Shown piece after piece: positions 1 to 64,000 of a DNA stretch of 64,000 nt. The notes beneath the pieces were generated by a model. That model made no database searches. It saw only the letters and a program-made list of their open reading frames with translations, and was not told the DNA's origin. Made by a program: the position numbers and the translations under genes. This DNA is from Lentzea tibetensis (GTDB lineage: Bacteria; Actinomycetota; Actinomycetes; Mycobacteriales; Pseudonocardiaceae), in NCBI RefSeq assembly GCF_007845675.1, contig NZ_VOBR01000001.1, forward strand, positions 186,001 through 250,000. Reading direction: 5' to 3'. How positions within the stretch are numbered: the first letter of the stretch is position 1; every line of letters starts with the position of its first letter.

Positions 1-213
1 GATGTACACGGCCGTGGTGACCAGCAGTGCGCCCGCCACGGCCAAAGTGATGATCTTCGGCTTGAAGGTCATCGGCAGCGGCAGCTTGCCGCGCCTGGTG
101 GCCTCCGGGTCCAACACTTCCCACGACTGGGCGCGTGACTGGCTCCTGGCGCGGGCGTCCGCCATCAGGGCGGGGTCCACCGCCGGGTGCTCGCCCGACC
201 ACTCTGTCGCCAT
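1..213 (-). CDS. Membrane protein, N-terminal fragment (runs off window)
   Basis: The frame opens with ATG at 213 and is still open at base 1, giving 71 residues. A GGGAG ribosome site lies just upstream. The first 50 residues are polar and look cytoplasmic. They are followed by a basic stretch and one hydrophobic segment (about residues 54-71) that would be a signal anchor or first membrane helix. The family cannot be identified from this fragment. A hairpin at 354-389 separates it from the operon upstream on the same strand, so it probably has its own promoter in 214-353. Confidence 0.6.
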   Translation of the reverse strand, partial: MATEWSGEHPAVDPALMADARARSQSRAQSWEVLDPEATRRGKLPLPMTFKPKIITLAVAGALLVTTAVYI

Positions 214-353
214 GCTCCCTGCCTTTTCACTCACAAGTCTGTAGCCCGAGCGTCTCCGAGACGTCGGCACTGTTCCATGCAGGTGTACGGACGGGACCAG
301 TGGCACGATTTTTCTGACTCGATACCGAGACCAGATCGTTTCACGGAGCTGGA

Positions 354-389
354 CGCGTCGCGTTCCGCCAAGTGGCGGAACACGACGCG
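354..389. terminator. Hairpin terminator after the propeller-enzyme operon
   Basis: A 17-bp stem (354-370 with 373-389) closes on a 2-nt loop and has only one G-T type mismatch. It begins 12 bp past the stop codon of the GH172 gene. There is no U-run, so it would be an I-shaped actinobacterial terminator rather than a classical one. Because it is symmetric it could work in both directions. Confidence 0.6.
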
Positions 390-400
390 CTTGTCGCTGG

Positions 401-3400
401 TCAGACCGATGGGCGTGGCAGTTCACTGCCCGCAGCGAACCAGTCGTGCCACTTCACGCCGTCACCCGCGAACGCGGTGCCCGTAGAGGTTGCCACGTAC
501 ACGTCCGCGGCGGTACCGCGGGTGTAGGTCACGATGTCGGCCTTGCCGTCGCCGGTGAAGTCCGCGACGCCGGGGACCTCGTCACCGACCGCGAAGTGGC
601 CGTGCCACACGGACGCCGTCCCGAAGGACGTGCCGGTCGAGCGGGCCACGGTCACCTGGCCACCGGAGAACAGCACCACGTCGTCACGACCGTCGCCGTC
701 CACGTCGCCCAGCTCCGGCTTGCCGGGCAGGTTGTCGTGCCACCTCACGCCGTCACCCTCGAACGACGCGCCGGTGGACAGGGCCGCATAGGCCGCGCCG
801 CCGGTGAACGTGACGATGTCGTCGCGCCCGTCGCCGTTGATGTCACCCGCGACCGGGGTCTCGGTGCCGGCCGCGAAGTGGTCGTGCCACTTCCAGCCGG
901 TGCCCACGAACGAACGGCCGTTGGACAGCGCCACGAACACGTCCGCCGAGTCGCCTCGGGTGAACGTCGCGATGTCGTCGCGCCCGTCGCCGTTGAAGTC
1001 GCCGACCAGCGGCACCTCGGTGCCCGGCGCGAACAGGCCGTGCCACATCCAGGCGTCCTGCACGAACTTCGTGCCGTCGGACAGGGACACGTAGACCCGG
1101 CCGTCGCCCTTGGTGAACGTGACGACGTCGGCCCTGCCGTCGCCGTCGAAGTCACCGGACATCGGGATCTCCGCGCCGACTGCGAAGTGGTCGTGCCACT
1201 TCACGCCGTTGCCGGTGAAGCCCGACCCGGTCGAGGTCGCCGCGTACACGTCCGCCGCGTCGCCGCGGGTGAACGTGAGCACGTCGTCCCGGCCGTCACC
1301 GTCCACATCGGACACGTTGGAGCCGCGCACCTTGCCGCTGACGACCGCGGACCGCGCACCCTCGTTGCCGGACGCGTCCACCGCGGCGACGCGGTAGCTC
1401 CACGTCTCCCCCGGCTTCAGCGCGCCGTCCCGGAACTGCGGCACCCGCGTGGTGCCGACCAGCGTCTCCGCACCGCCGGCGCGGTAGCCGTACACGCGGT
1501 AGCTGTCCGCACCGACGTTGTCAGCCGCGGGCGACCACTCCAGGCCGATCGAGTGCACCTTCGTACCGACCGTCCTGACCTGAGCAGGCGCGGACGGCGC
1601 GGCGGTGTCCGCGAACGCGGGCACCAGGCTGTCGACCTGGTACTGGGCCGCGGTCCAGGTGCCCTGCGGCCTCAGCGTCACGGTGATCTGCGACTTCGCG
1701 GTCGCGGGCAGCGTGAACGAGTCCTCGAGCCAGCGCGAGGTCCCGTTGCGCAGCGGCTGCACCCAGGTGCCGACCGGCACGCCGTCGACGAGCACGTCCG
1801 CGCGCGCCGGGGCGTTCTGGTCGCTGGTCCGGCGCAGCAACGCGGCACCCTTCACCGAGATCTTGAACGACACCGGCGAGGTGCTGCTCCGCACGTCGTC
1901 GCGCAGGACCACGTCGTCGTCATCGCCCTCGTACTGCGCGGACAACGGGGATTGGCCGCCGCCCGCCTCGGTCCAGCCGTGCGCGGACCGGCTCACCGCG
2001 TCACCGGCGTCGATCGCGTCGGTGCGCTTCGTCGCGACCTCGGGCCGCGTGTAGAGGTACGCGGTCGAGGCGTAGTCAGCGTCGAAGTCGTTCTGCTGCC
2101 CGTGTTCGATGCCGAACCGCAGCGCGCTGCCGAAGCCGACCGCGTCCCCCAGCATCAGCCGGTACACGCCGTCGCACTCGTGCACGCATCCGTCCCTGCC
2201 GACCAGGTGCCGCGGGTTGCCGTTGAACGGGTTGCTGAACTCGCCGCGGTCGAAGTACCAGCCCGACTCGTAGAAGTCCTCGGTGCCGGTGCCGTGGAGA
2301 GACGGCGCGAGCGACGAGTCGACCCGCACCCGCTCGTCACCCTCCAGGTAGTAACGGCCGGGCGTGCGTCCGCGCATGGTGTGCGTGACGCCGACGAACT
2401 TGCCGCTGCCCGCCACGTCGGCGAAGTACCAGTCCTCGCCCGCCTTCGTCCGCGCGCCCTTGGACTGGGTGCCGAAGTGGCCCTCGGTCCCGGTCCACGC
2501 GCGCGGCGCGGACGAGATCTCGGACGTCACCTGCACGGCCGGGCCGGGGTTGACCAGCTCGACCTGCGCGGACGACCGGTAGGGCATCGGCCACCACGAC
2601 GAGTGCCAGCCGTCGGCGCTCATCGCGAACATCAGCGACCGCACGGCCGCCTGGGACAGCGCGCTGCCGAAGAACTCGCCGACCGGACTGTCCACAGTGG
2701 TCCGGCCGTCGAACGTGATCCGCAGCCGCAGATTGTTGTTGTGCGCGGGCAACTTGAGCCGCAACGAGTTGATGCTGCCGGAACCGGTGAGCTGGGCGAG
2801 GGTCGCCTTGCCACCGGTGGGCACGGTCACCGTGCGGTTCGCCGGAGTCGCGCCGGGGGCGGCGGGCTTCGGGTCGCGGGTACCCGACGCGCGCAGCATC
2901 GCGAGCACGTCCTCGGCCTTGTCGGACTTGTCGAACGTCGTCACGCCGTCCGCGGACGCGAGGTCCCGGTAGGTCACGTGGTAGAAGTTCGGGTTGTTCT
3001 GCGTGGTGATGCGCATGGAGCTGCGGTACGGCATGGGCACCTTGACGTAGACGCCACCCGAGCTCTGGTCCGCGTTCGCGACGAGCGGGTGCGCGAACGG
3101 CGCGCCTTCCTTGCCGTCGACCAGTTCCTGCAACGACCGCTGCAGGATGACGCGGCCGTCCAGCTCGATCTTGATCCAGCCGGTCGCGGTCATGTTGCCG
3201 GTGTTGCCGTTGAAGACCTGGGTGAACCAGAGCGACTGGACCTCGCCGGCGCCGCTGTCCTCGGCGATGACGCAGCCGGACGCGTCCTGGCGCAGACAGG
3301 AGAACGCACCGGAGAAGCCGTCGCCGTTGCTGCCGTCGCGGGCGAAGCTGGAGAACTGCTCGGTGCGCGAGTGGGTGAGCTCGGGCAGTTGGTCGAGTTT

Positions 3401-3529
3401 GCGATAGGTGTCCCAGCCGACCGGGCCGTTGTCGGAGACGGCGGCCTGCGCGGTGCTGGGGAGGGCGAGAGCGCTCGCCGCGATGATGATCGCGGCGAGC
3501 GCCGAGCCCCCGAGTGCACGGAGGTTCAT
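401..3529 (-). CDS. Secreted GH172 (DUF2961) glycoside hydrolase with FN3 and FG-GAP propeller
   Basis: A signal peptide (residues 1-30, ending in AQA) is followed by a DUF2961 domain to about residue 640. The family signature [12 protein letters not shown] lies near residue 413. A fibronectin type III domain spans about 645-735, and six FG-GAP units of about 50 residues run to the C-terminus. DUF2961 proteins are now classed as GH172, with known members acting on fructofuranosides and arabinofuranosides, so an exported enzyme for furanose polymers such as arabinan is plausible; the substrate is inference. The ATG at 3529 is preferred to a GTG at 3535 because AAAGG then sits at proper spacing. 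It is the last gene of a three-gene operon, 9 bp after the CHAP gene. Confidence 0.85.
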
Positions 3530-3538
3530 GGTCACCTT

Positions 3539-5020
3539 TCAGGCGCCGGGCGGGCTGACGTAGCCGGAGATGAGCACGTTGCGGCTGCCCGCGCGGGCGG
3601 TCGCCGGGTTGATCGTCCTGAGCGTCACGCGCTCACCGGTGCTGTTGCCGTCGACCGTCGTGATGGTGCCGTTGCCGTTGACCGCGACGACCACCGAGAC
3701 GTGCCCGCCGGTACCGGAGCCGGGCGCGCCGTACACCGCCCAGTCGCCGACCGCCGGGTTGCCCACCCCGGACGAACGCGGCTTGAACAGCCCGCGCTGC
3801 TGGCCCCACGTGCCGAGCGAGGTCGCGACCCACTGGCCGCGCGGAACACCCTTGATGCCGGCCGCTTCCCACGTCCAGGTCGCGAACATGGCGCACCAGT
3901 CGTACTTGACGCACGGGCCGTACTTCTCGCACTGCGGCTTGCCGACGCCGACCTCGCCGCGGGCGATGTTGCCGATGTGCGTGCGCAGCGACGTGGAGCC
4001 GCCGAGCAGGAACGTCGAGACGTCCGCCTTGCGGTCGCCGTTGAAGTCGCCGATGCGCGGCGTCTCGTTGTTGGCGGCGAAGAAGTCGTGCCACTTGACC
4101 GACGTGCCGGTGAACCTCGCGCCGTCCGACAGCGCCACGAACACGTCCGCCGCACCGCCGCGGGTGAACGTCGCGATGTCCGCCTTGCCGTCACCGTTGA
4201 AGTCGCCGACCTCGGGGACCTCGGCGCCCATCGCGAACCAGTCGTGCCACTTCTGCGTGGTGCCGATGAACTTCGAGCCGTCCGACAGCGCCACGTACAC
4301 GTCGGCGTCGTCGCCGCGGGTGAAGGTGACGATGTCGTCCTTGCCGTCACCGTTGAAGTCACCGATGTCGAGGATCTCGCCGCCGATGCCGAACCAGTCG
4401 TGCCACTTCTGCGACGTGCCGACGAAGCCGGAACCGGTCGACAGCGCGACGTACACGTCACCGGTGTTGCCGCGGGTGGCGGTGGCGATGTCGTCCTTGC
4501 CGTCGCCGTTGAAGTCACCGACCAGCGGCACCTCGCCGCCGATCGCGAACCAGTCGTGCCACTTCCAGCCGTCCTGGACGAACTTCCCACCGTCCGAAAG
4601 GGACACGTACACGTCGCCCGCGGTGCCGCGGGTGAACGTCACGACGTCGTCCTTGCCGTCACCGTTGAAGTCACCGACCAGCGGGGTCTCGGCTCCCACC
4701 GCGAAGTGGTTGTGCCAGACGGCGCTCTGCCCGAACCCTCCGCCACCGGACAGCGCGACGTAGGTCTTCCCCGCGTCACCTCGGGTGAACGTGACGACGT
4801 CGTCCTTGCCGTCACCGTTGAAGTCGCCGGTCTGGACGACCTCGTTGTCGAGCCCGAACCAGTCGTGCCACTTCCAGGAGTTCTGGACGAACTTCGTGCC
4901 GTCCGAGAGCGACACGTACACGTCGCCGGTCGCGTCGGCGGCTCTCGCCGGGGACGCGGTGGCCACGGTCAGCGCGGCGAGGCCGCCCACCGCGACCGCG
5001 AGCAGTTTCTTCCTGAGCAT
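3539..5020 (-). CDS. Secreted CHAP-domain amidase/peptidase with N-terminal FG-GAP propeller
   Basis: A signal peptide (MLRKKLL..., cleavage near ARA) is followed by FG-GAP repeats to about residue 350 and a C-terminal CHAP domain. The CHAP domain shows the catalytic cysteine in [10 protein letters not shown] and the histidine in GHVSVVV, the NlpC/P60-like pair used to cut peptidoglycan stem peptides or amide bonds. The repeats consist of an N-terminal half unit lacking the DFNGDG loop, five full 52-residue units and a C-terminal half unit lacking the WHDWF part. The two halves could pair to close a circularly permuted propeller. The start at 5020 has GGGGGAAG upstream; frames extending to 5098 lack a signal peptide at their start. 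It lies 23 bp after the GH73 gene. Confidence 0.87.
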
Positions 5021-5043
5021 TGGTCTTCCCCCTCTTGCGTGAT

Positions 5044-6582
5044 TCACAGAACTGCGGGAGCCGGGATCTCGCCCTCGTAGGCGAACCAGTCGTGCCACTT
5101 CTGCGACGTGCCGGTGAAACCGGAACCGGTCGAGGTGGCCACGTAGACGTCCGCGGCCGGGCCGCGGGTGAAGGTGATGATGTCGTCCTTGCCGTCACCG
5201 TTGAAGTCGCCGACACCGGGCACCTCGCCGCCCATCGCGAACCAGTCGTGCCACTTCACGGTGGTGCCGGTGAACTTCCCGCCGTCGGACAAGGCCACGT
5301 AGACGTCCGCGGTGTCGCCGCGGGTGAACGTCACGATGTCGTCCTTGCCATCACCGTTGAAGTCCCCGATCGCCGGGATCTCGGAGCTGGCGGCGAACCA
5401 GTCGTGCCACTTCAACGAGGTGCCGCTGAAGCTCGACCCCGTCGAGAGCGCGACGTACACGTCGGCGGTGGCGCCGCGGGTGAAGGTGGCGATGTCGTCC
5501 TTGCCGTCACCGTTGAAGTCACCGATCGCGGGGATCTCCGCGCCGGCGGCGAAGAAGTCGTGCCACTTCAACGAGGTGCCGCTGAAGCTCGACCCCGTCG
5601 AGAGCGCGACGTACACGTCGGCGGCGTCGCCCCGAGTGAACACGGCGATGTCGTCCTTGTTGTCGCCGTTGAAGTCGCCGACGGCCGGGATCTCCGAGCC
5701 CATCGCGAACCAGTCGTGCCACTTGACCGACGTGCCCGAGAAGCCGGACCCGGTCGACAGCGCCACGAACACGTCCGCGGTGGTGCCCCGGGTGAACGTC
5801 GCGACGTCCGCCTTGCCGTCACCGTTGAAGTCACCGGTCAGCGGGATCTCACTGCCCGCGGCGAACCAGTCGTGCCACTTCTGCGACGTGCCGCTGAAGC
5901 CGGACCCGGTGGAGGCGGCCACGTACGCGTCCGCGGTGCTGCCACGGGTGAACGTCGCGATGTCTTCCTTGCCGTCACCGGTGAAGTCGGTGTTGCCACT
6001 GCTGATGATCAGCTCGGCAGGCCCCGACGGCGGCGGGCCGCCGCTGTCGAAGCGGTAGAGGTTGTGGTCCTTCATCAGCTTGACGACTTTTTCGCCGTAG
6101 CTGCCGTCGGTCGCGTAGACCTTGCCGATCTCGCGGGCGAACCGGTCCGGGTCGTTGCGGTACGGCAGCGCGTGCGCGTACGACGGGCTCGACGTGAGCA
6201 GCCTGCCGTGGTCGCGGAACGAGTCGCGCACGTTCGCGAACACGCGGAAGTACGCGGTCACCGTGTGGCAGCCGGGCGTGCACTCCTGCGTCTGGTACGC
6301 GCGGCACCGGATGGCGATCGGACCGGGCCGGTCGGCCGCGGCGCACTTCAGGCCGTGCTGGTTGTTGTCCTCACGGGCGAGTTTGCTCTCGCCCGAACGG
6401 GACTCGAGGATCGCCTGGGCGATGCTGACGGACGCGGGCACGGTGAACTCGGCCTTCTCGGCCTGCGCGTGCCCCGCGACGGAGTTGATGTAGCCGGGTG
6501 TGTCCGCGTGCGCGGCACCCGCCGACGCGAACATGATCGACAGCGCGGCCGCGAGGCCCGCTGCCAGTGCTCTAGCGGTCAT
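5044..6582 (-). CDS. Secreted glucosaminidase (GH73-like) with FG-GAP propeller
   Basis: A signal peptide (residues 1-26, AHA cleavage) precedes a FlgJ/LytG-type glucosaminidase domain (about 30-180). The [13 protein letters not shown] segment contains the conserved catalytic glutamate. A proline/glycine linker leads to six FG-GAP units of 52 residues that end the protein. The FG-GAP loops (DxNGDGxxD) are calcium-binding. This is the first gene of the operon; the CHAP and GH172 genes follow at short spacing, so a cell-wall hydrolase pair and a polysaccharide hydrolase would be co-expressed. The ribosome site before the ATG is weak. Two of the repeats are nearly identical in DNA (5401-5468 and 5557-5624). 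Confidence 0.87.
5401..5624. repeat. Near-identical 156-bp repeat units inside the GH73 gene
   Basis: A run of about 68 bases starting at 5401 recurs identically at 5557, an offset of 156 bases or exactly 52 codons. It is the nucleotide image of the protein FG-GAP repeat. Identity at silent positions points to recent duplication or gene conversion rather than only protein-level conservation. Confidence 0.8.
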
Positions 6583-7013
6583 GGTGAGAACGCTAGGGGC
6601 GGGTTCTCAAGGAATTCTGCGAACGCCCTGCGAGCGGCAGCTCAGCGGCACCGGCCGATGTCCCGCGCCTGCCCGCCGGGCGCGGGCGCCCGCCCGGCGG
6701 AGAACCACAGGCCATCGGGAAAGAGGCACAACGGCAGGCGGGATGCACGGAAGAAGAGACCAGGCCGGCCACGGACCGGCAACCACGGACTCAGCGCGAC
6801 CAGAACAACGAAAGACGACCACCGGACCGGACCACGGTGCCAAGCCACCCAAAATCTCGGTACGAGTGACGCCGACGGAGGAGGCATCACTCGTGGTCCG
6901 GGCGAAGCCCGGCAACCCCGCGGCGACCAGCCCCACCCAACCCTGTTTACGAAACTGTCGCGTATCGTAAATCACAGCGACCGGAGCCCGTTCAGCCGGG
7001 ATGATCGGAGGCC
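6583..7013. other. Divergent intergenic region, 431 bp
   Basis: This region lies between the start of the GH73 gene (minus strand) and the SGNH gene (plus strand), so it should hold two divergent promoters. I see no convincing coding frame. The one clear element is the inverted repeat at 6946-6971; the rest is unstructured GC-rich sequence. Confidence 0.6.
6946..6971. promoter_or_regulatory. Inverted repeat, possible operator before SGNH gene
   Basis: TTTACGA (6946-6952) and TCGTAAA (6965-6971) form perfect 7-nt arms with a 12-nt spacer, 42 bp before the SGNH start codon. The local A/T-rich arms in very GC-rich surroundings resemble a repressor site, for example TetR type. No regulator gene is adjacent. 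Confidence 0.4.
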
Positions 7014-8600
7014 ATGAGGGCGATCATGGTTTCAATGGCGGTGGTGGTGGCGACAGCCGCCCCCGCGGCCGCAAGCGCCGGCGGCGACCCGCTGGTGCTC
7101 GACGTGGACATCACCCCGGCTTGCGGGAAACCCGCGCCGGGCCGGGTGAGCATCTACCACCCGACAGGCCTGTCGACGCAGGTGGAGTGGCGCGTCCGGT
7201 TAGGCGGCGAAACGAAGACGGGCACGGTGTCGATGGACCGGTCCGTGGCGAGAGCGGAGTTCACGCTCCCCGTGGGAACCGGCGAGGTGCTGGTCGACGC
7301 GCGCAGGCCGGGCGGCGCGTTCGGCCCGGTGTGGCGCGAGGACGTGCCGCCGACGTGCGACCCGGTGAACGTCGTGTCCGTCGGCGACTCGGTGGTGTGG
7401 AACCAGGGCGTCGAGCCGGACAAGAAGTTCCCGCGGCTCACCGCGAAGCTGCTCGGCGAGCAGACCGGTCGCGGCTACACCCACCGGGACTACTCGATCT
7501 CCGGCGCCGTGCTCGACGCGCCGGAACTGCCGAAGGGCAACGACGACAGGCGCTGCCTGGACGAGGCGTACCTCCAGGACCCGGACCAAGACGGCGAGAT
7601 GGAGCTCGGCGAGGTCACCGCGCAGATGCCGGACGTGTTCTGCCAGCTCGAACGAGCGGGCGCCGCGGGTCAGGACATCGACCTGGTGATCCTCAATGGC
7701 TGCATCAACGACATGGACCCGCTGCTGGGCATCCCGTTCGGCATCACGCCCGGCACCGAGGACGTGCCGAACGCCGTGCGACGTGAGTGCGGCGGTGTCG
7801 GCGCGGCCGCGACGAACCCGGCCGAGGACGTGCCGTACTTCAGCGGCGCGAAGGTCGGGTACGGCGGCCGCGGGATCAAGGCGGCCATCGAGAAAGCGCA
7901 TTCCCTGCCGGGCCACCCGAAGGTGCTCGTCGCGGACTTCTACTACGCGCTGAGCCGGGCGAGCGGCAAGCCGCCGACGAGCTACTGCACCGACCGCGGG
8001 TTCACCGCGGCGGTCGCGCAGGAGTGCGTGCAGCGCATCGGCCGGGCGCCGCTGCGCTACGAGCAGTTCACCCGGTACTCGGCGGCGGAGTACCGGCGCG
8101 CGGTCGACGAGGCCAACGCGGCGTCGGGCACGCCGTACGCGGTCGCGGGCGACGGGCTGTTCACCGTGGACAACGCGGCGTTCGCCAGCAACCCGCAGGT
8201 GTGGCAGTTCCCCACCGAGGACCCGATCTCGGTGCTGCGACGCCACGCCTGCCCGGAGTTCAGCCCCACCCCGCCGCAGTGCCTGACCGCCGCGCTCGCG
8301 CACCCCAACACCGCGGGCTCGCGCCGGTACGCGGAGAGCTTCCTGCTCAACCCGAGACTGCGCGGCTGGTTCGGCCTGCCGGGCGACGACGTGCCGCTCA
8401 CGACGACGAGGGACGGCGACACGCTGCACCTGACGGCCAAGCCGGGCAGCACGTTCCGCTGGTTCTTCGGCGACGGCACGATGCGCGTCACCGACGAGCC
8501 GACGACCTCCCACGTCTACACCGACGCCGGTCCGCACATCCCGCGCGTGATCGTCGACGACCGCACGCTCCAGGAGGGAAATCCGACAGTCATCGGATGA
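7014..8600 (+). CDS. Secreted SGNH/GDSL-like hydrolase with C-terminal PKD domain
   Basis: The ATG at 7014 follows GGAGG. A signal peptide (about residues 1-22) leads to a beta-rich N-terminal part (25-115) and then an SGNH-like domain. Block I is VVSVGDSVVW with Ser126 as likely nucleophile. Block III is LNGCINDMD with Asn232, and a block V histidine occurs in LAHPNTAG (His430). The aspartate normally three residues before that histidine is alanine, so the triad is incomplete or supplied elsewhere. A PKD-type beta domain (about 465-525, WFFGDG) ends the protein. The role is probably esterase or lipase-like action on extracellular acylated substrates. One rare TTA leucine codon occurs at 7200-7202, so expression may depend on the bldA tRNA. 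A hairpin terminator follows. Confidence 0.75.
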   Translation: MRAIMVSMAVVVATAAPAAASAGGDPLVLDVDITPACGKPAPGRVSIYHPTGLSTQVEWRVRLGGETKTGTVSMDRSVARAEFTLPVGTGEVLVDARRPGGAFGPVWREDVPPTCDPVNVVSVGDSVVWNQGVEPDKKFPRLTAKLLGEQTGRGYTHRDYSISGAVLDAPELPKGNDDRRCLDEAYLQDPDQDGEMELGEVTAQMPDVFCQLERAGAAGQDIDLVILNGCINDMDPLLGIPFGITPGTEDVPNAVRRECGGVGAAATNPAEDVPYFSGAKVGYGGRGIKAAIEKAHSLPGHPKVLVADFYYALSRASGKPPTSYCTDRGFTAAVAQECVQRIGRAPLRYEQFTRYSAAEYRRAVDEANAASGTPYAVAGDGLFTVDNAAFASNPQVWQFPTEDPISVLRRHACPEFSPTPPQCLTAALAHPNTAGSRRYAESFLLNPRLRGWFGLPGDDVPLTTTRDGDTLHLTAKPGSTFRWFFGDGTMRVTDEPTTSHVYTDAGPHIPRVIVDDRTLQEGNPTVIG

Positions 8601-8630
8601 CCTGACAACGCCAGAAGCGTAGAGAACCCC

Positions 8631-8661
8631 AGCGGCGCTGCCACGGCAGCGTCGCTTTTCC
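8631..8661 (+). terminator. Rho-independent terminator after SGNH gene
   Basis: A 12-bp stem (8631-8642 with 8645-8656, one mismatch) runs directly into a TTTTCCTTT tract. It starts 30 bp past the stop codon at 8600. A second, outer inverted repeat, CCAGAAGCG (8611-8619) and CGCTTCTGG (8682-8690), encloses it. Confidence 0.75.
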
Positions 8662-8734
8662 TTTGACACAAACAGTTTTCGCGCTTCTGGAGTAGTTCTG
8701 ACGACCTCCGTTGATTCCGGAACGAACCGGTGCT

Positions 8735-8765
8735 CTACTCCCATACATCCAATGTTTGCGAGTAG
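8735..8765. promoter_or_regulatory. 31-bp inverted repeat, candidate operator of the fucosidase gene
   Basis: Arms of 14 nt (8735-8748 and 8752-8765) match at 12 positions around a 3-nt centre. The site ends 14 bp before the fucosidase start codon and overlaps where a transcript start or ribosome site would be expected. This fits a LacI- or GntR-like operator. The regulator is not identifiable here. Confidence 0.45.
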
Positions 8766-8779
8766 ACGGGAGTCCGAAC

Positions 8780-10855
8780 ATGAGGGCCCACCCCGGCGTG
8801 ATCGCGCTGTTGCTGGCAGGCGCGCTCTGCTCTCCCACCGGCGCCGCGGCGCAGGCCGCCCCCTCCGAGGTCATCGCGATCTCGCCGGGTGACAGCGACG
8901 AGCAGATACTCGAGAAGGCGGGCAACGTCGTCCCGTCCGAGCGGCAGCAGACGTGGCAGCGCATGGAGCTGACCTCGTTCCACCACTTCGGTCCGAACAC
9001 CTTCACCGGCCGCGAGTGGGGCACCGGCACCGAGGACCCGGACGTCTTCAACCCCGCCCAGCTCGACACCGACCAGTGGATGCGCACGCTGCGCGACACC
9101 GGCTTCAAGCAGGCCATCCTCACCGTCAAGCACCACGACGGCTTCCTCCTGTACCCCACCCGCTACAGCAACCACTCGGTCAAGGAGAGCGAGTGGCAGA
9201 ACGGTGACGGCAACGTTGTCAGGTCCTTTGTGGACTCGGCGAAGAAGTACGGCCTGAAGGTCGGCTTCTACCTCTCGCCCGCCGACCTGCACGAGGCGCA
9301 GCCGGGCGGCCGGTTCGGCAACGGGAGCCGGTCCGTCGACACCGTCATCCCGGAACCCGGCCTGGACGGCACCCGGCCGGACGGACCGAGGTTCAACGTC
9401 CGCGCCAACGACTACAACCGCTTCTACCTCAACACCCTCTACGAGCTGCTCACCGAGTACGGCACGATCGACGAGGTGTGGTGGGACGGCGCGGACGCCG
9501 TCGGCGGAGGCAAGGAGAGCTTCGTGTACGCGGACTGGATCCGCATGGTCCGCACGCTCCAGCCGGACGCGGTGATCTTCCAGGACGGCGGCCCCGACGT
9601 GCGCTGGGTCGGCAACGAGAGCGGCTACGGCCGGGTCACCGAGCACAGCGTGCTGCCGTTCAACGGCCCCGCGGACCCCGACCGCCTCGTCAAGCCGGAC
9701 GACAACGGCGCGGGCGACCTCGGCAGCAACGGCCTGCTGACGCAACGGAACTCCAACGGAACGCCGCGCTGGGACTACGTGAAGTGGCTGCCTGCCGAGT
9801 GCGACACGCACCTCGGGCCCGGCTGGTTCTGGCACCAGAACCAGCAGCCGAACTCGCTGAGCTGGCTGCAGGACGTCTACTTCGGCTCGGTCGGCCGAAA
9901 CTGCCAGCTGCTGCTCAACATCGCACCGGACAACACCGGCCGGCTCCCCGGTGACGACGTCGACCGGCTGCACGAGTTCGCCCGGTGGCGCTCCGACGTC
10001 TTCGGCGCCGACCACGCCAGGGGCGCACGCGCGACCAACGACAGCGGCACCACCAACACACCGGGCAACACGCCCGCGAAGGCCGTGGACGGTGACGCGA
10101 GCACGTCGTGGCAGCCGACCGGCAAGACGGGGTCGCTGGTCGTCGACTTCGGCGCGGCCAGGAAGGTCAGCGTGATCGGAGTCCAGGAGAACCTCGGTGT
10201 CGGCCAGCGGGTCACCTCCTTCGCCGTCGACTCCTGGAACGGGTCCGGCTGGCAGCAGGTGAGCACCGGCACCACCATCGGCCACAAGCGCCTGCTGGAG
10301 CTCACGAGGCCCGTCACCACGGACAAGCTGCGCCTGCGCGTCACCGGCGCGCGCGGACGCCCCGCCATCGCCACGGTCTCCGCGCACCAGGACGGTCAGC
10401 CGAGCAACCTCGCGCTCGGCAAACCGGCGAGGCAGTCGACGACCCACCACCTCGGCGCCGCCGCCGGCCGTGCCGTGGACGGCAACACCGACGGCAGCTT
10501 CTGGGGCAACTCGGTGACCCACACGTCCGACACCGAACCCGATCCCCGGCCGTGGTGGCAGGTCGACCTCGGTTCGTCGCAGCAGATCGGCACGGTCACC
10601 GTGCACAACCGCACGGACTGCTGCGGCGACCGGCTCTCCGACTACTGGGTCTTCGTGTCCGACCGGCCGTTCGACACCACCAAGTCCCCTGAGCAGCAGG
10701 CGGGAACGCCCGGTGTCTGGAGCACCCACCAGACCAGCCAGGCGGGGAGCCCGACCAGGCTCCCCGTCGGCCGGAACGGCAGGTACGTGATGGTGCAGCA
10801 GTCGGGAGCGGTGGTGCTGTCGCTCGCCGAGGTCGAGGTGTTCGCTACCCAATAG
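8780..10855 (+). CDS. Secreted GH29 alpha-L-fucosidase with two F5/8-type C (CBM32-like) domains
   Basis: Start ATG 8780 has GGGAG at good spacing; the frame extends upstream but without a signal peptide. Residues 1-24 are a signal peptide. The GH29 (alpha/beta)8 barrel covers about 30-410, with family sequences such as LTVKHHDGFLLYPT and the DEVWWDGAD segment whose Asp236 is the expected nucleophile. Two discoidin-type jelly-roll domains follow (about 415-540 and 545-691), likely for galactosides or host/plant glycans. It releases L-fucose from glycans outside the cell. Its 3' end overlaps the convergent GSDH/ThuA gene by 11 bp. An operator-like repeat and a terminator hairpin lie upstream. 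Confidence 0.9.
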   Translation: MRAHPGVIALLLAGALCSPTGAAAQAAPSEVIAISPGDSDEQILEKAGNVVPSERQQTWQRMELTSFHHFGPNTFTGREWGTGTEDPDVFNPAQLDTDQWMRTLRDTGFKQAILTVKHHDGFLLYPTRYSNHSVKESEWQNGDGNVVRSFVDSAKKYGLKVGFYLSPADLHEAQPGGRFGNGSRSVDTVIPEPGLDGTRPDGPRFNVRANDYNRFYLNTLYELLTEYGTIDEVWWDGADAVGGGKESFVYADWIRMVRTLQPDAVIFQDGGPDVRWVGNESGYGRVTEHSVLPFNGPADPDRLVKPDDNGAGDLGSNGLLTQRNSNGTPRWDYVKWLPAECDTHLGPGWFWHQNQQPNSLSWLQDVYFGSVGRNCQLLLNIAPDNTGRLPGDDVDRLHEFARWRSDVFGADHARGARATNDSGTTNTPGNTPAKAVDGDASTSWQPTGKTGSLVVDFGAARKVSVIGVQENLGVGQRVTSFAVDSWNGSGWQQVSTGTTIGHKRLLELTRPVTTDKLRLRVTGARGRPAIATVSAHQDGQPSNLALGKPARQSTTHHLGAAAGRAVDGNTDGSFWGNSVTHTSDTEPDPRPWWQVDLGSSQQIGTVTVHNRTDCCGDRLSDYWVFVSDRPFDTTKSPEQQAGTPGVWSTHQTSQAGSPTRLPVGRNGRYVMVQQSGAVVLSLAEVEVFATQ

Positions 10856-13800
10856 CCCGCAGCCGGACGTTGCGGAACGCCACCTCGTCGCGGTCGCCGT
10901 GGTTCTGGATGCCGATGTGCCCGGACACGAGCGACCGCGCGGGGTCGGTGTTGGTGAAGTCGTTCACCCTGACCCCGTTGAGGAACACCTGCAGCCGTTC
11001 GCCCTGGACGAGCAGCTCGAAGGTGTTCCACTCCCCCGGCGGGTTCAGCGCCCGGTCGCGCGCGGCGACGTCGGCGGACTTGAACCCGTACACCGCACCC
11101 GTTGTGCGGTCAGGGGAATCGGTCGCGTCGATCTGCACCTCGTAGCCGTTGTCCACCGCCGACCACGGGTCGGTGCTCGCCGGGAAACCGAGGAACACAC
11201 CGGAGTTCGAGTCGCCGCGCATCTTCCAGTCGAGCTTCAGCGAGTACGACCTCAGCTCGGTCTGGTGCCAGAACAACCCCATGCCACCGAACGACGTCAG
11301 CGTCGAGTCGGCGTTGCGGAACCCGCCCGGCCCGGCCTGCGCCCAGCCCGCCGTCGACCCGTCGTAGAGCGCGCGGTAGCCGTTCTCCGGACGGCAGTCG
11401 GCGTCGACCAGCCCCGCGGCGTAACGGATCCCGCCGAGCAGCATGGTGCGGAACTCCGGCTCGGCGTACGACTCGCGGGTGTGGCCGTTGCCGGTGTAGA
11501 ACGACCGGCCGCCCGAGTACGTCTTGCACCAGGTGTGCGGGTGGTCGCCCATGTCGCCACCCGAGTACGACGATTCGTCCAAAGTGGCCAGCACACGAGC
11601 GGTGGCACGCGGGTTCGTGCCGTAGTTGTACCACTCGTCCACGCGCGACCACGTCTTGCCGAGGTGCGCGGTCGCCGGGTGCCCCCGGTTCTCGACCTTG
11701 ATCGTGGCGCGCTGGATCGGCGGGTGCCCGCTGAAGTACGCGCCGACCAGGTTGCCGTAGAACGGCCAGTCGTACTCGGTGTCCGCCGCCGCGTGCACGC
11801 CGGCATACCCACCACCGCTGCGGATGTAGGCCTCGAACGCGCCCTGCTGCGTCGGGTTCAGCACGTCGCCCGTGGTGTTGAGGAACACGACGGCCTCGTA
11901 CTTCGCCAGGTTCGCCGCGGTGAACGCGGCCGCGTCCTCGGTCGCGGTGACGGAGAAGCCGTTCGCCTGGCCGAGCTCGCGGATCGCCTGCACCCCGGTC
12001 TCGATCGAGTCGTGCCGGAAGCCCGCCGTCTTGGAGAACACCAGGACGTCGGCCGCGGCGCTCGTCTCGTTGCCCTCGAAGGTGAACGAGTCGACGTCGA
12101 ACAGCGCGCCCCCATCACCCGAGAAGGTCAGGTAGAGGGTGCCGCTCGCGTTGCTGGAAAGGCCGGTGGACACGTCGACGAAGTCTTCCCAGCCGCCGGT
12201 CACCGGGACGTCGACCTCGCCGAGCACGGCTCCGGTCGGCGAACCGGTGCGCACCTGCAGCTTGCCGCCCGAACCACCGGACGACACGCGCGCCTTGAAG
12301 TCCGTCGCGCCGGACAGCGCGTACGGCGTGAACGAGATCCAGTCGCCGTTGTGGATGTCGCCGACGGTCTTCCCGCCTTCGGCCTCGCCCTTGTTGTACA
12401 GCTGGACGCCGGACGAGTTGTTGTAGTGCTCGGCCTGACGGTGCCTCGGCTGGCCGATGTGCTTGACGTGGGTGGTCAGCGGCGGCTGGCCGTTGGCGCC
12501 CTTGTCGGTGTACTCGGCGTCGAACACCGCGAAGATGTTCGCCGCGGTGTCGTGCTCACCGTCGACGGGCACGGTGATCGAGCCGGTGCACCCGTTGCGC
12601 GAGGTGATCGGGTGGCCGTGGCTGTCGTGCCCGAGCACGTAGGTCAGCTTGACCTTCGAGCAGTCGACCGCGCCGTCCTCCGGGTCGCTGACGGAGATCT
12701 CGAACGGGACGGTGTCGCCGAACTCGAAGAGTCTGCCGTCACCCGGTGTCCGCAACGTCACCGTCGGAGCCGTGTTGCCGACCGTGACCACGACGTTCGT
12801 GCTGCCGGTCAGCCCGGTCGGGTCGGTGACGGTGAGCGTCACGATCCGCTGTCCGTTGGCGGTGAACGTCTTCGTGGGGTTCGCGGCCGTGGACGAGGTG
12901 CCGTCGCCGAAGTCCCACTTGTAGCTCAGCGCGCCGCCGTCGGGGTCGGACGAGCCGGCCGAGGAGAAGCGCACGGTCAGCGGTGCCTTGCCGGACGTCT
13001 TGTCCGCGGTGGCGCGGGCGGTGGGCGCCTTCCCCGAACCGGGGCGGTACTCGATGCGGTACAGCGCGGAGTTCTCGTCACCGCCGAAGCTGCCGGTACC
13101 GTAGTCCAGCACGTACAGCGCGCCGTCCGGGCCGAAGGCGGTGTCGATGATCTGCGTGCCGCGCCACGGGAACTGGGAGATCTGGCCCGCCGAGCCGTTG
13201 GCGTTCACGTCGATCATGCGCAGCCAGCGCCTGCCGTACTCGGCGGCGAAGTAGTGCCCGTCCACGTCCTTCGGGAACTTGATCGACGAGTTCAGGTTCT
13301 CGTCGTAGCGGTAGAGCGCGCCGCCCATCGGCGACTCGGAGCCGCAGCCGAACTCGGGCACCGAGCAGCCGTCGTACTTGATCCACGACGACTTCGCGCC
13401 GGGCAGCGTCGACAGCCCGGTGTTGCGGAAGGAGTTGTTGGTCGGGCCACCGCAGTTGTACCGGGAGCCGGACGGCCCGTTCGGGAAGGTGTACTCGACG
13501 TACGCCTCGTCCTGGGTGTTGGTGCCGACGCAGTACGGCCAGCCGAAGTTGCCGGGACCGGTGATGCGGTTGAACTCCACCATCCCCGACGGGCCGCGGT
13601 CGGGGTCGGGCCCGCCCGCGTCCGGTCCGTACTCGCCGAGGTAGACCACGCCGGTCGGCTTGTCGACCATGAACCGGAACGGGTTGCGGAAGCCCATCCC
13701 GTAGATCTCCGGGCGGGTCCTGGCGGTGCCCTGCGGGAACAGGTTGCCCGCCGGGATGGAGTAGCTGCCGTTGGCGTTCACCTTGATGCGCAACAGCTTC

Positions 13801-14471
13801 CCACGCAGGTCGTTCGTGTTGGCCGAGCTGCGCTGGGCGTCGAACGCGGGGTTGCGGTTGGTGCGCTCGTCGAGCGGCGCGTAGCCGCCGGACTCGAACG
13901 GGTTGGAGTCGTCGCCGGTGGACAGGTACAGGTTGCCCTGCGCGTCGAAGTCGATGTCGCCGCCGACGTGACAGCACATGCCGCGGTCGGCCGGCACGTC
14001 GAGCACCCGCACCTCGCTGCCCATGTCGATGGTGAAGTCCTGGCGCAACGTGAAGCGCGACAGCCGGTTGACGCCCTTCCACGCGGAGAAGTCCGTGCCC
14101 TCCCTCGGTGCTTCACCATCCGGTGTGGACAGTGGTGGCGCGAAGTAGATGAAGATGTGCCGGTTGGACGAGAAACCGGGGTCGACGCCGATGCCCTGCA
14201 CGCCTTCCTCGTCGTGCCGGTACACCGGCAGGGTGCCGATGACCCTGGTGTTGCCGTTCGCGTCGGTCCGGCGCACCTCTCCGCTCCGCGCGGTGTGCAG
14301 CGCGGAGCGGTCCGGTAGCAGCGCGAGCGACATGGGCTCGCCCATCTCGGGCTCACCCCTGGCCAGCTCGACCTGCTGGAAGTCGGCCGGGTTCACCCCG
14401 TGCGCGGAAGCCGCTGGCACGGGCACGAGCGTCGCGGCGACCAGCAGCGCGGCGCACATCGCAGTTCTCAT
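10845..14471 (-). CDS. Secreted five-domain sugar protein: GSDH, PKD, CBM6, ThuA, DUF1080
   Basis: The 1208-residue protein starts at ATG 14471 after GAGGAGG. A signal peptide (1-23) is followed by a glucose/sorbosone dehydrogenase-type beta-propeller (about 35-470), a PKD domain (480-570), a linker, a CBM6-like domain (about 680-800), a ThuA domain (about 810-1035, HDSIETGV... and GVHAAADTEYDWPFY) and a C-terminal DUF1080 domain (about 1045-1208). DUF1080 proteins are known 3-keto-disaccharide hydrolases, and ThuA is tied to trehalose catabolism by 3-oxidation in rhizobia. The fusion suggests one exported protein that binds, oxidises and cleaves a glycoside via a 3-keto intermediate. GSDH domains usually use PQQ, which is inference here. 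It lies directly upstream of the minus-strand sugar genes' 3' end. Confidence 0.85.
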   Translation of the reverse strand: MRTAMCAALLVAATLVPVPAASAHGVNPADFQQVELARGEPEMGEPMSLALLPDRSALHTARSGEVRRTDANGNTRVIGTLPVYRHDEEGVQGIGVDPGFSSNRHIFIYFAPPLSTPDGEAPREGTDFSAWKGVNRLSRFTLRQDFTIDMGSEVRVLDVPADRGMCCHVGGDIDFDAQGNLYLSTGDDSNPFESGGYAPLDERTNRNPAFDAQRSSANTNDLRGKLLRIKVNANGSYSIPAGNLFPQGTARTRPEIYGMGFRNPFRFMVDKPTGVVYLGEYGPDAGGPDPDRGPSGMVEFNRITGPGNFGWPYCVGTNTQDEAYVEYTFPNGPSGSRYNCGGPTNNSFRNTGLSTLPGAKSSWIKYDGCSVPEFGCGSESPMGGALYRYDENLNSSIKFPKDVDGHYFAAEYGRRWLRMIDVNANGSAGQISQFPWRGTQIIDTAFGPDGALYVLDYGTGSFGGDENSALYRIEYRPGSGKAPTARATADKTSGKAPLTVRFSSAGSSDPDGGALSYKWDFGDGTSSTAANPTKTFTANGQRIVTLTVTDPTGLTGSTNVVVTVGNTAPTVTLRTPGDGRLFEFGDTVPFEISVSDPEDGAVDCSKVKLTYVLGHDSHGHPITSRNGCTGSITVPVDGEHDTAANIFAVFDAEYTDKGANGQPPLTTHVKHIGQPRHRQAEHYNNSSGVQLYNKGEAEGGKTVGDIHNGDWISFTPYALSGATDFKARVSSGGSGGKLQVRTGSPTGAVLGEVDVPVTGGWEDFVDVSTGLSSNASGTLYLTFSGDGGALFDVDSFTFEGNETSAAADVLVFSKTAGFRHDSIETGVQAIRELGQANGFSVTATEDAAAFTAANLAKYEAVVFLNTTGDVLNPTQQGAFEAYIRSGGGYAGVHAAADTEYDWPFYGNLVGAYFSGHPPIQRATIKVENRGHPATAHLGKTWSRVDEWYNYGTNPRATARVLATLDESSYSGGDMGDHPHTWCKTYSGGRSFYTGNGHTRESYAEPEFRTMLLGGIRYAAGLVDADCRPENGYRALYDGSTAGWAQAGPGGFRNADSTLTSFGGMGLFWHQTELRSYSLKLDWKMRGDSNSGVFLGFPASTDPWSAVDNGYEVQIDATDSPDRTTGAVYGFKSADVAARDRALNPPGEWNTFELLVQGERLQVFLNGVRVNDFTNTDPARSLVSGHIGIQNHGDRDEVAFRNVRLRAIG

Positions 14472-14518
14472 GGCGACTTGCCTCCTCAACCGTGCGGTTC
14501 AGGCGGCGGCGGGGGATT

Positions 14519-15361
14519 TCAGAACTTCGTGACGGCTTCCCGCAGGAAGGCCAGTCCGTCGACGGCCAGCGCGTCCTGGCTCCTCGCGAGCGGACGCCAG
14601 ATCGACGCGGCGGTCGCGATGGTCTTGTTGTCGGGGGTGAACGACTCGATGCACAGCGGGCCGCGATAGCCCGTGTCCGCGAGCGCCGAGAGCATGCCCG
14701 GCCAGTCCAGGTGGTCGTCGCCGGGCGTGCCGCGGTCGTTGGCGCACACCTGGACGTGTGCGATGTGCCGTCCGGCGGCCCTGATCGCGGCCACGGGATC
14801 GGACTCCTCGATGTTCAGGTGGTAGGTGTCCAGCGCGATGCCGCAGCCGGGCAGCTCACCGAGTGCTTCGAGGCACTGCTGGACCGTGTTGACCAGGCTC
14901 GTCTCGTAGCGGTTGAGCGGTTCGACGGCGACCTGGATCCCTTGTTCGGCCGCGTACTCGCCGACCGGTGCGAGGTTGGTCCGCAGCTCCTCGTACAGCG
15001 GGCCGGGGTCGGCGAGCCAGGTCCGTCCGACCGACGAGTAGGCAGGCCCGGCGATCACCTCGCTGCCCACGGCTTTCGCGACGTCCACGCAGTGCCTCAG
15101 GTAGTCCTGGGTCTCGGTGATCGTGGCCCGGTCCGCGGCGACCAGCTCGCGTCCGGGCGGCATCACCAGGCACACGGTCGCGCCGAGGCCCAGTTCGCGC
15201 AGCAGCGCTGAGGCGCGGCCGGGGTCCCAGTCACCTGGCTGCTCCACCGGCAGCTCGATGACGTCGAAACCCCAGCCGCGCACGCGCGGAGCCAGCTCCG
15301 CCAGCCAGTGGTCGGTCAACGGGGACCGCCACACCCAGGTGCTGACTCCGATGGACCACAT
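14519..15361 (-). CDS. Sugar phosphate isomerase/epimerase-family TIM barrel protein
   Basis: The 280-residue protein is a xylose isomerase-like TIM barrel (AP endonuclease 2 superfamily). The usual metal/substrate residues are visible in VAVEPLNRYE, ALDTYHLNIEE, HVQVCANDR and LCIESF, the pattern of D-tagatose/D-psicose 3-epimerases. Relatives also act as 3-keto-glycoside lyases in deglycosylation pathways. It is the last gene of the ABC importer operon, 13 bp after the binding-protein gene, so it probably handles the imported sugar. Cytoplasmic. Confidence 0.8.
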   Translation of the reverse strand: MWSIGVSTWVWRSPLTDHWLAELAPRVRGWGFDVIELPVEQPGDWDPGRASALLRELGLGATVCLVMPPGRELVAADRATITETQDYLRHCVDVAKAVGSEVIAGPAYSSVGRTWLADPGPLYEELRTNLAPVGEYAAEQGIQVAVEPLNRYETSLVNTVQQCLEALGELPGCGIALDTYHLNIEESDPVAAIRAAGRHIAHVQVCANDRGTPGDDHLDWPGMLSALADTGYRGPLCIESFTPDNKTIATAASIWRPLARSQDALAVDGLAFLREAVTKF

Positions 15362-15374
15362 CAGTCGGCCCGCA

Positions 15375-16550
15375 TCAGCTCGTGCCGCCCCAGTTCTGCG
15401 GATAGCCGGGCATGTCCTTGCAGCCGCAGAGCGCGTAGTGCAGCGGCGGCATGCCGGGCAGCAGGTACTGGTCGATGTTGTCGGAGGTGATCGTCGGCTG
15501 CGGCAGCTTCCACTGCTTCGGAACCTCCTGGCCTGCCAGGATCTTCAGCCCGGCGATGACCGGGGTGCGCCACTGGTAGGTCGGGTAGGTCGCGGAGAAC
15601 GCCGTGAGCTTGGCGTCCTTCCACTTGCGCAGGTAGTCCTGCTGGTCCTCACCGGTGATCGGCGGCACCGGCTGGCCCGCGTCCTCGAACGCCTCGATGG
15701 CCGCCACGCTCGTCGCGCCCGCGTCCATCCACACGCCGTCGAGCTTGCCGTGCCGCTGCAGGTAGTCGCTGACGATGCTCTTGGTCTTGGCCGGGTCGCC
15801 GTCGGTGAACTCGACGCCGACGACGTTCAGCTTGCTCTTGTCGAACGCCAGCTTCGCCGCGGCCCACCGGTTCTCCAGCACGTCCACGCCCGGCAGGATG
15901 CGCAGGGCGAGCACCTTGCCTCCCTCCTTGACCTTGCCGGTGATGAACTCGGCCGCGTCGGCGCCGAAGGCGTAGCCACCGATCGGGTTGATGAAGGTGA
16001 CCGGGCAGTCGGTGCGCACGCCGCGGTCGAACACGACGACCGGCACGCCGGTCTTGCACGCCTGCTCGACGGCAGGCGACAGCGTGGCCGTGGTGTTCGG
16101 CGAGACGATCAGCACGCTGCAGCCCTGCGAGCCGAGCTCGGCCATGTCGGAGATCTGCTTGTCGTCCTTGGCCTCCGCGTCGAGCGCGGTGAACTTGGCG
16201 ATCTCCGGATGCAGCTTCACCTCGGCCTGCATGGTCTTCCAGCCGACCTGCCGCCACGGGTTGTCGACCGAGGCGTTGGAGAAGCAGAAGTTGTACGGGC
16301 CGTCCTTCTTGTACTTGGCCGTGTCCACCATCTGCGGCTCGATCGCCTGCTCCCACGGCTTGTCCGCGGGGCCGACCGGTTGCTTGCTCCTCATGGCCAG
16401 CTGACGGTCGTACTCGGCCTGGTCGAAGAACTCCGAGGGGCTCTCGGCTTTCGTCGACCCACCTCCCACCTGTGCGGTCGGCTGGTCACTTGAGCACGCT
16501 GTGATGAGCGCGACCGCGGCGAATGCCGCGACCAGGCCTCGGATGTTCAT
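15375..16550 (-). CDS. Sugar ABC transporter substrate-binding lipoprotein
   Basis: A lipoprotein signal with lipobox LITACSS (Cys19) precedes a periplasmic-binding-protein type 1/4 fold (391 residues, RbsB-like class). The segments GSQGCSVLIVSPNTTA, PVVVFDRGV and GVWMDAGATSVAAIEAFED are typical of the sugar-binding lobes. It would capture a mono- or disaccharide outside the membrane and pass it to the two permeases. AAGGAGGACGG before ATG 16550 is a near-ideal ribosome site. This start lies inside the 3' end of the second permease gene (65-bp overlap). Confidence 0.88.
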   Translation of the reverse strand: MNIRGLVAAFAAVALITACSSDQPTAQVGGGSTKAESPSEFFDQAEYDRQLAMRSKQPVGPADKPWEQAIEPQMVDTAKYKKDGPYNFCFSNASVDNPWRQVGWKTMQAEVKLHPEIAKFTALDAEAKDDKQISDMAELGSQGCSVLIVSPNTTATLSPAVEQACKTGVPVVVFDRGVRTDCPVTFINPIGGYAFGADAAEFITGKVKEGGKVLALRILPGVDVLENRWAAAKLAFDKSKLNVVGVEFTDGDPAKTKSIVSDYLQRHGKLDGVWMDAGATSVAAIEAFEDAGQPVPPITGEDQQDYLRKWKDAKLTAFSATYPTYQWRTPVIAGLKILAGQEVPKQWKLPQPTITSDNIDQYLLPGMPPLHYALCGCKDMPGYPQNWGGTS

Positions 16551-17460
16551 CCGTCCTCCTTGACGTGAACGCGACGGCGGCGATGATGATCAAGCCCTGC
16601 ACGGCGTACTCCAGCGCACCGGAGACGCCGAGCAGGTTGAGCAACGTGAACAACGACTCCACGGTGAGCGCGCCGGCCATCGCGCCGACGACGCTGCCGC
16701 GTCCCCCGCCGAGCGCTACGCCGCCGAGCACGACGGCCGTGATCGCCGCGAACTCCATTCCCCTGCCGACCTGGGCCGACACTCCCCCGAACCCGCCGAG
16801 CAGCACCGCCGCCACGGCTGCCGACAGTCCGGAGAGGATGAACGCGGTCGTCCGCACCCACGACACCCGGACCCCGGCGAGCGCCGCCGCTCTCGCGTTG
16901 TCGCCGGTGGCCATGAGGGTGCGGCCGAAGTCGGACCGCATGAGCAGCACCGCGCCGACGCCGAGCAGCAGCAGGATCACCACCGACCACGGGATCTGGC
17001 CGACGACGTTGTTGCGGCCGAACATCCGGAACTCGTCCGACAGCGCACCGCGCGGTGCGCCGTCGGTCCACAGGAACACCGCGCCCTCGAGTATCAGCAG
17101 CATGCCGAGCGTCGCGATGAACGACGGGACGCCGAACCGGGTGGTGATGGTCCCGTTGACCAGGCCGGTGAGCGCGCCGATCACCAGGAGCAGCACGATC
17201 ACCCACCAGGTCGCGTCGGCGTCGCCGTTGATCAGCCGTGCGGCGATCACCACCTCGGCCGTGATCAGCGAGCCGACGCTCAGGTCGAACTCGCCGGACG
17301 CGATCACGAAGTACTGCCCGGCCGCGAGCAACGCCAGTGGCGCGGCGCGTTTGAGGAACGCCAGGAACACCGGCGGGTCGACGAAGTTCGGGTTGACGAA
17401 GGCGATCGCGATGAGCAGCACCGCGAGCACGCCGAGCACGGGGACGAGCGACCGGTTCAC
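16486..17460 (-). CDS. Sugar ABC transporter permease 2 (RbsC-like)
   Basis: The GTG start at 17460 overlaps the stop of the first permease as GTGA, so the two are translationally coupled. The 324 residues contain about nine hydrophobic segments and the BPD_transp_2 signatures IASGEFDLSVGSL and IATLGMLLILEGAVF. With permease 1 it forms the membrane channel of a ribose/xylose-class importer. Its last 65 bases overlap the start of the binding-protein gene and contain that gene's ribosome site, giving an unusual basic tail (RRTDEHPRPGRGIRRGR). Confidence 0.85.
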   Translation of the reverse strand: MNRSLVPVLGVLAVLLIAIAFVNPNFVDPPVFLAFLKRAAPLALLAAGQYFVIASGEFDLSVGSLITAEVVIAARLINGDADATWWVIVLLLVIGALTGLVNGTITTRFGVPSFIATLGMLLILEGAVFLWTDGAPRGALSDEFRMFGRNNVVGQIPWSVVILLLLGVGAVLLMRSDFGRTLMATGDNARAAALAGVRVSWVRTTAFILSGLSAAVAAVLLGGFGGVSAQVGRGMEFAAITAVVLGGVALGGGRGSVVGAMAGALTVESLFTLLNLLGVSGALEYAVQGLIIIAAVAFTSRRTDEHPRPGRGIRRGRAHHSVLK

Positions 17461-18422
17461 CGCGGCCTCCTCGTGCGCACCGCGTACACGGCGACCGCCA
17501 CGATGATCACGGTGCCGCGCACGACGTTCTTGAAGAACGGGTCGACCTCCAGCGCGTTGAACACGCTGTCCAGCACGGCGAGCAGCAGGACACCGCTGAT
17601 CGTGCCGACCACTCCCCCCTTGCCGCCGGCGAGCGCGGTGCCGCCGAGGACGGCCGCCGCGATGGACTCCAGGTCGTAGCCGCCGTCGGTGCCGACGGTC
17701 GGCGTGCCCGCGCCGAGCCTGCTCGCCAGGAACAGCCCGGCCACCCCGGCGCACACCGCGCACAACACGTGAGCGGTGACCACGACCGGCGCGGTGCGGA
17801 TGCCGGAGAGCCTCGCCACCTCGACGTCCCCGCCCACGGCGTAGATGCGGTAGCCGAGCTTGGTGCGGGTGAGCACGAACCACGCCACCAGCGCCACGGC
17901 GCCCATCAGCAGCGCGGCCACCGGGATCGGCCCGATCCGGTCGTAGCCGATCCGCTGGAACCCCTGGGCGACCTGGCCGGCGGGCCCGTCGTACTGGTCG
18001 TCGATCACGCCGCGCAGCAGCAACGCCATGCCGAGCGTCGCGATGAAGGCGTTGACCCGCAACAGGCTCACGACGAGTCCGTTGACCAGGCCCACCACGA
18101 CGCAGACGCCGAGCACGGCGAGCACCGCGGGCAGCACCATGCCCTCCTGGCCCGCCATCGTCTCGGCGGCGACCAGCGAGCACAGGCTGATCAGGTACGC
18201 GACGGACAGGTCGAGCGAGCCGACGAGCAGCACGATCGTCTGGCCCACCGCGACGATGCCGAGCGCGGCGCTGCGGTGCAGGATGCCGGTGATGCTGGGC
18301 TGCGACAACAGGTTCCCGCCGTCGACGGCCACGATGACGGCACCGATCACCAGCACCAGTGCCAACGCGAGGTGGACACCGCCGCCGGACGGCAACCTGA
18401 CCCGTGCGGCGATCGCCGTCAT
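17457..18422 (-). CDS. Sugar ABC transporter permease 1 (RbsC-like)
   Basis: The protein has 321 residues and about nine to ten membrane segments. It carries the family signature LLVGSLDLSVAYLISL and the AAVLGGTALAGGKGG motif that contacts the ATPase. Start ATG 18422 overlaps the ATPase gene stop as ATGA. It pairs with the downstream permease as a heterodimer. Confidence 0.88.
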   Translation of the reverse strand: MTAIAARVRLPSGGGVHLALALVLVIGAVIVAVDGGNLLSQPSITGILHRSAALGIVAVGQTIVLLVGSLDLSVAYLISLCSLVAAETMAGQEGMVLPAVLAVLGVCVVVGLVNGLVVSLLRVNAFIATLGMALLLRGVIDDQYDGPAGQVAQGFQRIGYDRIGPIPVAALLMGAVALVAWFVLTRTKLGYRIYAVGGDVEVARLSGIRTAPVVVTAHVLCAVCAGVAGLFLASRLGAGTPTVGTDGGYDLESIAAAVLGGTALAGGKGGVVGTISGVLLLAVLDSVFNALEVDPFFKNVVRGTVIIVAVAVYAVRTRRPR

Positions 18423-19894
18423 GGCGCGGCCTCCTCGTGGACGGCGGCGTGCATGATCGCCTCCTCGGTCGAGTCACCCGGCAGGTCGGCCACGATCCGG
18501 TGGTCGCGCATCACCAGGATCCGGTCGGCCATGCCGATCAGCTCCTGCAGTTCGGAGGAGATCATCAGGATGGCCACGCCCTGCGCCGACAGCGCCCTGA
18601 TCAGCGTGTAGATCGCGAACTTGGCGCCGACGTCGATGCCCCTGGTCGGCTCGTCGAAGATCAGCACGCGGGGTCGCACGGCCAGCCACTTGGCCAGCAC
18701 GACCTTCTGCTGGTTGCCGCCGGACAGGAAGCGCACCTCACGACTGGCGCTGTCCGGTCCACCGGTCAGTTCCACGGAGGTGAGCAGCTCGGACACCGAG
18801 ACGCCCGCGGACCGGTGCAGCGCGTGCGCGACCAGCAAAGCGTTGTGCCGCACCTGTTGCCGCAACGCGAGTCCCTCGGACTTGCGGTCCTCGGTGACGT
18901 AGCCGAGCCCGGCCTTGATCGCGCGGCGGGGTGAGGTGATCCGCGTTCTGCGCCCGTCCACCCTGATCTCCCCGGTGGTGAACGGCTCGACGCCGAACAG
19001 CGCGCGGGCGAGCGACGTGCGGCCGGAGCCTTGGAGCCCGGCGACGCCGACGATCTCACCGGCGTGCAGCCGGAGGTCGACGTCGCGCAGCCTGCGGTGG
19101 CCCGCGCCGCTCGCCTCGAGGAGCACGTCGCCGATGTCGGACTCCCTCGGCGGGAAGAACGACTCCAGGTCGCGGCCGACCATCAGCCGCACCAGGCCGG
19201 GGATGTCGATGGCCTCGGTGTCCGTTGTGGACACCAGGCGGCCGTCCTTGAGCACGGTGACCCGCTGGGCCAGGTCGAAGACCTCGCGCAGGCGGTGCGA
19301 GACGTACAGGACGCCGATGCCGCGCGCCTGGAGCCGGTGGATCAGCTTGTAGAGCAGCTCGACCTCGTGGTCGGCGAGCGACGCCGTCGGTTCGTCCATG
19401 ACGACCACGCGGGCGTCCACGACCAGCGCCTTGGCGATCTCCACGACCTGTTGCTGCGCGACGGAGAGCTGGCGGACGAGCCTGCGCGAGGTGAAGGACC
19501 TCTCGCCGAGCTCCTCGAGCAGCCGGGTCGTCTCGGTCTCCATCTTGCGCCGGTCGATGACGCCGAAGCGGGACGGTTCGCGGCCGAGGAAGACGTTCTC
19601 GGCGACCGTGCGCTCGCCGAGCAGCGTGAGCTCCTGATAGATGATCGCGACGCCGGCCACCTGCGCCTGGCTGGGGTGCGAGAACCGCACCTGTTCGCCG
19701 CCCAGCTCGATCTCGCCCGAGTCGGGTTCGTGCACCCCGGCGAGGATCTTCATCAGCGTGGACTTGCCCGCGCCGTTCTCGCCGACCAGCGCGTGCACCT
19801 CACCCGGTCGCAGGTCGAGGTCGACGCCGGACAGCACCTCGTTGCCGAAGAAGCTCTTCGACACGTTCCTCATGGCGAGCAGCGGCGCGGCCAT
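18419..19894 (-). CDS. Sugar ABC transporter ATP-binding protein, two nucleotide-binding domains (RbsA/XylG-like)
   Basis: Two ABC domains lie in one chain. The first has Walker A GENGAGKST, Walker B VVMDEPTAS and a degenerate signature (QLSVAQQQ). The second has a degenerate Walker A (GLQGSGRTS), signature LSGGNQQKV and Walker B LIFDEPTRGID. This arrangement is normal for the CUT2 carbohydrate importers. ATG 19894 is chosen; a TTG nine bases upstream is possible. It is the first gene of the importer operon and is transcribed away from the ROK regulator across a region rich in palindromes. Confidence 0.9.
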   Translation of the reverse strand: MAAPLLAMRNVSKSFFGNEVLSGVDLDLRPGEVHALVGENGAGKSTLMKILAGVHEPDSGEIELGGEQVRFSHPSQAQVAGVAIIYQELTLLGERTVAENVFLGREPSRFGVIDRRKMETETTRLLEELGERSFTSRRLVRQLSVAQQQVVEIAKALVVDARVVVMDEPTASLADHEVELLYKLIHRLQARGIGVLYVSHRLREVFDLAQRVTVLKDGRLVSTTDTEAIDIPGLVRLMVGRDLESFFPPRESDIGDVLLEASGAGHRRLRDVDLRLHAGEIVGVAGLQGSGRTSLARALFGVEPFTTGEIRVDGRRTRITSPRRAIKAGLGYVTEDRKSEGLALRQQVRHNALLVAHALHRSAGVSVSELLTSVELTGGPDSASREVRFLSGGNQQKVVLAKWLAVRPRVLIFDEPTRGIDVGAKFAIYTLIRALSAQGVAILMISSELQELIGMADRILVMRDHRIVADLPGDSTEEAIMHAAVHEEAAP

Positions 19895-19931
19895 GGAACG
19901 CAACGATGGTCCGACGATCTGCTCACGTCAA

Positions 19932-20003
19932 GCAGAACTTCTGCACGATCCGCCAAAAGTCGCAATCGAGTGATAACACTTTTGTCCAAGACCGACAGAA
20001 GTT
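19932..20003. promoter_or_regulatory. ROK regulator operator region with nested palindromes
   Basis: The 121-bp gap between the divergent importer and ROK genes holds a perfect 13-bp palindrome GCAGAACTTCTGC (19932-19944). Its half site recurs inverted as CAGAAGTT (19996-20003). A nested perfect pair CAAAAGT (19954-19960) and ACTTTTG (19978-19984) lies between them. The layout fits autoregulation and control of the importer by the adjacent ROK repressor. Confidence 0.6.
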
Positions 20004-20015
20004 ACGTTGTGGGGC

Positions 20016-21182
20016 ATGTCTGGACCATCGACGCACGCCAGGCTGTTGCGCCTGCTCCGCGACCGGGGCCCGCAGTCGAGAGCGGAGCTCGGCGACCTGG
20101 TTGAGCTGTCCAGGACCAGGATCGGCGCGGAGCTCGACAGGTTGACCGAGCTGGGACTCATCGAGGAGGCCGGGCTCGCCGAGTCGCGCGGCGGCCGCAG
20201 GCCCGCCGTCGTGCGGATCAACTCCGGCCTGCGCTTCGCCGGGGTGAACGTCGGCGCCACCAGCGTGGACGTCGCGGTCACGGACGGCGAGCTGCACGTG
20301 CTGGAGCACATCGCCGAGGAGATCGACGTCCGCGAGGGCCCGGACCACGTGCTCGGCCGCGTCACCTACCTGATCGGCAAGCTGCGCGACCAGGGTCACC
20401 TGCCGCAGCTGCACGGACTCGGCATCGGGCTGCCCGGCCCGGTCAGCTTCCGCGACGGCGTGCCGTACGCGCCGCCGATCATGCCCGGCTGGGACCAGTT
20501 CCCGGTGCGGGACAACCTCACCAGGGAGCTCGGCTGCCCGGTGCTGGTGGACAACGACGTGAACGTCATGGCGCTCGGCGAGCAGCACGTCGGCGTCGCG
20601 CGCACGTCCGAGGACTTCCTGTTCGTCAAGATCGGCACCGGCGTCGGCTGCGGGATCGTCGTCAACGGCGAGGTCTACCGCGGTGCCAACGGTTCCGCAG
20701 GCGACATCGGGCACATCCAGGTCGAGGAGGACGGTCCCGCGTGCGGGTGCGGCAACCTCGGCTGCCTCGAAGCCCTGTTCTCCGGAGCAGCGCTGGCCCG
20801 TGCCGCCCTGGCGGTGGCATCGTCGGGTGAGTCGCCGTTCCTGGCCGTGCGGCTGCAGGAACGCGGAATCCTGGCCGCGACCGACGTCGCCGACGCGCTG
20901 GCCGCCGGTGATCCCGTCGCGGGCCGGTTGGTGCGCGAGGGCGGGAGACGGGTCGGGCTCGTGCTGGCCGGGCTGGTCAGCTTCTTCAACCCGGACCTGA
21001 TCGTCATCGGCGGCGGCGTCGCGCGCATCGGGCACGTGCTGCTCGCCGAGATCCGCAGCGCGGTGTACCGGCGCTCGCTTCCCCTGGCCACCAACAACCT
21101 GCCGCTCGTCGTGTCCGAACTGGGTGAGACGTCCGGCGTCATCGGTGCCGCCCGGATGATCAGCGACCTGGTGTACCGGTGA
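20016..21182 (+). CDS. ROK-family transcriptional regulator
   Basis: An N-terminal winged helix-turn-helix (about residues 5-65, QSRAELGDLVELSRTRIGAELDRL) is fused to a ROK sugar-kinase-like domain. The zinc site CGCGNLGCLE and DIGHI histidine are present. ROK repressors release DNA when they bind a sugar. ATG 20016 is preferred to an upstream TTG at 20007. It is divergent to the importer operon and overlaps the following dehydrogenase gene by four bases (GTGA), so regulator, dehydrogenase and isomerase are probably one transcript. Confidence 0.88.
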   Translation: MSGPSTHARLLRLLRDRGPQSRAELGDLVELSRTRIGAELDRLTELGLIEEAGLAESRGGRRPAVVRINSGLRFAGVNVGATSVDVAVTDGELHVLEHIAEEIDVREGPDHVLGRVTYLIGKLRDQGHLPQLHGLGIGLPGPVSFRDGVPYAPPIMPGWDQFPVRDNLTRELGCPVLVDNDVNVMALGEQHVGVARTSEDFLFVKIGTGVGCGIVVNGEVYRGANGSAGDIGHIQVEEDGPACGCGNLGCLEALFSGAALARAALAVASSGESPFLAVRLQERGILAATDVADALAAGDPVAGRLVREGGRRVGLVLAGLVSFFNPDLIVIGGGVARIGHVLLAEIRSAVYRRSLPLATNNLPLVVSELGETSGVIGAARMISDLVYR

Positions 21183-22330
21183 AGCCCGCGCTGGGCGTGG
21201 GCATGGTCGGGTACGCCTTCATGGGCCGGGCGCACTCGCAGGCGTGGCGGACCGTGGGCAACTTCTTCGACCTACCCATGCGCGTAGACATGGCCGCCGT
21301 GTGCGGACGGGACACCGCGGGCGTCACGCGCGCCGCCGAGAAGCTCGGCTGGCGCACGCACGAGACGTCGTGGCGCGCGTTGATCGAACGCGACGACGTG
21401 GACGTCGTGGACATCTGCACGCCGGGCTCGAGCCACGCCGAGATCGCCATCGCCGCACTCGACGCGGGCAAGCACGTGCTGTGCGAGAAGCCGCTGGCGA
21501 ACACCATCGACGAGGCGCAGGCCATGGTCGAGGCCGCCGCGCGGGCGTCCGCGCGTGGTGTGCGGGCGATGGTCGGTTTCAACTACCGCCGCCTGCCCGC
21601 GACCGTGCTGGCGCACGACCTGATCGCGCAGGGCAGGCTGGGCACGATCCGCCACGTGCGCGCCGTGTACCTGCAGGACTGGATCGTCGACCCCGAGTTC
21701 CCACTGGTGTGGCGGTTGCGGCAGGAGATGGCGGGCTCCGGCGCACTCGGCGACATCGGCGCGCACATCGTCGACCTGGCCCAGTACCTGACCGGCCTGC
21801 GAGTCCGCGCGGTGAGCGCGTTGACGGACACGTTCGTCCACGAAAGACCGTTGCCGGACAACGGTTCGCGCGGCGCGGTGACCGTCGACGACACAGCGTT
21901 GTTCATCGCGCGACTGGACGGCGGCGCGGTGGCGAGCTTCGAGGCGACCAGGTTCGCGACCGGCCGCAAGAACGCACTGCGCATCGAGATCAACGGCTCC
22001 CGCGGCTCACTCGCGTTCGACCTGGAGCGCCTGAACGAGCTGGAGTTCTTCGACGCCGCGGATCCCACGTCCTCGCAAGGTTTTCGCCGAATCCTGGTGA
22101 CCGAGCCCGAGCACCCGTACGTCTCGGCGTGGTGGCCGCCAGGTCACCTAATCGGCTACGAACACAGCTTCACCCACGAGGTGCGCGACCTCCTGCTGGA
22201 CATCGCGCACGGCACCGACCCCGTCCCCGGCTTCGCAGACGGCTTCGGCGTCCAGCTGGCACTGGACGCCGTGGCACGCAGCGCGGCCTGCGGCGAATGG
22301 GTGTCCGTAGACGTTTCCTCGCCCGTGTAA
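21179..22330 (+). CDS. Gfo/Idh/MocA-family NAD(P)-dependent sugar dehydrogenase
   Basis: The 383-residue protein has an N-terminal Rossmann fold (GVGMVGYAFMGRAH) and the family motif CEKPLANT with the catalytic-site lysine. The C-terminal beta-sheet domain has segments such as GALGDIGAHIVDLAQYL, where the aspartate and histidine expected in the active site occur. Such enzymes oxidise sugars, often at C3, using bound NAD(P). GTG start 21179 overlaps the ROK stop. Together with two isomerase-like proteins and DUF1080/ThuA domains nearby, a role in a 3-keto-sugar route is inferred. Confidence 0.85.
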   Translation: MKPALGVGMVGYAFMGRAHSQAWRTVGNFFDLPMRVDMAAVCGRDTAGVTRAAEKLGWRTHETSWRALIERDDVDVVDICTPGSSHAEIAIAALDAGKHVLCEKPLANTIDEAQAMVEAAARASARGVRAMVGFNYRRLPATVLAHDLIAQGRLGTIRHVRAVYLQDWIVDPEFPLVWRLRQEMAGSGALGDIGAHIVDLAQYLTGLRVRAVSALTDTFVHERPLPDNGSRGAVTVDDTALFIARLDGGAVASFEATRFATGRKNALRIEINGSRGSLAFDLERLNELEFFDAADPTSSQGFRRILVTEPEHPYVSAWWPPGHLIGYEHSFTHEVRDLLLDIAHGTDPVPGFADGFGVQLALDAVARSAACGEWVSVDVSSPV

Positions 22331-22342
22331 GGAAGGTCAGCG

Positions 22343-23350
22343 ATGCCACGTCCGATCACGCTGTTCACCGGCCAATGGGCGGACCTGCCGTTCGAGGAGG
22401 TCTGCAGGCTAGCGGGCGAGTGGGGCTACGACGGCCTGGAGATCGCCTGCTGGGGCGACCACCTCGACGTCACGCGCGCGGCGTCGGACCCCTCCTACGT
22501 AGCTTCACGAAAAGCCTTGCTGGAAAAGCACAACCTGCAGTGCTGGGCGATCTCCAACCACCTGACGGGCCAGGCCGTGTGCGACAACCCGATCGACGCG
22601 CGGCACGAGGCGATCCTCCCGCCCCACATCTGGGGCGACGGCTCCCCCGAGGGCGTGCGCCAGCGCGCGGCCGAGGAGATGAAGACAACCGCACGCGCCG
22701 CAGCCGCGCTCGGCGTGGACACCGTCGTGGGCTTCACCGGTTCGTCGATCTGGCACTGCGTGGCGATGTTCCCGCCCGTACCGGCGTCTTTCGTCGAGGC
22801 CGGCTACCAGGACTTCGCAGACCGCTGGAACCCGATCATGGACGTGTTCGACTCGGTCGGCGTGCGGTTCGCTCTGGAAGTCCACCCGTCGGAGATCGCC
22901 TACGACTACTGGACAACCGTGCGCACCCTGGACGCGATCGACAGGCGCCCGTCGTTCGGCCTGAACTTCGACCCGAGCCACATGATGTGGCAGGACCTAG
23001 ACGTCGCGGGTTTCCTGTGGGACTTCCGCGACCGCATCTACCACGTGGACTGCAAGGACACGAAGCTGCGCCTCAACGGCCGCAACGGCCGACTCTCCTC
23101 ACACCTGCCGTGGGCGGATCCCCGCCGCGGCTGGGATTTCGTGTCCACCGGACACGGCGACGTGCCGTGGGAAACCGTGTTCCGCACACTGAACTCGATC
23201 TCCTACAACGGCCCCATCTCAATCGAGTGGGAGGACGCGGGCATGGACCGCCTGCACGGCGCCCCTGACGCGCTGGCCTTCATCCGCACTCTCACGTCGA
23301 TCGAGCCACCGGCGGCCGCGTTCGACGCGGCCTTCGCCCCTCGCCAGTAA
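22343..23350 (+). CDS. Sugar phosphate isomerase/epimerase-family TIM barrel protein
   Basis: The 335-residue protein is a second xylose-isomerase-like TIM barrel, only distantly like the one at 14519. Metal ligands are expected in [23 protein letters not shown] and SIEWEDAG. It begins 12 bp after the dehydrogenase gene with GGAAGG upstream of the ATG. It may isomerise, epimerise or beta-eliminate the keto-sugar formed by the dehydrogenase; the exact reaction is not readable from sequence. Confidence 0.82.
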
Positions 23351-23571
23351 GGCTGGTTCCGGCGGTACCCGGAACACAGCGCAACTCGGCGCGGCGCGGA
23401 ACCCGTGCACGAGGCGACGCCGACGCGCCACGCTCACGCGGGCGTCCCCCGCAGGTGAGAACCCCCCGAATCCACGCTCCCAGCCACCACCGACAACTCC
23501 GCGCCCGCAGAAGCGGAAGCGGGCAAAGCAAGAACCGGCAGAAGCGTGGCAGGCATGACGACGACACAGGC

Positions 23572-23768
23572 AGGCGCTAAGGGAGCACCGACCCAACTGA
23601 CACGAACCAAGCGAGAACCGCTCAACGGCACGAACCAAGGGAACACCGCCCAACCGGCACGAACCAAGAGAGCCCGACGAACCGGCAGGTACCAAGAGAG
23701 CACCGCCCCAACCGGCAGATACCAAGGGAGCCCAGCGAAACCGGCAGATACCAAAAGAAAAGAGCGCC
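23572..23768. repeat. Degenerate tandem repeat, about seven units of 28-30 bp
   Basis: Units begin at about 23572, 23602, 23630, 23659, 23687, 23717 and 23746. Each has the pattern A-C/G-G/A-A/T-ACCAAG-R-GA, followed by a variable middle and an AACCGGC end. Alternate units share one of two middle types (ACCGCCCAACCGGC or GCCC...GAACCGGC). There is no unique spacer of constant length, so it is not a CRISPR array. It is A-rich on the plus strand and devoid of T runs. Confidence 0.75.
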
Positions 23769-23862
23769 CGCCGCACTGCCAACCCCCGCAGTGCCAACCG
23801 GGCGCGGCCCCCGAGCCCAAACCGGCGGCCGAACGATCAGGACAAACTTTCCCGGAGGGCAG

Positions 23863-23995
23863 GGGGTGGGGAGGGGCTCGCTGATCAGGCGAAGCCTTGC
23901 CACATCGACAATGCCTTGTCAAGGCAGCTTTTCCGCCTTGACAAGGCATTGTCGATGTGGCGACCTCTGGTGATCAGCGAACCCCTCCCCACCCC
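23863..23995. repeat. 133-bp near-perfect palindrome
   Basis: Outer arms of 14 nt (23863-23876 with 23982-23995), middle arms of 9 nt (23879-23887 with 23971-23979) and inner arms of 26 nt (23900-23925 with 23935-23960) are all perfect. They surround a 9-nt loop, AGCTTTTCC. Only about 10-12 nt on each side between middle and inner arms do not pair. The inner arm itself contains the palindrome GCCTTGTCAAGGC. It ends 45 bp before the next start codon. It could be a terminator, a miniature mobile element or a recombination site. Confidence 0.85.
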
Positions 23996-24040
23996 ACACC
24001 GCAAGCCCCCACGCTGCAACACCACCCCGCAACCAGGCGC

Positions 24041-24847
24041 ATGATGACAACCGTGCGCAACCGCCTGTTGATCGGCCTGGCCACAACGACCACCATCGTG
24101 GCCGTGGTCCTAGCAGCAGCATTCGCGTTCCAACGCAAACTCATCTACCTGCCGACACCAGGCCCACTCCCCCACGCCGCGGACGTGATCCCAGGCGGAA
24201 GGGACGTAACCCTCCACACAAGAGACGGCCTACATCTGACCGCCTGGTACTTCCCGCAGAAGAACGCCAAAGCCACAGTCCTGGTAGCCCCCGGCAACGC
24301 AGGCAACCGCTCCCTGCGCACCCCGCTGGCCAAGGCACTAACCGCACGCAACCTGTCGGTACTGCTGCTCGAGTACCGCGGCTACGGCGGCAACCACGGC
24401 CACCCAACAGAAGAGGGCTTGGCCCACGACGCCCGAGCAGCCCGCACCTTCCTCATCAACGAGGGCGCCACCAAGCTCCTGTACGTGGGCGAAAGCCTGG
24501 GCTGCGCCGTGGTGACCGAACTGGCGACCGAACATCCCCCGGCGGGCATGGTGCTGCGCTCCCCGTTCACCGACCTGGCCGAGGCGGGCAAGGTCCACTA
24601 CCCGTTCCTCCCGCTGCGCCTGCTGCTACTCGACAAGTTCCCCGTCAAGGAACAGGTGTCACGACTCAACGTGCCCATCACGGTCGTGTACGGCGCGAAG
24701 GACACCGTCGTCCCACCCGAGCAGAGCAAAGAGGTGGCCGAGGCGGCACGGGGCGAGGCCGTCGAGGTGCCGGGCGCGGACCACAACGACCTCGTCCTGC
24801 TCGACGGGCCGCAGCTCATCGACGCCGTCGCAAAGCTGGCGGGCTGA
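24041..24847 (+). CDS. Membrane-anchored alpha/beta hydrolase (Bem46/ABHD13-like)
   Basis: The 268-residue protein starts with a single membrane helix (about residues 8-30) and then a serine hydrolase fold. The nucleophile elbow is GESLG (VGESLGCAVV), the acid is in YGAKDTVVPPEQS and the histidine in GADHNDLV. This matches the Bem46-type hydrolases anchored by an N-terminal helix. Substrate unknown. ATG 24041 or 24044 are both possible, with only a weak AGG upstream. Monocistronic; it follows the palindrome. Confidence 0.8.
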   Translation: MMTTVRNRLLIGLATTTTIVAVVLAAAFAFQRKLIYLPTPGPLPHAADVIPGGRDVTLHTRDGLHLTAWYFPQKNAKATVLVAPGNAGNRSLRTPLAKALTARNLSVLLLEYRGYGGNHGHPTEEGLAHDARAARTFLINEGATKLLYVGESLGCAVVTELATEHPPAGMVLRSPFTDLAEAGKVHYPFLPLRLLLLDKFPVKEQVSRLNVPITVVYGAKDTVVPPEQSKEVAEAARGEAVEVPGADHNDLVLLDGPQLIDAVAKLAG

Positions 24848-25025
24848 AGCAAGGCGAGATCTTTCCGATTTAAGAAACAAGAAACATCGGCGACACATGG
24901 AAAGTATTGCGGTAATGCACCAATCGAGACCGCACTCAACCTTCTGGCACACCAACACTGGTCTTTAGTTACTTTTGCGCCTGCCTAAGCTGCGCCACAC
25001 CGCCGGCATTGACGGGAGCTCACAC
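24848..25025. promoter_or_regulatory. A/T-richer promoter region of the NRPS-terpene operon
   Basis: These 178 bases are markedly richer in A/T than the neighbours, as expected for a promoter in this genome. A loose inverted pair CCGAT...ATCGG (near 24868-24893) could be an operator. I cannot assign -10 and -35 boxes with confidence. Confidence 0.35.
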
Positions 25026-26156
25026 GTGTGGCAGGACATCGACCAATCCCACGTGATAGTGATCGGGGCAGGCTCCGCAGGTCTCGCCACCGCAGCAAAC
25101 CTGCAGGCCAGAGGCATGCACGTGACGGTTCTGGAACGCGGAACCAAGCCGGGTCAAAGCTGGTTGCAGAGACGTGAGAATCTCCGTCTCAACACGATCC
25201 GCGGATTGTCGGCTCTACCTGGTCGAAGTATTGACAGAAGCGCGGGAACGTGGCCGAGTGGCGCCGAATACGCGCGCTACCTGCACACATACGCCACCCA
25301 GCACGAAGTGCGAATTCGTCACAATTGCGATGTCGTGCAAGTCGCGCACGGACGTCGTGCCAATTGGGACGTGCGGCTCGCGGACGGGGACACCATCCCG
25401 GCCGACGTGGTCGTCGTGGCCACCGGGTGGGCCGCCGAACCGCACATCCCGCTGTGGCCCGGTGAGTTCACGAAGAAGCTGCTGCACGCCGCCGACTACC
25501 GGAGCCCCGAGGACTTCGCCGGGGCCAGCGTCCTCGTGGTCGGGTCCGGCAACTCCGGCGCCGAGATCGCCGTCGAGCTGCTCGGCACCGCCGCCGAGGT
25601 GCGGATGGCGGTGCGCACTCCCCCGCTCCTCGTCCCCGCCGACCCGAAGCTGCACCGCGTCGGCGCGCTGTTCTGGTGGCTGCCCGAGGACCTGGTCGAC
25701 AAGCTCAGCATCAGCACTCACCGAAGCCACTACCGGGACCTCGCCGAGCACGGTCTGCCGATTCCGACCGAGGGCGTGCACGCGCGGTTCAACCGGGACG
25801 GCACCTCACCCACCGCCGACCGCGGGTTCGCCGACGCCGTCCGAAGTGGACGGTTGACGATCACGGCCGCCGTCGCTGCGCTCACCGGTGACGGCGTCCA
25901 GCTCGCGAACGGCCAGGAAGAACGTCCCGACGTCGTCATCGCGGCCACCGGGTACCGGCCCGCGTTCGCCGGGCTCGTCGGGCACCTCGGAGTGCTCGAC
26001 GAGAGGGGATTCCCCGCGAAACAAGAGGAAGCCCTCTACTTCGTCGGCGCGCCGTCGCTGCGCGGCGATCTGCACGTGCACGGCCAGCAGGCACGACGTG
26101 TCGCCAGAGCCATCTCGACCACCCCTGTGAACACGAAGAGGACCAGCGATGTCTGA
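25026..26156 (+). CDS. FAD-dependent monooxygenase (flavin-containing/YUCCA-type)
   Basis: GTG at 25026 is chosen because GGGAG sits 7 bp upstream; a TTG start at 24975 has no ribosome site. The 376-residue protein has an FAD-binding GAGSAG motif near residue 12, an NADPH-binding VVGSGNSGAE motif in the middle and the C-terminal ATGYRP motif. All are hallmarks of class B flavoprotein monooxygenases, which hydroxylate N or C atoms or insert oxygen beside ketones. It is the first gene of the NRPS-terpene operon and overlaps the NRPS gene by 8 bp. It probably tailors the amino acid or the terpene. Confidence 0.88.
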   Translation: MWQDIDQSHVIVIGAGSAGLATAANLQARGMHVTVLERGTKPGQSWLQRRENLRLNTIRGLSALPGRSIDRSAGTWPSGAEYARYLHTYATQHEVRIRHNCDVVQVAHGRRANWDVRLADGDTIPADVVVVATGWAAEPHIPLWPGEFTKKLLHAADYRSPEDFAGASVLVVGSGNSGAEIAVELLGTAAEVRMAVRTPPLLVPADPKLHRVGALFWWLPEDLVDKLSISTHRSHYRDLAEHGLPIPTEGVHARFNRDGTSPTADRGFADAVRSGRLTITAAVAALTGDGVQLANGQEERPDVVIAATGYRPAFAGLVGHLGVLDERGFPAKQEEALYFVGAPSLRGDLHVHGQQARRVARAISTTPVNTKRTSDV

Positions 26157-29100
26157 CCAGAACGTGGAGTTCCCCGCGCTGACGCTGCCCGCGTTGCTCA
26201 GGCGGGCCGCCGGCCGGTCACCCGACGCGATCGCCGTGCGCGACGCCAGGAGCGCGCTCACGTACGCCGACCTGGACGCCGAGATCCACCGCACCGCCTG
26301 GTACCTCAAGGAACAGGGCGTCGAACCGGGCGTGCACGTCGCCGTGTCGCTGCCACGGGGCGTCGACGCCGTCGTCACCCAAGCCGCGTTGTTCACGCTC
26401 GGCGCGGTGTACGTGCCGGTCGACGCGAGCTATCCCGCCGAGCTGCTCACCAGCATGATCACCGACGTCGACGCGCGGTTCCTCATCGCGTCCACCGGTC
26501 AGGTGATCACGTCGCCCGCGACGCGGATCGACCTCGACGACCACGCCGTGCGCAGGCAGATCGCGACGCGTTCCGCCGAGCTGCTCGACCGCGACCCGCA
26601 GCTCGGCGACGTCGCGTACGTGATCCACACGTCTGGCACGTCGGGCAGGCCCAAGCCGGTCGCCGTGTCGCACCGGGCGATCGCGAACTCCACGCAGGCG
26701 CGTCTGCACCGCTACCCGGAACGGGTCACCGGGTTCGCGCTGATCTCGCCGATGACGTTCGACTCCAGTCTCGCCGGCATCTGGTGGACGCTGCTGTCCG
26801 GCGGCGAGCTGCGGCTGCTGTCTCCCGGCACGTCCGACGCGGTCACCGAGCTGGCCGAGGCACTCACCAGCGGCGACGTCAGCCACACGCTGCTCACCCC
26901 GTCACTGCACCGAATCCTGCTGTCCACTGTGGACAGGCCATCGGACGTTCTGCGGCGGGTCGTGGTCGCCGGTGAGGCGTGCCCGCAGGAGCTGGTCGCC
27001 GAGCACCACCGCGTCCTGCCGGACGTCGAGCTGGTCAACGAGTACGGCCCGACCGAGGCGGCCGTGTGGTGCTCATCGGCGACACTCGGGCCTGGGGCGG
27101 ACGTCGTGGTCGGCACGCCGATCGCGAACACCGAGCTGTGGATCGTCGACGAGAACGGCCAGGTCGCCGAGGCAGGCGAACTGGGTGAGGTGGGCGTGGC
27201 GGGCGCGAACCTCGCCAACGGCTACCTCAACGATCCCGAACTGACCGCGGCGCGGTTCGTGCCGCACCCTCGGGACCGGAGCCGGCTCGTCTACCGCACC
27301 GGCGACCTCGGCCGGTGGCGGGCCGATGGTCAGCTGGAGCTGCGCGGACGGCTCGACGAGCAGATCAAGGTGCGCGGCTACCGGGTCGAGCCGGACGGCG
27401 TCGCCGCCGCGCTGCGCGAGCACCCCGGCGTGCGGGACGCGGTGGTCGTCGCCGGGAACGGACTCGTCGCGTACGTCGTCCCCGAGTGGGACGAGCGCAC
27501 GGCCGCCGATGAGCTGCGCGACCGGTGGACCGGCGTCGTCGACGACCTCGACCATCACGACGAGCGCAGCGGCTGGACCAGCAGCTACACCGGTGAACAA
27601 CTGTCGGAAGCGGACATGGCCGAGTGGGTCGCCACGACCGTCGCGCTCGCCGAGGAGCACGACCCGCGGTCGGTGCTCGAGCTCGGCTGCGGCACCGGCC
27701 AGCTGCTCACCAGGCTCGCGCCCGGCCGTGCCCGCGTCGTCGGACTCGACGTCAGCAGGCCGACGCTCGACGCGCTCGCGGAGCGGCTCATCGCGGCCGG
27801 ACTCCACCACGTCGACCTGCGCCACGGCGACGCCACCGAAACCGCCGGGCTCACCGGCTTCGACCTGGTGCTGTGCAACTCGGTCACGCAGTACTTCCCC
27901 GGCGAGGCCTACCTCGCGGACGTCGTCACGCGGGCGCTCCACGCGGGCCGCCGCGTCGTGTTCGGCGACATCAGGGACCTCGCGCTGCAGGACGCGTTCC
28001 ACGCCGCGGTCGTGCTCGCCAACGCGCCGGACGACGCACCGGTGACGCGGCTGCGCGAGCAGTGGCGCAAGCGCGTCGAACGGGACCCGCAGCTCCTCGT
28101 GGACCCGAGATGGTTCACCAGCGCCATCACCGGCAGGCACGTCGACATCCGCCCCCGCGGCGGCGAGCGGCGCAACGAGATGAACGACTTCCGCTTCGAC
28201 GTCGTCGTGTCGGACGGCCCGGCCACGGAGATCGCCAACTGGCACGAATGGCCGGGTGACTTGGACGGCCTGCACACGTTGCTGATCGGTGACACGCCCG
28301 TTGGCCTGCAACGGATTCCCAACCGGCGCACCGCGGGCGCGTGCGCGGTGCGCGCACAGCTGGCAGGCACGGGCGACCTCACGGTCGCCGACCTGCGCAG
28401 GCTCGCGGACGACGCCGAGCTGGTCGCCGTGCACCCCGCCGAGATCTCCGCACTCGCCGAAGAGCTCGGCTGGACCGTCCGGTTCTCCAGGGCAGCGGGC
28501 TGGCCGGACGGCGAGTTCGACGCCGTGTTCCTCAGGCCGGGCGACGACACCCTGATCTGCTGGCCCCAGCCGCAATCAGGCGGTGACCTGATCAACGCGC
28601 CCGTGCACCGGCACGTCATCACGTCCGCGACGGAGAACCTGCTCCCGGACGTCCGCGGGCACGCCGCGACCACGCTCGCCGAGCACGAGCGCCCGGCCAC
28701 GTACGTCGTGCTCACCGAGCTGCCGCTCACCGGCCACGGCAAGGTCGACCGGGCCGCGCTGCCCGCGCCGTCGGCCGCACGCCCGGCGCTCAGCACGCCG
28801 TACGAGAGGCCGGTGCGGCCGATCGAGATCAGGATTGCCGAGATCCTGGCCGACCTGCTCGGCATCGACCGGGTGGGCAGGCACGACGACTTCGTCGAGC
28901 TGGGCGGCGACTCGCTGCTCGCGGTGCGCGCCGCCGTCCGGCTCGGCGACCACTTCGGCGTCGCGCTGCCGGTGCGCACGGTGTTCGACGCGCCGACGGT
29001 CGACGGCCTCGCGCAGGTCATCGCCACGGCGCCGAGAACCGCAGCCGCGCCCGCAGCAGTGGACACCGGAAGTACGAAGCTGCCGCTGAGCGTCCCGCAG

Positions 29101-30405
29101 ATGCTGTTGTGGGGCCACGACCTCCAGCTCGACCGCGGTGTGGTCCCCGGCCCCGCGTGCACCCTGTCGATCAACTACCGGATCACCGGACCGCTCGACG
29201 AGGACGCGCTCTCCCGCGCCGTCGACGAGCTGGTGCGCAGGCACGAGGCGTTGCGCGTCACGCTGTCCTTCGACGGCGGCCCGCTCGAGGCGTTCCAGGT
29301 CGTCAACGAGCCGCCGAAGAACGTGCTGCGCAAGGAGAACGCCGACCGGATGGACGCCACCGACGCGCTCGTCCGGCTCCAGCGCGCCACCCCGCTCAAC
29401 CCCGCCGAGGGCAGGGTCTTCGCCACCGAGCTGATCACCAGCTCGGACGTCGAGCACCTGCTGGCGCTGCGGATGCACCACATGATCGCCGACGGCTGCG
29501 CGGTCGAGGTCGTCGAACGCGACCTCACCGCGCTGTACAACGGAATCGAGCTGCCGGAGGCGCCGAACTACCGCTCGGTGCTCGCCCGTCAGCCCGCCGC
29601 GCCCGGCCCGGACGACCTGCCGTACTGGACGGAGAAGATCGCCGGGTGCCGCCCGGCCGTGCTGGTGCCGCCCGCGCACCTGGAGACGGTGACCGAACCG
29701 CACAGCACGCAGGTTCGCAGCCTCGTGCTGCCCGCCGAGCAGGCACAGCCGTTCCTGACGTTCGTGCGCGGCCAGAAGATCACGCTCTACAGCGCGCTCT
29801 ACACCGTCCTCGTCTCGCTCATGGCCGCCGACACCGGCGACCCCGAGGTGCGGCTGATCTCGGTCAACGGCGCCCGCCGCGACGCGGATCTCGAACGCAC
29901 CGCGGGCATCTTCCTCGACGGCGTCCTGCTGCGGCACGAGACCAAACCCGGCCAGTCCATCAGGCAGGCGTTCGCCGACGCGGGCGCCACCGTGCGGGAC
30001 GCGCTGCGCCACGACGGCATCCCGTTGCTGGGCCTCACCCAGCTGCTGCCGGACATGGAGGCGGCGTTCGGGTTGTCCCAGTCGCTCGTGTTCGAGGTGC
30101 TCGGCGAGCCCTACAGCCTGCGCCTCGACGGCTGCGACGTGCGGCGCAGCGACTACTTCATGGAGGACTTCGCGGGCGAGGTCTTCCAGATCCCGTGCCA
30201 GCTGTGCGTCATCGGCCGCCAGGAGGGCGACGAGATCAGGCTGATCGGCATGTACGACCCCGCCTACGTCCCGTCGTCCTATGTGGACGGACTGCTGGAG
30301 CGCATGCGGGACGTGGTCGTCGCGAGCACCGAGGACGTGTCCGCACCGCTGGACGGCGTCGTCGAGGCGGACGCGTGGATGCTCTCCCTGCAGGACAACG
30401 CGTGA
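26149..30405 (+). CDS. NRPS, interrupted adenylation domain with methyltransferase, PCP and terminal condensation domain
   Basis: The protein has 1418 residues. The adenylation domain (about 10-450) shows A3 HTSGTSGRPKP, A5 NEYGPTE, A7 YRTGDLGR and A8 GRLDEQIKVRGYR. A SAM methyltransferase (about 465-690, VLELGCGTGQ at 509) follows the A8 core, a position linked in known interrupted A domains to N-methylation. A10 (PLTGHGKVDRAALP, about 861) then completes the A domain. The PCP has LGGDSLLA with phosphopantetheine Ser922. The C-terminal condensation domain has RRHEALR and HHMIADG (His1111). A hand alignment gives the specificity code D-S-A-L-V-A-E-V-W-K, which I do not assign. There is no thioesterase; release may be by C-domain transfer to a nucleophile. 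ATG 26149 has GAGGA upstream. Confidence 0.92.
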   Translation: MSDQNVEFPALTLPALLRRAAGRSPDAIAVRDARSALTYADLDAEIHRTAWYLKEQGVEPGVHVAVSLPRGVDAVVTQAALFTLGAVYVPVDASYPAELLTSMITDVDARFLIASTGQVITSPATRIDLDDHAVRRQIATRSAELLDRDPQLGDVAYVIHTSGTSGRPKPVAVSHRAIANSTQARLHRYPERVTGFALISPMTFDSSLAGIWWTLLSGGELRLLSPGTSDAVTELAEALTSGDVSHTLLTPSLHRILLSTVDRPSDVLRRVVVAGEACPQELVAEHHRVLPDVELVNEYGPTEAAVWCSSATLGPGADVVVGTPIANTELWIVDENGQVAEAGELGEVGVAGANLANGYLNDPELTAARFVPHPRDRSRLVYRTGDLGRWRADGQLELRGRLDEQIKVRGYRVEPDGVAAALREHPGVRDAVVVAGNGLVAYVVPEWDERTAADELRDRWTGVVDDLDHHDERSGWTSSYTGEQLSEADMAEWVATTVALAEEHDPRSVLELGCGTGQLLTRLAPGRARVVGLDVSRPTLDALAERLIAAGLHHVDLRHGDATETAGLTGFDLVLCNSVTQYFPGEAYLADVVTRALHAGRRVVFGDIRDLALQDAFHAAVVLANAPDDAPVTRLREQWRKRVERDPQLLVDPRWFTSAITGRHVDIRPRGGERRNEMNDFRFDVVVSDGPATEIANWHEWPGDLDGLHTLLIGDTPVGLQRIPNRRTAGACAVRAQLAGTGDLTVADLRRLADDAELVAVHPAEISALAEELGWTVRFSRAAGWPDGEFDAVFLRPGDDTLICWPQPQSGGDLINAPVHRHVITSATENLLPDVRGHAATTLAEHERPATYVVLTELPLTGHGKVDRAALPAPSAARPALSTPYERPVRPIEIRIAEILADLLGIDRVGRHDDFVELGGDSLLAVRAAVRLGDHFGVALPVRTVFDAPTVDGLAQVIATAPRTAAAPAAVDTGSTKLPLSVPQMLLWGHDLQLDRGVVPGPACTLSINYRITGPLDEDALSRAVDELVRRHEALRVTLSFDGGPLEAFQVVNEPPKNVLRKENADRMDATDALVRLQRATPLNPAEGRVFATELITSSDVEHLLALRMHHMIADGCAVEVVERDLTALYNGIELPEAPNYRSVLARQPAAPGPDDLPYWTEKIAGCRPAVLVPPAHLETVTEPHSTQVRSLVLPAEQAQPFLTFVRGQKITLYSALYTVLVSLMAADTGDPEVRLISVNGARRDADLERTAGIFLDGVLLRHETKPGQSIRQAFADAGATVRDALRHDGIPLLGLTQLLPDMEAAFGLSQSLVFEVLGEPYSLRLDGCDVRRSDYFMEDFAGEVFQIPCQLCVIGRQEGDEIRLIGMYDPAYVPSSYVDGLLERMRDVVVASTEDVSAPLDGVVEADAWMLSLQDNA

Positions 30406-31034
30406 GCGCCACGAAGGTGCGCAGCCACCCGATCTACGCGTCGCTCTACGACCGCCTGAACGAGTACGCGGAGGTCGACTGGCTCGGCCGGACCCGGCAG
30501 TGGGTCGCGGACCGGGCCAAGGGCACCGTGCTGGAGATCGGCGCGGGCACCGGCATGAACCTGCCCCGGTTCCACGACGTCGACGAGGTCGTCGCCGCCG
30601 AGCCGGATCCCGCGTACCGCAAGCGGCTCCTGCGCAGGGTCGGCGAGGCGACGGTGCCGGTGCGCGTCATCGACGCGCCCGCCGAGCGCCTGTCGTTGCC
30701 GGACGACAGCGTCGACACGATCGTCAGCACGCTGGTGCTGTGCTCGGTCGACGACCCGGCGCGGGCCGTCGCCGAGATGGCGCGGGTGCTGCGTCCTGGC
30801 GGTGAGGTGCTGCTGTTCGAGCACCTGCGCACCGGTGAGCTGAAGCAGACCGTGTGCGTCCCGGTGTGGCGGTTCCTGGTCGGCGGCTGCCGGCTCAACC
30901 GCCCGACGATCGAGACCGTCCGCGCGGGCGGCTTCGCCGTCGAGGAGATCGACAGCCTCGTGCCACCCGGCACCCCGAAGGTCATGGGCCCCTTCGTCAC
31001 CGCGGTCGCACGCCCGAACGGAGCCTGCCGATGA
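30402..31034 (+). CDS. Class I SAM-dependent methyltransferase
   Basis: The 210-residue protein carries motif I VLEIGAGTGMNLPRF (about residue 44), a DAPAERLSLPDDS acidic segment and the LRPGGEVLLFEHL motif of the Methyltransf_11/UbiE-like family. The GTG start overlaps the NRPS stop as GTGA, and its stop overlaps the P450 start as ATGA, so translation is coupled. It is probably an O-, N- or C-methylating tailoring enzyme of the pathway, distinct from the methyltransferase inside the NRPS. Confidence 0.87.
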   Translation: MSATKVRSHPIYASLYDRLNEYAEVDWLGRTRQWVADRAKGTVLEIGAGTGMNLPRFHDVDEVVAAEPDPAYRKRLLRRVGEATVPVRVIDAPAERLSLPDDSVDTIVSTLVLCSVDDPARAVAEMARVLRPGGEVLLFEHLRTGELKQTVCVPVWRFLVGGCRLNRPTIETVRAGGFAVEEIDSLVPPGTPKVMGPFVTAVARPNGACR

Positions 31035-32344
31035 CTCTTCCCGTGCTGCACGGACGTCTGCCGCTCGTCGGCCATGCGCTGACGTTGCTGCGCAACCCGC
31101 TCGAACTGCTGCGCGGCGCCGACGCGGCCGACGACATCGCGGTGCTCTACGGCGGACCGAAGCCGTGGTACCTGGTCAGCAGCCTCGAGCTGGCCCGGCA
31201 GATCTTCGTCGAGGACGCGCGGAAGTTCGACCGCGGCATGCAGTTCGACGCGATGGCCCGCATCATCGGCCGCACCTCGCTGACCGCCGACGGCGAGTTG
31301 CACAGGCAGCGCCGCCGCCTCGTGCAGCCGGCGTTGGACAAGCGGCGCGTGCCGGAGTACGCGCCGATCGTGGCCGCGGCCGCGCAGGAGCTGATGGAGT
31401 CGTGGACGGACGGCCTGCGCCTGCCGCTGCACGACCTGATCAGCGACGTGAACTTCACGTTCGTCACCAGGACGCTGGTCACCGCGGGCATCGACGAGCA
31501 GCGGGTCGCCGACTTCCGGCGCTACCTGCCGCTGGCGCTGGCCGGGGTCACCAAGTCGATGTACGACCCGACCGGGCTGGCCAGGTTCGTTCCCACGCCG
31601 GGAAACCTGCGCACCAACCACGCGATCGCCCAGGTGCGCGCCGCGATCGGCGAGGCCGTCGCCCACCACCGGGCGAGCGGCAGCGCCGACCACGGCGACG
31701 TGCTGTCGATGCTGATCCGCGACGGGAAAGACCTGTCGGACAGCGAGATCTGCGACGAGGCGATGGCGTTGCTGACCGCGGGCACCGAGACGATCACCTC
31801 GGCGCTGTGCTGGGCGGTGCACCTGCTCACCCGGCACCCCGAGGTCGAGCAACGGCTGCACACCGAGCTGGACGAGGTGCTGTCCGGCCGCACGCCGAGC
31901 ACGGAGGATCTGCCGAAGCTCGACTACACCCGGCGGTTCTTCACCGAGGTCATGCGGCTCTACCCACCTGCGTGGATGGTCTCCCGCCGCACGCTCACCG
32001 AGGTTCGGCTCGGTGACGTGCTCGTGCCCGCGCGCACGCCGGTGTTCGTCTGCGTGTACCTGGTGCACCGCAGGCAGGAGCTCTACCCCGACCCCGAGCG
32101 GTTCGACCCGGACCGCTGGTTGCCGGAACGGTCGAAGTCGCTGCCGCGCGACGCGTACCTGCCGTTCGGCCACGGCCACCACCGCTGTCCCGGCGACCAC
32201 TTCACCTGGGCCACCGCCAGCCTCCTGCTGGCGTCCATCGCCCAGAAGTGGCGGCTGCGGGCGATCGGCGATCCGGTGACGCCCACGACCACCCCCACGC
32301 TGCGCCCGTCCCACCTCGACGTCGTTCTCTCCCCGCGCCCGTGA
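31031..32344 (+). CDS. Cytochrome P450
   Basis: The 437-residue P450 has the I-helix oxygen-activation motif AGTET (250-254), the ExxR pair Glu306/Arg309 in EVMRLYPPAW and the heme loop FGHGHHRCPG with Cys386 as axial ligand. The sequence around the ExxR motif (RLYPPAWMVSRRT) resembles P450s that oxidise terpenes and fatty chains. It overlaps the methyltransferase by ATGA and is followed after 14 bp by the terpene synthase, so hydroxylation of the terpene hydrocarbon is the likely role. A hydroxyl made here could be the acceptor for the NRPS condensation domain (inference). Confidence 0.92.
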   Translation: MTLPVLHGRLPLVGHALTLLRNPLELLRGADAADDIAVLYGGPKPWYLVSSLELARQIFVEDARKFDRGMQFDAMARIIGRTSLTADGELHRQRRRLVQPALDKRRVPEYAPIVAAAAQELMESWTDGLRLPLHDLISDVNFTFVTRTLVTAGIDEQRVADFRRYLPLALAGVTKSMYDPTGLARFVPTPGNLRTNHAIAQVRAAIGEAVAHHRASGSADHGDVLSMLIRDGKDLSDSEICDEAMALLTAGTETITSALCWAVHLLTRHPEVEQRLHTELDEVLSGRTPSTEDLPKLDYTRRFFTEVMRLYPPAWMVSRRTLTEVRLGDVLVPARTPVFVCVYLVHRRQELYPDPERFDPDRWLPERSKSLPRDAYLPFGHGHHRCPGDHFTWATASLLLASIAQKWRLRAIGDPVTPTTTPTLRPSHLDVVLSPRP

Positions 32345-32358
32345 CAGAGGAGATCCCT

Positions 32359-33435
32359 GTGCGACAAACCCTGCCTGCCCCGACCCGGTCCGACACCGAC
32401 TTCGTGGTGCCCTACCACCCGAACCTGCGGTTCGACATGCCCATCGCGTACCGGGGCATGAACCGGCACATCTGGGCCGCGCACGACCGCATGTTCGACT
32501 GGCTCACCCGGTTCGGGATGCTCCCGAACTCCGGCAACCTCAGCGTGCTCAAGGGCACCCGCTGCGACCTGCTGACCGGGTGCTACTACCCCGACGCGGA
32601 CCTCAGGACCCTCACCCTGCTCGACGAGTTCATGGGCTGGGGCTTCGTGTTCGACGACCAGATCGACGACGCGGGCTGCGGTCTCGACGCCGACCGCACC
32701 GCGGCGGTCGTCGACGAGTTCGTCCACGTCCTGCAGGACACGCCCGCCGCCAAGCTGACTCCGGCGGGGCTGGCGCTGGCCGACTGGTGGGAGCGGATGA
32801 CCGCGACGTCGGTGCAGGAGAGCTGGCGGCAGCAGTTCGCGAACTCCACGATCCTGTGGCTGCAGACGTACGCGCTCGAAGCTCGGCACTGGGCCGACGG
32901 GTACGAGCCGACGATGGAGGAGTACCTGACCTACCGGTACCTCTCGATCGCCAGCTGGCCCTACAGCGACCTCACCGAGATCGCCAACCACGCCGAGCTG
33001 CCCGCCGAGGTGCGCGCGCTGCCCGCGTTCCAGCGGATGCGGCTGCCGATGGCCATGCACGTGGGCCTGGCCAACGACGTCATCTCCTACGAGAAGCAGC
33101 GCGACCTCGGCAGGCAGAGCGACGCGATCACGATCCTGATGAGGGAGTCCGGCTGCACGGCCGAGGAAGGACTCGCCGAGGTGGTGTCGATGGTCAACGG
33201 CCACCTCGCCGAGTTCTTCGTCGCCGAGGAGCAGTTCCTCAGCCAGGTCCGCGCCGCCGGGTTCGCGCCTGAGGTGCAGCGCGACGCGCACATCGCGACC
33301 CAGTCGCTGCGCACGCACATCCGGTCGTCCGTGGAGTGGGAAATCCTCGCCGTCGAGCGGTTCGGCGACGACACCTACTACCTGCGCGGGCACGACCCGA
33401 GCGTCGCGGACATCCTGGTGAACCCCGGTTCCTAG
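32359..33435 (+). CDS. Class I terpene synthase (bacterial sesquiterpene cyclase type)
   Basis: GTG 32359 follows GAGGAGA at good spacing; 358 residues, usual for bacterial cyclases. The first metal motif is FDDQIDD (Asp99, Asp100, Asp103). The second motif reads NDVISYEKQ, with Asn239 and Ser243 in place but Gln247 where the NSE triad normally has glutamate. A pyrophosphate-sensor arginine is plausible in YLTYRYLSIA, but no clear C-terminal RY pair is seen. It cyclises a prenyl diphosphate (probably farnesyl) after ionisation by Mg2+. It is the last gene of the operon and overlaps the convergent carbonic anhydrase gene by 4 bp. Confidence 0.88.
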   Translation: MRQTLPAPTRSDTDFVVPYHPNLRFDMPIAYRGMNRHIWAAHDRMFDWLTRFGMLPNSGNLSVLKGTRCDLLTGCYYPDADLRTLTLLDEFMGWGFVFDDQIDDAGCGLDADRTAAVVDEFVHVLQDTPAAKLTPAGLALADWWERMTATSVQESWRQQFANSTILWLQTYALEARHWADGYEPTMEEYLTYRYLSIASWPYSDLTEIANHAELPAEVRALPAFQRMRLPMAMHVGLANDVISYEKQRDLGRQSDAITILMRESGCTAEEGLAEVVSMVNGHLAEFFVAEEQFLSQVRAAGFAPEVQRDAHIATQSLRTHIRSSVEWEILAVERFGDDTYYLRGHDPSVADILVNPGS

Positions 33436-34154
33436 GTCCGCGGCACCGTGACGAGGGTGCGGCCGTTGAGCGGCTGCGTCTGCCGGGCGTTGCCGTCGTG
33501 GAAGAGGCCCTGGAACCTGGCGATCGTGGCGGGCGTGACCGTCAGCTCGGTCGTCAGGTACCAGGCGACGCCCTCGGTGAACGGCGCGGTGGTCAGGGAA
33601 CCGTTGTAGTGCAACGTGCGGCGGTTCGCGGGCAGCAACCGGTCGAGGTCGACGGCGGAGACCTCGACCGGCTCACCGCACTCGGGTGCGAGCTTCGCCA
33701 GCACCTTGTCCACGGCGGAGCGCGGACCCGGCTTGAGCGGCACGCCGATGACGAGCAACTTGCCTTCCGCGCTGCGGTGCACGAGGTGCATCTCCAGCGG
33801 GTAGGCGTGGCCGCCGAAGCGGTGCTCGGACGGCGTGTGGAAGTGGAACTGAACCAACTCGTACCGGATTCCGGCGACGGTGACGTGCCCGCTGCCGGGC
33901 GTCACCTCCGCCTCCTCGGTCTCCTCGTGGTCGCGGGCGGTGCAGCCGTCCGGCTCGGCGGCGTCCTTGCGGATGTACTTGAGCTCCAGCTCGGACACCC
34001 CGTAGGAGACGTCCAGCTTCGGCTGCTTGGGGTCGAACCGGATCGCGCCCGCGGTGACGTCGACCGGGCTCTGCTCGGGGACCGTGGACTGCGCCGTGCC
34101 GCTCAGGGTGAAGGTGGCCAGGAGCGCCAGCACGAGAATCGGTTTGAGGCTCAC
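33432..34154 (-). CDS. Secreted alpha-class carbonic anhydrase
   Basis: A signal peptide is followed by EQSPVDV and the alpha-carbonic anhydrase zinc site QFHFHTPSEH together with EMHLVH, giving the three histidine ligands and the gatekeeper region. It would hydrate CO2 outside the membrane. The start is uncertain: GTG 34154 has AAAGGTGG upstream and gives 240 residues; GTG 34169 would add five residues. It is convergent with the terpene operon and divergent from the GAF gene; two inverted repeats occupy the divergent gap. Confidence 0.85.
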   Translation of the reverse strand: MSLKPILVLALLATFTLSGTAQSTVPEQSPVDVTAGAIRFDPKQPKLDVSYGVSELELKYIRKDAAEPDGCTARDHEETEEAEVTPGSGHVTVAGIRYELVQFHFHTPSEHRFGGHAYPLEMHLVHRSAEGKLLVIGVPLKPGPRSAVDKVLAKLAPECGEPVEVSAVDLDRLLPANRRTLHYNGSLTTAPFTEGVAWYLTTELTVTPATIARFQGLFHDGNARQTQPLNGRTLVTVPRT

Positions 34155-34169
34155 CTCGCCACCTTTCAC

Positions 34170-34214
34170 CCGATCGAGTGATCGGAGAAGTGGCTTGTGA
34201 TCGCGCTCTCACAA
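34170..34214. promoter_or_regulatory. Two inverted repeats in the carbonic anhydrase/GAF divergent promoter
   Basis: CCGATC (34170-34175) and GATCGG (34180-34185) are perfect arms around a 4-nt centre. TTGTGA (34195-34200) and TCACAA (34209-34214) are perfect arms with an 8-nt spacer. The second resembles a CRP-type site, although the usual CRP spacing between TGTGA and TCACA is 6. Confidence 0.4.
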
Positions 34215-34269
34215 CCGTGACAAGTCCCGGTCGCTGGACGACCGCACCCGCGAGGGCGACGATTGTTCG

Positions 34270-34917
34270 GTGAGCGGTCAAGGATCCTCGTCGCACTGGG
34301 CCGCCGCCGAACGCCGCCGAGTCGCCGAACAACACGCGCGCATCGTCGCCGAGCAGCAGCAGAACGCCATCGACGCCGAGGTGCGCCAGACACGTCGTGA
34401 GCTGCTCGCGCAGGTCAGGCGCCGTGGCGGGGCGATGGCGGTGCCCATCTTCGACGACTACTTCCTGTCCATCGCCGACTGGCCCGCCGTGGTGAAGGCG
34501 GTGCTCGACGCCGCCTTCACGCTGGGCAACGCGGCGGCGTGCGATCTGCAGGTGTGCGAACCGGGTGACGTGCTGCGGATGGCCGCACACCGCGGTTTCC
34601 CCGCCGACTTCCTCGCGTACTTCGACACCGTCGCCCCGACGCAGGCGACCGCGTGCGCCGCCGCGCTGTCCACTCGCGCGCCGGTCTACGTGGACGACGT
34701 GACCTCCAGCCCGATCTTCGACGGCCAGGAGACGCGCACGGTCGTGCTGGACGCGGGCACCCGGTCCGTCCAGTCGCATCCGCTGCTCGGGCCGTCCGGG
34801 CGCGTGCTCGGCGTGCTGTCGTTCCACTACCCGCGGCTCGCACCCGCACGCACCAGGACGGCGCTCATCGCCACGGGCGCCGCGCACGCGCTGGCCGCAT
34901 TAAGGTCGGGTGGGTGA
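34270..34917 (+). CDS. GAF-domain protein
   Basis: An N-terminal helical, Gln/Arg/Glu-rich stretch (about 1-55) is followed by a GAF domain (about 70-210), with AACDLQVCEPGDVLRMAAHRGF and the SHPLLGPSGRVLGVLSFHYP segment typical of GAF sensors. No output domain is present, so it may act with a partner or bind a small ligand. The GTG start has a weak ribosome site. The 3' end contains a rare TTA leucine codon (34900-34902), and the stop overlaps the pirin start as GTGA. Confidence 0.7.
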   Translation: MSGQGSSSHWAAAERRRVAEQHARIVAEQQQNAIDAEVRQTRRELLAQVRRRGGAMAVPIFDDYFLSIADWPAVVKAVLDAAFTLGNAAACDLQVCEPGDVLRMAAHRGFPADFLAYFDTVAPTQATACAAALSTRAPVYVDDVTSSPIFDGQETRTVVLDAGTRSVQSHPLLGPSGRVLGVLSFHYPRLAPARTRTALIATGAAHALAALRSGG

Positions 34918-35855
34918 GCAACGTCGAGTCGAGCCCGGCCGAGCTGACGTGCCGCAGCACGCCGGGCACCGTCGAGGTGCTGGAACCGCGGGTCGTACCG
35001 CTGGGCGGGCCGAGGGCGATGACCGTGCGGCGCACGTTGCCGCAACGCCAGCGGTCGCTGATCGGTGCCTGGTGCTTCGCCGACCACTACGGCCCCGACG
35101 ACATCACGGCCAGCGGCGGCATGGACGTGGCGCCGCACCCGCACACCGGGCTGCAGACCGTCAGCTGGCTCTTCACCGGCGAGATCGAGCACCGCGACAG
35201 CCTCGGCGTGCACGCGATGGTCCGCCCCGGCGAGGTCAACCTGATGACCGGCGGTCGCGGCATCTGCCACTCCGAGGTGTCCACGAAGGACACGTCCGTG
35301 CTGCACGGCGTGCAGCTGTGGGTCGCGCTGCCGGACGCCCACCGCGACGCGCCGCGCGACTTCCAGCACCACGTCCCGTCGCCGGTCGAGCAGGAGGACG
35401 CGGTCGTCAAGGTCTTCCTCGGCTCGCTGGCCGGTGTCACGTCACCGGTGCGCACGTTCACGCCGTTGCTGGGTGCGGAGATCGTGCTGAACGGCACGGT
35501 GTGCCTCGAGATCGACCCGTCGTTCGAGCACGGCGTCCTCGTGGACACCGGCAGCGTCCTGATGGAGGAGACACCGCTCCAGCGCGGCTCGCTCGGCTAC
35601 GCGGGTGTCGGTTCTCGGCACCTGACGCTCTCCGGTGACGCCAGGATCGTGCTGCTGGGCGGCCCGCCGTTCGGCGAGGAGATCGTGATGTGGTGGAACT
35701 TCGTCGGTCGTGACCACGACGAGATCGTCCGGTTCCGCGACGAGTGGCAGCGGGAGGCCGACCGCTTCGGGCGCGTCGAGGGCTACCCCGGCGAACGACT
35801 GCCCGCACCACCGCTGCCGAACGGCAGGCTGCGCCCACGCGGCAACCCCGCCTGA
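34914..35855 (+). CDS. Pirin-family protein
   Basis: The 313-residue bicupin has the pirin N-terminal metal site HPHTGLQTVSWLF with HSE and the GGRGICHSE motif. A C-terminal pirin domain contains GEEIVMWWNFVGR. Bacterial pirins can be quercetin dioxygenases or redox-sensitive regulators; which applies here is unknown. It is coupled to the GAF gene by a GTGA overlap. Its last 73 bases overlap the 3' end of the convergent LuxR-type gene. Confidence 0.87.
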   Translation: MSNVESSPAELTCRSTPGTVEVLEPRVVPLGGPRAMTVRRTLPQRQRSLIGAWCFADHYGPDDITASGGMDVAPHPHTGLQTVSWLFTGEIEHRDSLGVHAMVRPGEVNLMTGGRGICHSEVSTKDTSVLHGVQLWVALPDAHRDAPRDFQHHVPSPVEQEDAVVKVFLGSLAGVTSPVRTFTPLLGAEIVLNGTVCLEIDPSFEHGVLVDTGSVLMEETPLQRGSLGYAGVGSRHLTLSGDARIVLLGGPPFGEEIVMWWNFVGRDHDEIVRFRDEWQREADRFGRVEGYPGERLPAPPLPNGRLRPRGNPA

Positions 35856-37951
35856 CGCGCCCACCACGCCGCCAACTCGGCCCGGCTGCGCACATCCAAC
35901 TTCCCGCGCACGTTCTCCAGATGCGCCTCGACCGTCCGCTCAGCGATGTCCAGCTCAGCCGCGATCTGGCGCGTCGACCGGCCGTCGACGACGAGCTGCA
36001 CCACCTCGTGCTCGCGCGGGGTGAGCGGGCCCGAGGCCACGGCGAGGGCGTGCGCGACGAGGTCGTCCGCGGACAGCGCGGCACCTTCGTCGTGTGCGCG
36101 CTGCACCTCTGAGCCGGACAGCGCGGCCCGCGCGGTTCGGATCGCCGACGACACGTCGGAGTCACGGGTGTTCGTGCTCATCCCCCACTGCCGGCGCAGC
36201 GCCGACGTCGCGGAGCTGAGCCGCACCGCACGGGGCGCGTCACCGCGCCGGGCCGCGACCACGGCCAGTCCTTCGATGGAGTGGATCTTCCGGGCCACGT
36301 GGCTGGTCGCGCACTCCAGCGCCTCGCGGAAGTACGCGTCCGCCGCGTCGAGGTCGTTGCGCGCCAACGCGACCGCGCCCGCGCTGTGCAGCGCGCCGGC
36401 CTTCAGCCACGGCTCCGGGGCTGCCCGGCACGCGGGCAGGCACTCGGCGAGCAGCGTCTCCGCCTCGTCCAGCGACCCCGCGTGCAGGCTGATGTACGCG
36501 AGGTTGTGCAGGCACACCGCCGTGGCGAACGGTTGCCTCTGCGGACGTGCCAGCGCCAGCGCTTCACGCGCCGCCACTACGGCGGCACTCGCGTCGCCGG
36601 CGGCCAGCGAGGCGCCCGCGAGCCTGCTCAGCGACCGCACCAGGTGCACCGGGTCGCCGTCGCGGTCCAGCGCCACCGCGTCGGACGCCAGCCGCACCGC
36701 GCGGGCACCGTCGCCCACATCAGTGGCCAGCACGGCCGCCTGCGCCAGCACGGTGCTGCGGAACGGACCAGTCGGCTCCTCCAGCAACGCCCGGCCGGCG
36801 CCGAACTGGCCCCGTTCCCGCCAGCACGCGGCCAGCGCCGCCGCGAACAGCGGCCTCCGCTCGTGCGCCCATTCCAGCGCGGCGAACAGGTTGTCGCGTT
36901 CGACGTCGAGCGGCCCGAGCACGTCGAGCGTCGGAAACGCCTGCCGCGCATAGCGTTCCGCCAACCCGCCCAGCCACTCGACGACCCGCTGCCGGACCTC
37001 GTCGACCTCACCGGACTCCACGAGCCGGTCGTGCGCGAACAACCGGATGGACTCCTGCATCCGGAACCGGCCACCAGCCGCGACCAGCAGCGACTTGGCC
37101 TCGAGCGCACCGACGAAGTCCAGCACCGTGGAGGGATCACCGACCGCCGACGCGGCATCCAGCCCGAACCCGCCGGGGAACACCGAGAGCCGCCGGAAAA
37201 CGGCCTTCTCCTCGTCGTCGAGCAGGTCGTAGCTCCACCCGATGGCCGTGCGCAGGTCGCGGTGCCGTTCCTCGGCCGGACGGCTGCTCGCCAGCAACCG
37301 GAACCGGTCGTCCAACCGCCGCAGCACGTCGTCGGCACCGAGCAGCCGGACGCGGCGGGCGGCCAGCTCGATCGACAACGGGTGGCCGTCGAGCCGTTCG
37401 CAGATCCGCGCGACCACGTCGGTGTTGGCATCCGACAGCACGAACCCCCGCGCGGCGGCACTCGCCCGTTCGGCGAACAGCCGGATGGCGTTGCGCAGCG
37501 ACAACGGACCGAGCCGCAGCACGGCCTCGCCCGGCACGTCCAGGTCCTCGCGGCTCGTCGCCAGCACGGTCAGGTCCGCGCACCTGGCCAGCAACGCGCT
37601 CACCAATCGGGCCGAGGCCTCGATCAGGTGCTCGCAGTTGTCCAGCACCAGCAGCGCGTGCCGACCGGCCAGCGCGGAGGCGATCGTGTCGACCGGGCGC
37701 CGGCCCGGTTGCTCGGGAACGCCGATGGCGGCGGCGGTCGCGGACTCCAGCAGGGAGGCGTCGGTCAGCGGCGCCAGCTCGACCCAGTACGCGCCGCGCG
37801 CCTGGCCCGCGTACTCCAGCGCGAGCCGCGTCTTGCCCGCGCCACCGGGTCCGCGCAACGTGATCAGGCGCGACGTGCGGCGCAGGTCGGTGAGGCGGGC
37901 CAGCTCGTGCCGCCTGCCGACCAGGCTGTCCAGCGGCACGGGAACGGTCAC
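35783..37951 (-). CDS. LuxR-family regulator with AAA/NB-ARC ATPase and TPR region (second of pair)
   Basis: The 722-residue protein starts with VTVPVPLDSLVGR (GTG 37951). Its ATPase domain has Walker A GPGGAGKT and Walker B LLVLDNCEH. A winged-helix region and an alpha-helical TPR-like middle follow, then a C-terminal LuxR helix-turn-helix (LTPREHEVVQLVVDGRSTRQIAAEL, split across about 650-700). GTGA coupling joins it to the homologous gene upstream, and it aligns with that gene along most of its length but lacks the zinc finger. It probably responds to a bound ligand or nucleotide. Target genes are unknown, although the terpene operon lies 2.3 kb away. Confidence 0.85.
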   Translation of the reverse strand: MTVPVPLDSLVGRRHELARLTDLRRTSRLITLRGPGGAGKTRLALEYAGQARGAYWVELAPLTDASLLESATAAAIGVPEQPGRRPVDTIASALAGRHALLVLDNCEHLIEASARLVSALLARCADLTVLATSREDLDVPGEAVLRLGPLSLRNAIRLFAERASAAARGFVLSDANTDVVARICERLDGHPLSIELAARRVRLLGADDVLRRLDDRFRLLASSRPAEERHRDLRTAIGWSYDLLDDEEKAVFRRLSVFPGGFGLDAASAVGDPSTVLDFVGALEAKSLLVAAGGRFRMQESIRLFAHDRLVESGEVDEVRQRVVEWLGGLAERYARQAFPTLDVLGPLDVERDNLFAALEWAHERRPLFAAALAACWRERGQFGAGRALLEEPTGPFRSTVLAQAAVLATDVGDGARAVRLASDAVALDRDGDPVHLVRSLSRLAGASLAAGDASAAVVAAREALALARPQRQPFATAVCLHNLAYISLHAGSLDEAETLLAECLPACRAAPEPWLKAGALHSAGAVALARNDLDAADAYFREALECATSHVARKIHSIEGLAVVAARRGDAPRAVRLSSATSALRRQWGMSTNTRDSDVSSAIRTARAALSGSEVQRAHDEGAALSADDLVAHALAVASGPLTPREHEVVQLVVDGRSTRQIAAELDIAERTVEAHLENVRGKLDVRSRAELAAWWARQAGLPRGRSLPFGSGGAGSRSPG

Positions 37952-40383
37952 GGCTCGTCCAGGTGCTGGGCGCTCCACGCCGCGAGCTGGGCGCGGGTGC
38001 GCAGGCCCAGCGTCGTCCTGATGTCGCGCAGCCGGGACTCGACGGCGCGTTCGGTGAGCCGCAGCCGGGACGCGATCTGCCGGTTGGTGTGCCCGGCCGC
38101 GACCATCCTGGCCACGGAGATCTCCTGGTCGGACAACGGAGACAGGCTCCCCTCGCGCTCGGGCCACGTATCGCTGATCGCGTATTCCACCGCACCGCGC
38201 CGGGCGAGCGCCATGCCGTCGTACTCAGCACGGCGTACTTCTTCCGGGGTGAGCCCGCCACGCGCGACCGCCAGCGTCGCGTCGCGCTTGCTCTCGACCG
38301 ACGCCTCGCGGCCGAGCTTGCGGTCGTGCCGCGCGACGTCGGCGATCGTGTCCAGCCGCACCGCGCGCACGTACAACCCCTGCCGCACGGCCACGATGGC
38401 GAGCCCGTCGAACGACTCGACCGCGGTGACGGGCAACGAGTCCGCGCCGACGGTGGTGACGAACCGCTCCAGCGACTCGCGCAGATGGGTGTCCGCCGCG
38501 TCCACGTCGTCGCGGGCCAGCGCGAGCACTCCCGCCGTGTGCAGCCATTCGGACGGCAGCGGGTGCGGCGAATGGGCGCGGTACAGCGGGAGGCAGCGGT
38601 CCATCAGCTCGGTCGCCTGCTCGACCTGCCCCGCCAGCAGCAGGTAGTAGGCCTGGTTGTGCAGGCACACCGAGAGGTCCAGCGGGTTCGTCAACCGCGG
38701 CGCCTGGTCGAGTGCGCGCTGCGCCACCTCGCGTCCCGCGTCGTGCATGCCGCTCGTGACGTAGACGGCGGCGAGGATGCTCAGCGCCTTCACCAGCCGC
38801 ACCGGGTGGCCCGCGACCTCGCAGAGCCGCACCGCCTCGGACGCCAGCTCGACGGCAAGCGGGTAGTCGCCGCCCGCGATGACGAGCCCGGCGGCCACGG
38901 TCAGCGCGGCCCAGCGGACCGGGTGGTCGCGCCCGGCCGTGTCGATCGCGGACAGCAGCATCGCCGACCCGTCCGACACGTACCCGTGGTGCCGCCACAC
39001 GCGACCCAGCGCGGTGGCCAGCGCGAGGTGCCGGTCGTCGCCGTGCTGCGCCGCCCAGTCCAGCAGGGCCAGCAGGTTCGTCCGCTCGGCGTCGAGCGGC
39101 GCCAGTTCCTCGTAGCAGTGCAGCATGCCGTCGCCGACGATCGGCTCGGCCAGCGCGAGGAGGTACTCGGCGAGCCGGTCGTAGGTCTCGTCCTCCTCAC
39201 CCGCGGCGCGCAGCTGGTCGAACCCGTAGAGCCGGATCGACTCGAGCTGCCGGAACCGGCCGTCGGCGCGCCCGGCGACGACGAGCGAACGGGACTCCAG
39301 CGCGGACAACGGTTCCAGCACGTCGTCCACATCGGACACCGCGGCGGCGGTGTCCATGTTGAAGCCGCCGACGAGCACCGACAGCGAGCGGAACACGACC
39401 TGTTCCACCGGATCGAGGAGCTCGTAGCTCCACTCGATGGTCGTGCGCAGGTCACGGTGGCGCCGCGCGGCGGTGCGCGGGCCGGACGTCAGCAGCTGGA
39501 ACCGGTCCGCGAGCCGGGAGCGGATCTCGGCGACGCCGAGCAGCCGGACGCGCCGCGCCGCCAGCTCGATGGCGAGCGGCAGACCGTCCAGCTCGGCGCA
39601 GATGGCCGCGACGTGCGCGGCGTTGTCGTCGGTCAGCTCGAAGTCGGGGGAGTTGGCGGAGGCCCGTTCGACGAACAGCCGGACGGCGTCCGACGACAGC
39701 AGGTCGACCGCGTGCACGGCGTTCGCGGGCAGCGTCAGCTCACCCACCCGGAAGACCACCTCACCGGGAAGCTCCAGTGATTCCCGGCTGGTGACCACGA
39801 CCGTCAGCGCGGCACTGCGGCGCAACAGCTCCGCGGTCAGCCGGGCGGCGGCGACCACGAGGTGCTCGCAGTTGTCCAGCACCAGCAACGCCGGTTGCCG
39901 GGACACCGCGTCGGCAAGGGTCTCCACGACCGGCCTGCCGATCTCCTCACCGGCTCCCAGCGTGTCCGCGACCGTCCGCGCGATGAGCGCGGGATCGGTC
40001 AAGGACGCCAGCTCCACCAGGTAGACACCGCCGGGGAACCGGTCGCGCACACGCGTGCCCAGCTCGACGGAGAGCCGGGTCTTGCCCGCACCACCCGGCC
40101 CGAGCAGCGTCACCAGCCGGTGCTTGCGCAGCAACGAGTCCAGCTCGGCCAGATCGCGCTCTCGTCCGACGAAGCTGTCCAGCGGCGCGGGCAGCACCGG
40201 CTCCTTGAGCGGAGCCGGCGGACCGTCGAGTGCGGGACCAGGGTCTTTCGGGCGCATGCGGTAGGCGCGTTGACGGCACGCGCTCGAGCAGTAGCGGGCG
40301 GGTCTCCCGGTGCGACGACCGTTCGACGGCGCGACGAGGTCCTCCCCGCAGACCTCGCACCGCTCCCCCGAGGCGGAGGACAT
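37948..40383 (-). CDS. LuxR-family ATPase regulator with N-terminal zinc finger
   Basis: The protein has 811 residues from ATG 40383. It begins with a four-cysteine zinc-ribbon-like motif (CEVCGEDL...RYCSSACRQRAYR, residues 9-43), followed by an NB-ARC ATPase (GPGGAGKT, LLVLDNCEH), TPR-like helices and a C-terminal LuxR helix-turn-helix (LSDQEISVARMVAAGHTNRQIA). The finger is related to those found on restriction or ribosomal zinc ribbons and might bind DNA or protein. It forms a coupled tandem pair with the gene at 35783. Confidence 0.85.
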   Translation of the reverse strand: MSSASGERCEVCGEDLVAPSNGRRTGRPARYCSSACRQRAYRMRPKDPGPALDGPPAPLKEPVLPAPLDSFVGRERDLAELDSLLRKHRLVTLLGPGGAGKTRLSVELGTRVRDRFPGGVYLVELASLTDPALIARTVADTLGAGEEIGRPVVETLADAVSRQPALLVLDNCEHLVVAAARLTAELLRRSAALTVVVTSRESLELPGEVVFRVGELTLPANAVHAVDLLSSDAVRLFVERASANSPDFELTDDNAAHVAAICAELDGLPLAIELAARRVRLLGVAEIRSRLADRFQLLTSGPRTAARRHRDLRTTIEWSYELLDPVEQVVFRSLSVLVGGFNMDTAAAVSDVDDVLEPLSALESRSLVVAGRADGRFRQLESIRLYGFDQLRAAGEEDETYDRLAEYLLALAEPIVGDGMLHCYEELAPLDAERTNLLALLDWAAQHGDDRHLALATALGRVWRHHGYVSDGSAMLLSAIDTAGRDHPVRWAALTVAAGLVIAGGDYPLAVELASEAVRLCEVAGHPVRLVKALSILAAVYVTSGMHDAGREVAQRALDQAPRLTNPLDLSVCLHNQAYYLLLAGQVEQATELMDRCLPLYRAHSPHPLPSEWLHTAGVLALARDDVDAADTHLRESLERFVTTVGADSLPVTAVESFDGLAIVAVRQGLYVRAVRLDTIADVARHDRKLGREASVESKRDATLAVARGGLTPEEVRRAEYDGMALARRGAVEYAISDTWPEREGSLSPLSDQEISVARMVAAGHTNRQIASRLRLTERAVESRLRDIRTTLGLRTRAQLAAWSAQHLDEP

Positions 40384-40434
40384 CAATCACCCGGTTCTCG
40401 TGACTGGTCGACAATGAATGAGAGTTCCTCATGT

Positions 40435-40473
40435 CATACCGCGTCACGATGACACCGGGCAATACCGCGTGAC
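40435..40473. promoter_or_regulatory. Direct repeat TACCGCGT-S-AC upstream of the LuxR pair
   Basis: CATACCGCGTCAC begins at 40435 and AATACCGCGTGAC at 40461, a spacing of about 26 bp. They sit 50-90 bp upstream of the zinc-finger LuxR gene start and could be paired activator sites. Confidence 0.35.
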
Positions 40474-40498
40474 CTACCGGTGATCTTGCCGGGACTGT

Positions 40499-41044
40499 CT
40501 ACACAGGACTCATCAGGCCGCGCTTGCCCATCGTGGCGCGGAGTGCCCTCAGAGCGTAGTACGTGCGCGACTTGACGGTCCCCGCCGGAATGCCGAGCAC
40601 CCGAGCGGCGTCACCGACGTTGCTCCCTTTGAAGTAGACCTCCCTGATCACGTCGCGGTGCTCGTCGGTCAAGCTGTCGAGCGCCTCCTGCACGACGATC
40701 GCCGCGAGCGTCCGCTCGGTCGCGTCACCCACGCGGACGGCCCAGTCCGGTGCGTCGCCACCGACCTCGGTCGGCCGGTTCGCCCTCTTGCGGTGCCGGT
40801 CGATGACCAGCCGCCGCGCCACCTTCAACAGCCACGGCCGGAAGTCGGGGCCGCTCACGTCCAGGTCGTCCACGTTCTGCCAGGCCCGCAACGCCGTCTC
40901 CTGGACGATGTCGGCTGCGGTGTGCCGGTCGCCGTCGAGCAGCTTCGTCACGTAGCGCTCGAGCGCGCCGCCGTGCGCGTCGAACAGTCCTCGGATGAGC
41001 GTCTCGTGTCTGGCTCGCGGGTGGTCCAGTGTCGCCGTAGTCAT
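40499..41044 (-). CDS. ECF RNA polymerase sigma factor
   Basis: The 181-residue protein has region 2 (ADIVQETALRAWQNVDDL, FRPWLLKVARRLVIDRHR) and region 4 (SLTDEHRDVIREVYFKGSNVGDAARVLGIPAGTVKSRTYYALRAL), the pattern of SigL/SigK-like ECF factors. No anti-sigma gene with a zinc-binding motif is adjacent. ATG 41044 has GAGGGGCTGAGGAC upstream. It is divergent from the YciI-ECF pair. Confidence 0.88.
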   Translation of the reverse strand: MTTATLDHPRARHETLIRGLFDAHGGALERYVTKLLDGDRHTAADIVQETALRAWQNVDDLDVSGPDFRPWLLKVARRLVIDRHRKRANRPTEVGGDAPDWAVRVGDATERTLAAIVVQEALDSLTDEHRDVIREVYFKGSNVGDAARVLGIPAGTVKSRTYYALRALRATMGKRGLMSPV

Positions 41045-41231
41045 GTCCTCAGCCCCTCAACTGCGGTTTTGTTCCTTCCACAGCATTTCGGGAGCGGGTG
41101 TGCGGGTCATCGGAAGAACCCGGCCGGAGTTTCGTGACGACTTCGCGTTACGCAACGTCCGGTTCGCGCGTCCGGCGCCGACGTCTCTCGCGAGGCACCA
41201 TCTCAGGTGCCCGCTCCGGAAGGGAACGACC

Positions 41232-41636
41232 GTGAAGTACATGATCATGATGTTCGGTGCGCAGCAGGACTTCGACATGCTGACCGGCAAGTGGACCGCC
41301 GAGGACGTCGGGAGGCTGACGACGTTCATGGAGAAGTGGAACAACGACCTCGTCGCGTCCGGCGAGTTCGTCGACGCGCAGGGCCTGTCCGCACCGGTCC
41401 ACGCGCGGCGGGTCGAGCTGCGCGACGGCGCTCCGGTCGTGACGGACGGGCCGTACGCCGAGACGCAGGAGGTGCTCGCCGGCTACACGATCGTCGAGTG
41501 CGAGAGCTTCGACCGGGCCACCGAGATCGCCGCGCAGCTCGCCAACACCCCGCACCCCGATGACGCGGCGCTGACCCACGAGTGGCACGTCGACATCCGG
41601 CCGATCGCCGGGCCGGAGACCGGGTGGGAGGGCTGA
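41232..41636 (+). CDS. YciI-like DGPF-domain protein
   Basis: The 134-residue protein has VKYMIMMFG at the start and the DGPYAETQEVLAGYTIVE core of the YciI/DGPF fold, a small dimeric ferredoxin-like domain. It is followed by and overlaps an ECF sigma factor of the DUF6596 type; this pairing is the known conserved context of ECF41/42-type sigma factors. GTG 41232 has GGAAGGGAA upstream. The biochemical role is unknown. Confidence 0.85.
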   Translation: MKYMIMMFGAQQDFDMLTGKWTAEDVGRLTTFMEKWNNDLVASGEFVDAQGLSAPVHARRVELRDGAPVVTDGPYAETQEVLAGYTIVECESFDRATEIAAQLANTPHPDDAALTHEWHVDIRPIAGPETGWEG

Positions 41637-42832
41637 GCACCACCACCGAGGACCTGCTGCGCTCGCTGGCGCCGCAGGTCCTCGGCGCGGTGGTGCGGCG
41701 GTACGGGCACTTCGACACCGCGGAGGACGCGGTGCAGGAGGCGCTGCTCGCCGCCGCGACCCAGTGGCCGCGCGACGGCACGCCGGACAACCCGCGCGCG
41801 TGGCTCATCACCGTCGCGTCGCGCAGGCTCACCGACCTGCTGCGCAACGAGCAGGCGCGGCGCACCCGCGAGGACACCGTCGCCAGGAACCTCGCGCCCG
41901 TCGCGGACGCGCACGTGCCGGACTCCGACGACACGCTGATCCTGCTGTTCCTGTGCTGCCACCCGTCCCTGTCACCGGCGTCGCAGATCGCACTCACCCT
42001 GCGCGCCGTCGGCGGACTGACGACCACCGAGATCGCGCGGGCGTTCCTCGTGCCCGAGACGACCATGACCCGGCGGATCAGCAGGGCCAAGCAGGCGATC
42101 GCGGACAGCGGAGTCCCGTTCGGCCTGCCCGCGGACCACGCGTCGCGGGTGCCGGCCGTCCTGCACGTGCTGTACCTCATCTTCACCGAGGGTTACGCCG
42201 ATCTGCGCCGCGACGACCTGGCGGCCGAGGCGATCCGGCTCACCCGCGTCGTGCACCGGCTGCTGCCCGACGACGGCGAGGTCGCCGGGCTGCTCGCGCT
42301 GATGCTGCTCACCGAGGCGCGCCGGGCCGCGCGCAGCAGCGCCTCCGGTGACCTGATCCCGATGGACGAGCAGGACCGTTCGCTGTGGGACGCGTCCGCC
42401 ATCGCGTCAGGCGTGGAGCTGATCTCGGCGGTGCTGCCGCTCGGCAGGCCAGGTCCGTACCAGCTCCAGGCCGCGATCGCGGCGGTGCACGACGAGGCTC
42501 CGACCGCGGCGGACACCGACTGGCCGCAGATCGCCGCGCTGTACGGGTTGCTGTTGCGGATCTCCGACAACCCCGTGGTGGCGCTCAACCACGCCGTCGC
42601 CGTCGCGATGGTGCAGGGGCCGCGGGCCGGGCTCGCGCTGCTGGCCTCGCTGGAACCGGACAAGCGGCTCGCCGGTGATCACCGGATGGCCGCTGTGCGC
42701 GCGCATCTGCTGGAGATGAGCGGTGACCTGGTGGCCGCGCGCGACGAGTACCTGGACGCCGCGCGGCAGGCGATCAGCGTGGCCCAGCAGCGCTATCTCC
42801 GGGGACGTGCGGCGCGGCTCGTGTCCGGCTAG
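41624..42832 (+). CDS. ECF sigma factor with C-terminal extension (DUF6596, ECF42-like)
   Basis: The 402-residue protein has sigma region 2 (FDTAEDAVQEALLAAATQWP, NPRAWLITVASRRLTDLLR) and region 4 (GGLTTTEIARAFLVPETTMTRRISRAKQ). A 200-residue TPR-like helical extension follows (HVLYLIFTEGY, LNHAVAVAMVQGP). In this family the extension replaces an anti-sigma factor and modulates activity. It overlaps the YciI gene by 13 bp with GTG 41624. A second copy of the same two-gene module lies at 61466-63039. Confidence 0.88.
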   Translation: MGGLSTTTEDLLRSLAPQVLGAVVRRYGHFDTAEDAVQEALLAAATQWPRDGTPDNPRAWLITVASRRLTDLLRNEQARRTREDTVARNLAPVADAHVPDSDDTLILLFLCCHPSLSPASQIALTLRAVGGLTTTEIARAFLVPETTMTRRISRAKQAIADSGVPFGLPADHASRVPAVLHVLYLIFTEGYADLRRDDLAAEAIRLTRVVHRLLPDDGEVAGLLALMLLTEARRAARSSASGDLIPMDEQDRSLWDASAIASGVELISAVLPLGRPGPYQLQAAIAAVHDEAPTAADTDWPQIAALYGLLLRISDNPVVALNHAVAVAMVQGPRAGLALLASLEPDKRLAGDHRMAAVRAHLLEMSGDLVAARDEYLDAARQAISVAQQRYLRGRAARLVSG

Positions 42833-42877
42833 GTCCGGTGGCTTCGACGTCTCGGGTGAAACCGAGAGGAGAAGGCC

Positions 42878-43438
42878 ATGGTGAAGACAGGACTGATCGC
42901 GGGACCGTTGTTCCTCGTGGGGTGGGCGGTGCAGGCGTTCACGCGAGAAGGCTTCGACCCGGCACGTCACCCGGCGAGCCTGCTGAGCCTCGGCGCGCTG
43001 GGCTGGGTGCAGATCGCGAACTTCGTCGTGACCGGACTGCTGTTCGTGGCGTGCGGGATCGGCATGCGCAGCAAGCTGGTCGCGTTGATCGGCGCCGGGT
43101 TGGTCATCGCGGGCGTGTTCCCGACCGACGCGGGCGCCGGGTTCCCCGTCGGCGCCCCGGAGGGAGCGCCCACGATGAGCTGGCACGGCGTCGTGCACGA
43201 GCTGGGCTTCGCGGTGACCACGGTGTCGTGGATCGTCCTGTGCATCTCACACCGACGCGAGATGCGGGGCTTGTGCCTCGGCGCGCTGGCTGTGGTGCTC
43301 GTGGTCGTTGCGTGGCCGGATCTGAACAGCCTGAGCCTGCGGCTGATCGTCGCGACGGCCGTCCAGTTCGGACTCGTGGCGCTGCTCGCGGTGCGCTACT
43401 CGGGCCGCTCGTCGTCGACCCGGTTGAGCATCCCGTAG
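42878..43438 (+). CDS. DUF998 membrane protein
   Basis: The 186-residue protein has about six hydrophobic segments and the DUF998 pattern (LGWVQIANFVVTGLLFV, GFPVGAPEG, SWHGVVHELGF). The family is found next to DGPF/ECF modules. GGAGAAGG precedes ATG 42878, 45 bp after the ECF stop, so it may be co-transcribed. Its function is unknown. Its end overlaps the convergent enoyl-CoA hydratase gene by 43 bp. Confidence 0.8.
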   Translation: MVKTGLIAGPLFLVGWAVQAFTREGFDPARHPASLLSLGALGWVQIANFVVTGLLFVACGIGMRSKLVALIGAGLVIAGVFPTDAGAGFPVGAPEGAPTMSWHGVVHELGFAVTTVSWIVLCISHRREMRGLCLGALAVVLVVVAWPDLNSLSLRLIVATAVQFGLVALLAVRYSGRSSSTRLSIP

Positions 43439-44118
43439 GCCAGCCGTTCGATGAGCAGCGACGCCGCCGCGGACGACTCGGCGACCGCGTCGATGGCCTG
43501 CTTGGCCACCGCCACGGCCAGTGCGGGCTGGGCGCTCAGCTTGGCCGCGAGCTCGACCGCGCGGGCCACGTCGTTGCCCACGGACGTCACCTCGGTGACC
43601 AGGCCGAGCCGAAGCGCATCGCTCGCGGGCACCCGCGTGCCGAGCAGCACCAGCTCGCGAGCGCGGGCGGTGCCGAACATCCGCACCAGCCTGGTCAGGC
43701 CGCCCGAGCTGGGCACGATGCCCAGGCCCACCTCGGGCAGGCCGAACACGGCGGTGTCGTCGGCGACCCGCAGGTCCGTGGCGAGCGCCAGCTCGAAGCC
43801 GCCGCCGAGACACCAGCCGTGCACCGCGCTGACGGTCGGCTGCGGCAGACCCGCCACCGCCTCGTAGACGCGGCCGCTGGCCCGGTAGTACTCGGCGATC
43901 GCCGCCGCGTCGAGCCCGCGCACCTCGTCGACGTCGGCGCCGGTCGAGAACGCCCTGCCGGCACCGGTGAACACGACCGCGCGGCTCGACGTGACGTCCG
44001 ATGTGGACAGCACGTCGAGCAGGTCCTGCTCCAGCTGCAGGGAAAGCGCGTTGAGCCGGTGCTCGCGGGACAGGGTCAGCACCGCGACCTTGCCCCGCCG
44101 TTCGATCACGACGGTCAC
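43396..44118 (-). CDS. Enoyl-CoA hydratase/isomerase
   Basis: The 240-residue crotonase-fold protein has the oxyanion-hole segments FSTGADVDE and GGGFELALATDLRVA. The second catalytic position falls in GLPEVGLGIVPSSGG, with the glutamate of PEVGLG present. It would hydrate or isomerise a trans-2-enoyl-CoA. GTG 44118 overlaps the acyl-CoA dehydrogenase stop as GTGA. It is the last gene of an eight-gene operon coupling import to acyl-CoA degradation. Confidence 0.87.
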   Translation of the reverse strand: MTVVIERRGKVAVLTLSREHRLNALSLQLEQDLLDVLSTSDVTSSRAVVFTGAGRAFSTGADVDEVRGLDAAAIAEYYRASGRVYEAVAGLPQPTVSAVHGWCLGGGFELALATDLRVADDTAVFGLPEVGLGIVPSSGGLTRLVRMFGTARARELVLLGTRVPASDALRLGLVTEVTSVGNDVARAVELAAKLSAQPALAVAVAKQAIDAVAESSAAASLLIERLAYGMLNRVDDERPE

Positions 44119-45278
44119 GACGCTCCCAGCGACAGCACGCCCGTGACGCCGCGCTTGGCGATCTCGTTGCCGATGATCAGCCGCTGGATCTCGGACGTGC
44201 CCTCCCAGATCCGGTCGACGCGCAGCTCGCGGAACAGCCGCTCGACCGGGTTGTCGCGCATGTAGCCGCGTCCGCCGAAGATCTGCACCGCGCGGTCGGC
44301 GGACCGGCCCGCCGCCTCGGACGCGGACAGCTTCGCGACGGCAGCCTTGGCGTGCAACGTCTTGCGGTCGATGCCGTTGTCCGCCTCCCACGCCACCTGG
44401 TAGACGAGCAGGCGGTTGGTGGTCACGTCGATCACGTTGTCCGCCAGCATCGACTGCACCAGCTGGAAGTGCGAGATCGGCGAGCCGAACTGCGACCTGC
44501 TGTTCGCCCAGTCCGCGGCGAGGCTGGTGGCGCGGTTCGCGGCGCCGACGGTGCGCGCGCCGATCATCAGGCGTTCCTCGACGAACCAGTCGCGGATCAG
44601 GTCGTAGCCCTGCCCGATCTCACCCAGCCTGCAGTCCGCGCCGACCCGCACGTCGGTGAACTTGATCTCCGGGTGCTCGTAGACGAACGTGTGGGTGAAC
44701 TGCGGGATCCGCACGATCTCCACGCCGGGCAGGTTCTTGTCGACGAGGAACGTCGTGGGCGCGTCGTCGACGAGCGCCAGCACGATGATGAAGTCGGCGA
44801 CGTCGCCGACCGTGACGAACCACTTCTCGCCGTTGATCACGTACCCGTCGCCGTCGCGCACCGCCGTGGTGCGCAGCGCCTGCGGGTCGGAGCCCGCCTC
44901 GGCCTCGGTCACCGCGACCGCGTCACGGCGGTCACCGCGGATGGCCGGGACGAGGAACCGTTCTCTTTGTTCCGGCGTGCACGCGCGCAACGCGTTGGCG
45001 GGCCGCCACACCACGTCCCACAGCGCGCCGGTGAGCTTGCCGAGCTCCTCCTGCACGACGACCTGCTCGAAGATCGACAGGCCGGCCCCGCCCCACTCGG
45101 CTGGCATGTTGATCGCCTGCAGCCCGGCGTCGAGCACGGCCTGGCGCAGCTTGGCGTGCGTCTCCGGCGGCAGGCCGTTGTTGGCCTCGCAGTCGTCCTC
45201 GTACTGCATGATCACGTCCGCGAGCTCCGCGGCCCGCTCCTTGAGCGCCCGCTGCCGAGGCGTGTACGTGAAGTCCAT
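44115..45278 (-). CDS. Acyl-CoA dehydrogenase
   Basis: The 387-residue FAD enzyme has AVTEAEAGSD, ATSLAADWANSRSQFG and the C-terminal AVQIFGGRGYMRDNPVERLFRELRVDRIWEGTSEIQRLIIG signatures in order; the glutamate of WEGTSE is a common catalytic-base position. It introduces the alpha-beta double bond in an acyl-CoA. ATG 45278 has AAAGGAG 8 bp upstream. It is the only gene of the operon separated from its neighbour by a gap (14 bp) rather than an overlap. Confidence 0.9.
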   Translation of the reverse strand: MDFTYTPRQRALKERAAELADVIMQYEDDCEANNGLPPETHAKLRQAVLDAGLQAINMPAEWGGAGLSIFEQVVVQEELGKLTGALWDVVWRPANALRACTPEQRERFLVPAIRGDRRDAVAVTEAEAGSDPQALRTTAVRDGDGYVINGEKWFVTVGDVADFIIVLALVDDAPTTFLVDKNLPGVEIVRIPQFTHTFVYEHPEIKFTDVRVGADCRLGEIGQGYDLIRDWFVEERLMIGARTVGAANRATSLAADWANSRSQFGSPISHFQLVQSMLADNVIDVTTNRLLVYQVAWEADNGIDRKTLHAKAAVAKLSASEAAGRSADRAVQIFGGRGYMRDNPVERLFRELRVDRIWEGTSEIQRLIIGNEIAKRGVTGVLSLGAS

Positions 45279-45292
45279 GGTGGAGCTCCTTT

Positions 45293-47293
45293 CTACGGGA
45301 CCAGCACGATGCGGGCGTCGAGGCAGAGCGCGCCGTGCGGGGTGACCGCGACGGGGTTGCACTCGATCTCGGCCAGCTCCGGGTGCGCCGCGGCCACCTC
45401 GGACAGCGCGACCAGCACGTCGGCCGCGGCGTCCACGTCCACCGCCGGACGGCCGCGGAAACCGGTGAGCAGCGGCGCGCCGCGCAACGACAACAGCAGG
45501 CGGCGGGCGCGTTCCTTCGACACCGGCCCGAGAGCGCACCGGTTGTCGCGCAACACTTCTGCGTACACGCCGCCGAACCCGGCGAGCACGACCGGACCGA
45601 ACCGGAGGTCCTGGCGCACACCGAGGATCAGCTCGACGGACGTGTCGGCCATCTCCTCGACCGAGCACGCCTCAGGGGTGAGCCGCGTGGCCACGTCGTG
45701 CCACGCGTCCTCCAGCGCCTCCGGTGTGTCGATGCCGAGCACGACGCCGCCGCGGTCGGACTTGTGGTCGTCGCCCAACGCCTTGAGCACCACCGGATAG
45801 CGCAGCCGCGCAGCGCGCAGCTCGGCGAGCGTCCGCACCTCCGCACCGGGAGGAAACGGCAGGCCGGCGCTGGAGAGGAACCGGCGCGCGGTCCAGTAGT
45901 CGTTGCCCCGCAACGGTGGTTCGGCGGGCGGGATCGGCGGGACGCCGGGCGGCACGTGCGCGCCTCTGCGCGTGAGCCGGTCCAGCGCCCAGACGGCGTC
46001 CTCGACGGAGCGGTACACGGCCACTCCCCCTTCGCGCAGCACGTCCGCGGCGAGGGAGCGCCAGTTCATGGTGTGCACGACCACGTTGCCCTTCAGCGCG
46101 GCGATGTCGTGTGCGGCGGCCAGCTCTCCCGCCGCGAGCGAGGGTCCGTACTCGCCGTAGCCGCCGAAGAACCCGGTCAGCAGCACGGCGTCGACCTCAC
46201 CGGTCTCGGTCAGCGTCGCGGTGATCCGGCTGAAGCAGCCGATGTCCTGCTCGCCGCCGCCCGCCACGTCCACGGGGTTCTCGGTGGCCGCGGCCGGTGG
46301 CAGGTCCGCGGCCACGTCAGCCGCGAGCTCCGGCGTGAACCGCGGGACGTCCATGCCCGCCGCCTCCAGGCAGTCGCTCGCCACCTGCGCCTGCCCGCCG
46401 CCGTCGGCGAACACCGCGACCCGCCGACCGCGCGGCGGCCTGGTGCGCAGCAACGCCTGCAGCAGGTGCGCCATCTCGGTGGGCGTCGACACCAGCTCGA
46501 TGCCCGCCGCGTCACAGGCCGCCTCGACCACCACGCCGTCCGTGACCAGCGACCCGGTGTGCGAACGCGCACCGCGTGCCGACGCCTGGCCGCGTCCGAC
46601 GGCCAGCAGCACCACCGGCTTGCCCGCCGCGTGCGCCCGTGCCGCGGCTCGCGCGAACCTCCGCCCGTCGCGGAAGTCCTCGCAGTACAACGCGATCGCC
46701 CGGGTCTCGTCGTGCTCGGCGCACGCGTCGACGAGGTCGGCCGCGTCGAGGTCGGCCTGGTTGCCGAGGCTCGCGAACCGCGAGTAGCCGAGCCCCGCGT
46801 CTGCGAGCGGACCGGCCAGCTCGATGGCGATGTTGCCGCTCTGCGAGATCATCGCGACCTGGCCGGCGGGGAAGTCGTACGACGTGAGTTCGAGGTTGGT
46901 GCTGCAGTCCAGCACGCCAAGGCAGTTCGGGCCGAGCAGGCAGGCTCCCGCCTCGCGCACCTTCCGCGCGATCTCGTCCTGCTGGTCGCCGAGTCCGCCG
47001 GTGATGCCGACGACCGCGCGGACGCCGATCGCGAGCGCGTCGTCGACGGCCGCGGCGAAACCCTGGGCGGGCACCGTGATCACGGCGAGGTCCACCGGCC
47101 CGTCGACGTCGCGCAGACTCGGCACCGTCGGCCTGCCGAGCACGGTCGGCCTGGTGCGGTTGACCAGGTGCACCTCGCGTGACCCGCGCAGGGCGCGCAC
47201 GGAGATCCAGTTGCCGTACTTGCTGTGGTCGTCGCTCGCCCCGACCACGGCGACCGAGCGGGGCGCGAACAACGCGGTGAGATCGCGGCTCAT
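45293..47293 (-). CDS. NDP-forming acyl-CoA synthetase (fused alpha and beta parts)
   Basis: The 666-residue chain contains a CoA-binding domain (FAPRSVAVVGAS...), a succinyl-CoA synthetase-like ligase domain with the SHTGSL histidine segment, and a C-terminal ATP-grasp domain (GLPFPPGAEV..., VVLKALGDDHKSDRGGVVLG). It interconverts acid, CoA and ATP with acyl-CoA, ADP and phosphate. Start ATG 47293 overlaps the SDR stop as ATGA. It would activate the imported or cleaved acid for the dehydrogenase and hydratase that follow. Confidence 0.88.
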   Translation of the reverse strand: MSRDLTALFAPRSVAVVGASDDHSKYGNWISVRALRGSREVHLVNRTRPTVLGRPTVPSLRDVDGPVDLAVITVPAQGFAAAVDDALAIGVRAVVGITGGLGDQQDEIARKVREAGACLLGPNCLGVLDCSTNLELTSYDFPAGQVAMISQSGNIAIELAGPLADAGLGYSRFASLGNQADLDAADLVDACAEHDETRAIALYCEDFRDGRRFARAAARAHAAGKPVVLLAVGRGQASARGARSHTGSLVTDGVVVEAACDAAGIELVSTPTEMAHLLQALLRTRPPRGRRVAVFADGGGQAQVASDCLEAAGMDVPRFTPELAADVAADLPPAAATENPVDVAGGGEQDIGCFSRITATLTETGEVDAVLLTGFFGGYGEYGPSLAAGELAAAHDIAALKGNVVVHTMNWRSLAADVLREGGVAVYRSVEDAVWALDRLTRRGAHVPPGVPPIPPAEPPLRGNDYWTARRFLSSAGLPFPPGAEVRTLAELRAARLRYPVVLKALGDDHKSDRGGVVLGIDTPEALEDAWHDVATRLTPEACSVEEMADTSVELILGVRQDLRFGPVVLAGFGGVYAEVLRDNRCALGPVSKERARRLLLSLRGAPLLTGFRGRPAVDVDAAADVLVALSEVAAAHPELAEIECNPVAVTPHGALCLDARIVLVP

Positions 47294-48081
47294 GCGGGCT
47301 CCTGAGGGGGCGCGGGGTGGCCGGTGCCCCACGCGTCGACCCCGCCGTCGACGACGACCGTCGTACCGGTCACGTAGGTCGCGGTGGCGAGGAACGCGAT
47401 CAGCTCGCCCACCTCGTCGGGTGTGCCGAGCCGTCCGAGTGGAACCGCACCGGCCCATCCGTCGATGGCCTCCTGCGGGTACTGCTCGCGCAGCCCGTCG
47501 GTGAGGATCGTGCCGGGCGCGACGGCCACGCTGCGGATGCCGTACCGGCTCCACTCCAGCGCGAGCCCGGCGGCCAGGTTCTCGACCGCGGCCCGCGCGG
47601 ACGTCGCGTGCACCATGCCCGGAATGCCGCGGCGCGGTGAGAACGCGACGAACACCACCAGGCCCGAGCGGTTCGGGATCATCGACCGGGTGGCGACCTC
47701 GCGGGTCAGGTTCCACGCAGCCTCGACCGCCAGCCGGTGCACCGCGCGCCACCCGTTGACCGAGATGTCCTCGGCGGGCGCGATGAACTGGCCACCCGCG
47801 CCGTTCACCAGCACGTCGACCCGTCCGAACGCGCCGAGCGCCTGATCGACCAGCTCGGTCACGTCCTCGCGGACGTCGGCGGCCACCGTGAGGCACTTGC
47901 GTCCGGCCGCGGCGACCAGTGCGGCCACCTCGTCGAGCGGTTCCCGACGCCTGCCGCTCACCACGACATCGGCCCCGGCGTGCGCGCAGGCCAGCGCGGT
48001 GGCCCGGCCGATGCCGGTGCCGCCACCGGTCACCAGCACGACCTGCCCGTCGAGCGCGTCGGAGCGCAGCGCCGGGCTCAC
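47290..48081 (-). CDS. SDR-family oxidoreductase, 2,4-dienoyl-CoA reductase-like
   Basis: The 263-residue Rossmann protein has the TGGGTGIG cofactor motif and LVNGAGG. The classical YxxxK is missing: the segment reads GMVHATSARAAVENL, as in 2,4-dienoyl-CoA reductase-like SDRs that lack the tyrosine. This fits action on an unsaturated acyl-CoA in an operon with acyl-CoA dehydrogenase and hydratase. GTG 48081 overlaps the ATPase stop as GTGA. Confidence 0.82.
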   Translation of the reverse strand: MSPALRSDALDGQVVLVTGGGTGIGRATALACAHAGADVVVSGRRREPLDEVAALVAAAGRKCLTVAADVREDVTELVDQALGAFGRVDVLVNGAGGQFIAPAEDISVNGWRAVHRLAVEAAWNLTREVATRSMIPNRSGLVVFVAFSPRRGIPGMVHATSARAAVENLAAGLALEWSRYGIRSVAVAPGTILTDGLREQYPQEAIDGWAGAVPLGRLGTPDEVGELIAFLATATYVTGTTVVVDGGVDAWGTGHPAPPQEPA

Positions 48082-49814
48082 TGCGAGAACCTCGAGGTGT
48101 CGAACCTCGGCGTGTCCGCCATCAGCGCCTGGGTGTACGGATGTTCCGGCGCGGCGAGGACCTCGGCCACCGGGCCGCGTTCCACGATCCGCCCGTGCTC
48201 CAGCACCGCGACGTGCTGCGCGACCGTGCGGACCAGCGCGATGTCGTGCGTCACGAACAACAAGGTCAGCCCCTTCCGCTCGCGCAGTCCGGCGATCAGC
48301 TCGACGATCGCGGCCTGCACGGACACGTCCAGCGCCGAGGTGACCTCGTCGCACACCAGCACCTCGGGCTGCGCGGCGAGCGCACGCGCGATGGCGACGC
48401 GCTGCCGTTCACCGCCGCTCAGCTGGTCCGGGTACCGAGAAGCCAGCTCCGGCGACAGCGCGGCCTGCGACAAGGCGTCCTCCACCAGGCCGTCCGGCAC
48501 CTTGCCGAGCAACACCCGAGCAGGCGCGAGCACCAGCTCGCGCACGGTCTTGCGCGGGTTCAGCGACTCGTACGGGTTCTGGAACACGTACTGGATGCGC
48601 CGCCGCTGCAGCGGCGTGCGCCGCAACCCGCTGGGCGGCAACGACTCCCCGCCCAGCACGACCTCGCCGCCGTGCCGAGGGTGCAACCCGGCGATCGCCC
48701 GCGCCAACGTGGTCTTGCCGCTGCCCGACTCGCCGAGCAGCGCCACGCACTGTCCACGTGGGACGGACAGTGAGATGTCCTCCAGCACCTGGTGCGACCC
48801 GTACCAGGCGGACAGCCCGCGCACCTCGAGTGCGGCATCTGCCGACACGACAGGCACCTCGACCCGTTCGACGACCTCGAAGCGCGACACGCCCGCCCGG
48901 AAGCACCGCACCCCGTCCTCCAGCGCGGGCACCTCGTCCCGGCACCGGTCCACCACCAGCGGGCACCGCGGCGCGAACGCACACCCGGCGGGCCTGCGCA
49001 CCGGCGACGGCGCATGCCCAGGGATGCCCCGGATCTCGCGCCGCCCGTCCAGATCGGGAACGGCCATCAGCAGACGAGCCGTGTAGGGGTGCTGAGGGGA
49101 ACGCAGGACCGTCCGAGCAGGACCGGTCTCCACCACGCGACCGGAGTACATGACCGCGATCCGGTCGGTCAGCTCGGCGACCACCGCCATGTCGTGCGTG
49201 ATGTAGACGGCCGCGCACGAGTAGGTCGCGCACATCTTCCGCACGGTTTCCAGCACGTGCTTCTGCGTCGTCACGTCGAGCCCGGTCGTCGGCTCGTCGA
49301 GCACGATCAGGTCCGGCCTGCCGAGGAACGCCATCGCGATCGCGACCCGTTGCTGCTGCCCGCCGGACAACTGGTGCGGATACCGCCGCAGGAACACGTC
49401 GGTGTCCGGCAGCGCCACCTCGCGCAACACCTCGCGGACGCGCGCGTCGTCACCACCGCACTCCCCCAGCTGCGTGCGAATCCGCAGCGCCGGGTTCAAC
49501 GCCGACGCGGGCGACTGCGGGATGTACGCGACGGCGTCACCGCGCATCCGGCGCACCGCGGCGCCGGCGAGATCCACACCGTTGATCGCGACCGAACCGC
49601 CGGCCAGCTGAGTGCCGCGCTTGTAGTAGGCGAGCAGCGCCAGGCCCAGCGTCGTCTTGCCAGAACCCGACTCCCCCACCAGGCCGAGGATCTCGCCCGG
49701 CCGCACGTCGAGGTCGACGGAGTCCACGATGGGCGCTCCCGACGGGACACCGGCCACCGTCAGCCCGCGCACCCGCACGCCGGTCAGCACCTCCGTCCTC
49801 TCGGGCGTCGTCAC
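48078..49814 (-). CDS. Peptide-type ABC transporter ATPase, DppD and DppF domains fused
   Basis: The 578-residue protein contains two complete oligopeptide/nickel-type ATPases. Domain 1 has GESGSGKTT, LSGGQQQRV and VLDEPTTGLD; domain 2 has GESGSGKTT, LSGGERQRV and CDEVTSALD. The C-terminal oligo_HPY region of the first (GCAFAPRCP) is retained. Most bacteria encode these as separate dppD and dppF genes. GTG 49814 overlaps the DppC-like permease stop as GTGA. Confidence 0.9.
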   Translation of the reverse strand: MTTPERTEVLTGVRVRGLTVAGVPSGAPIVDSVDLDVRPGEILGLVGESGSGKTTLGLALLAYYKRGTQLAGGSVAINGVDLAGAAVRRMRGDAVAYIPQSPASALNPALRIRTQLGECGGDDARVREVLREVALPDTDVFLRRYPHQLSGGQQQRVAIAMAFLGRPDLIVLDEPTTGLDVTTQKHVLETVRKMCATYSCAAVYITHDMAVVAELTDRIAVMYSGRVVETGPARTVLRSPQHPYTARLLMAVPDLDGRREIRGIPGHAPSPVRRPAGCAFAPRCPLVVDRCRDEVPALEDGVRCFRAGVSRFEVVERVEVPVVSADAALEVRGLSAWYGSHQVLEDISLSVPRGQCVALLGESGSGKTTLARAIAGLHPRHGGEVVLGGESLPPSGLRRTPLQRRRIQYVFQNPYESLNPRKTVRELVLAPARVLLGKVPDGLVEDALSQAALSPELASRYPDQLSGGERQRVAIARALAAQPEVLVCDEVTSALDVSVQAAIVELIAGLRERKGLTLLFVTHDIALVRTVAQHVAVLEHGRIVERGPVAEVLAAPEHPYTQALMADTPRFDTSRFSQ

Positions 49815-50656
49815 CGCTCCACCCCTCGCCCGAGTCCGGCCGACGCGCGCGCCAACCCGTCGGTCACCAGGTTCGTGCCGATGGTCAGCACGGCGATCGC
49901 CACGACGGGCAGCACCACTGCCCACGGCTGCACGGTCAGCGCGATGCGGTTCTCGTTGATCATCAGACCCCAGTCGGCCGTCGGCGGCTGGAGACCGAGC
50001 CCGAGGAAGCTCAGCGCGGCGATCAGCCCGATCGAGTACGTCAGCCGCAGGCCGAGCTCGACCATCAGCGGGCCCGTCACGTTCGGCAGGATCTCGCCGG
50101 TCATGATCCGCAGCCTGCGCGTGCCGGTGACCTCGGCGGCCTTCACGAAGTCGCGCTCCACCACCATGAGCGTGGCGTCGCGCATGATCCGGGCGACGCG
50201 CGGCGCGTGGCTCAACCCCACGACCGTCACCAGCAGCCACACCTTCGGCCCCGCGATGCTCACGAACAGCAGCGCCAGCACCACCTGCGGGAACGCCAGC
50301 ACCACGTCGCCGATGCGCATGATCAGCTCGTCGCGCCACCCGCCCCGGTACCCCGCGACCATCCCCAGCGCGGTGCCGACACCCACCCCGACCACCGTCG
50401 CGGCGATCGACAGCACCAGCAGCAGCTGACCGCCGTGCAGGAACCGGCTCAGCACGTCGCGCCCGAGGTTGTCCGCACCGAACAGGGAGTCGCGGCCGAA
50501 CGGCACGCCGACGAAGTCCGTCGGGTCGTGCGGCGCGACCAGCGGTCCGAGCAACGCGGTCAGCACGACGAGCGCCACGAGCACCAGCCCGACCCGCGTC
50601 CGCCCGGTCCGCGCCGCGGTGCGCAGCAGTGACGCCGGAGCGACGGCCGCGGTCAT
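49811..50656 (-). CDS. Peptide-type ABC transporter permease (DppC-like)
   Basis: The 281-residue protein has a cytoplasmic N-terminus, about six membrane segments and the FGADNLGRDVLSR motif typical of DppC/OppC. The EAA loop VKAAEVTGTRRLRIMTGEILPN contacts the ATPase. ATG 50656 overlaps the previous permease stop as ATGA. Confidence 0.88.
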   Translation of the reverse strand: MTAAVAPASLLRTAARTGRTRVGLVLVALVVLTALLGPLVAPHDPTDFVGVPFGRDSLFGADNLGRDVLSRFLHGGQLLLVLSIAATVVGVGVGTALGMVAGYRGGWRDELIMRIGDVVLAFPQVVLALLFVSIAGPKVWLLVTVVGLSHAPRVARIMRDATLMVVERDFVKAAEVTGTRRLRIMTGEILPNVTGPLMVELGLRLTYSIGLIAALSFLGLGLQPPTADWGLMINENRIALTVQPWAVVLPVVAIAVLTIGTNLVTDGLARASAGLGRGVER

Positions 50657-51594
50657 CGGATCGCCGTCCGCACGCGCGGGTTGGCCACCAGGCTCACCAG
50701 GTCCGCGAGCAGGTTGACCACGATGTAGAGCGCGGCGATCAGCAGCGCGAGCGCCTGCACCACCGGCAGGTCCCGGTTGTTCACCGCGTCGACCAGCGCG
50801 TAGCCGATGCCGGGGTACCGGAACAGGAACTCGACCACGACGACACCTCCGGCGAGCCACGCGAGCTGCAACGCCACCACCTGCGCGACCGGACCGACCG
50901 CGTTGGGCACCGCGTGTCGCAACAGGACGGTCCGTTCCGGCAGGCCCTTCAACCGGGCCTGCTGCACGTACTCGCTCTCCAGCACCTCGATCATCGTCGC
51001 CCGCATCATCCGCACGATGTACGGCCCGACCGCCAGCACCAGCGTCAACGCCGGCAGCACAAGATCCACGAACGTCACCTGACCGGTGCCGACGTACACC
51101 GCGGGCAGCAGGCGCAACGGGCCGGTGGCGAACACGATCACCAGCGTGATGCCGACGACGAACTCCGGCAACGCGGCGAGCACCAGCGTCACCACCGCGG
51201 TGACGTGGTCGGCCGCGCGATCCCGGCGCACCGCCGACCACGTGCCGAGGAACATCGCGAGCGGGGTGCTGACGACAGCGGCCGTGAGCATCAGGACCAG
51301 CGAGTTCACGATCCGCGGCCCGACGAACTCGGCCACCGGCAGGCCGTTCACGAGCGACCGGCCGGGATCGAACGTGAGCAGCCCGCCGAGCCACGAGAAG
51401 TACTGGCTGACCAGCGGGTCGTCGAGGTGCAGCTCCAGCCGCAGCGCCGCGAGCCGTTCCGGGGTCGCCTCGCGGCCGAGGATCGCCTGCGCGGTGTCAC
51501 CGGGGAGCGCGGCGGTCGCCAGGAACACGACCACCGACACCGCCCACAGGATCAGCGCGCCGAAGACGAGCCGCTTGACGGCGAGCCGGACCAT
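50653..51594 (-). CDS. Peptide-type ABC transporter permease (DppB-like)
   Basis: The 313-residue protein has an N-terminal helix (RLVFGALILWAVSVVVFLA), the LGLDDPL-like ELHLDDPLVSQYFSWLGG segment and the EAA loop YVQQARLKGLPERTVLLRHAVPNA. It is DppB/OppB-like. Its ATG shares one base with the binding-protein stop (TGATG). Confidence 0.88.
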   Translation of the reverse strand: MVRLAVKRLVFGALILWAVSVVVFLATAALPGDTAQAILGREATPERLAALRLELHLDDPLVSQYFSWLGGLLTFDPGRSLVNGLPVAEFVGPRIVNSLVLMLTAAVVSTPLAMFLGTWSAVRRDRAADHVTAVVTLVLAALPEFVVGITLVIVFATGPLRLLPAVYVGTGQVTFVDLVLPALTLVLAVGPYIVRMMRATMIEVLESEYVQQARLKGLPERTVLLRHAVPNAVGPVAQVVALQLAWLAGGVVVVEFLFRYPGIGYALVDAVNNRDLPVVQALALLIAALYIVVNLLADLVSLVANPRVRTAIR

Positions 51595-53144
51595 CAGGCC
51601 GACATCCAGGCGCGACGGAATCCGTACGACGTGAGGGGCACACCGCTGCGGTCCGGCACCAGGCCGTTCACCCTGACGCTGTGCGCGTCGACCTGGTTCG
51701 CGAAACCCCACACGATGTAGCCACCGGAGTCGTACTCCATCCGCTGCGCCTGCTTGATCAGCTCGGCGCGCTGCTTCTCGTCCACAGTGGACCGCGCCTG
51801 CGCGATCAGGTCCACGAACTTCGGGTCGGACCAGTGCGTCTCGTTGTACGGCGCCCCCGGCACGCTGCCCTGCGCGGTCTGCGGCAGGTACGAGCGGGTG
51901 AACCAGAAGTCCTGCGCGAACGTCCACTTCAGGTAGTTGTCGCCGTAGAACTCGCCCGAGTCGACCTTGCGGACGTTCACCGTCACGCCCGCGGCCTTGG
52001 CCTGGTTGGCGAACACCTGCGCGGCCTCGACGAGCCCAGCCGCCACGGCCGAGGTCACCAGTTCGACCGTCAGGTTCTCCTTGCCCGCCTGCTTGAGCAG
52101 CTCCTTCGCCCGGCCGATGTCCTGCTTGCGCTGCGGCAGATCCTTCGCGTACGCGGGGTCGAACCGCGCGTACAGGTCGTTGCCCACCACGCCGTGCCCG
52201 CCGAGCACCTGCTTGACCATCTGCTCGCGGTCGACGATCAGCCGGAACGCCTCGCGCACCCGCGGATCGTCGAACGGCGGCTGGTCGACGCGCATCGTGA
52301 ACGGGGTCCACGCGCCGGTCTCGGAGTCCAGCACCTTCAGCGCCGGGTTCGCCCGCACCACCTCGATCTGCCCGAGCGGCAGCTGGTCGATCACGTCGAC
52401 CTGGCCGCCGAGCAACGCGTTGACCCGCGCGGTGTCGTCCGGGAAGTCGATGATCACGATCTCGTCCAGGTACGGCTCGTTCTCGCGCCAGTACTTCGGG
52501 TTGCGGGTGAACGTGCTCTGCTGGCCGGGCTCGAAGCTGCCGAACGCGAACGGCCCGGTGCCGATCGGCTTCTTCGGGTCGTAGCCGATGGGCACGATGC
52601 CGTTGTTGTACTGGGCGAGCTGGTCGGCCAGCACGGCGTCGGGCGTGCGCAGGTTCAGCCGCAGCGTGCGCGGGTCGACGATCTCGATGCCCGCCGGGTC
52701 GATCGCGGCCAGCCCGACCGCGCCCGCCTGCGGCTTGGCCGGGTCGACGATCCGCCGCAGGCTGAACGCGACGTCCTCGGCGGTGACGGCCTTGCCGTTG
52801 TGGAACTCGACGCCCTGGCGCAGCCGGATCGTCCACGTCTTCGCGTCCGCAGACGGCGTGACCTCCTCGGCCAGCGCGGGCTGGATGCGGAAGTCCGTGT
52901 CGTAGCAGAGCAGCGAGTCGTAGAGCTGCAGCACGCGTGCCTCGTCCGGGTGCGTCACCGGCGCGTGCACGTCGAGCGAGTCCTTGGCGGAACCGCCGAC
53001 GATGCCCGCGCGCAGTCTGCCGCCTCTGCGCGGCGGGCCACCCGCCGCACCCGGTGCGGCCTGCGTCCCGCACCCGGTCAACAGCACGGCACCGCCGGCG
53101 ACCGCCCAGCGCAGCACATCGCGGCGTGTTGATGTTGCGGACAT
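51594..53144 (-). CDS. Peptide-type ABC substrate-binding lipoprotein (SBP family 5)
   Basis: The 516-residue protein has a Tat-like twin arginine (TRRDVLRW) and a lipobox LLTGC (Cys25), then a family 5 solute-binding fold with VEFHNGKAVTAEDVAFSLRRI and the IGTGPFAFGSF motif. Family 5 proteins bind peptides but also opines, sugars and acyl compounds. The acyl-CoA genes in the operon suggest an acid or acylated ligand (inference). It is the first gene of the operon; ATG 53144 has GGGAGG upstream and faces the XRE-TetR regulator. Confidence 0.88.
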   Translation of the reverse strand: MSATSTRRDVLRWAVAGGAVLLTGCGTQAAPGAAGGPPRRGGRLRAGIVGGSAKDSLDVHAPVTHPDEARVLQLYDSLLCYDTDFRIQPALAEEVTPSADAKTWTIRLRQGVEFHNGKAVTAEDVAFSLRRIVDPAKPQAGAVGLAAIDPAGIEIVDPRTLRLNLRTPDAVLADQLAQYNNGIVPIGYDPKKPIGTGPFAFGSFEPGQQSTFTRNPKYWRENEPYLDEIVIIDFPDDTARVNALLGGQVDVIDQLPLGQIEVVRANPALKVLDSETGAWTPFTMRVDQPPFDDPRVREAFRLIVDREQMVKQVLGGHGVVGNDLYARFDPAYAKDLPQRKQDIGRAKELLKQAGKENLTVELVTSAVAAGLVEAAQVFANQAKAAGVTVNVRKVDSGEFYGDNYLKWTFAQDFWFTRSYLPQTAQGSVPGAPYNETHWSDPKFVDLIAQARSTVDEKQRAELIKQAQRMEYDSGGYIVWGFANQVDAHSVRVNGLVPDRSGVPLTSYGFRRAWMSA

Positions 53145-53183
53145 GGTGGAACCTCCCAGCGCGTCGGGAGAGCATTGCGCTCA

Positions 53184-53205
53184 TCTGACTGACTCACCAG
53201 TCAGA
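53184..53205. promoter_or_regulatory. 22-bp perfect inverted repeat, candidate TetR operator
   Basis: TCTGACTG (53184-53191) and CAGTCAGA (53198-53205) flank the 6-nt centre ACTCAC. The site lies between the divergent binding-protein operon and the XRE-TetR gene, 40 bp before the former. TGACTGACT/AGTCA-type dyads are common TetR-family operators, so autoregulation and operon control are likely. Confidence 0.65.
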
Positions 53206-53311
53206 AGGTCTCAATACGGTGACCGGTTCCTCCTTGGCATGTCAAGGGTTCTTTCATCCAAATCGGTTATTGACCGTTGAGATTTCCTCATCTTGTGCTT
53301 ACCCTCCGACC

Positions 53312-54136
53312 ATGGCCGCCGACGAGGTGCTACGCGCGCGCGTCCGTCAGCTCATGGCGCTGACCGACGGCAGCCAGCGCGCGTTCGCTGCTCGCGTCGG
53401 CATCGAACCCAGCAAACTTTCCCGCTCGCTGGCCGGGAAGCGCCGGTTCACCCCGTGGGAGCTGGCCCGGATCGCCGAGACCGGCGGCGTCGCGGTCGAC
53501 TGGCTCCTCGGCGGCGACGGCACGCCCGTCCCGCCGGACGAGGCGCCTGCGGGCCACCGCGACCAGCGCCGCGACGAGATACTGGTGGCCGCGTGGCGGC
53601 TCATCGCCGAACGCGGCTACCACTCGGTGCGGGTCGCGGACATCGCGCAGGCGTGCGGCACCAGCCCCGCCGCCGTGCACTACTACTTCCCCACCAAGCA
53701 GGACGTGCTCAACGAGGCGCTGCGCTACTGCGTCGAGCAGGCGTTCACCCGGCAGCGCGCCGAGCTGGGCCTGATCGACGACGCGCACCAGCGGCTGGTC
53801 CGCCTGGTCGAGATGCAGCTGCCGTGGCCCGGCCGCGTGCGCGACGAGTGGTCGATCTGGCTGCAGTTCTGGTCCGAGGCCGCGTTGCGCACCGAGCTGC
53901 GTCCCGCGCACAACGAGTTCTACGCCCGCTGGCGCGAGGCCGTGGTGCGGATCATCAGCAAGGGCCAGCGGCAGCGGGTGTTCCGGCAGGACGTCGACCC
54001 CGAGGACGCGGCACTGCGGTTCACCGCGCTGACCGACGGAGCCGCGATCCAGGTGATGACGGGCGCACCCGGCATGACCCTCGACCGGATGCGCGGGCTG
54101 CTGCTCGGCTTCATCGACCGCGAGCTGGTGGCCTGA
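53312..54136 (+). CDS. TetR-family regulator fused to an N-terminal XRE helix-turn-helix
   Basis: ATG 53312 gives 274 residues. Residues about 3-70 form a Cro/CI-type helix-turn-helix (SQRAFAARVGIEPSKLSRSLAGKRRFTPWELARIAE). Residues about 85-135 form a TetR helix-turn-helix (RVADIAQACGTSPAAVHYYFPTKQDVL), followed by the helical ligand/dimer domain with a BetI-like C-terminal part. Two DNA-binding domains in one regulator are unusual. It faces the eight-gene transport/acyl-CoA operon across the 22-bp operator and is the likely repressor, perhaps releasing on an acyl-CoA ligand. Confidence 0.85.
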   Translation: MAADEVLRARVRQLMALTDGSQRAFAARVGIEPSKLSRSLAGKRRFTPWELARIAETGGVAVDWLLGGDGTPVPPDEAPAGHRDQRRDEILVAAWRLIAERGYHSVRVADIAQACGTSPAAVHYYFPTKQDVLNEALRYCVEQAFTRQRAELGLIDDAHQRLVRLVEMQLPWPGRVRDEWSIWLQFWSEAALRTELRPAHNEFYARWREAVVRIISKGQRQRVFRQDVDPEDAALRFTALTDGAAIQVMTGAPGMTLDRMRGLLLGFIDRELVA

Positions 54137-54142
54137 CCGTGG

Positions 54143-54910
54143 TCACACGCGGCCGAGGAAGCCCTCCACGGTCGCGGCGAGCTCCAGCCGGTGGTCGGAC
54201 AGCGCGTGGTCCGCCGCGAAGACGTGGTGCTCCAGCCGCGCCGACGCGTACGCGGTCACGAGCGGGTCGTGGAACACGCCGCTCGGCGTGACCTCGTCGA
54301 GGCTCGTGCCGACCAGCAGCACCGGGCGACCGGCGAGCCGATCGGCCAGCCCGGCGAGCGACCACCGATCACCGGCCTCGAGCATCTCGTCCATCAGCGC
54401 CGCGCCACTGGTGCCGCGCAACGGAAGCAGCCACTGGTCGAACTGCTCCGTCCAGTGCGCGCGCAACGCCGCGTCCGCACGGCACGCGGCGGCCGCGCGT
54501 CCGATGTCGAAGCCGGAGATCGACGCCGCCGCGGTGATCGAGGGATCCGCGGCCGCCGTCATCAGCGCGACGAAGCCGCCCATGCTGTGCCCGACGACGG
54601 CCACGCGGTCCGGGTCGACGCGGTGCTCGGCCAGCTCCCGCACCGCGCGCGTCACCAGTGCGGCGTCCTCGAGCGCGTGCGTCCACGACCACGACCCGCC
54701 GACGCCCCACGAGCCTCGGTAGTGGAAGACCAGGCTCGCGTACCCCGCCCTGCGCAACGACTGCGCGAGGTCGAAGTTCCTTTCGTAGCCCGGAAAACCG
54801 TGCAGCACCACGACCACCGGGTGCGGCCCCGGTCCGGCTGGGACGTGCAGCACGCCGTACAGCGTCTCGCCGCCGCTGGTGAACGTCACCGAGGAGGTAC
54901 TGGTGTTCAT
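54143..54910 (-). CDS. Alpha/beta hydrolase (dienelactone hydrolase/BAAT-like)
   Basis: The 255-residue cytoplasmic hydrolase has HGFPGYERN as oxyanion segment, the nucleophile elbow GHSMGG, an acid in GTSLDEVTPSG and histidine in ADHALSDHR. The substrate is unknown. ATG 54910 overlaps the end of the TnpB-like gene as ATGA; ATG 54928 is an alternative start inside that gene. Its 3' end lies 6 bp from the end of the convergent XRE-TetR gene. Confidence 0.82.
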   Translation of the reverse strand: MNTSTSSVTFTSGGETLYGVLHVPAGPGPHPVVVVLHGFPGYERNFDLAQSLRRAGYASLVFHYRGSWGVGGSWSWTHALEDAALVTRAVRELAEHRVDPDRVAVVGHSMGGFVALMTAAADPSITAAASISGFDIGRAAAACRADAALRAHWTEQFDQWLLPLRGTSGAALMDEMLEAGDRWSLAGLADRLAGRPVLLVGTSLDEVTPSGVFHDPLVTAYASARLEHHVFAADHALSDHRLELAATVEGFLGRV

Positions 54911-56601
54911 GGGATGGGAATACCACACCGTTCCTGTTCAGTGAGCAGGAGTGAGAGTTGAGCTCGGTTCCTGTCGCTGCGCGTGTCCCGAACGGTGTTG
55001 GGCACGCTGGGATCCCGTGTTCGCGTCCCTGCCCGGCTGCGCGCATCGTGTGCGTGGTCCTTGGCGGGTGGACGGGATCCCTCACGCATGCGGCCACTCG
55101 GTCCGGCCTGGACGGTCCGATGCCCTGCGCGATCGCTCTGGTCGTGCGGGGGCGGTGCCGTCCGTCGCCGGATCGGGTAGCCGTGGGCGCGTCGCCCGAT
55201 CGCGACGCTCGCGGCGTCGTGCCGGGAAACCCTGCGGGTCGTGCTGGTGAGAGGTTTCTGCCAGTGCTCGGCGCCCCACTGGGAGGTGTAGGCCGGGTCG
55301 ACGGCGACGATGGTGATGCCGTGTTCGACCGCCATCGACACCAGCCGGGCCCTCAGGCGTCCGGTGGGCATGCCAGAGATCAGCTGCCGGAACCACTTGC
55401 GCCTGCCGTGTCTCTCGCGGGTCTTGCAATCGGCGAAGTCGAGGTCTTCCACCGCGATCGCCTTGGCGCCGGACCGCCTGGTCCAACGCAGCAGCCGAGT
55501 CAGGGCATGCCGGACCTGCGCATCACGATGCGCTGCGGTGCCGGACAGATCGTAGGAGAACCGGCACGGGCCGCCGACCGGATTGCCGTGCGCGTCGAGC
55601 CGCCACGCGGCGAGGTGGTCAGCGTTCATGTCGACCCCCACCACACCGCCGGCGAGTGCGACGGGCAGCGGAGAGGCGGGCACGACCAGGTTCTGCCACG
55701 AAGCGGTGACATACCAGCGGTCGCGCGTGACGTCGTGGTGGATGCGGTACGCGACAGCCTGGTTCGCCGCGACACGAGCAGCCCACTGATCGCCGCGGTG
55801 CCGGAACGTCACCGTGCAAGCGAGGACGTAGCGGCCCTGCGGAGCGTTGGCCAGGTACGCGAGTGGTGCGGGCAGCTTGATTCTCACCTGGCCGTCAGGA
55901 TCAATCCGGATCGTCTCGTTGCCGTGCGGCTTCCCCGACTCGCCGTCCGCGGACAAGAACATCCGTGCCGATTCCCACTTCGCCCGCCACTGCGGCTCGG
56001 TCAACTCCGCGGCATCGAGATGATGTCTGGCGTTCAGCAGCCGCCGCCCACCCCGCACCACCCGCACCCGGCCGGCGTCACGATCAGCACGCACCGCGGC
56101 CAGCCGGTCTTGCAGCACGCCCAGTCGTCGGGACTTGGCGAACCACTCATGCCTGCTGCGGTATCCGCCCGGCTCGCGTTTCACCCCCGGCGCCCCGACC
56201 GGCAGCGCCAGACGACGTTCGATCGTCGCGACACCCGCCTCCAGACGGCGGATGCAGGCCGCCTGACCACGGCGTGCCAACCCCCACTGCTCATGGCTGG
56301 CCTTCGTGATCGCACCAGCCCACCGCGATGACGACGCCCCTGTCAGGCCTTGCTTGCGCGCCGCCCACCTGTCCATGCAATGCTGCAGCCCGTCGGCGCA
56401 CCGCGTCTTCAGATCACGCGATGCCAGCGAACCCAGATGGGCACCCACGAGCCGCAACACCTCGACATCTCGTGGTGCGAGGCACTTCAGCCGATCCCGA
56501 ACTGCCACACCGGCCGGACCCGGCACCACGAACGACGTCGCAATTGGACGCAACACAGGCCGGGACACAAGATGATCATATCGAACACATGAACGATCCA
56601 C
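54907..56601 (-). CDS. TnpB-like RuvC nuclease/transposase-accessory protein (IS200/IS605 type)
   Basis: The protein is up to 564 residues from GTG 56601; later GTG starts are possible. The RuvC acidic triad is complete: Asp324 in GVVGVDMN, Glu385 in AIAVEDLDF and Asp462 in RHDAAS. The CxxC zinc finger normally lying between the last two acids is absent (YTSQWGAEHW, no cysteines). The long N-terminal half is Arg-rich. The last 100 residues are low-complexity and probably translate the 3' end/RNA-coding part of the element. No TnpA transposase is nearby. The stop overlaps the alpha/beta hydrolase start. It could be an RNA-guided nuclease relic or a domesticated gene. Confidence 0.8.
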   Translation of the reverse strand: MDRSCVRYDHLVSRPVLRPIATSFVVPGPAGVAVRDRLKCLAPRDVEVLRLVGAHLGSLASRDLKTRCADGLQHCMDRWAARKQGLTGASSSRWAGAITKASHEQWGLARRGQAACIRRLEAGVATIERRLALPVGAPGVKREPGGYRSRHEWFAKSRRLGVLQDRLAAVRADRDAGRVRVVRGGRRLLNARHHLDAAELTEPQWRAKWESARMFLSADGESGKPHGNETIRIDPDGQVRIKLPAPLAYLANAPQGRYVLACTVTFRHRGDQWAARVAANQAVAYRIHHDVTRDRWYVTASWQNLVVPASPLPVALAGGVVGVDMNADHLAAWRLDAHGNPVGGPCRFSYDLSGTAAHRDAQVRHALTRLLRWTRRSGAKAIAVEDLDFADCKTRERHGRRKWFRQLISGMPTGRLRARLVSMAVEHGITIVAVDPAYTSQWGAEHWQKPLTSTTRRVSRHDAASVAIGRRAHGYPIRRRTAPPPHDQSDRAGHRTVQAGPSGRMREGSRPPAKDHAHDARSRAGTRTRDPSVPNTVRDTRSDRNRAQLSLLLTEQERCGIPIP

Positions 56602-56640
56602 TGCCCTAGCGGCCTCGACACCGAACTGTTGCCACCCCCG

Positions 56641-56663
56641 AAAGACGAAAGAATCTCATCTTT
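56641..56663. promoter_or_regulatory. Inverted repeat before the XRE-like gene
   Basis: AAAGACGA (56641-56648) and TCATCTTT (56656-56663) are 8-nt arms with one mismatch around a 7-nt centre. The site is in the 78-bp gap between the divergent TnpB-like and XRE-like genes and may be an autoregulatory operator. Confidence 0.35.
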
Positions 56664-56679
56664 GGTTACCCTGGGTGCC

Positions 56680-57534
56680 GTGGCAGCCACACCGAGCCTC
56701 GAGACCTTGTTGCGCACCGGCCCCTTCCACGCCGCGCTGCGCGCGGCCATCCGACGTCGCGGGCTCACGCTAGACCGCCTGCGCAGCCATCTGGCCCGAC
56801 GGGACATCTCAGTGGGACTGTCCACACTGAGCTACTGGCAGCAGGGCCGGGTCAGACCGAAGTCGCTGCACGTGATCGCGGCGCTCGAAGCCATACTGCG
56901 ATTACCGGAACGGGCGCTGCTGGACCTGCTGGCGCACAGCGGGCCAGCCGGGTGGCCGAAGGAGATCCCCCATCTGCTACCGGGTTTCCGCGCCAACGAC
57001 CTGGAGATCGTCGCCCGCCACGACCGCGTCACCGTGGACGAGCACCACCGCCTGAACCTGGTGCACAGCAACCTGATCACCCGCGCCCGCGCCGACGGCG
57101 TCGACCGGTTCTTCGCGCACTACTACGGCGACGAGGAAATCCCCGCGGGCCCCGTCATCACGACACCGCTGCGGAACTGCGCGCTCGGCCGCGTCGTCCA
57201 CGAGCCCAGCGAGAACGCCGTCGTCTCCGAGCTGCTCTTCGGTCACCCGCTCGACACCGGCGACACGTGGGTGTTCGAGTTCGAGTCGCACGTCCCGAAC
57301 ACCACGGCCTGCACCGACTACTGGCAGGGCGTCCGCGGGTTCGAGGAGCACGTGCTGATCGAGGTGGAGTTCCACCCGGACGCACCGCCGGTCGACCCGC
57401 ACGTCGTCGTCCAGGAAGGACCGGACGACGAGCCCCGACGCCTCAAGGATCTCCGCCTGCGGCACAACGCCGTGCACCACCTGGAGACCGGGGCCAGTGC
57501 GGACTGGATCGGCATCCGGTGGTCGTGGCGCTGA
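56680..57534 (+). CDS. XRE-like helix-turn-helix protein of unknown function
   Basis: The N-terminal 75 residues form a helix-turn-helix (RGLTLDRLRSHLARRDISVGLSTLSYWQQGRVRPKS). The C-terminal about 200 residues are beta-rich, with charged patches (FEFESHVPNTTACTDYWQGVRGFEEHVLIEVEFHPD), and resemble no family I can name. The start is uncertain: GTG 56680 is used, but TTG 56629 or other codons are possible and there is no clear ribosome site. It is divergent from the TnpB-like gene and abuts the end of the frameshifted methyltransferase. Confidence 0.68.
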   Translation: MAATPSLETLLRTGPFHAALRAAIRRRGLTLDRLRSHLARRDISVGLSTLSYWQQGRVRPKSLHVIAALEAILRLPERALLDLLAHSGPAGWPKEIPHLLPGFRANDLEIVARHDRVTVDEHHRLNLVHSNLITRARADGVDRFFAHYYGDEEIPAGPVITTPLRNCALGRVVHEPSENAVVSELLFGHPLDTGDTWVFEFESHVPNTTACTDYWQGVRGFEEHVLIEVEFHPDAPPVDPHVVVQEGPDDEPRRLKDLRLRHNAVHHLETGASADWIGIRWSWR

Positions 57535-58334
57535 CTACGGCTTGCGGCCCATCCCGACGTACACGTCCTGCGGCCCGCCGGTGACCGCGCCCGGCTCCGG
57601 GTGCCACAGCGGAGCGGACACGACGCCCGGCTCGACGAGGTCCAGCCCGTCGAACATCGCGCTGAACGCCTCGTGCGAGCGGAAGTGCATGGGGTCGCGG
57701 CTGTGCTTCATCGCCTCGACGACACCGCCCATCTCCTCCGGCTTGTAGTCGGCGGTGAGGTGCGACAGCGCGACCAGGCTGCCGGACGGCAGCAGTCGCG
57801 GTAGCGCGCGACGATGCCCGCCGGGTCCTTCTCGTCCGGGACGAAGTGCAGCACCGCGACCATGAGCAGGCCGACCGGCTGGTCGAAGTCGATCAGCGAC
57901 GGCAGCTCGGGACTGCCCAGCACGGCTTCCGGATCGCACAGGTCCGCGTTGATGACGGTGGCGTTCGCGTCGTCCTCCAGCAGGAGCTGGCTGTGCGCGA
58001 CGGCGACCTCGTCGTAGTCGACGTACACGACGCGGATGTCCGGGTTCGCGTGGTGCGCGATCTCGTGGACGTTGCCGACCGTCGGGATGCCGGAGCCGAG
58101 GTCGAGGAACTGGGTGATCCCGCGGTCCATCATCTCGAGCACCGCGCGCCGCAGGAACGCCCGGTTCGACTGGGCGATCTCCCTGCCGGCCGAGAGCACC
58201 TGGAGCACCCGCGATCCGACCGCGCGGTCGGAGGCGAAGTTGTGGCCACCGCCCAGCAGGTAGTCGTACACCCGCGCCGCGCTGGGCACCCCGGTGTTGA
58301 TCTCGGCTGGCACACAGGTGGACTGCTCGGTCAT
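57535..58334 (-). pseudogene. DUF574-type SAM-dependent methyltransferase, frameshifted
   Basis: From ATG 58334 (GGAGGGGGAG upstream) the frame encodes the start of an actinobacterial DUF574 (PF04672) methyltransferase: NTGVPSAARVYDYLLGGGHNF, FLDLGSGIPTVGNVHE and LMVAVLHFVPD. Near 57795 the reading changes by one base. The rest (LPSGSLVALSHLTADYKPEEM to DVYVGMGRKP, stop at 57535) continues in another frame. A one-base deletion or sequencing error is the simplest cause. Joined, the product would be about 266 residues, the usual length. Confidence 0.75.
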
Positions 58335-58423
58335 CGGCTCCCCCTCCACAGAGTCGGGTCGAGCCTACTGTTCACAGCCGCCGAGATCCGGCCCCGGATC
58401 GAGTGAAAACGCGAGGTGCGGGC

Positions 58424-59002
58424 TCACGCGAAGCGGCGCGCCACCGCCTCGATGGTGTGGTGCCGTTCGTCCCACCACGCCCGGTCGACGGGCGGCAGGT
58501 AGTCCTGCTCCGCGCCGTGCCCGATGGCCCCGTCGACGAGCTCGCGCACGATGTCCGCGTGCCCGGCGTGCCGCTGGGTCTCGGCGATCACGTGCACCAG
58601 CGCGCGGTGCAGGCTGATCCGCCTGCGCTCCTCTGGCCACCACGGTGCGACGCCGATGTCGTCCAGCGCCACCGCCTCGAAGGTCGCGTCGGCGTGCGCG
58701 CACGCCCGCCGGTAGACGTCCACGACGTACTCGCGCGACTCGTCCTCGGTGGCCCAGTGGTCCGTGCCGGGCGGGGCGTCCGGGACCAGCCACGCGGGCG
58801 GGTCGGGGAAGGGCCTGCCGAACACGTAGCCGAAGTACAGCACCTCGACGATGCTCAGGTGCTTGACCAGCCCCAGCAGGTTGGTGCCGGTGCGGGTCAG
58901 CGGGCGGCGGATGTCGTACTCGCCCAGCCCTTCGAGCTTCCACAGCACCGCTTCGCGCGCTTCGTTCAGGTAGTGGCGCAGGTCGTCCTTCGGGTCAGTC
59001 AT
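58424..59002 (-). CDS. DinB/DUF664-family protein
   Basis: The 192-residue four-helix protein has the family histidines in VKHLSIVEVLYFGYVFG and VIAETQRHAGHADIVRELVDG. The proteins are metal-binding and related to mycothiol- and bacillithiol-dependent enzymes. The ATG at 59002 overlaps the SMR stop as ATGA, so it is the last gene of a three-gene operon. The function is not known from sequence. Confidence 0.82.
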   Translation of the reverse strand: MTDPKDDLRHYLNEAREAVLWKLEGLGEYDIRRPLTRTGTNLLGLVKHLSIVEVLYFGYVFGRPFPDPPAWLVPDAPPGTDHWATEDESREYVVDVYRRACAHADATFEAVALDDIGVAPWWPEERRRISLHRALVHVIAETQRHAGHADIVRELVDGAIGHGAEQDYLPPVDRAWWDERHHTIEAVARRFA

Positions 59003-59322
59003 GATTCCCCCCGCACGAACTTCAGTCCGATCACCGATCCGACGATGCCCGCGAGGAACACGATCTTCAAGACGGACACCGGTTCTTGTCCCATGATCAT
59101 CGTGACTCCGACGGTCAGCGCCGCGCCGAGCCCGACCCACACGGCGTACGCGACGCTCACCGGGATCCACCGCATCGCGACGGCGAGCCCGCCCATGCTG
59201 AGCACCAGCGCCACCGCGAACACCACCGTCGGCACCGGCTCGGTGAACCCGTCCGACGCGCTCAGCGCCGTCGCCCACACGGCCTCGAACACCGCGCTGA
59301 TCACGAGCACCGCCCACGCCAC
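58999..59322 (-). CDS. Small multidrug resistance (SMR) transporter subunit
   Basis: The 107-residue protein has four membrane helices and the SMR signature with the essential glutamate in helix 1 (AVFEAVWATALSAS) and AYAVWVGLGAALT in helix 3. The GTG start is directly adjacent to the previous stop (TGAGTG). With its neighbour it forms an EbrAB/QacEA-like pair that probably acts as a heterodimer exporting cationic compounds or guanidinium. Confidence 0.88.
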   Translation of the reverse strand: MAWAVLVISAVFEAVWATALSASDGFTEPVPTVVFAVALVLSMGGLAVAMRWIPVSVAYAVWVGLGAALTVGVTMIMGQEPVSVLKIVFLAGIVGSVIGLKFVRGES

Positions 59323-59637
59323 TCAGCTCACCGCCTTCAGGCCGGCGACGCAGCACACCAGGCACAGCAACAGGAACACGCGCGCGACCGTGGCCTTCTC
59401 CTTGCCGGTCGTGATCGCCCACACCGCGGTGAGCGTGGCGCCGACACCGACCCACACGGCGTACGCGGTGCCCGCGGGCAGGTCGTTCATGGCGTACGCG
59501 AGACCGGTCATGCTCAGCACCAGGGCTGCGAGGAAGAGGACGGCCGGTCCTCTGCGGGTGAACCCGCGCGACTCGGCGAGTGCGGCGGCCCAGACGGCCT
59601 CCAGCACGCCGGACGCGATCAACACGACCCAGGCCAC
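59323..59637 (-). CDS. Small multidrug resistance (SMR) transporter subunit
   Basis: The 104-residue protein has four membrane helices with helix 1 glutamate (GVLEAVWAAALAES) and AYAVWVGVGATLT. It is the first gene of the SMR-SMR-DinB operon. The GTG start at 59637 has no strong ribosome site, and the 90-bp upstream gap has no regulator gene. It is paralogous to the gene that follows, consistent with antiparallel heterodimers. Confidence 0.87.
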   Translation of the reverse strand: MAWVVLIASGVLEAVWAAALAESRGFTRRGPAVLFLAALVLSMTGLAYAMNDLPAGTAYAVWVGVGATLTAVWAITTGKEKATVARVFLLLCLVCCVAGLKAVS

Positions 59638-59727
59638 GACTCACTCCCATGGGCCAGTCTTGTCGCTGAGCGGGTACTGAACCGTCGTCCGCAGGCCCTG
59701 CCGAGGCCTGGTACGAGCGTACCAAAA

Positions 59728-60873
59728 TCAGATCTCGAGCGCTCCCCGCGGGTGGCCGTGCTCACGCCCGCAGCCGGTCAGCGCGAGCAACCCGTGCCCG
59801 CTGATGCCGACGTCCCAGGCCAGTGAGGCGATGTCGACGGACATCTCGGCCGCGACCGTGGTCGCCCAGCAGTCGTCGCGGTCGTCGTCATCCTCGGGGT
59901 ACTCGTGCGGCGGCATCAAGCCTTCCTCGACCGGAAGCGGCTCACCGACCTGGTCCTCCGACGCGAACGCGTCGTAGTACCTGCGCACCTCACCGCGCTC
60001 GGCGACGCACCACGCCGTCCACCCGTCGCCGCAGCTCATCCCGTACCAGTGCGCGGCACCGAACGCGCGGCTCAGCTCGGCGCACCGGGTGCCGACCTGC
60101 TTGCCGTCGTGGTCGAGCGGCCGGCCGAACACCAGCGTCCAGCCCTCGAAGTCGGGGCTCACGTACACCCTGGAGCACCCGGCGTGCGGACTGTCCCGTG
60201 TGGACGCGTGCTGGTCGTTGTTCCACGCGGCCGCGCCGAGCCGCATCGTCACCGGCACCGCGTCGGACAGGTCGAACGCCTTCAGCACGGCGGCCTGGTC
60301 GGTGGTCGGCAGCGCGTACCAGCCGCCGCACAGGTGCATCTCCTCCGGGTCCTCGTCGAGGAGCTTGACCCGGATCAGCCGCTCGACCAGCGCGCGGTCG
60401 GCGTCGTCGAGCGCCTCCGGTCCCCCGACGTCGGCGAGCGCGACCAGCGCCGCGCGCCGCTCGTGCACGGTGCCGGTGCGGCGCAGCTCGCGGAGCAGCG
60501 GCACCACGCCCGCACCGATGGCTTCCAGCGCGAACCCGGCCCGCCGTCGCACGTCGCCGTCTTCGTCGCACAGCAGCGGCAGCAGGGCGTGCGCGTGCGG
60601 AAGCGCCTCGGCACCCGCGGCCTGCAGCACGTACGCCGCGTGGTCCCGGACCGTCGGGTGGGGGTGCGTCAGCGCGGGCACGTACCGCCCCAGCGGGACC
60701 TCCAGTCCGCGGAACGCGTGCGCCGCGTTGCCCGCGACCTCGCGGTCCTCGGTGGACGCGAGCGTCTCCACCAGCGGGTCGAACGCGGCGTCGCCGAGCT
60801 TCTGCAGCCGGGCGGTGACGACGTGCCAGTCGTCGGGGTCGGCGAGCCGCTCGATGAGCGTCGGGATCTCCAC
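59728..60873 (-). CDS. HEAT-repeat protein
   Basis: The 381-residue protein has several HEAT/PBS-like repeats in the first 180 residues (LQKLGDAAFDPLVETLAS, HPTVRDHAAYVLQAAGAEALP, DVRRRAGFALEAIGAG). A C-terminal mixed alpha-beta region has conserved-looking Trp/Cys segments (HWYGMSCGDGWTAWCVAERG) and an acidic loop. No enzyme motif is visible; a protein-binding scaffold is likely. GTG 60873 lacks a strong ribosome site. Confidence 0.7.
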   Translation of the reverse strand: MEIPTLIERLADPDDWHVVTARLQKLGDAAFDPLVETLASTEDREVAGNAAHAFRGLEVPLGRYVPALTHPHPTVRDHAAYVLQAAGAEALPHAHALLPLLCDEDGDVRRRAGFALEAIGAGVVPLLRELRRTGTVHERRAALVALADVGGPEALDDADRALVERLIRVKLLDEDPEEMHLCGGWYALPTTDQAAVLKAFDLSDAVPVTMRLGAAAWNNDQHASTRDSPHAGCSRVYVSPDFEGWTLVFGRPLDHDGKQVGTRCAELSRAFGAAHWYGMSCGDGWTAWCVAERGEVRRYYDAFASEDQVGEPLPVEEGLMPPHEYPEDDDDRDDCWATTVAAEMSVDIASLAWDVGISGHGLLALTGCGREHGHPRGALEI

Positions 60874-60972
60874 GGCGCAGGACCGTACGACAAATTTTCG
60901 GCGGGGACGGCGAGTTCGCCCGCTCGGCTCCGACCTCGTGGCGACAGTGCCCCCGAACGGCAGGAGAGAGAC

Positions 60973-61476
60973 ATGCGAACGGACTACGTCACCGGTGCCC
61001 GAGTCGACGTCGAGCTGGAGCTGGACGTGCCCGCGCAACGGCTGTGGGAGCTGATCACCGACGTGACCCGGATCGGCGAGTGGAGCCCGGAGTGCGTGCA
61101 CGCGGACTGGCTGGACACCCCTGGCGTGGGCGCGCGGTTCGAGGCGCGCAACGAGTTCCCGCACGGTTTCGTCGGCCACGTGATCTGCGAGGTCACCGAG
61201 ATGACGGCGCCGACGCGGTTCGCGTGGACCGTGGGAGGCAAGGACGTGATCGACGACGACGATCACAAGACCGAGTCCCTTTGGTACTACGAGCTGGTGC
61301 CGCAGGGGTCGAAGGTGCTGGTGCGGCACGGTTTCGAGCACGGGCCCGGCATGACCGGACTGCGCGAGCACGTCGAGGCCAACCCGTCGCGGGGAACGGA
61401 CATTCTGGAGGGCAGGCTGCGCGAGCTGCGGGAGAACATGACCACGACCCTGCGCGCCATGGCGGCTAGCGCGTGA
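60973..61476 (+). CDS. SRPBCC-family (START-like) polyketide cyclase/lipid-binding protein
   Basis: The 167-residue protein has the SRPBCC fold pattern: VDVELELDVPAQRLWELITDVTRIGEWSPEC at the start and a long C-terminal helix ending RENMTTTLRAMAASA. Such proteins bind hydrophobic ligands or act as cyclases/toxins. GGAGAGAG precedes ATG 60973. Its 3' end overlaps the convergent ECF gene by 11 bp. Confidence 0.8.
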   Translation: MRTDYVTGARVDVELELDVPAQRLWELITDVTRIGEWSPECVHADWLDTPGVGARFEARNEFPHGFVGHVICEVTEMTAPTRFAWTVGGKDVIDDDDHKTESLWYYELVPQGSKVLVRHGFEHGPGMTGLREHVEANPSRGTDILEGRLRELRENMTTTLRAMAASA

Positions 61477-62647
61477 CGTCCAGCCTCGCCGCGCGGCCCT
61501 GCAGGTAGCGCTGCTCGGGGAGGCTGGTGGTCAGGCTCGCGGCCGTCCGGTAGCAGGACCGGGCGGCCTCGCGGTCTCCCGCCATCTCCAGCAGATGTGC
61601 TTTGACCGCGTGGAACCGGTGGTGTGCCGCGAGTTCCGCTTCGAGTGGTGCGAGGAGTGCGAGCCCTGCCCGTGGTCCGTGCGCCATTCCCCGTGCCACG
61701 GCGTGGTTCAGCGTCACGACCGGGCTCGGATCCAGCTGGTGCAGCAGCTGGTAGAGGCCGACGATTTGCCGCCAGTCGGTGTCTTCCGCTCGTTCGGCCT
61801 CGGCGTGCACCGCCGCGATGGCCGCCTGCACCTGGTACGGGCCGAGCGGCGCGGTCTTCAGCGTGTCGGTGATGAGCGCGATGCCTTCGCGGATCTCATC
61901 CTTCTTCCACCTGGCGCGGTCCTGCTCGTCGAGCGGGACGAGGTCGCCTTCCGGTGTCCTGCGCGCTTCGTGCCGCGCGTTCGTGAGGAGCATCAACGCC
62001 AGCAGTCCCGCGATCTCGCCGTCGTTCCGGATCGCGTGCATGGTCCTGGTGAGCCGAATGGCCTCGCCGGCCAGGTCGTTCCTGACGGCCGTGTAGCCCT
62101 CGTTGAAGATCAGGTACAGCACGTGCAGGACGGTGCGCAGCCGTTCCGGCAGCTCTTGTTCCGGCGGCAGGACGAACTTCGCGCCTCTGATCTTCTGCTT
62201 GGCGCGGCTGATGCGCTGGGCCATGGTGGCTTCGGGGACGAGGAACGCCTGCGCGATCTCGGTGGTGGTGAGGCCGCCGACCGCCCGGAGCGTCAGCCCG
62301 ATCTGGGACGCGGGCGTGAGGTCGGGGTGGCAGCACAACATCAGGAGGGTCAGCGTGTCGTCCTGATCGCTGACCTCCGGCTGTTCCTCCTGGGCCGCGT
62401 TCATTTCGCGCCTGCGTTGCGCGGTCTCGCTGCGGATCTGGTCGATCATGCGCCGGTTGGCGACCGTGACGAGCCAGCCGTCCGGCCGGTCGGGGATGCC
62501 TTGCTCCGGCCACTGCACAGCCGCCGCGAGCAGTGCTTCCTGCACCGCGTCCTCGGCGTGCTCGAAGTCGCCGTACTTGCGCACGACCGCCGCGAGGACC
62601 TGCGGCGCCAGCCGGCGCAGCAGGTCCTCGATCTCGCGCCCGGTCAC
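61466..62647 (-). CDS. ECF sigma factor with C-terminal extension (DUF6596, ECF42-like)
   Basis: The 393-residue protein closely resembles the sigma factor at 41624 along its length. It has region 2 (FEHAEDAVQEALLAAAVQWP), region 4 (GLTTTEIAQAFLVPEATMAQRISRAKQ) and the helical extension (HVLYLIFNEGYTAVRNDLAGEAIRLTR). It is coupled by GTGA overlap to an upstream YciI-like gene, the same module structure as at 41232-42832. Regulation is expected through its C-terminal extension. Confidence 0.88.
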   Translation of the reverse strand: MTGREIEDLLRRLAPQVLAAVVRKYGDFEHAEDAVQEALLAAAVQWPEQGIPDRPDGWLVTVANRRMIDQIRSETAQRRREMNAAQEEQPEVSDQDDTLTLLMLCCHPDLTPASQIGLTLRAVGGLTTTEIAQAFLVPEATMAQRISRAKQKIRGAKFVLPPEQELPERLRTVLHVLYLIFNEGYTAVRNDLAGEAIRLTRTMHAIRNDGEIAGLLALMLLTNARHEARRTPEGDLVPLDEQDRARWKKDEIREGIALITDTLKTAPLGPYQVQAAIAAVHAEAERAEDTDWRQIVGLYQLLHQLDPSPVVTLNHAVARGMAHGPRAGLALLAPLEAELAAHHRFHAVKAHLLEMAGDREAARSCYRTAASLTTSLPEQRYLQGRAARLDVTR

Positions 62648-63039
62648 ACGTCCTGACCGGAGAAGTCCATGATCGGCCGCACCACCACCGGCCCGAACCT
62701 GGCGTCCGGGAACCGCGCGGCGATCTCCACGGCCCGTTCCGGGGTCTCGCAGTCGACGATGAAGTAGCCCGCCATCTGCTCCTTGGCCTCGCCGTACGGG
62801 CCGTCCGTCGTGACCGGCACCTTGTTGTGGACCCGGACCGTCCTGGTGGTGATCGGGTCGGCCAGCGCCTGCCCCTCCACCAGCTCGCCCGACTCGGCGA
62901 TCTCGGCGAAGAGCGCCTCCTCACCCGCGACCATCTCGTCGCGCTCGGCCTGGGTCATGGCCTCGGCTTCCTCGGTGTTGAGGAAGACCGGGTGGCCCCA
63001 GGTGCGCGGGTTGCTGTAGATCATGATCAGGTACTTCAC
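62644..63039 (-). CDS. YciI-like DGPF-domain protein
   Basis: The 131-residue protein starts with VKYLIMIYSN and has the core DGPYGEAKEQMAGYFIVDC of the DGPF fold. AAGGAG precedes GTG 63039. Its stop overlaps the start of the ECF gene as GTGA. It is a paralogue of the protein at 41232. Confidence 0.85.
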   Translation of the reverse strand: MKYLIMIYSNPRTWGHPVFLNTEEAEAMTQAERDEMVAGEEALFAEIAESGELVEGQALADPITTRTVRVHNKVPVTTDGPYGEAKEQMAGYFIVDCETPERAVEIAARFPDARFGPVVVRPIMDFSGQDV

Positions 63040-63160
63040 GTCGGCTCCTTCTCGATCTGCCCAGCGTTTCGCATCGAGGTCGGAGCCGCGCGCCCAGGCT
63101 CGACATGGCTGCGGCGCGGGTGCGGCTTCACGGGCTGCGTCCGCCCGTACCCTCTGCGCA

Positions 63161-63529
63161 ATGGACAGGAAGCACATCGTCTGCGCGCTGACGTTCGGCG
63201 TACTGGCACTCCAGACCGCGGCGACCCTCATCTGGCCGAGCACCCCGACGCTCACCGGCGTGGCACTGGCCATCAACGCGGCGGCAGCGGTGTCCACGAC
63301 CCTCTTCCTGCGCCGCCCCGCACACGCCCCGTGGCTCGTGATCGCCTGGTGCGCGAGCTTCTTCGGCTGGCACGTGCTCGGCCTCGGCACGCTCGCCGAC
63401 TGGTGGACCCCGGACCTCGCGGCCGTGTTCGGCATCGCGAGGAGCCTCGAGCTGTCGATCGCCTACCAGGCGGTCGCGACCACCCTGGCGGCCTTCGCCG
63501 TCCACCTGGCGCTCCCCAGGAAGGCATGA
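63161..63529 (+). CDS. Small four-helix membrane protein of unknown family
   Basis: ATG 63161 gives 122 residues with about four hydrophobic segments (IVCALTFGVLALQTAATLI, LTGVALAINAAAAVSTTLF, APWLVIAWCASFFGWHVLGL, IAYQAVATTLAAFAVHLAL). No family is recognised. Monocistronic, divergent from the YciI gene. Confidence 0.6.
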   Translation: MDRKHIVCALTFGVLALQTAATLIWPSTPTLTGVALAINAAAAVSTTLFLRRPAHAPWLVIAWCASFFGWHVLGLGTLADWWTPDLAAVFGIARSLELSIAYQAVATTLAAFAVHLALPRKA

Positions 63530-63633
63530 GCGAGCACCGAAACGGACTACGGCATTCGACCAACAGATGTAACGCAGGTCACACCTCGCGACGACGGACT
63601 TGTGCGGGCTTTCCACATGCATGGAGGCAGCAC

Positions 63634-64000
63634 ATGTCCCTACGTCCATGGCGCCGCGCCGCCGTCACAGCCGCATTGGTGCTGATCACACCGGTCGCAC
63701 TGGCCGATCCGGCGCTCGCCGACCCCACCAACAACTCCCCCGCCAAGCTCACCAAGGCGGTCACTCTCAACGGGGTGCTGGGCCACCTCAGGGCCTTCCA
63801 GGCCATCTCCGACACCCACGGCGACCGGGCCGCGGGCAGGCCGGGGTTCCGCGCATCGGTCGACTACGTGGTCGACAAGCTCCGCAGGGCTGGCTACCAG
63901 CCGACCGTGCAGGAGTTCGAGTTCGCGTACCTCGAGGACAACTCCGCGCTGGAGCGGCTCTCCCCCACGCCGAAGCACTACCGGCAGAACCTCGACTTCG
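63634..64000 (+). CDS. Secreted M28-type aminopeptidase, N-terminal fragment
   Basis: ATG 63634 follows GGAGGCAGCAC and the frame stays open to the window end. A signal peptide (RPWRRAAVTAALVLITPVALADP) is followed by an N-terminal region typical of Streptomyces-type M28 aminopeptidases (LRAFQAISDTHGDRAAGRPG, VDYVVDKLRRAGYQPTVQEF). The zinc ligands and PA domain would lie beyond the window, so the class is inferred from the N-terminal pattern only. Confidence 0.68.
   Translation, partial: MSLRPWRRAAVTAALVLITPVALADPALADPTNNSPAKLTKAVTLNGVLGHLRAFQAISDTHGDRAAGRPGFRASVDYVVDKLRRAGYQPTVQEFEFAYLEDNSALERLSPTPKHYRQNLDF

Follow-up and report, generated by a model that had tools for sequence, protein, structure and literature searches.

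A five-gene NRPS–terpene synthase operon in Lentzea predicted to make a terpene–amino acid hybrid

Introduction

Terpene–amino acid esters made by one-module nonribosomal peptide synthetases (NRPSs) are already documented in fungi. According to passages of PMC10720950, the single-module (A-T-C) enzymes AneB (aculenes) and ThmA (CJ-12662) attach Pro and Trp as esters to sesquiterpene alcohols, the amino acid being set by the A domain and the terpene by the C domain; in AneB, H794 and D798 are needed but Q793 is not, and FlvI (flavunoidine) is a related fungal single-module NRPS. A title cited in the same source (PMC10720950) refers to a flavoprotein monooxygenase (FMO) with a Meisenheimer rearrangement in paeciloxazine. 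Among the matches listed in a search of open-access full-text literature, a scope that excludes most subscription papers and all preprints, we found no bacterial single-module NRPS acylating a terpene.

Histidine-activating A domains of the bleomycin/nikkomycin type serve peptide or nucleoside pathways, not terpene pathways. Here, we describe an operon of Lentzea tibetensis that is likely a bacterial variant of the fungal biosynthetic logic. It lies in a stretch of 64,000 nucleotides (contig NZ_VOBR01000001.1, positions 186,001 to 250,000 of the forward strand), hereafter the window, in which all coordinates are given unless another locus (L011 and similar labels) is named.

Results

Five coupled genes on the + strand, at 25026-33435, encode an FMO, an NRPS, a methyltransferase (MT), a cytochrome P450 and a class I terpene synthase. 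A sequence-only reading had proposed these gene classes, and the Pfam assignments agree (Pyr_redox_3/FMO-like; AMP-binding + Methyltransf + PP-binding + Condensation; Methyltransf_11; p450; Terpene_syn_C_2); the gene junctions, namely an 8-bp overlap, a GTGA overlap, an ATGA overlap and finally a 14-bp gap, are also as it described them. The first gene (25026..26156, +) encodes a 376-aa FMO-type flavoprotein monooxygenase with two GxGxxG motifs in its translation, PDB relatives 4usq and 4c5o, an L011 ortholog with 62% identity and L027/L028 relatives with 48% identity. The single-module NRPS of 1418 aa (26149..30405, +) was delineated by translation, Pfam and motifs, and is followed by a 210-aa UbiE-like class I SAM methyltransferase (30402..31034, +; L011 73%, L027/L028 61-63%), a 437-aa P450 with the motif FGHGHHRCPG (31031..32344, +) and a 358-aa class I terpene synthase (32359..33435, +).

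Upstream, 178 bp separate the operon from a hydrolase gene, and downstream a convergent carbonic anhydrase gene has a 4-bp overlap with the end of the terpene synthase gene. The further neighbours tested in the window are sugar-uptake/sugar-transport-type genes, a pirin gene and regulators, so that no other biosynthetic link is apparent in the examined part; a larger cluster in the window was therefore rejected. A scan of 24700-25100 found no sigma-70-type promoter and no terminator.

The domain anatomy of the NRPS is that of one A(MT)-PCP-C module. The initial interpretation of the protein as A-MT-A-PCP-C holds for the MT, the PCP and the terminal C domain but not for two A domains: the single AMP-binding core (Pfam match at NRPS residues 18-360; A domain core at 26200..27462, +), with the N-methyltransferase (N-MT) motifs between A8 at residue ~400 and A10 at ~864, marks one interrupted A domain, and two separate A domains were rejected. 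The N-MT insert (27490..28698, +, limits approximate) was recognised by Pfam and the motifs ELGCGTG, CNSVTQYFP and NEMNDFRFDV. It is followed by the A10 end of the A domain (LPLTGHGKVDRAALP; 28702..28773, +), seen in the translation as a motif, by the PCP carrier domain (ELGGDSL; 28831..29022, +; translation and Pfam), which spans residues 895-958, and by the terminal condensation domain (29074..30402, +). No thioesterase or reductase was matched by Pfam and the C domain is the last of the protein, in line with the earlier proposal of a terminal C domain without a thioesterase. The 926-aa chain 5wmm aligns in one stretch to NRPS residues 12-873 and, like the window enzyme, is an interrupted A domain with an N-MT between A8 and A10; TioS is said to be an A4-M4-A4 interrupted A domain. 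Unlike these, the window enzyme is one module ending in a terminal C domain.

Modelled with AlphaFold2 from 8 sequences (pLDDT 87.9), the C domain adopts the C fold; its top four Foldseek chains are two of Txo2 plus HtmB2-CT and SgcC5. The terminal C domain of HtmB2 and SgcC5 (C-1027) share this fold with the window domain at only 21-22% identity. SgcC5, which reportedly transfers an amino acid carried on a PCP to a non-peptide alcohol, is free-standing, whereas the window C domain is fused after A-MT-A-PCP and its predicted partner is a terpene. The window motif is HHMIADG, and the second His and the Asp of HHxxxD are kept in all ten family members read, a catalytic pair also found in AneB/ThmA; L011 has HHIVADA rather than an ending in DG, and L023 has QHMIADD, matching the QHxxxD variant of AneB.

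Lentzea sp. NBRC 105346 (L011 2838-11047) carries all five genes in identical order, with protein identities of about 63-74%. Thus, the gene set is not unique to this genome. The pN/pS between the window and L011 is 0.45-0.58 per gene, and the carbonic anhydrase and hydrolase flanking the window operon have no match in the 21-kb L011 locus. The conserved order, this pN/pS range and the unmatched flanks, together with the C-domain clade described below, led us to reject a chance cluster. In the genome-contig scan with the terpene synthase, which detects close relatives only, L011 was the one locus returned. Genome searches score the best 4-5 candidates per genome, so that the counts are lower bounds: the terpene synthase was found in at least 2 of 25 genomes of the genus at E<=1e-40, own genome included, in at least 3 of 391 genomes of the family at 1e-30, and in at least 1 of 394 genomes of the class, the own genome, at 1e-45. 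The third family genome, G376 (L029), has a synthase with 28% identity, and its 18 kb contain no relative of the window NRPS, FMO, MT or P450. The own genome carries 11 Terpene_syn_C_2 places and 86 Condensation matches, and the window's terpene synthase is the sole one within 10 kb of a Condensation match. On plasmids, there was no C-domain match at 1e-30, which led us to reject a plasmid-borne close relative, and tblastn with the NRPS, terpene synthase and MT gave only matches of <60% identity.

Relatives of the terminal C domain occur at E<=1e-60 in at least 9 of 391 genomes of the family, at one place each. A profile of 8 C-domain members matched at least 4 of 392 genomes of the class (own genome, G658, G706 and G666), the G706 and G666 matches being partial (about 330/459 positions) and within giant NRPS frames; the G706 match was inspected and falls outside the C-domain family in the tree. 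At 1e-70, the same profile matched at least 2 of 392 genomes of the genus of G658, namely G658 and G994. In all, 11 genomes have near-full-length relatives. Mapping of one terpene synthase family, PF19086 (Terpene_syn_C_2), in the own and the 10 other genomes found a member about 3 kb or less from the C domain in seven; three of the remaining four have none on that contig (two of these contigs being only about 50 kb), and in G103 the nearest is about 130 kb from the C domain.

A P450 is present at each of the seven terpene-linked loci, so that the clustering with terpene cyclase and P450 that characterises AneB/ThmA recurs in the window and six further loci. In the about 20 kb examined at each, L022 has an NRPS with MT, a terpene synthase and a P450; L023 a P450, an NRPS without MT, a polyprenyl synthase and a terpene synthase; L024 an NRPS without MT, a polyprenyl synthase, a terpene synthase and a P450; and L034/L037 an EF-hand gene, an NRPS with MT, a membrane-like protein, a terpene synthase and a P450. 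Pfam was run on selected ORFs picked by a GC-position heuristic; L037 was outside this run, its EF-hand and membrane-like genes being assigned by eye. Loci without a terpene link in about 20 kb carry either the NRPS with an NAD_binding_4 reductase (L025/L026) or NAD_binding_4, FMO, NRPS, MT and MMPL transporter genes with FAD_binding_3 and amidohydrolase genes near (L027/L028), L027 having additionally a chorismate-binding plus GATase gene.

Maximum-likelihood analysis of 23 C domains places the 10 family members in a single group (100/98), inside which the seven terpene-linked C domains make up a clade of their own (100/99). Outside this clade lie the three non-terpene members, eight C domains from the own genome and five from L035. 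L025 was left out of the trees and code counts, being frame-shifted and its C domain 97% identical to that of L026. The A-domain tree (17 rows) recovers the family at 100/100 but the terpene group only weakly (68/68). The strong C-domain clade against the weak A-domain group indicates that the link to the terpene lies mainly with the C domain, in agreement with what domain swaps in the fungal enzymes would predict. The terpene synthases of the clade are 19-24% identical to that of the window, L011 excepted (71%), a divergence indicating that this NRPS type goes with varied terpene scaffolds.

The ten specificity positions of the A domain, in what we take to be their numbering, were anchored on alignment to LgrA. 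The code reads DSALVAEVWK in the window, L027 and L028, DSALIAEVWK in L011, DTAMVSEVWK in L022, DIALVCEVWK in L023, DAADLGEVWK in L024, DPALIGEVWK in L026, DAPLVGAVWK in L034 and DAPVLAAVWK in L037, so that eight of the ten members read retain Glu at position 322. DSALIAEVWK is named in a paragraph on histidine-activating domains, one passage of one paper (PMC12283262), and the L011 code is identical to it at 10/10 letters, which also checks the position mapping. With 9/10 positions shared by the window, histidine is the leading prediction, and the window A domain would most likely activate L-histidine. As the L034/L037 codes differ, histidine is not universal within the terpene clade, and the amino acid used at these two loci may be another. 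The predicted combination of N-MT and histidine resembles corramycin, where the authors assume, in a passage of PMC10099666, that an NRPS N-MT domain methylates the His side chain, although this is a peptide and not a terpene pathway; thus, the alpha-N and an imidazole N are both candidates for methylation here.

The terpene synthase contains the Asp-rich motif DDQIDD at residues 99-104. The second metal-binding motif of class I synthases, the NSE triad, is N-D-x-x-S-x-x-x-E; in the window and L011 it reads NDVISYEKQ, with N-S-Q in place of N-S-E, so that these are variant class I synthases. The L022 synthase has EDQFD and NDVRAVERG, a further loss of the motif which, with Gln at the third metal-ligand position in the window, makes altered activity possible. 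N-S-E is kept in L023 (NDLLSFRKE), L024 (NDVISYPKE) and L034 (NDTTSYNKE). The nearest profile is that of isoafricanol synthase, at 135 bits against a cut-off of 500. The AlphaFold2 model (7 sequences; pLDDT 78.8, with residues 1-32, 335-345 and 354-358 below 50) has the class I fold, and the nearest structures in the fold search are two sesquiterpene enzymes, the T-muurolol and caryolan-1-ol synthases. The top 30 also include a diterpene synthase and a 1,8-cineole synthase, so that the fold is compatible with more than one prenyl chain length. The nearest NCBIfam models of the P450 are albaflavenone and pentalenene oxygenases, both below cut-offs. Between L022 and the window, the P450 is 56% identical and the terpene synthase 24%, suggesting that the P450 was kept while the synthase diverged or was exchanged.

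FMO and METHYLTRANSFERASE have a shared distribution: relatives of both are found in the window, L011, L027 and L028, and the other seven loci (roughly 20 kb examined each) have no intact copy of either. In L025 and L026, short FMO fragments immediately precede the NRPS. The MTs of L027/L028 share 61-63% identity with the window MT, far more than the ten best plasmid matches listed (38-45%). Class B flavoprotein monooxygenases have two GxGxxG motifs and the fingerprint FxGxxxHxxxY; the window FMO has both GxGxxG motifs, and the fingerprint region is FSGRLLHAADY in L011 and FTKKLLHAADY in the window, with one Gly missing. Because the pair also stands beside the NRPSs of L027/L028, near which the mapping found no terpene synthase, the aminoacyl part is the probable target of the FMO and the separate MT. 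Action on the terpene is less likely, both being absent from L022, L023, L024, L034 and L037. L034 has a different flavoprotein, FAD_binding_3/Trp_halogenase-like, at 3729-5297.

Discussion

The best reading of the operon is that it works like the AneB/ThmA enzymes, a comparison drawn from architecture; both have one A-T-C module, which in the fungal enzymes acts on an oxygenated sesquiterpene alcohol. In contrast to AneB, ThmA and FlvI, the window enzyme is bacterial and has an N-MT inside the A domain, and its predicted amino acid is His, theirs being Pro, Trp or dimethylpipecolate. The bacterial and fungal logic is perhaps convergent. The core idea of the sequence-only reading, a one-module NRPS transferring an N-methylated amino acid to an oxidised terpene, is favoured by the conservation in L011, the association of C domain and terpene synthase and the fungal A-T-C logic.

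We consider it probable that the operon makes a terpene–amino acid hybrid, in which the C domain would join N-methyl-histidine to a P450-oxidised sesquiterpene as an ester, with methylation and N-oxidation to follow. From the genes and domains present we infer the amino acid, the type of bond and the sequence of reactions as follows. The terpene synthase would cyclise a prenyl diphosphate, probably FPP, and the P450 would add a hydroxyl. The A domain would load one amino acid, most likely L-histidine, onto the PCP, and the built-in N-MT would methylate it, by default at the alpha-N and possibly at an imidazole N. The terminal C domain would then transfer the PCP-bound aminoacyl group to the hydroxyl of the terpene and so release an ester (or an amide if the acceptor were an amine), and the separate MT and the FMO would act on the aminoacyl part, for instance through a second methylation and then N-oxidation. 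A dimethyl N-oxide or a related product would be consistent with N-MT action plus further methylation and N-oxidation.

A different division of labour would have the NRPS make a free N-methyl-histidine derivative, through hydrolysis, self-condensation by the C domain or amide formation with a small amine. The terpene synthase and P450 would then form a separate sesquiterpene pathway, the operon being a mere transcriptional neighbourhood. The loci L025-L028, where no terpene synthase was found within about 20 kb of the same NRPS type, indicate that such an NRPS can work on other scaffolds, but the separation of the terpene-linked C domains as a clade (100/99) from all others, the adjacency of terpene synthase and NRPS in 7/11 genomes and the five-gene unit kept in two Lentzea with different flanks make this account improbable. 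Even more doubtful is a late or otherwise different role for the N-S-Q terpene synthase, such as cyclising a prenylated amino acid, with the amino acid coming first and the terpene second. The altered motifs of the window and L011 (NDVISYEKQ) and of L022 (EDQFD, NDVRAVERG) would suit it; however, L023, L024 and L034 of the same clade keep N-S-E, L023 and L024 carry their own polyprenyl synthases, the window operon is without a prenyltransferase, and DDQIDD and the class I fold are intact.

It is also conceivable, if on balance unlikely, that the architecture is read correctly and the amino acid is not histidine, another N-methylated residue being esterified to the terpene. Family members do differ in their codes, L034/L037 with DAPLVGAVWK and DAPVLAAVWK among them, and the mapping relies on the residue positions that we assumed; against this stand the identity of the L011 code with the published His code at all ten positions and the Glu at position 322 in 8/10 members.

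The predicted histidine and the FMO/methyltransferase pair point to imidazole-bearing terpenoids, which to our knowledge are otherwise known from corals; the coral sarcodictyins and eleutherobin are imidazole-acrylate terpene esters. Among bacterial metabolites, imidacins contain a histidine-derived imidazole-acrylate unit, urocanate from histidine ammonia-lyase priming a polyketide (a passage of PMC11301661), and involve no terpene. As a speculation to which we give little weight, actinomycetes might have their own terpene–histidine ester synthetases, and in the five-gene version the MT and FMO could form an N,N-dimethyl N-oxide whose Cope-type elimination would yield a urocanoyl terpene ester.

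If the proposed pathway is correct, terminal C domains dedicated to terpene acceptors would have arisen in bacteria, the present cases spanning two families and five genus groups. These would be small, expressible enzymes for terpenoid esters, and this terpene-linked C-domain clade would provide a simple rule for genome mining.

Gene neighbourhoods of related NRPS loci

At two loci in other genomes that have a related NRPS and no Terpene_syn_C_2 gene nearby (L027 and L028), we found a relative of the window FMO-NRPS-MT set accompanied by an NAD_binding_4 reductase and an MMPL transporter, with FAD_binding_3 and amidohydrolase genes close by, and, in L027, an additional chorismate-binding plus GATase gene. 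The ten-residue A-domain specificity code of both NRPSs is identical to that of the window NRPS (DSALVAEVWK).

Among the loci with a terpene synthase close to the NRPS, L034 and L037 carry a gene for a membrane-like protein between the two, and an EF-hand-type gene lies 5' of the NRPS (L034 5493-6041, assigned by Pfam; L037 5923-6540, judged by eye). The terpene synthase adjoining the L022 NRPS (7030-8094, minus strand) has metal motifs reading EDQFD and NDVRAVERG, the second of which is largely lost. Despite this eroded motif, the adjoining P450 is 56% identical to the window P450.

Possible traces of decay were also identified. Directly 5' of the NRPS, L025 (5554-5702) and L026 (6460-6537), two loci where no terpene synthase was found within about 20 kb, contain short FMO-like fragments that match the L027 FMO at 61-63% across 26-41 residues and are probably remnants of an FMO gene since lost; furthermore, the L025 NRPS is frame-shifted with the L026 NRPS as reference. 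The L024 NRPS frame (4040-7171, minus strand) is interrupted by a single in-frame stop, at codon 151 counted along the segment read; this stop may reflect either decay or a sequencing error.

A dispersed hairpin repeat in the window

The nested inverted-repeat element of ~156 bp at window 23855-24010 is a dispersed hairpin repeat. Its inner repeat has 27-nt arms (100% complementarity) and a 9-nt loop, and its outer repeat has 25-nt arms (96%). With 40 of 90 candidates scored, the element recurs at at least about 40 places in its own genome (78 matches, both strands together), and several copies are located at contig ends.
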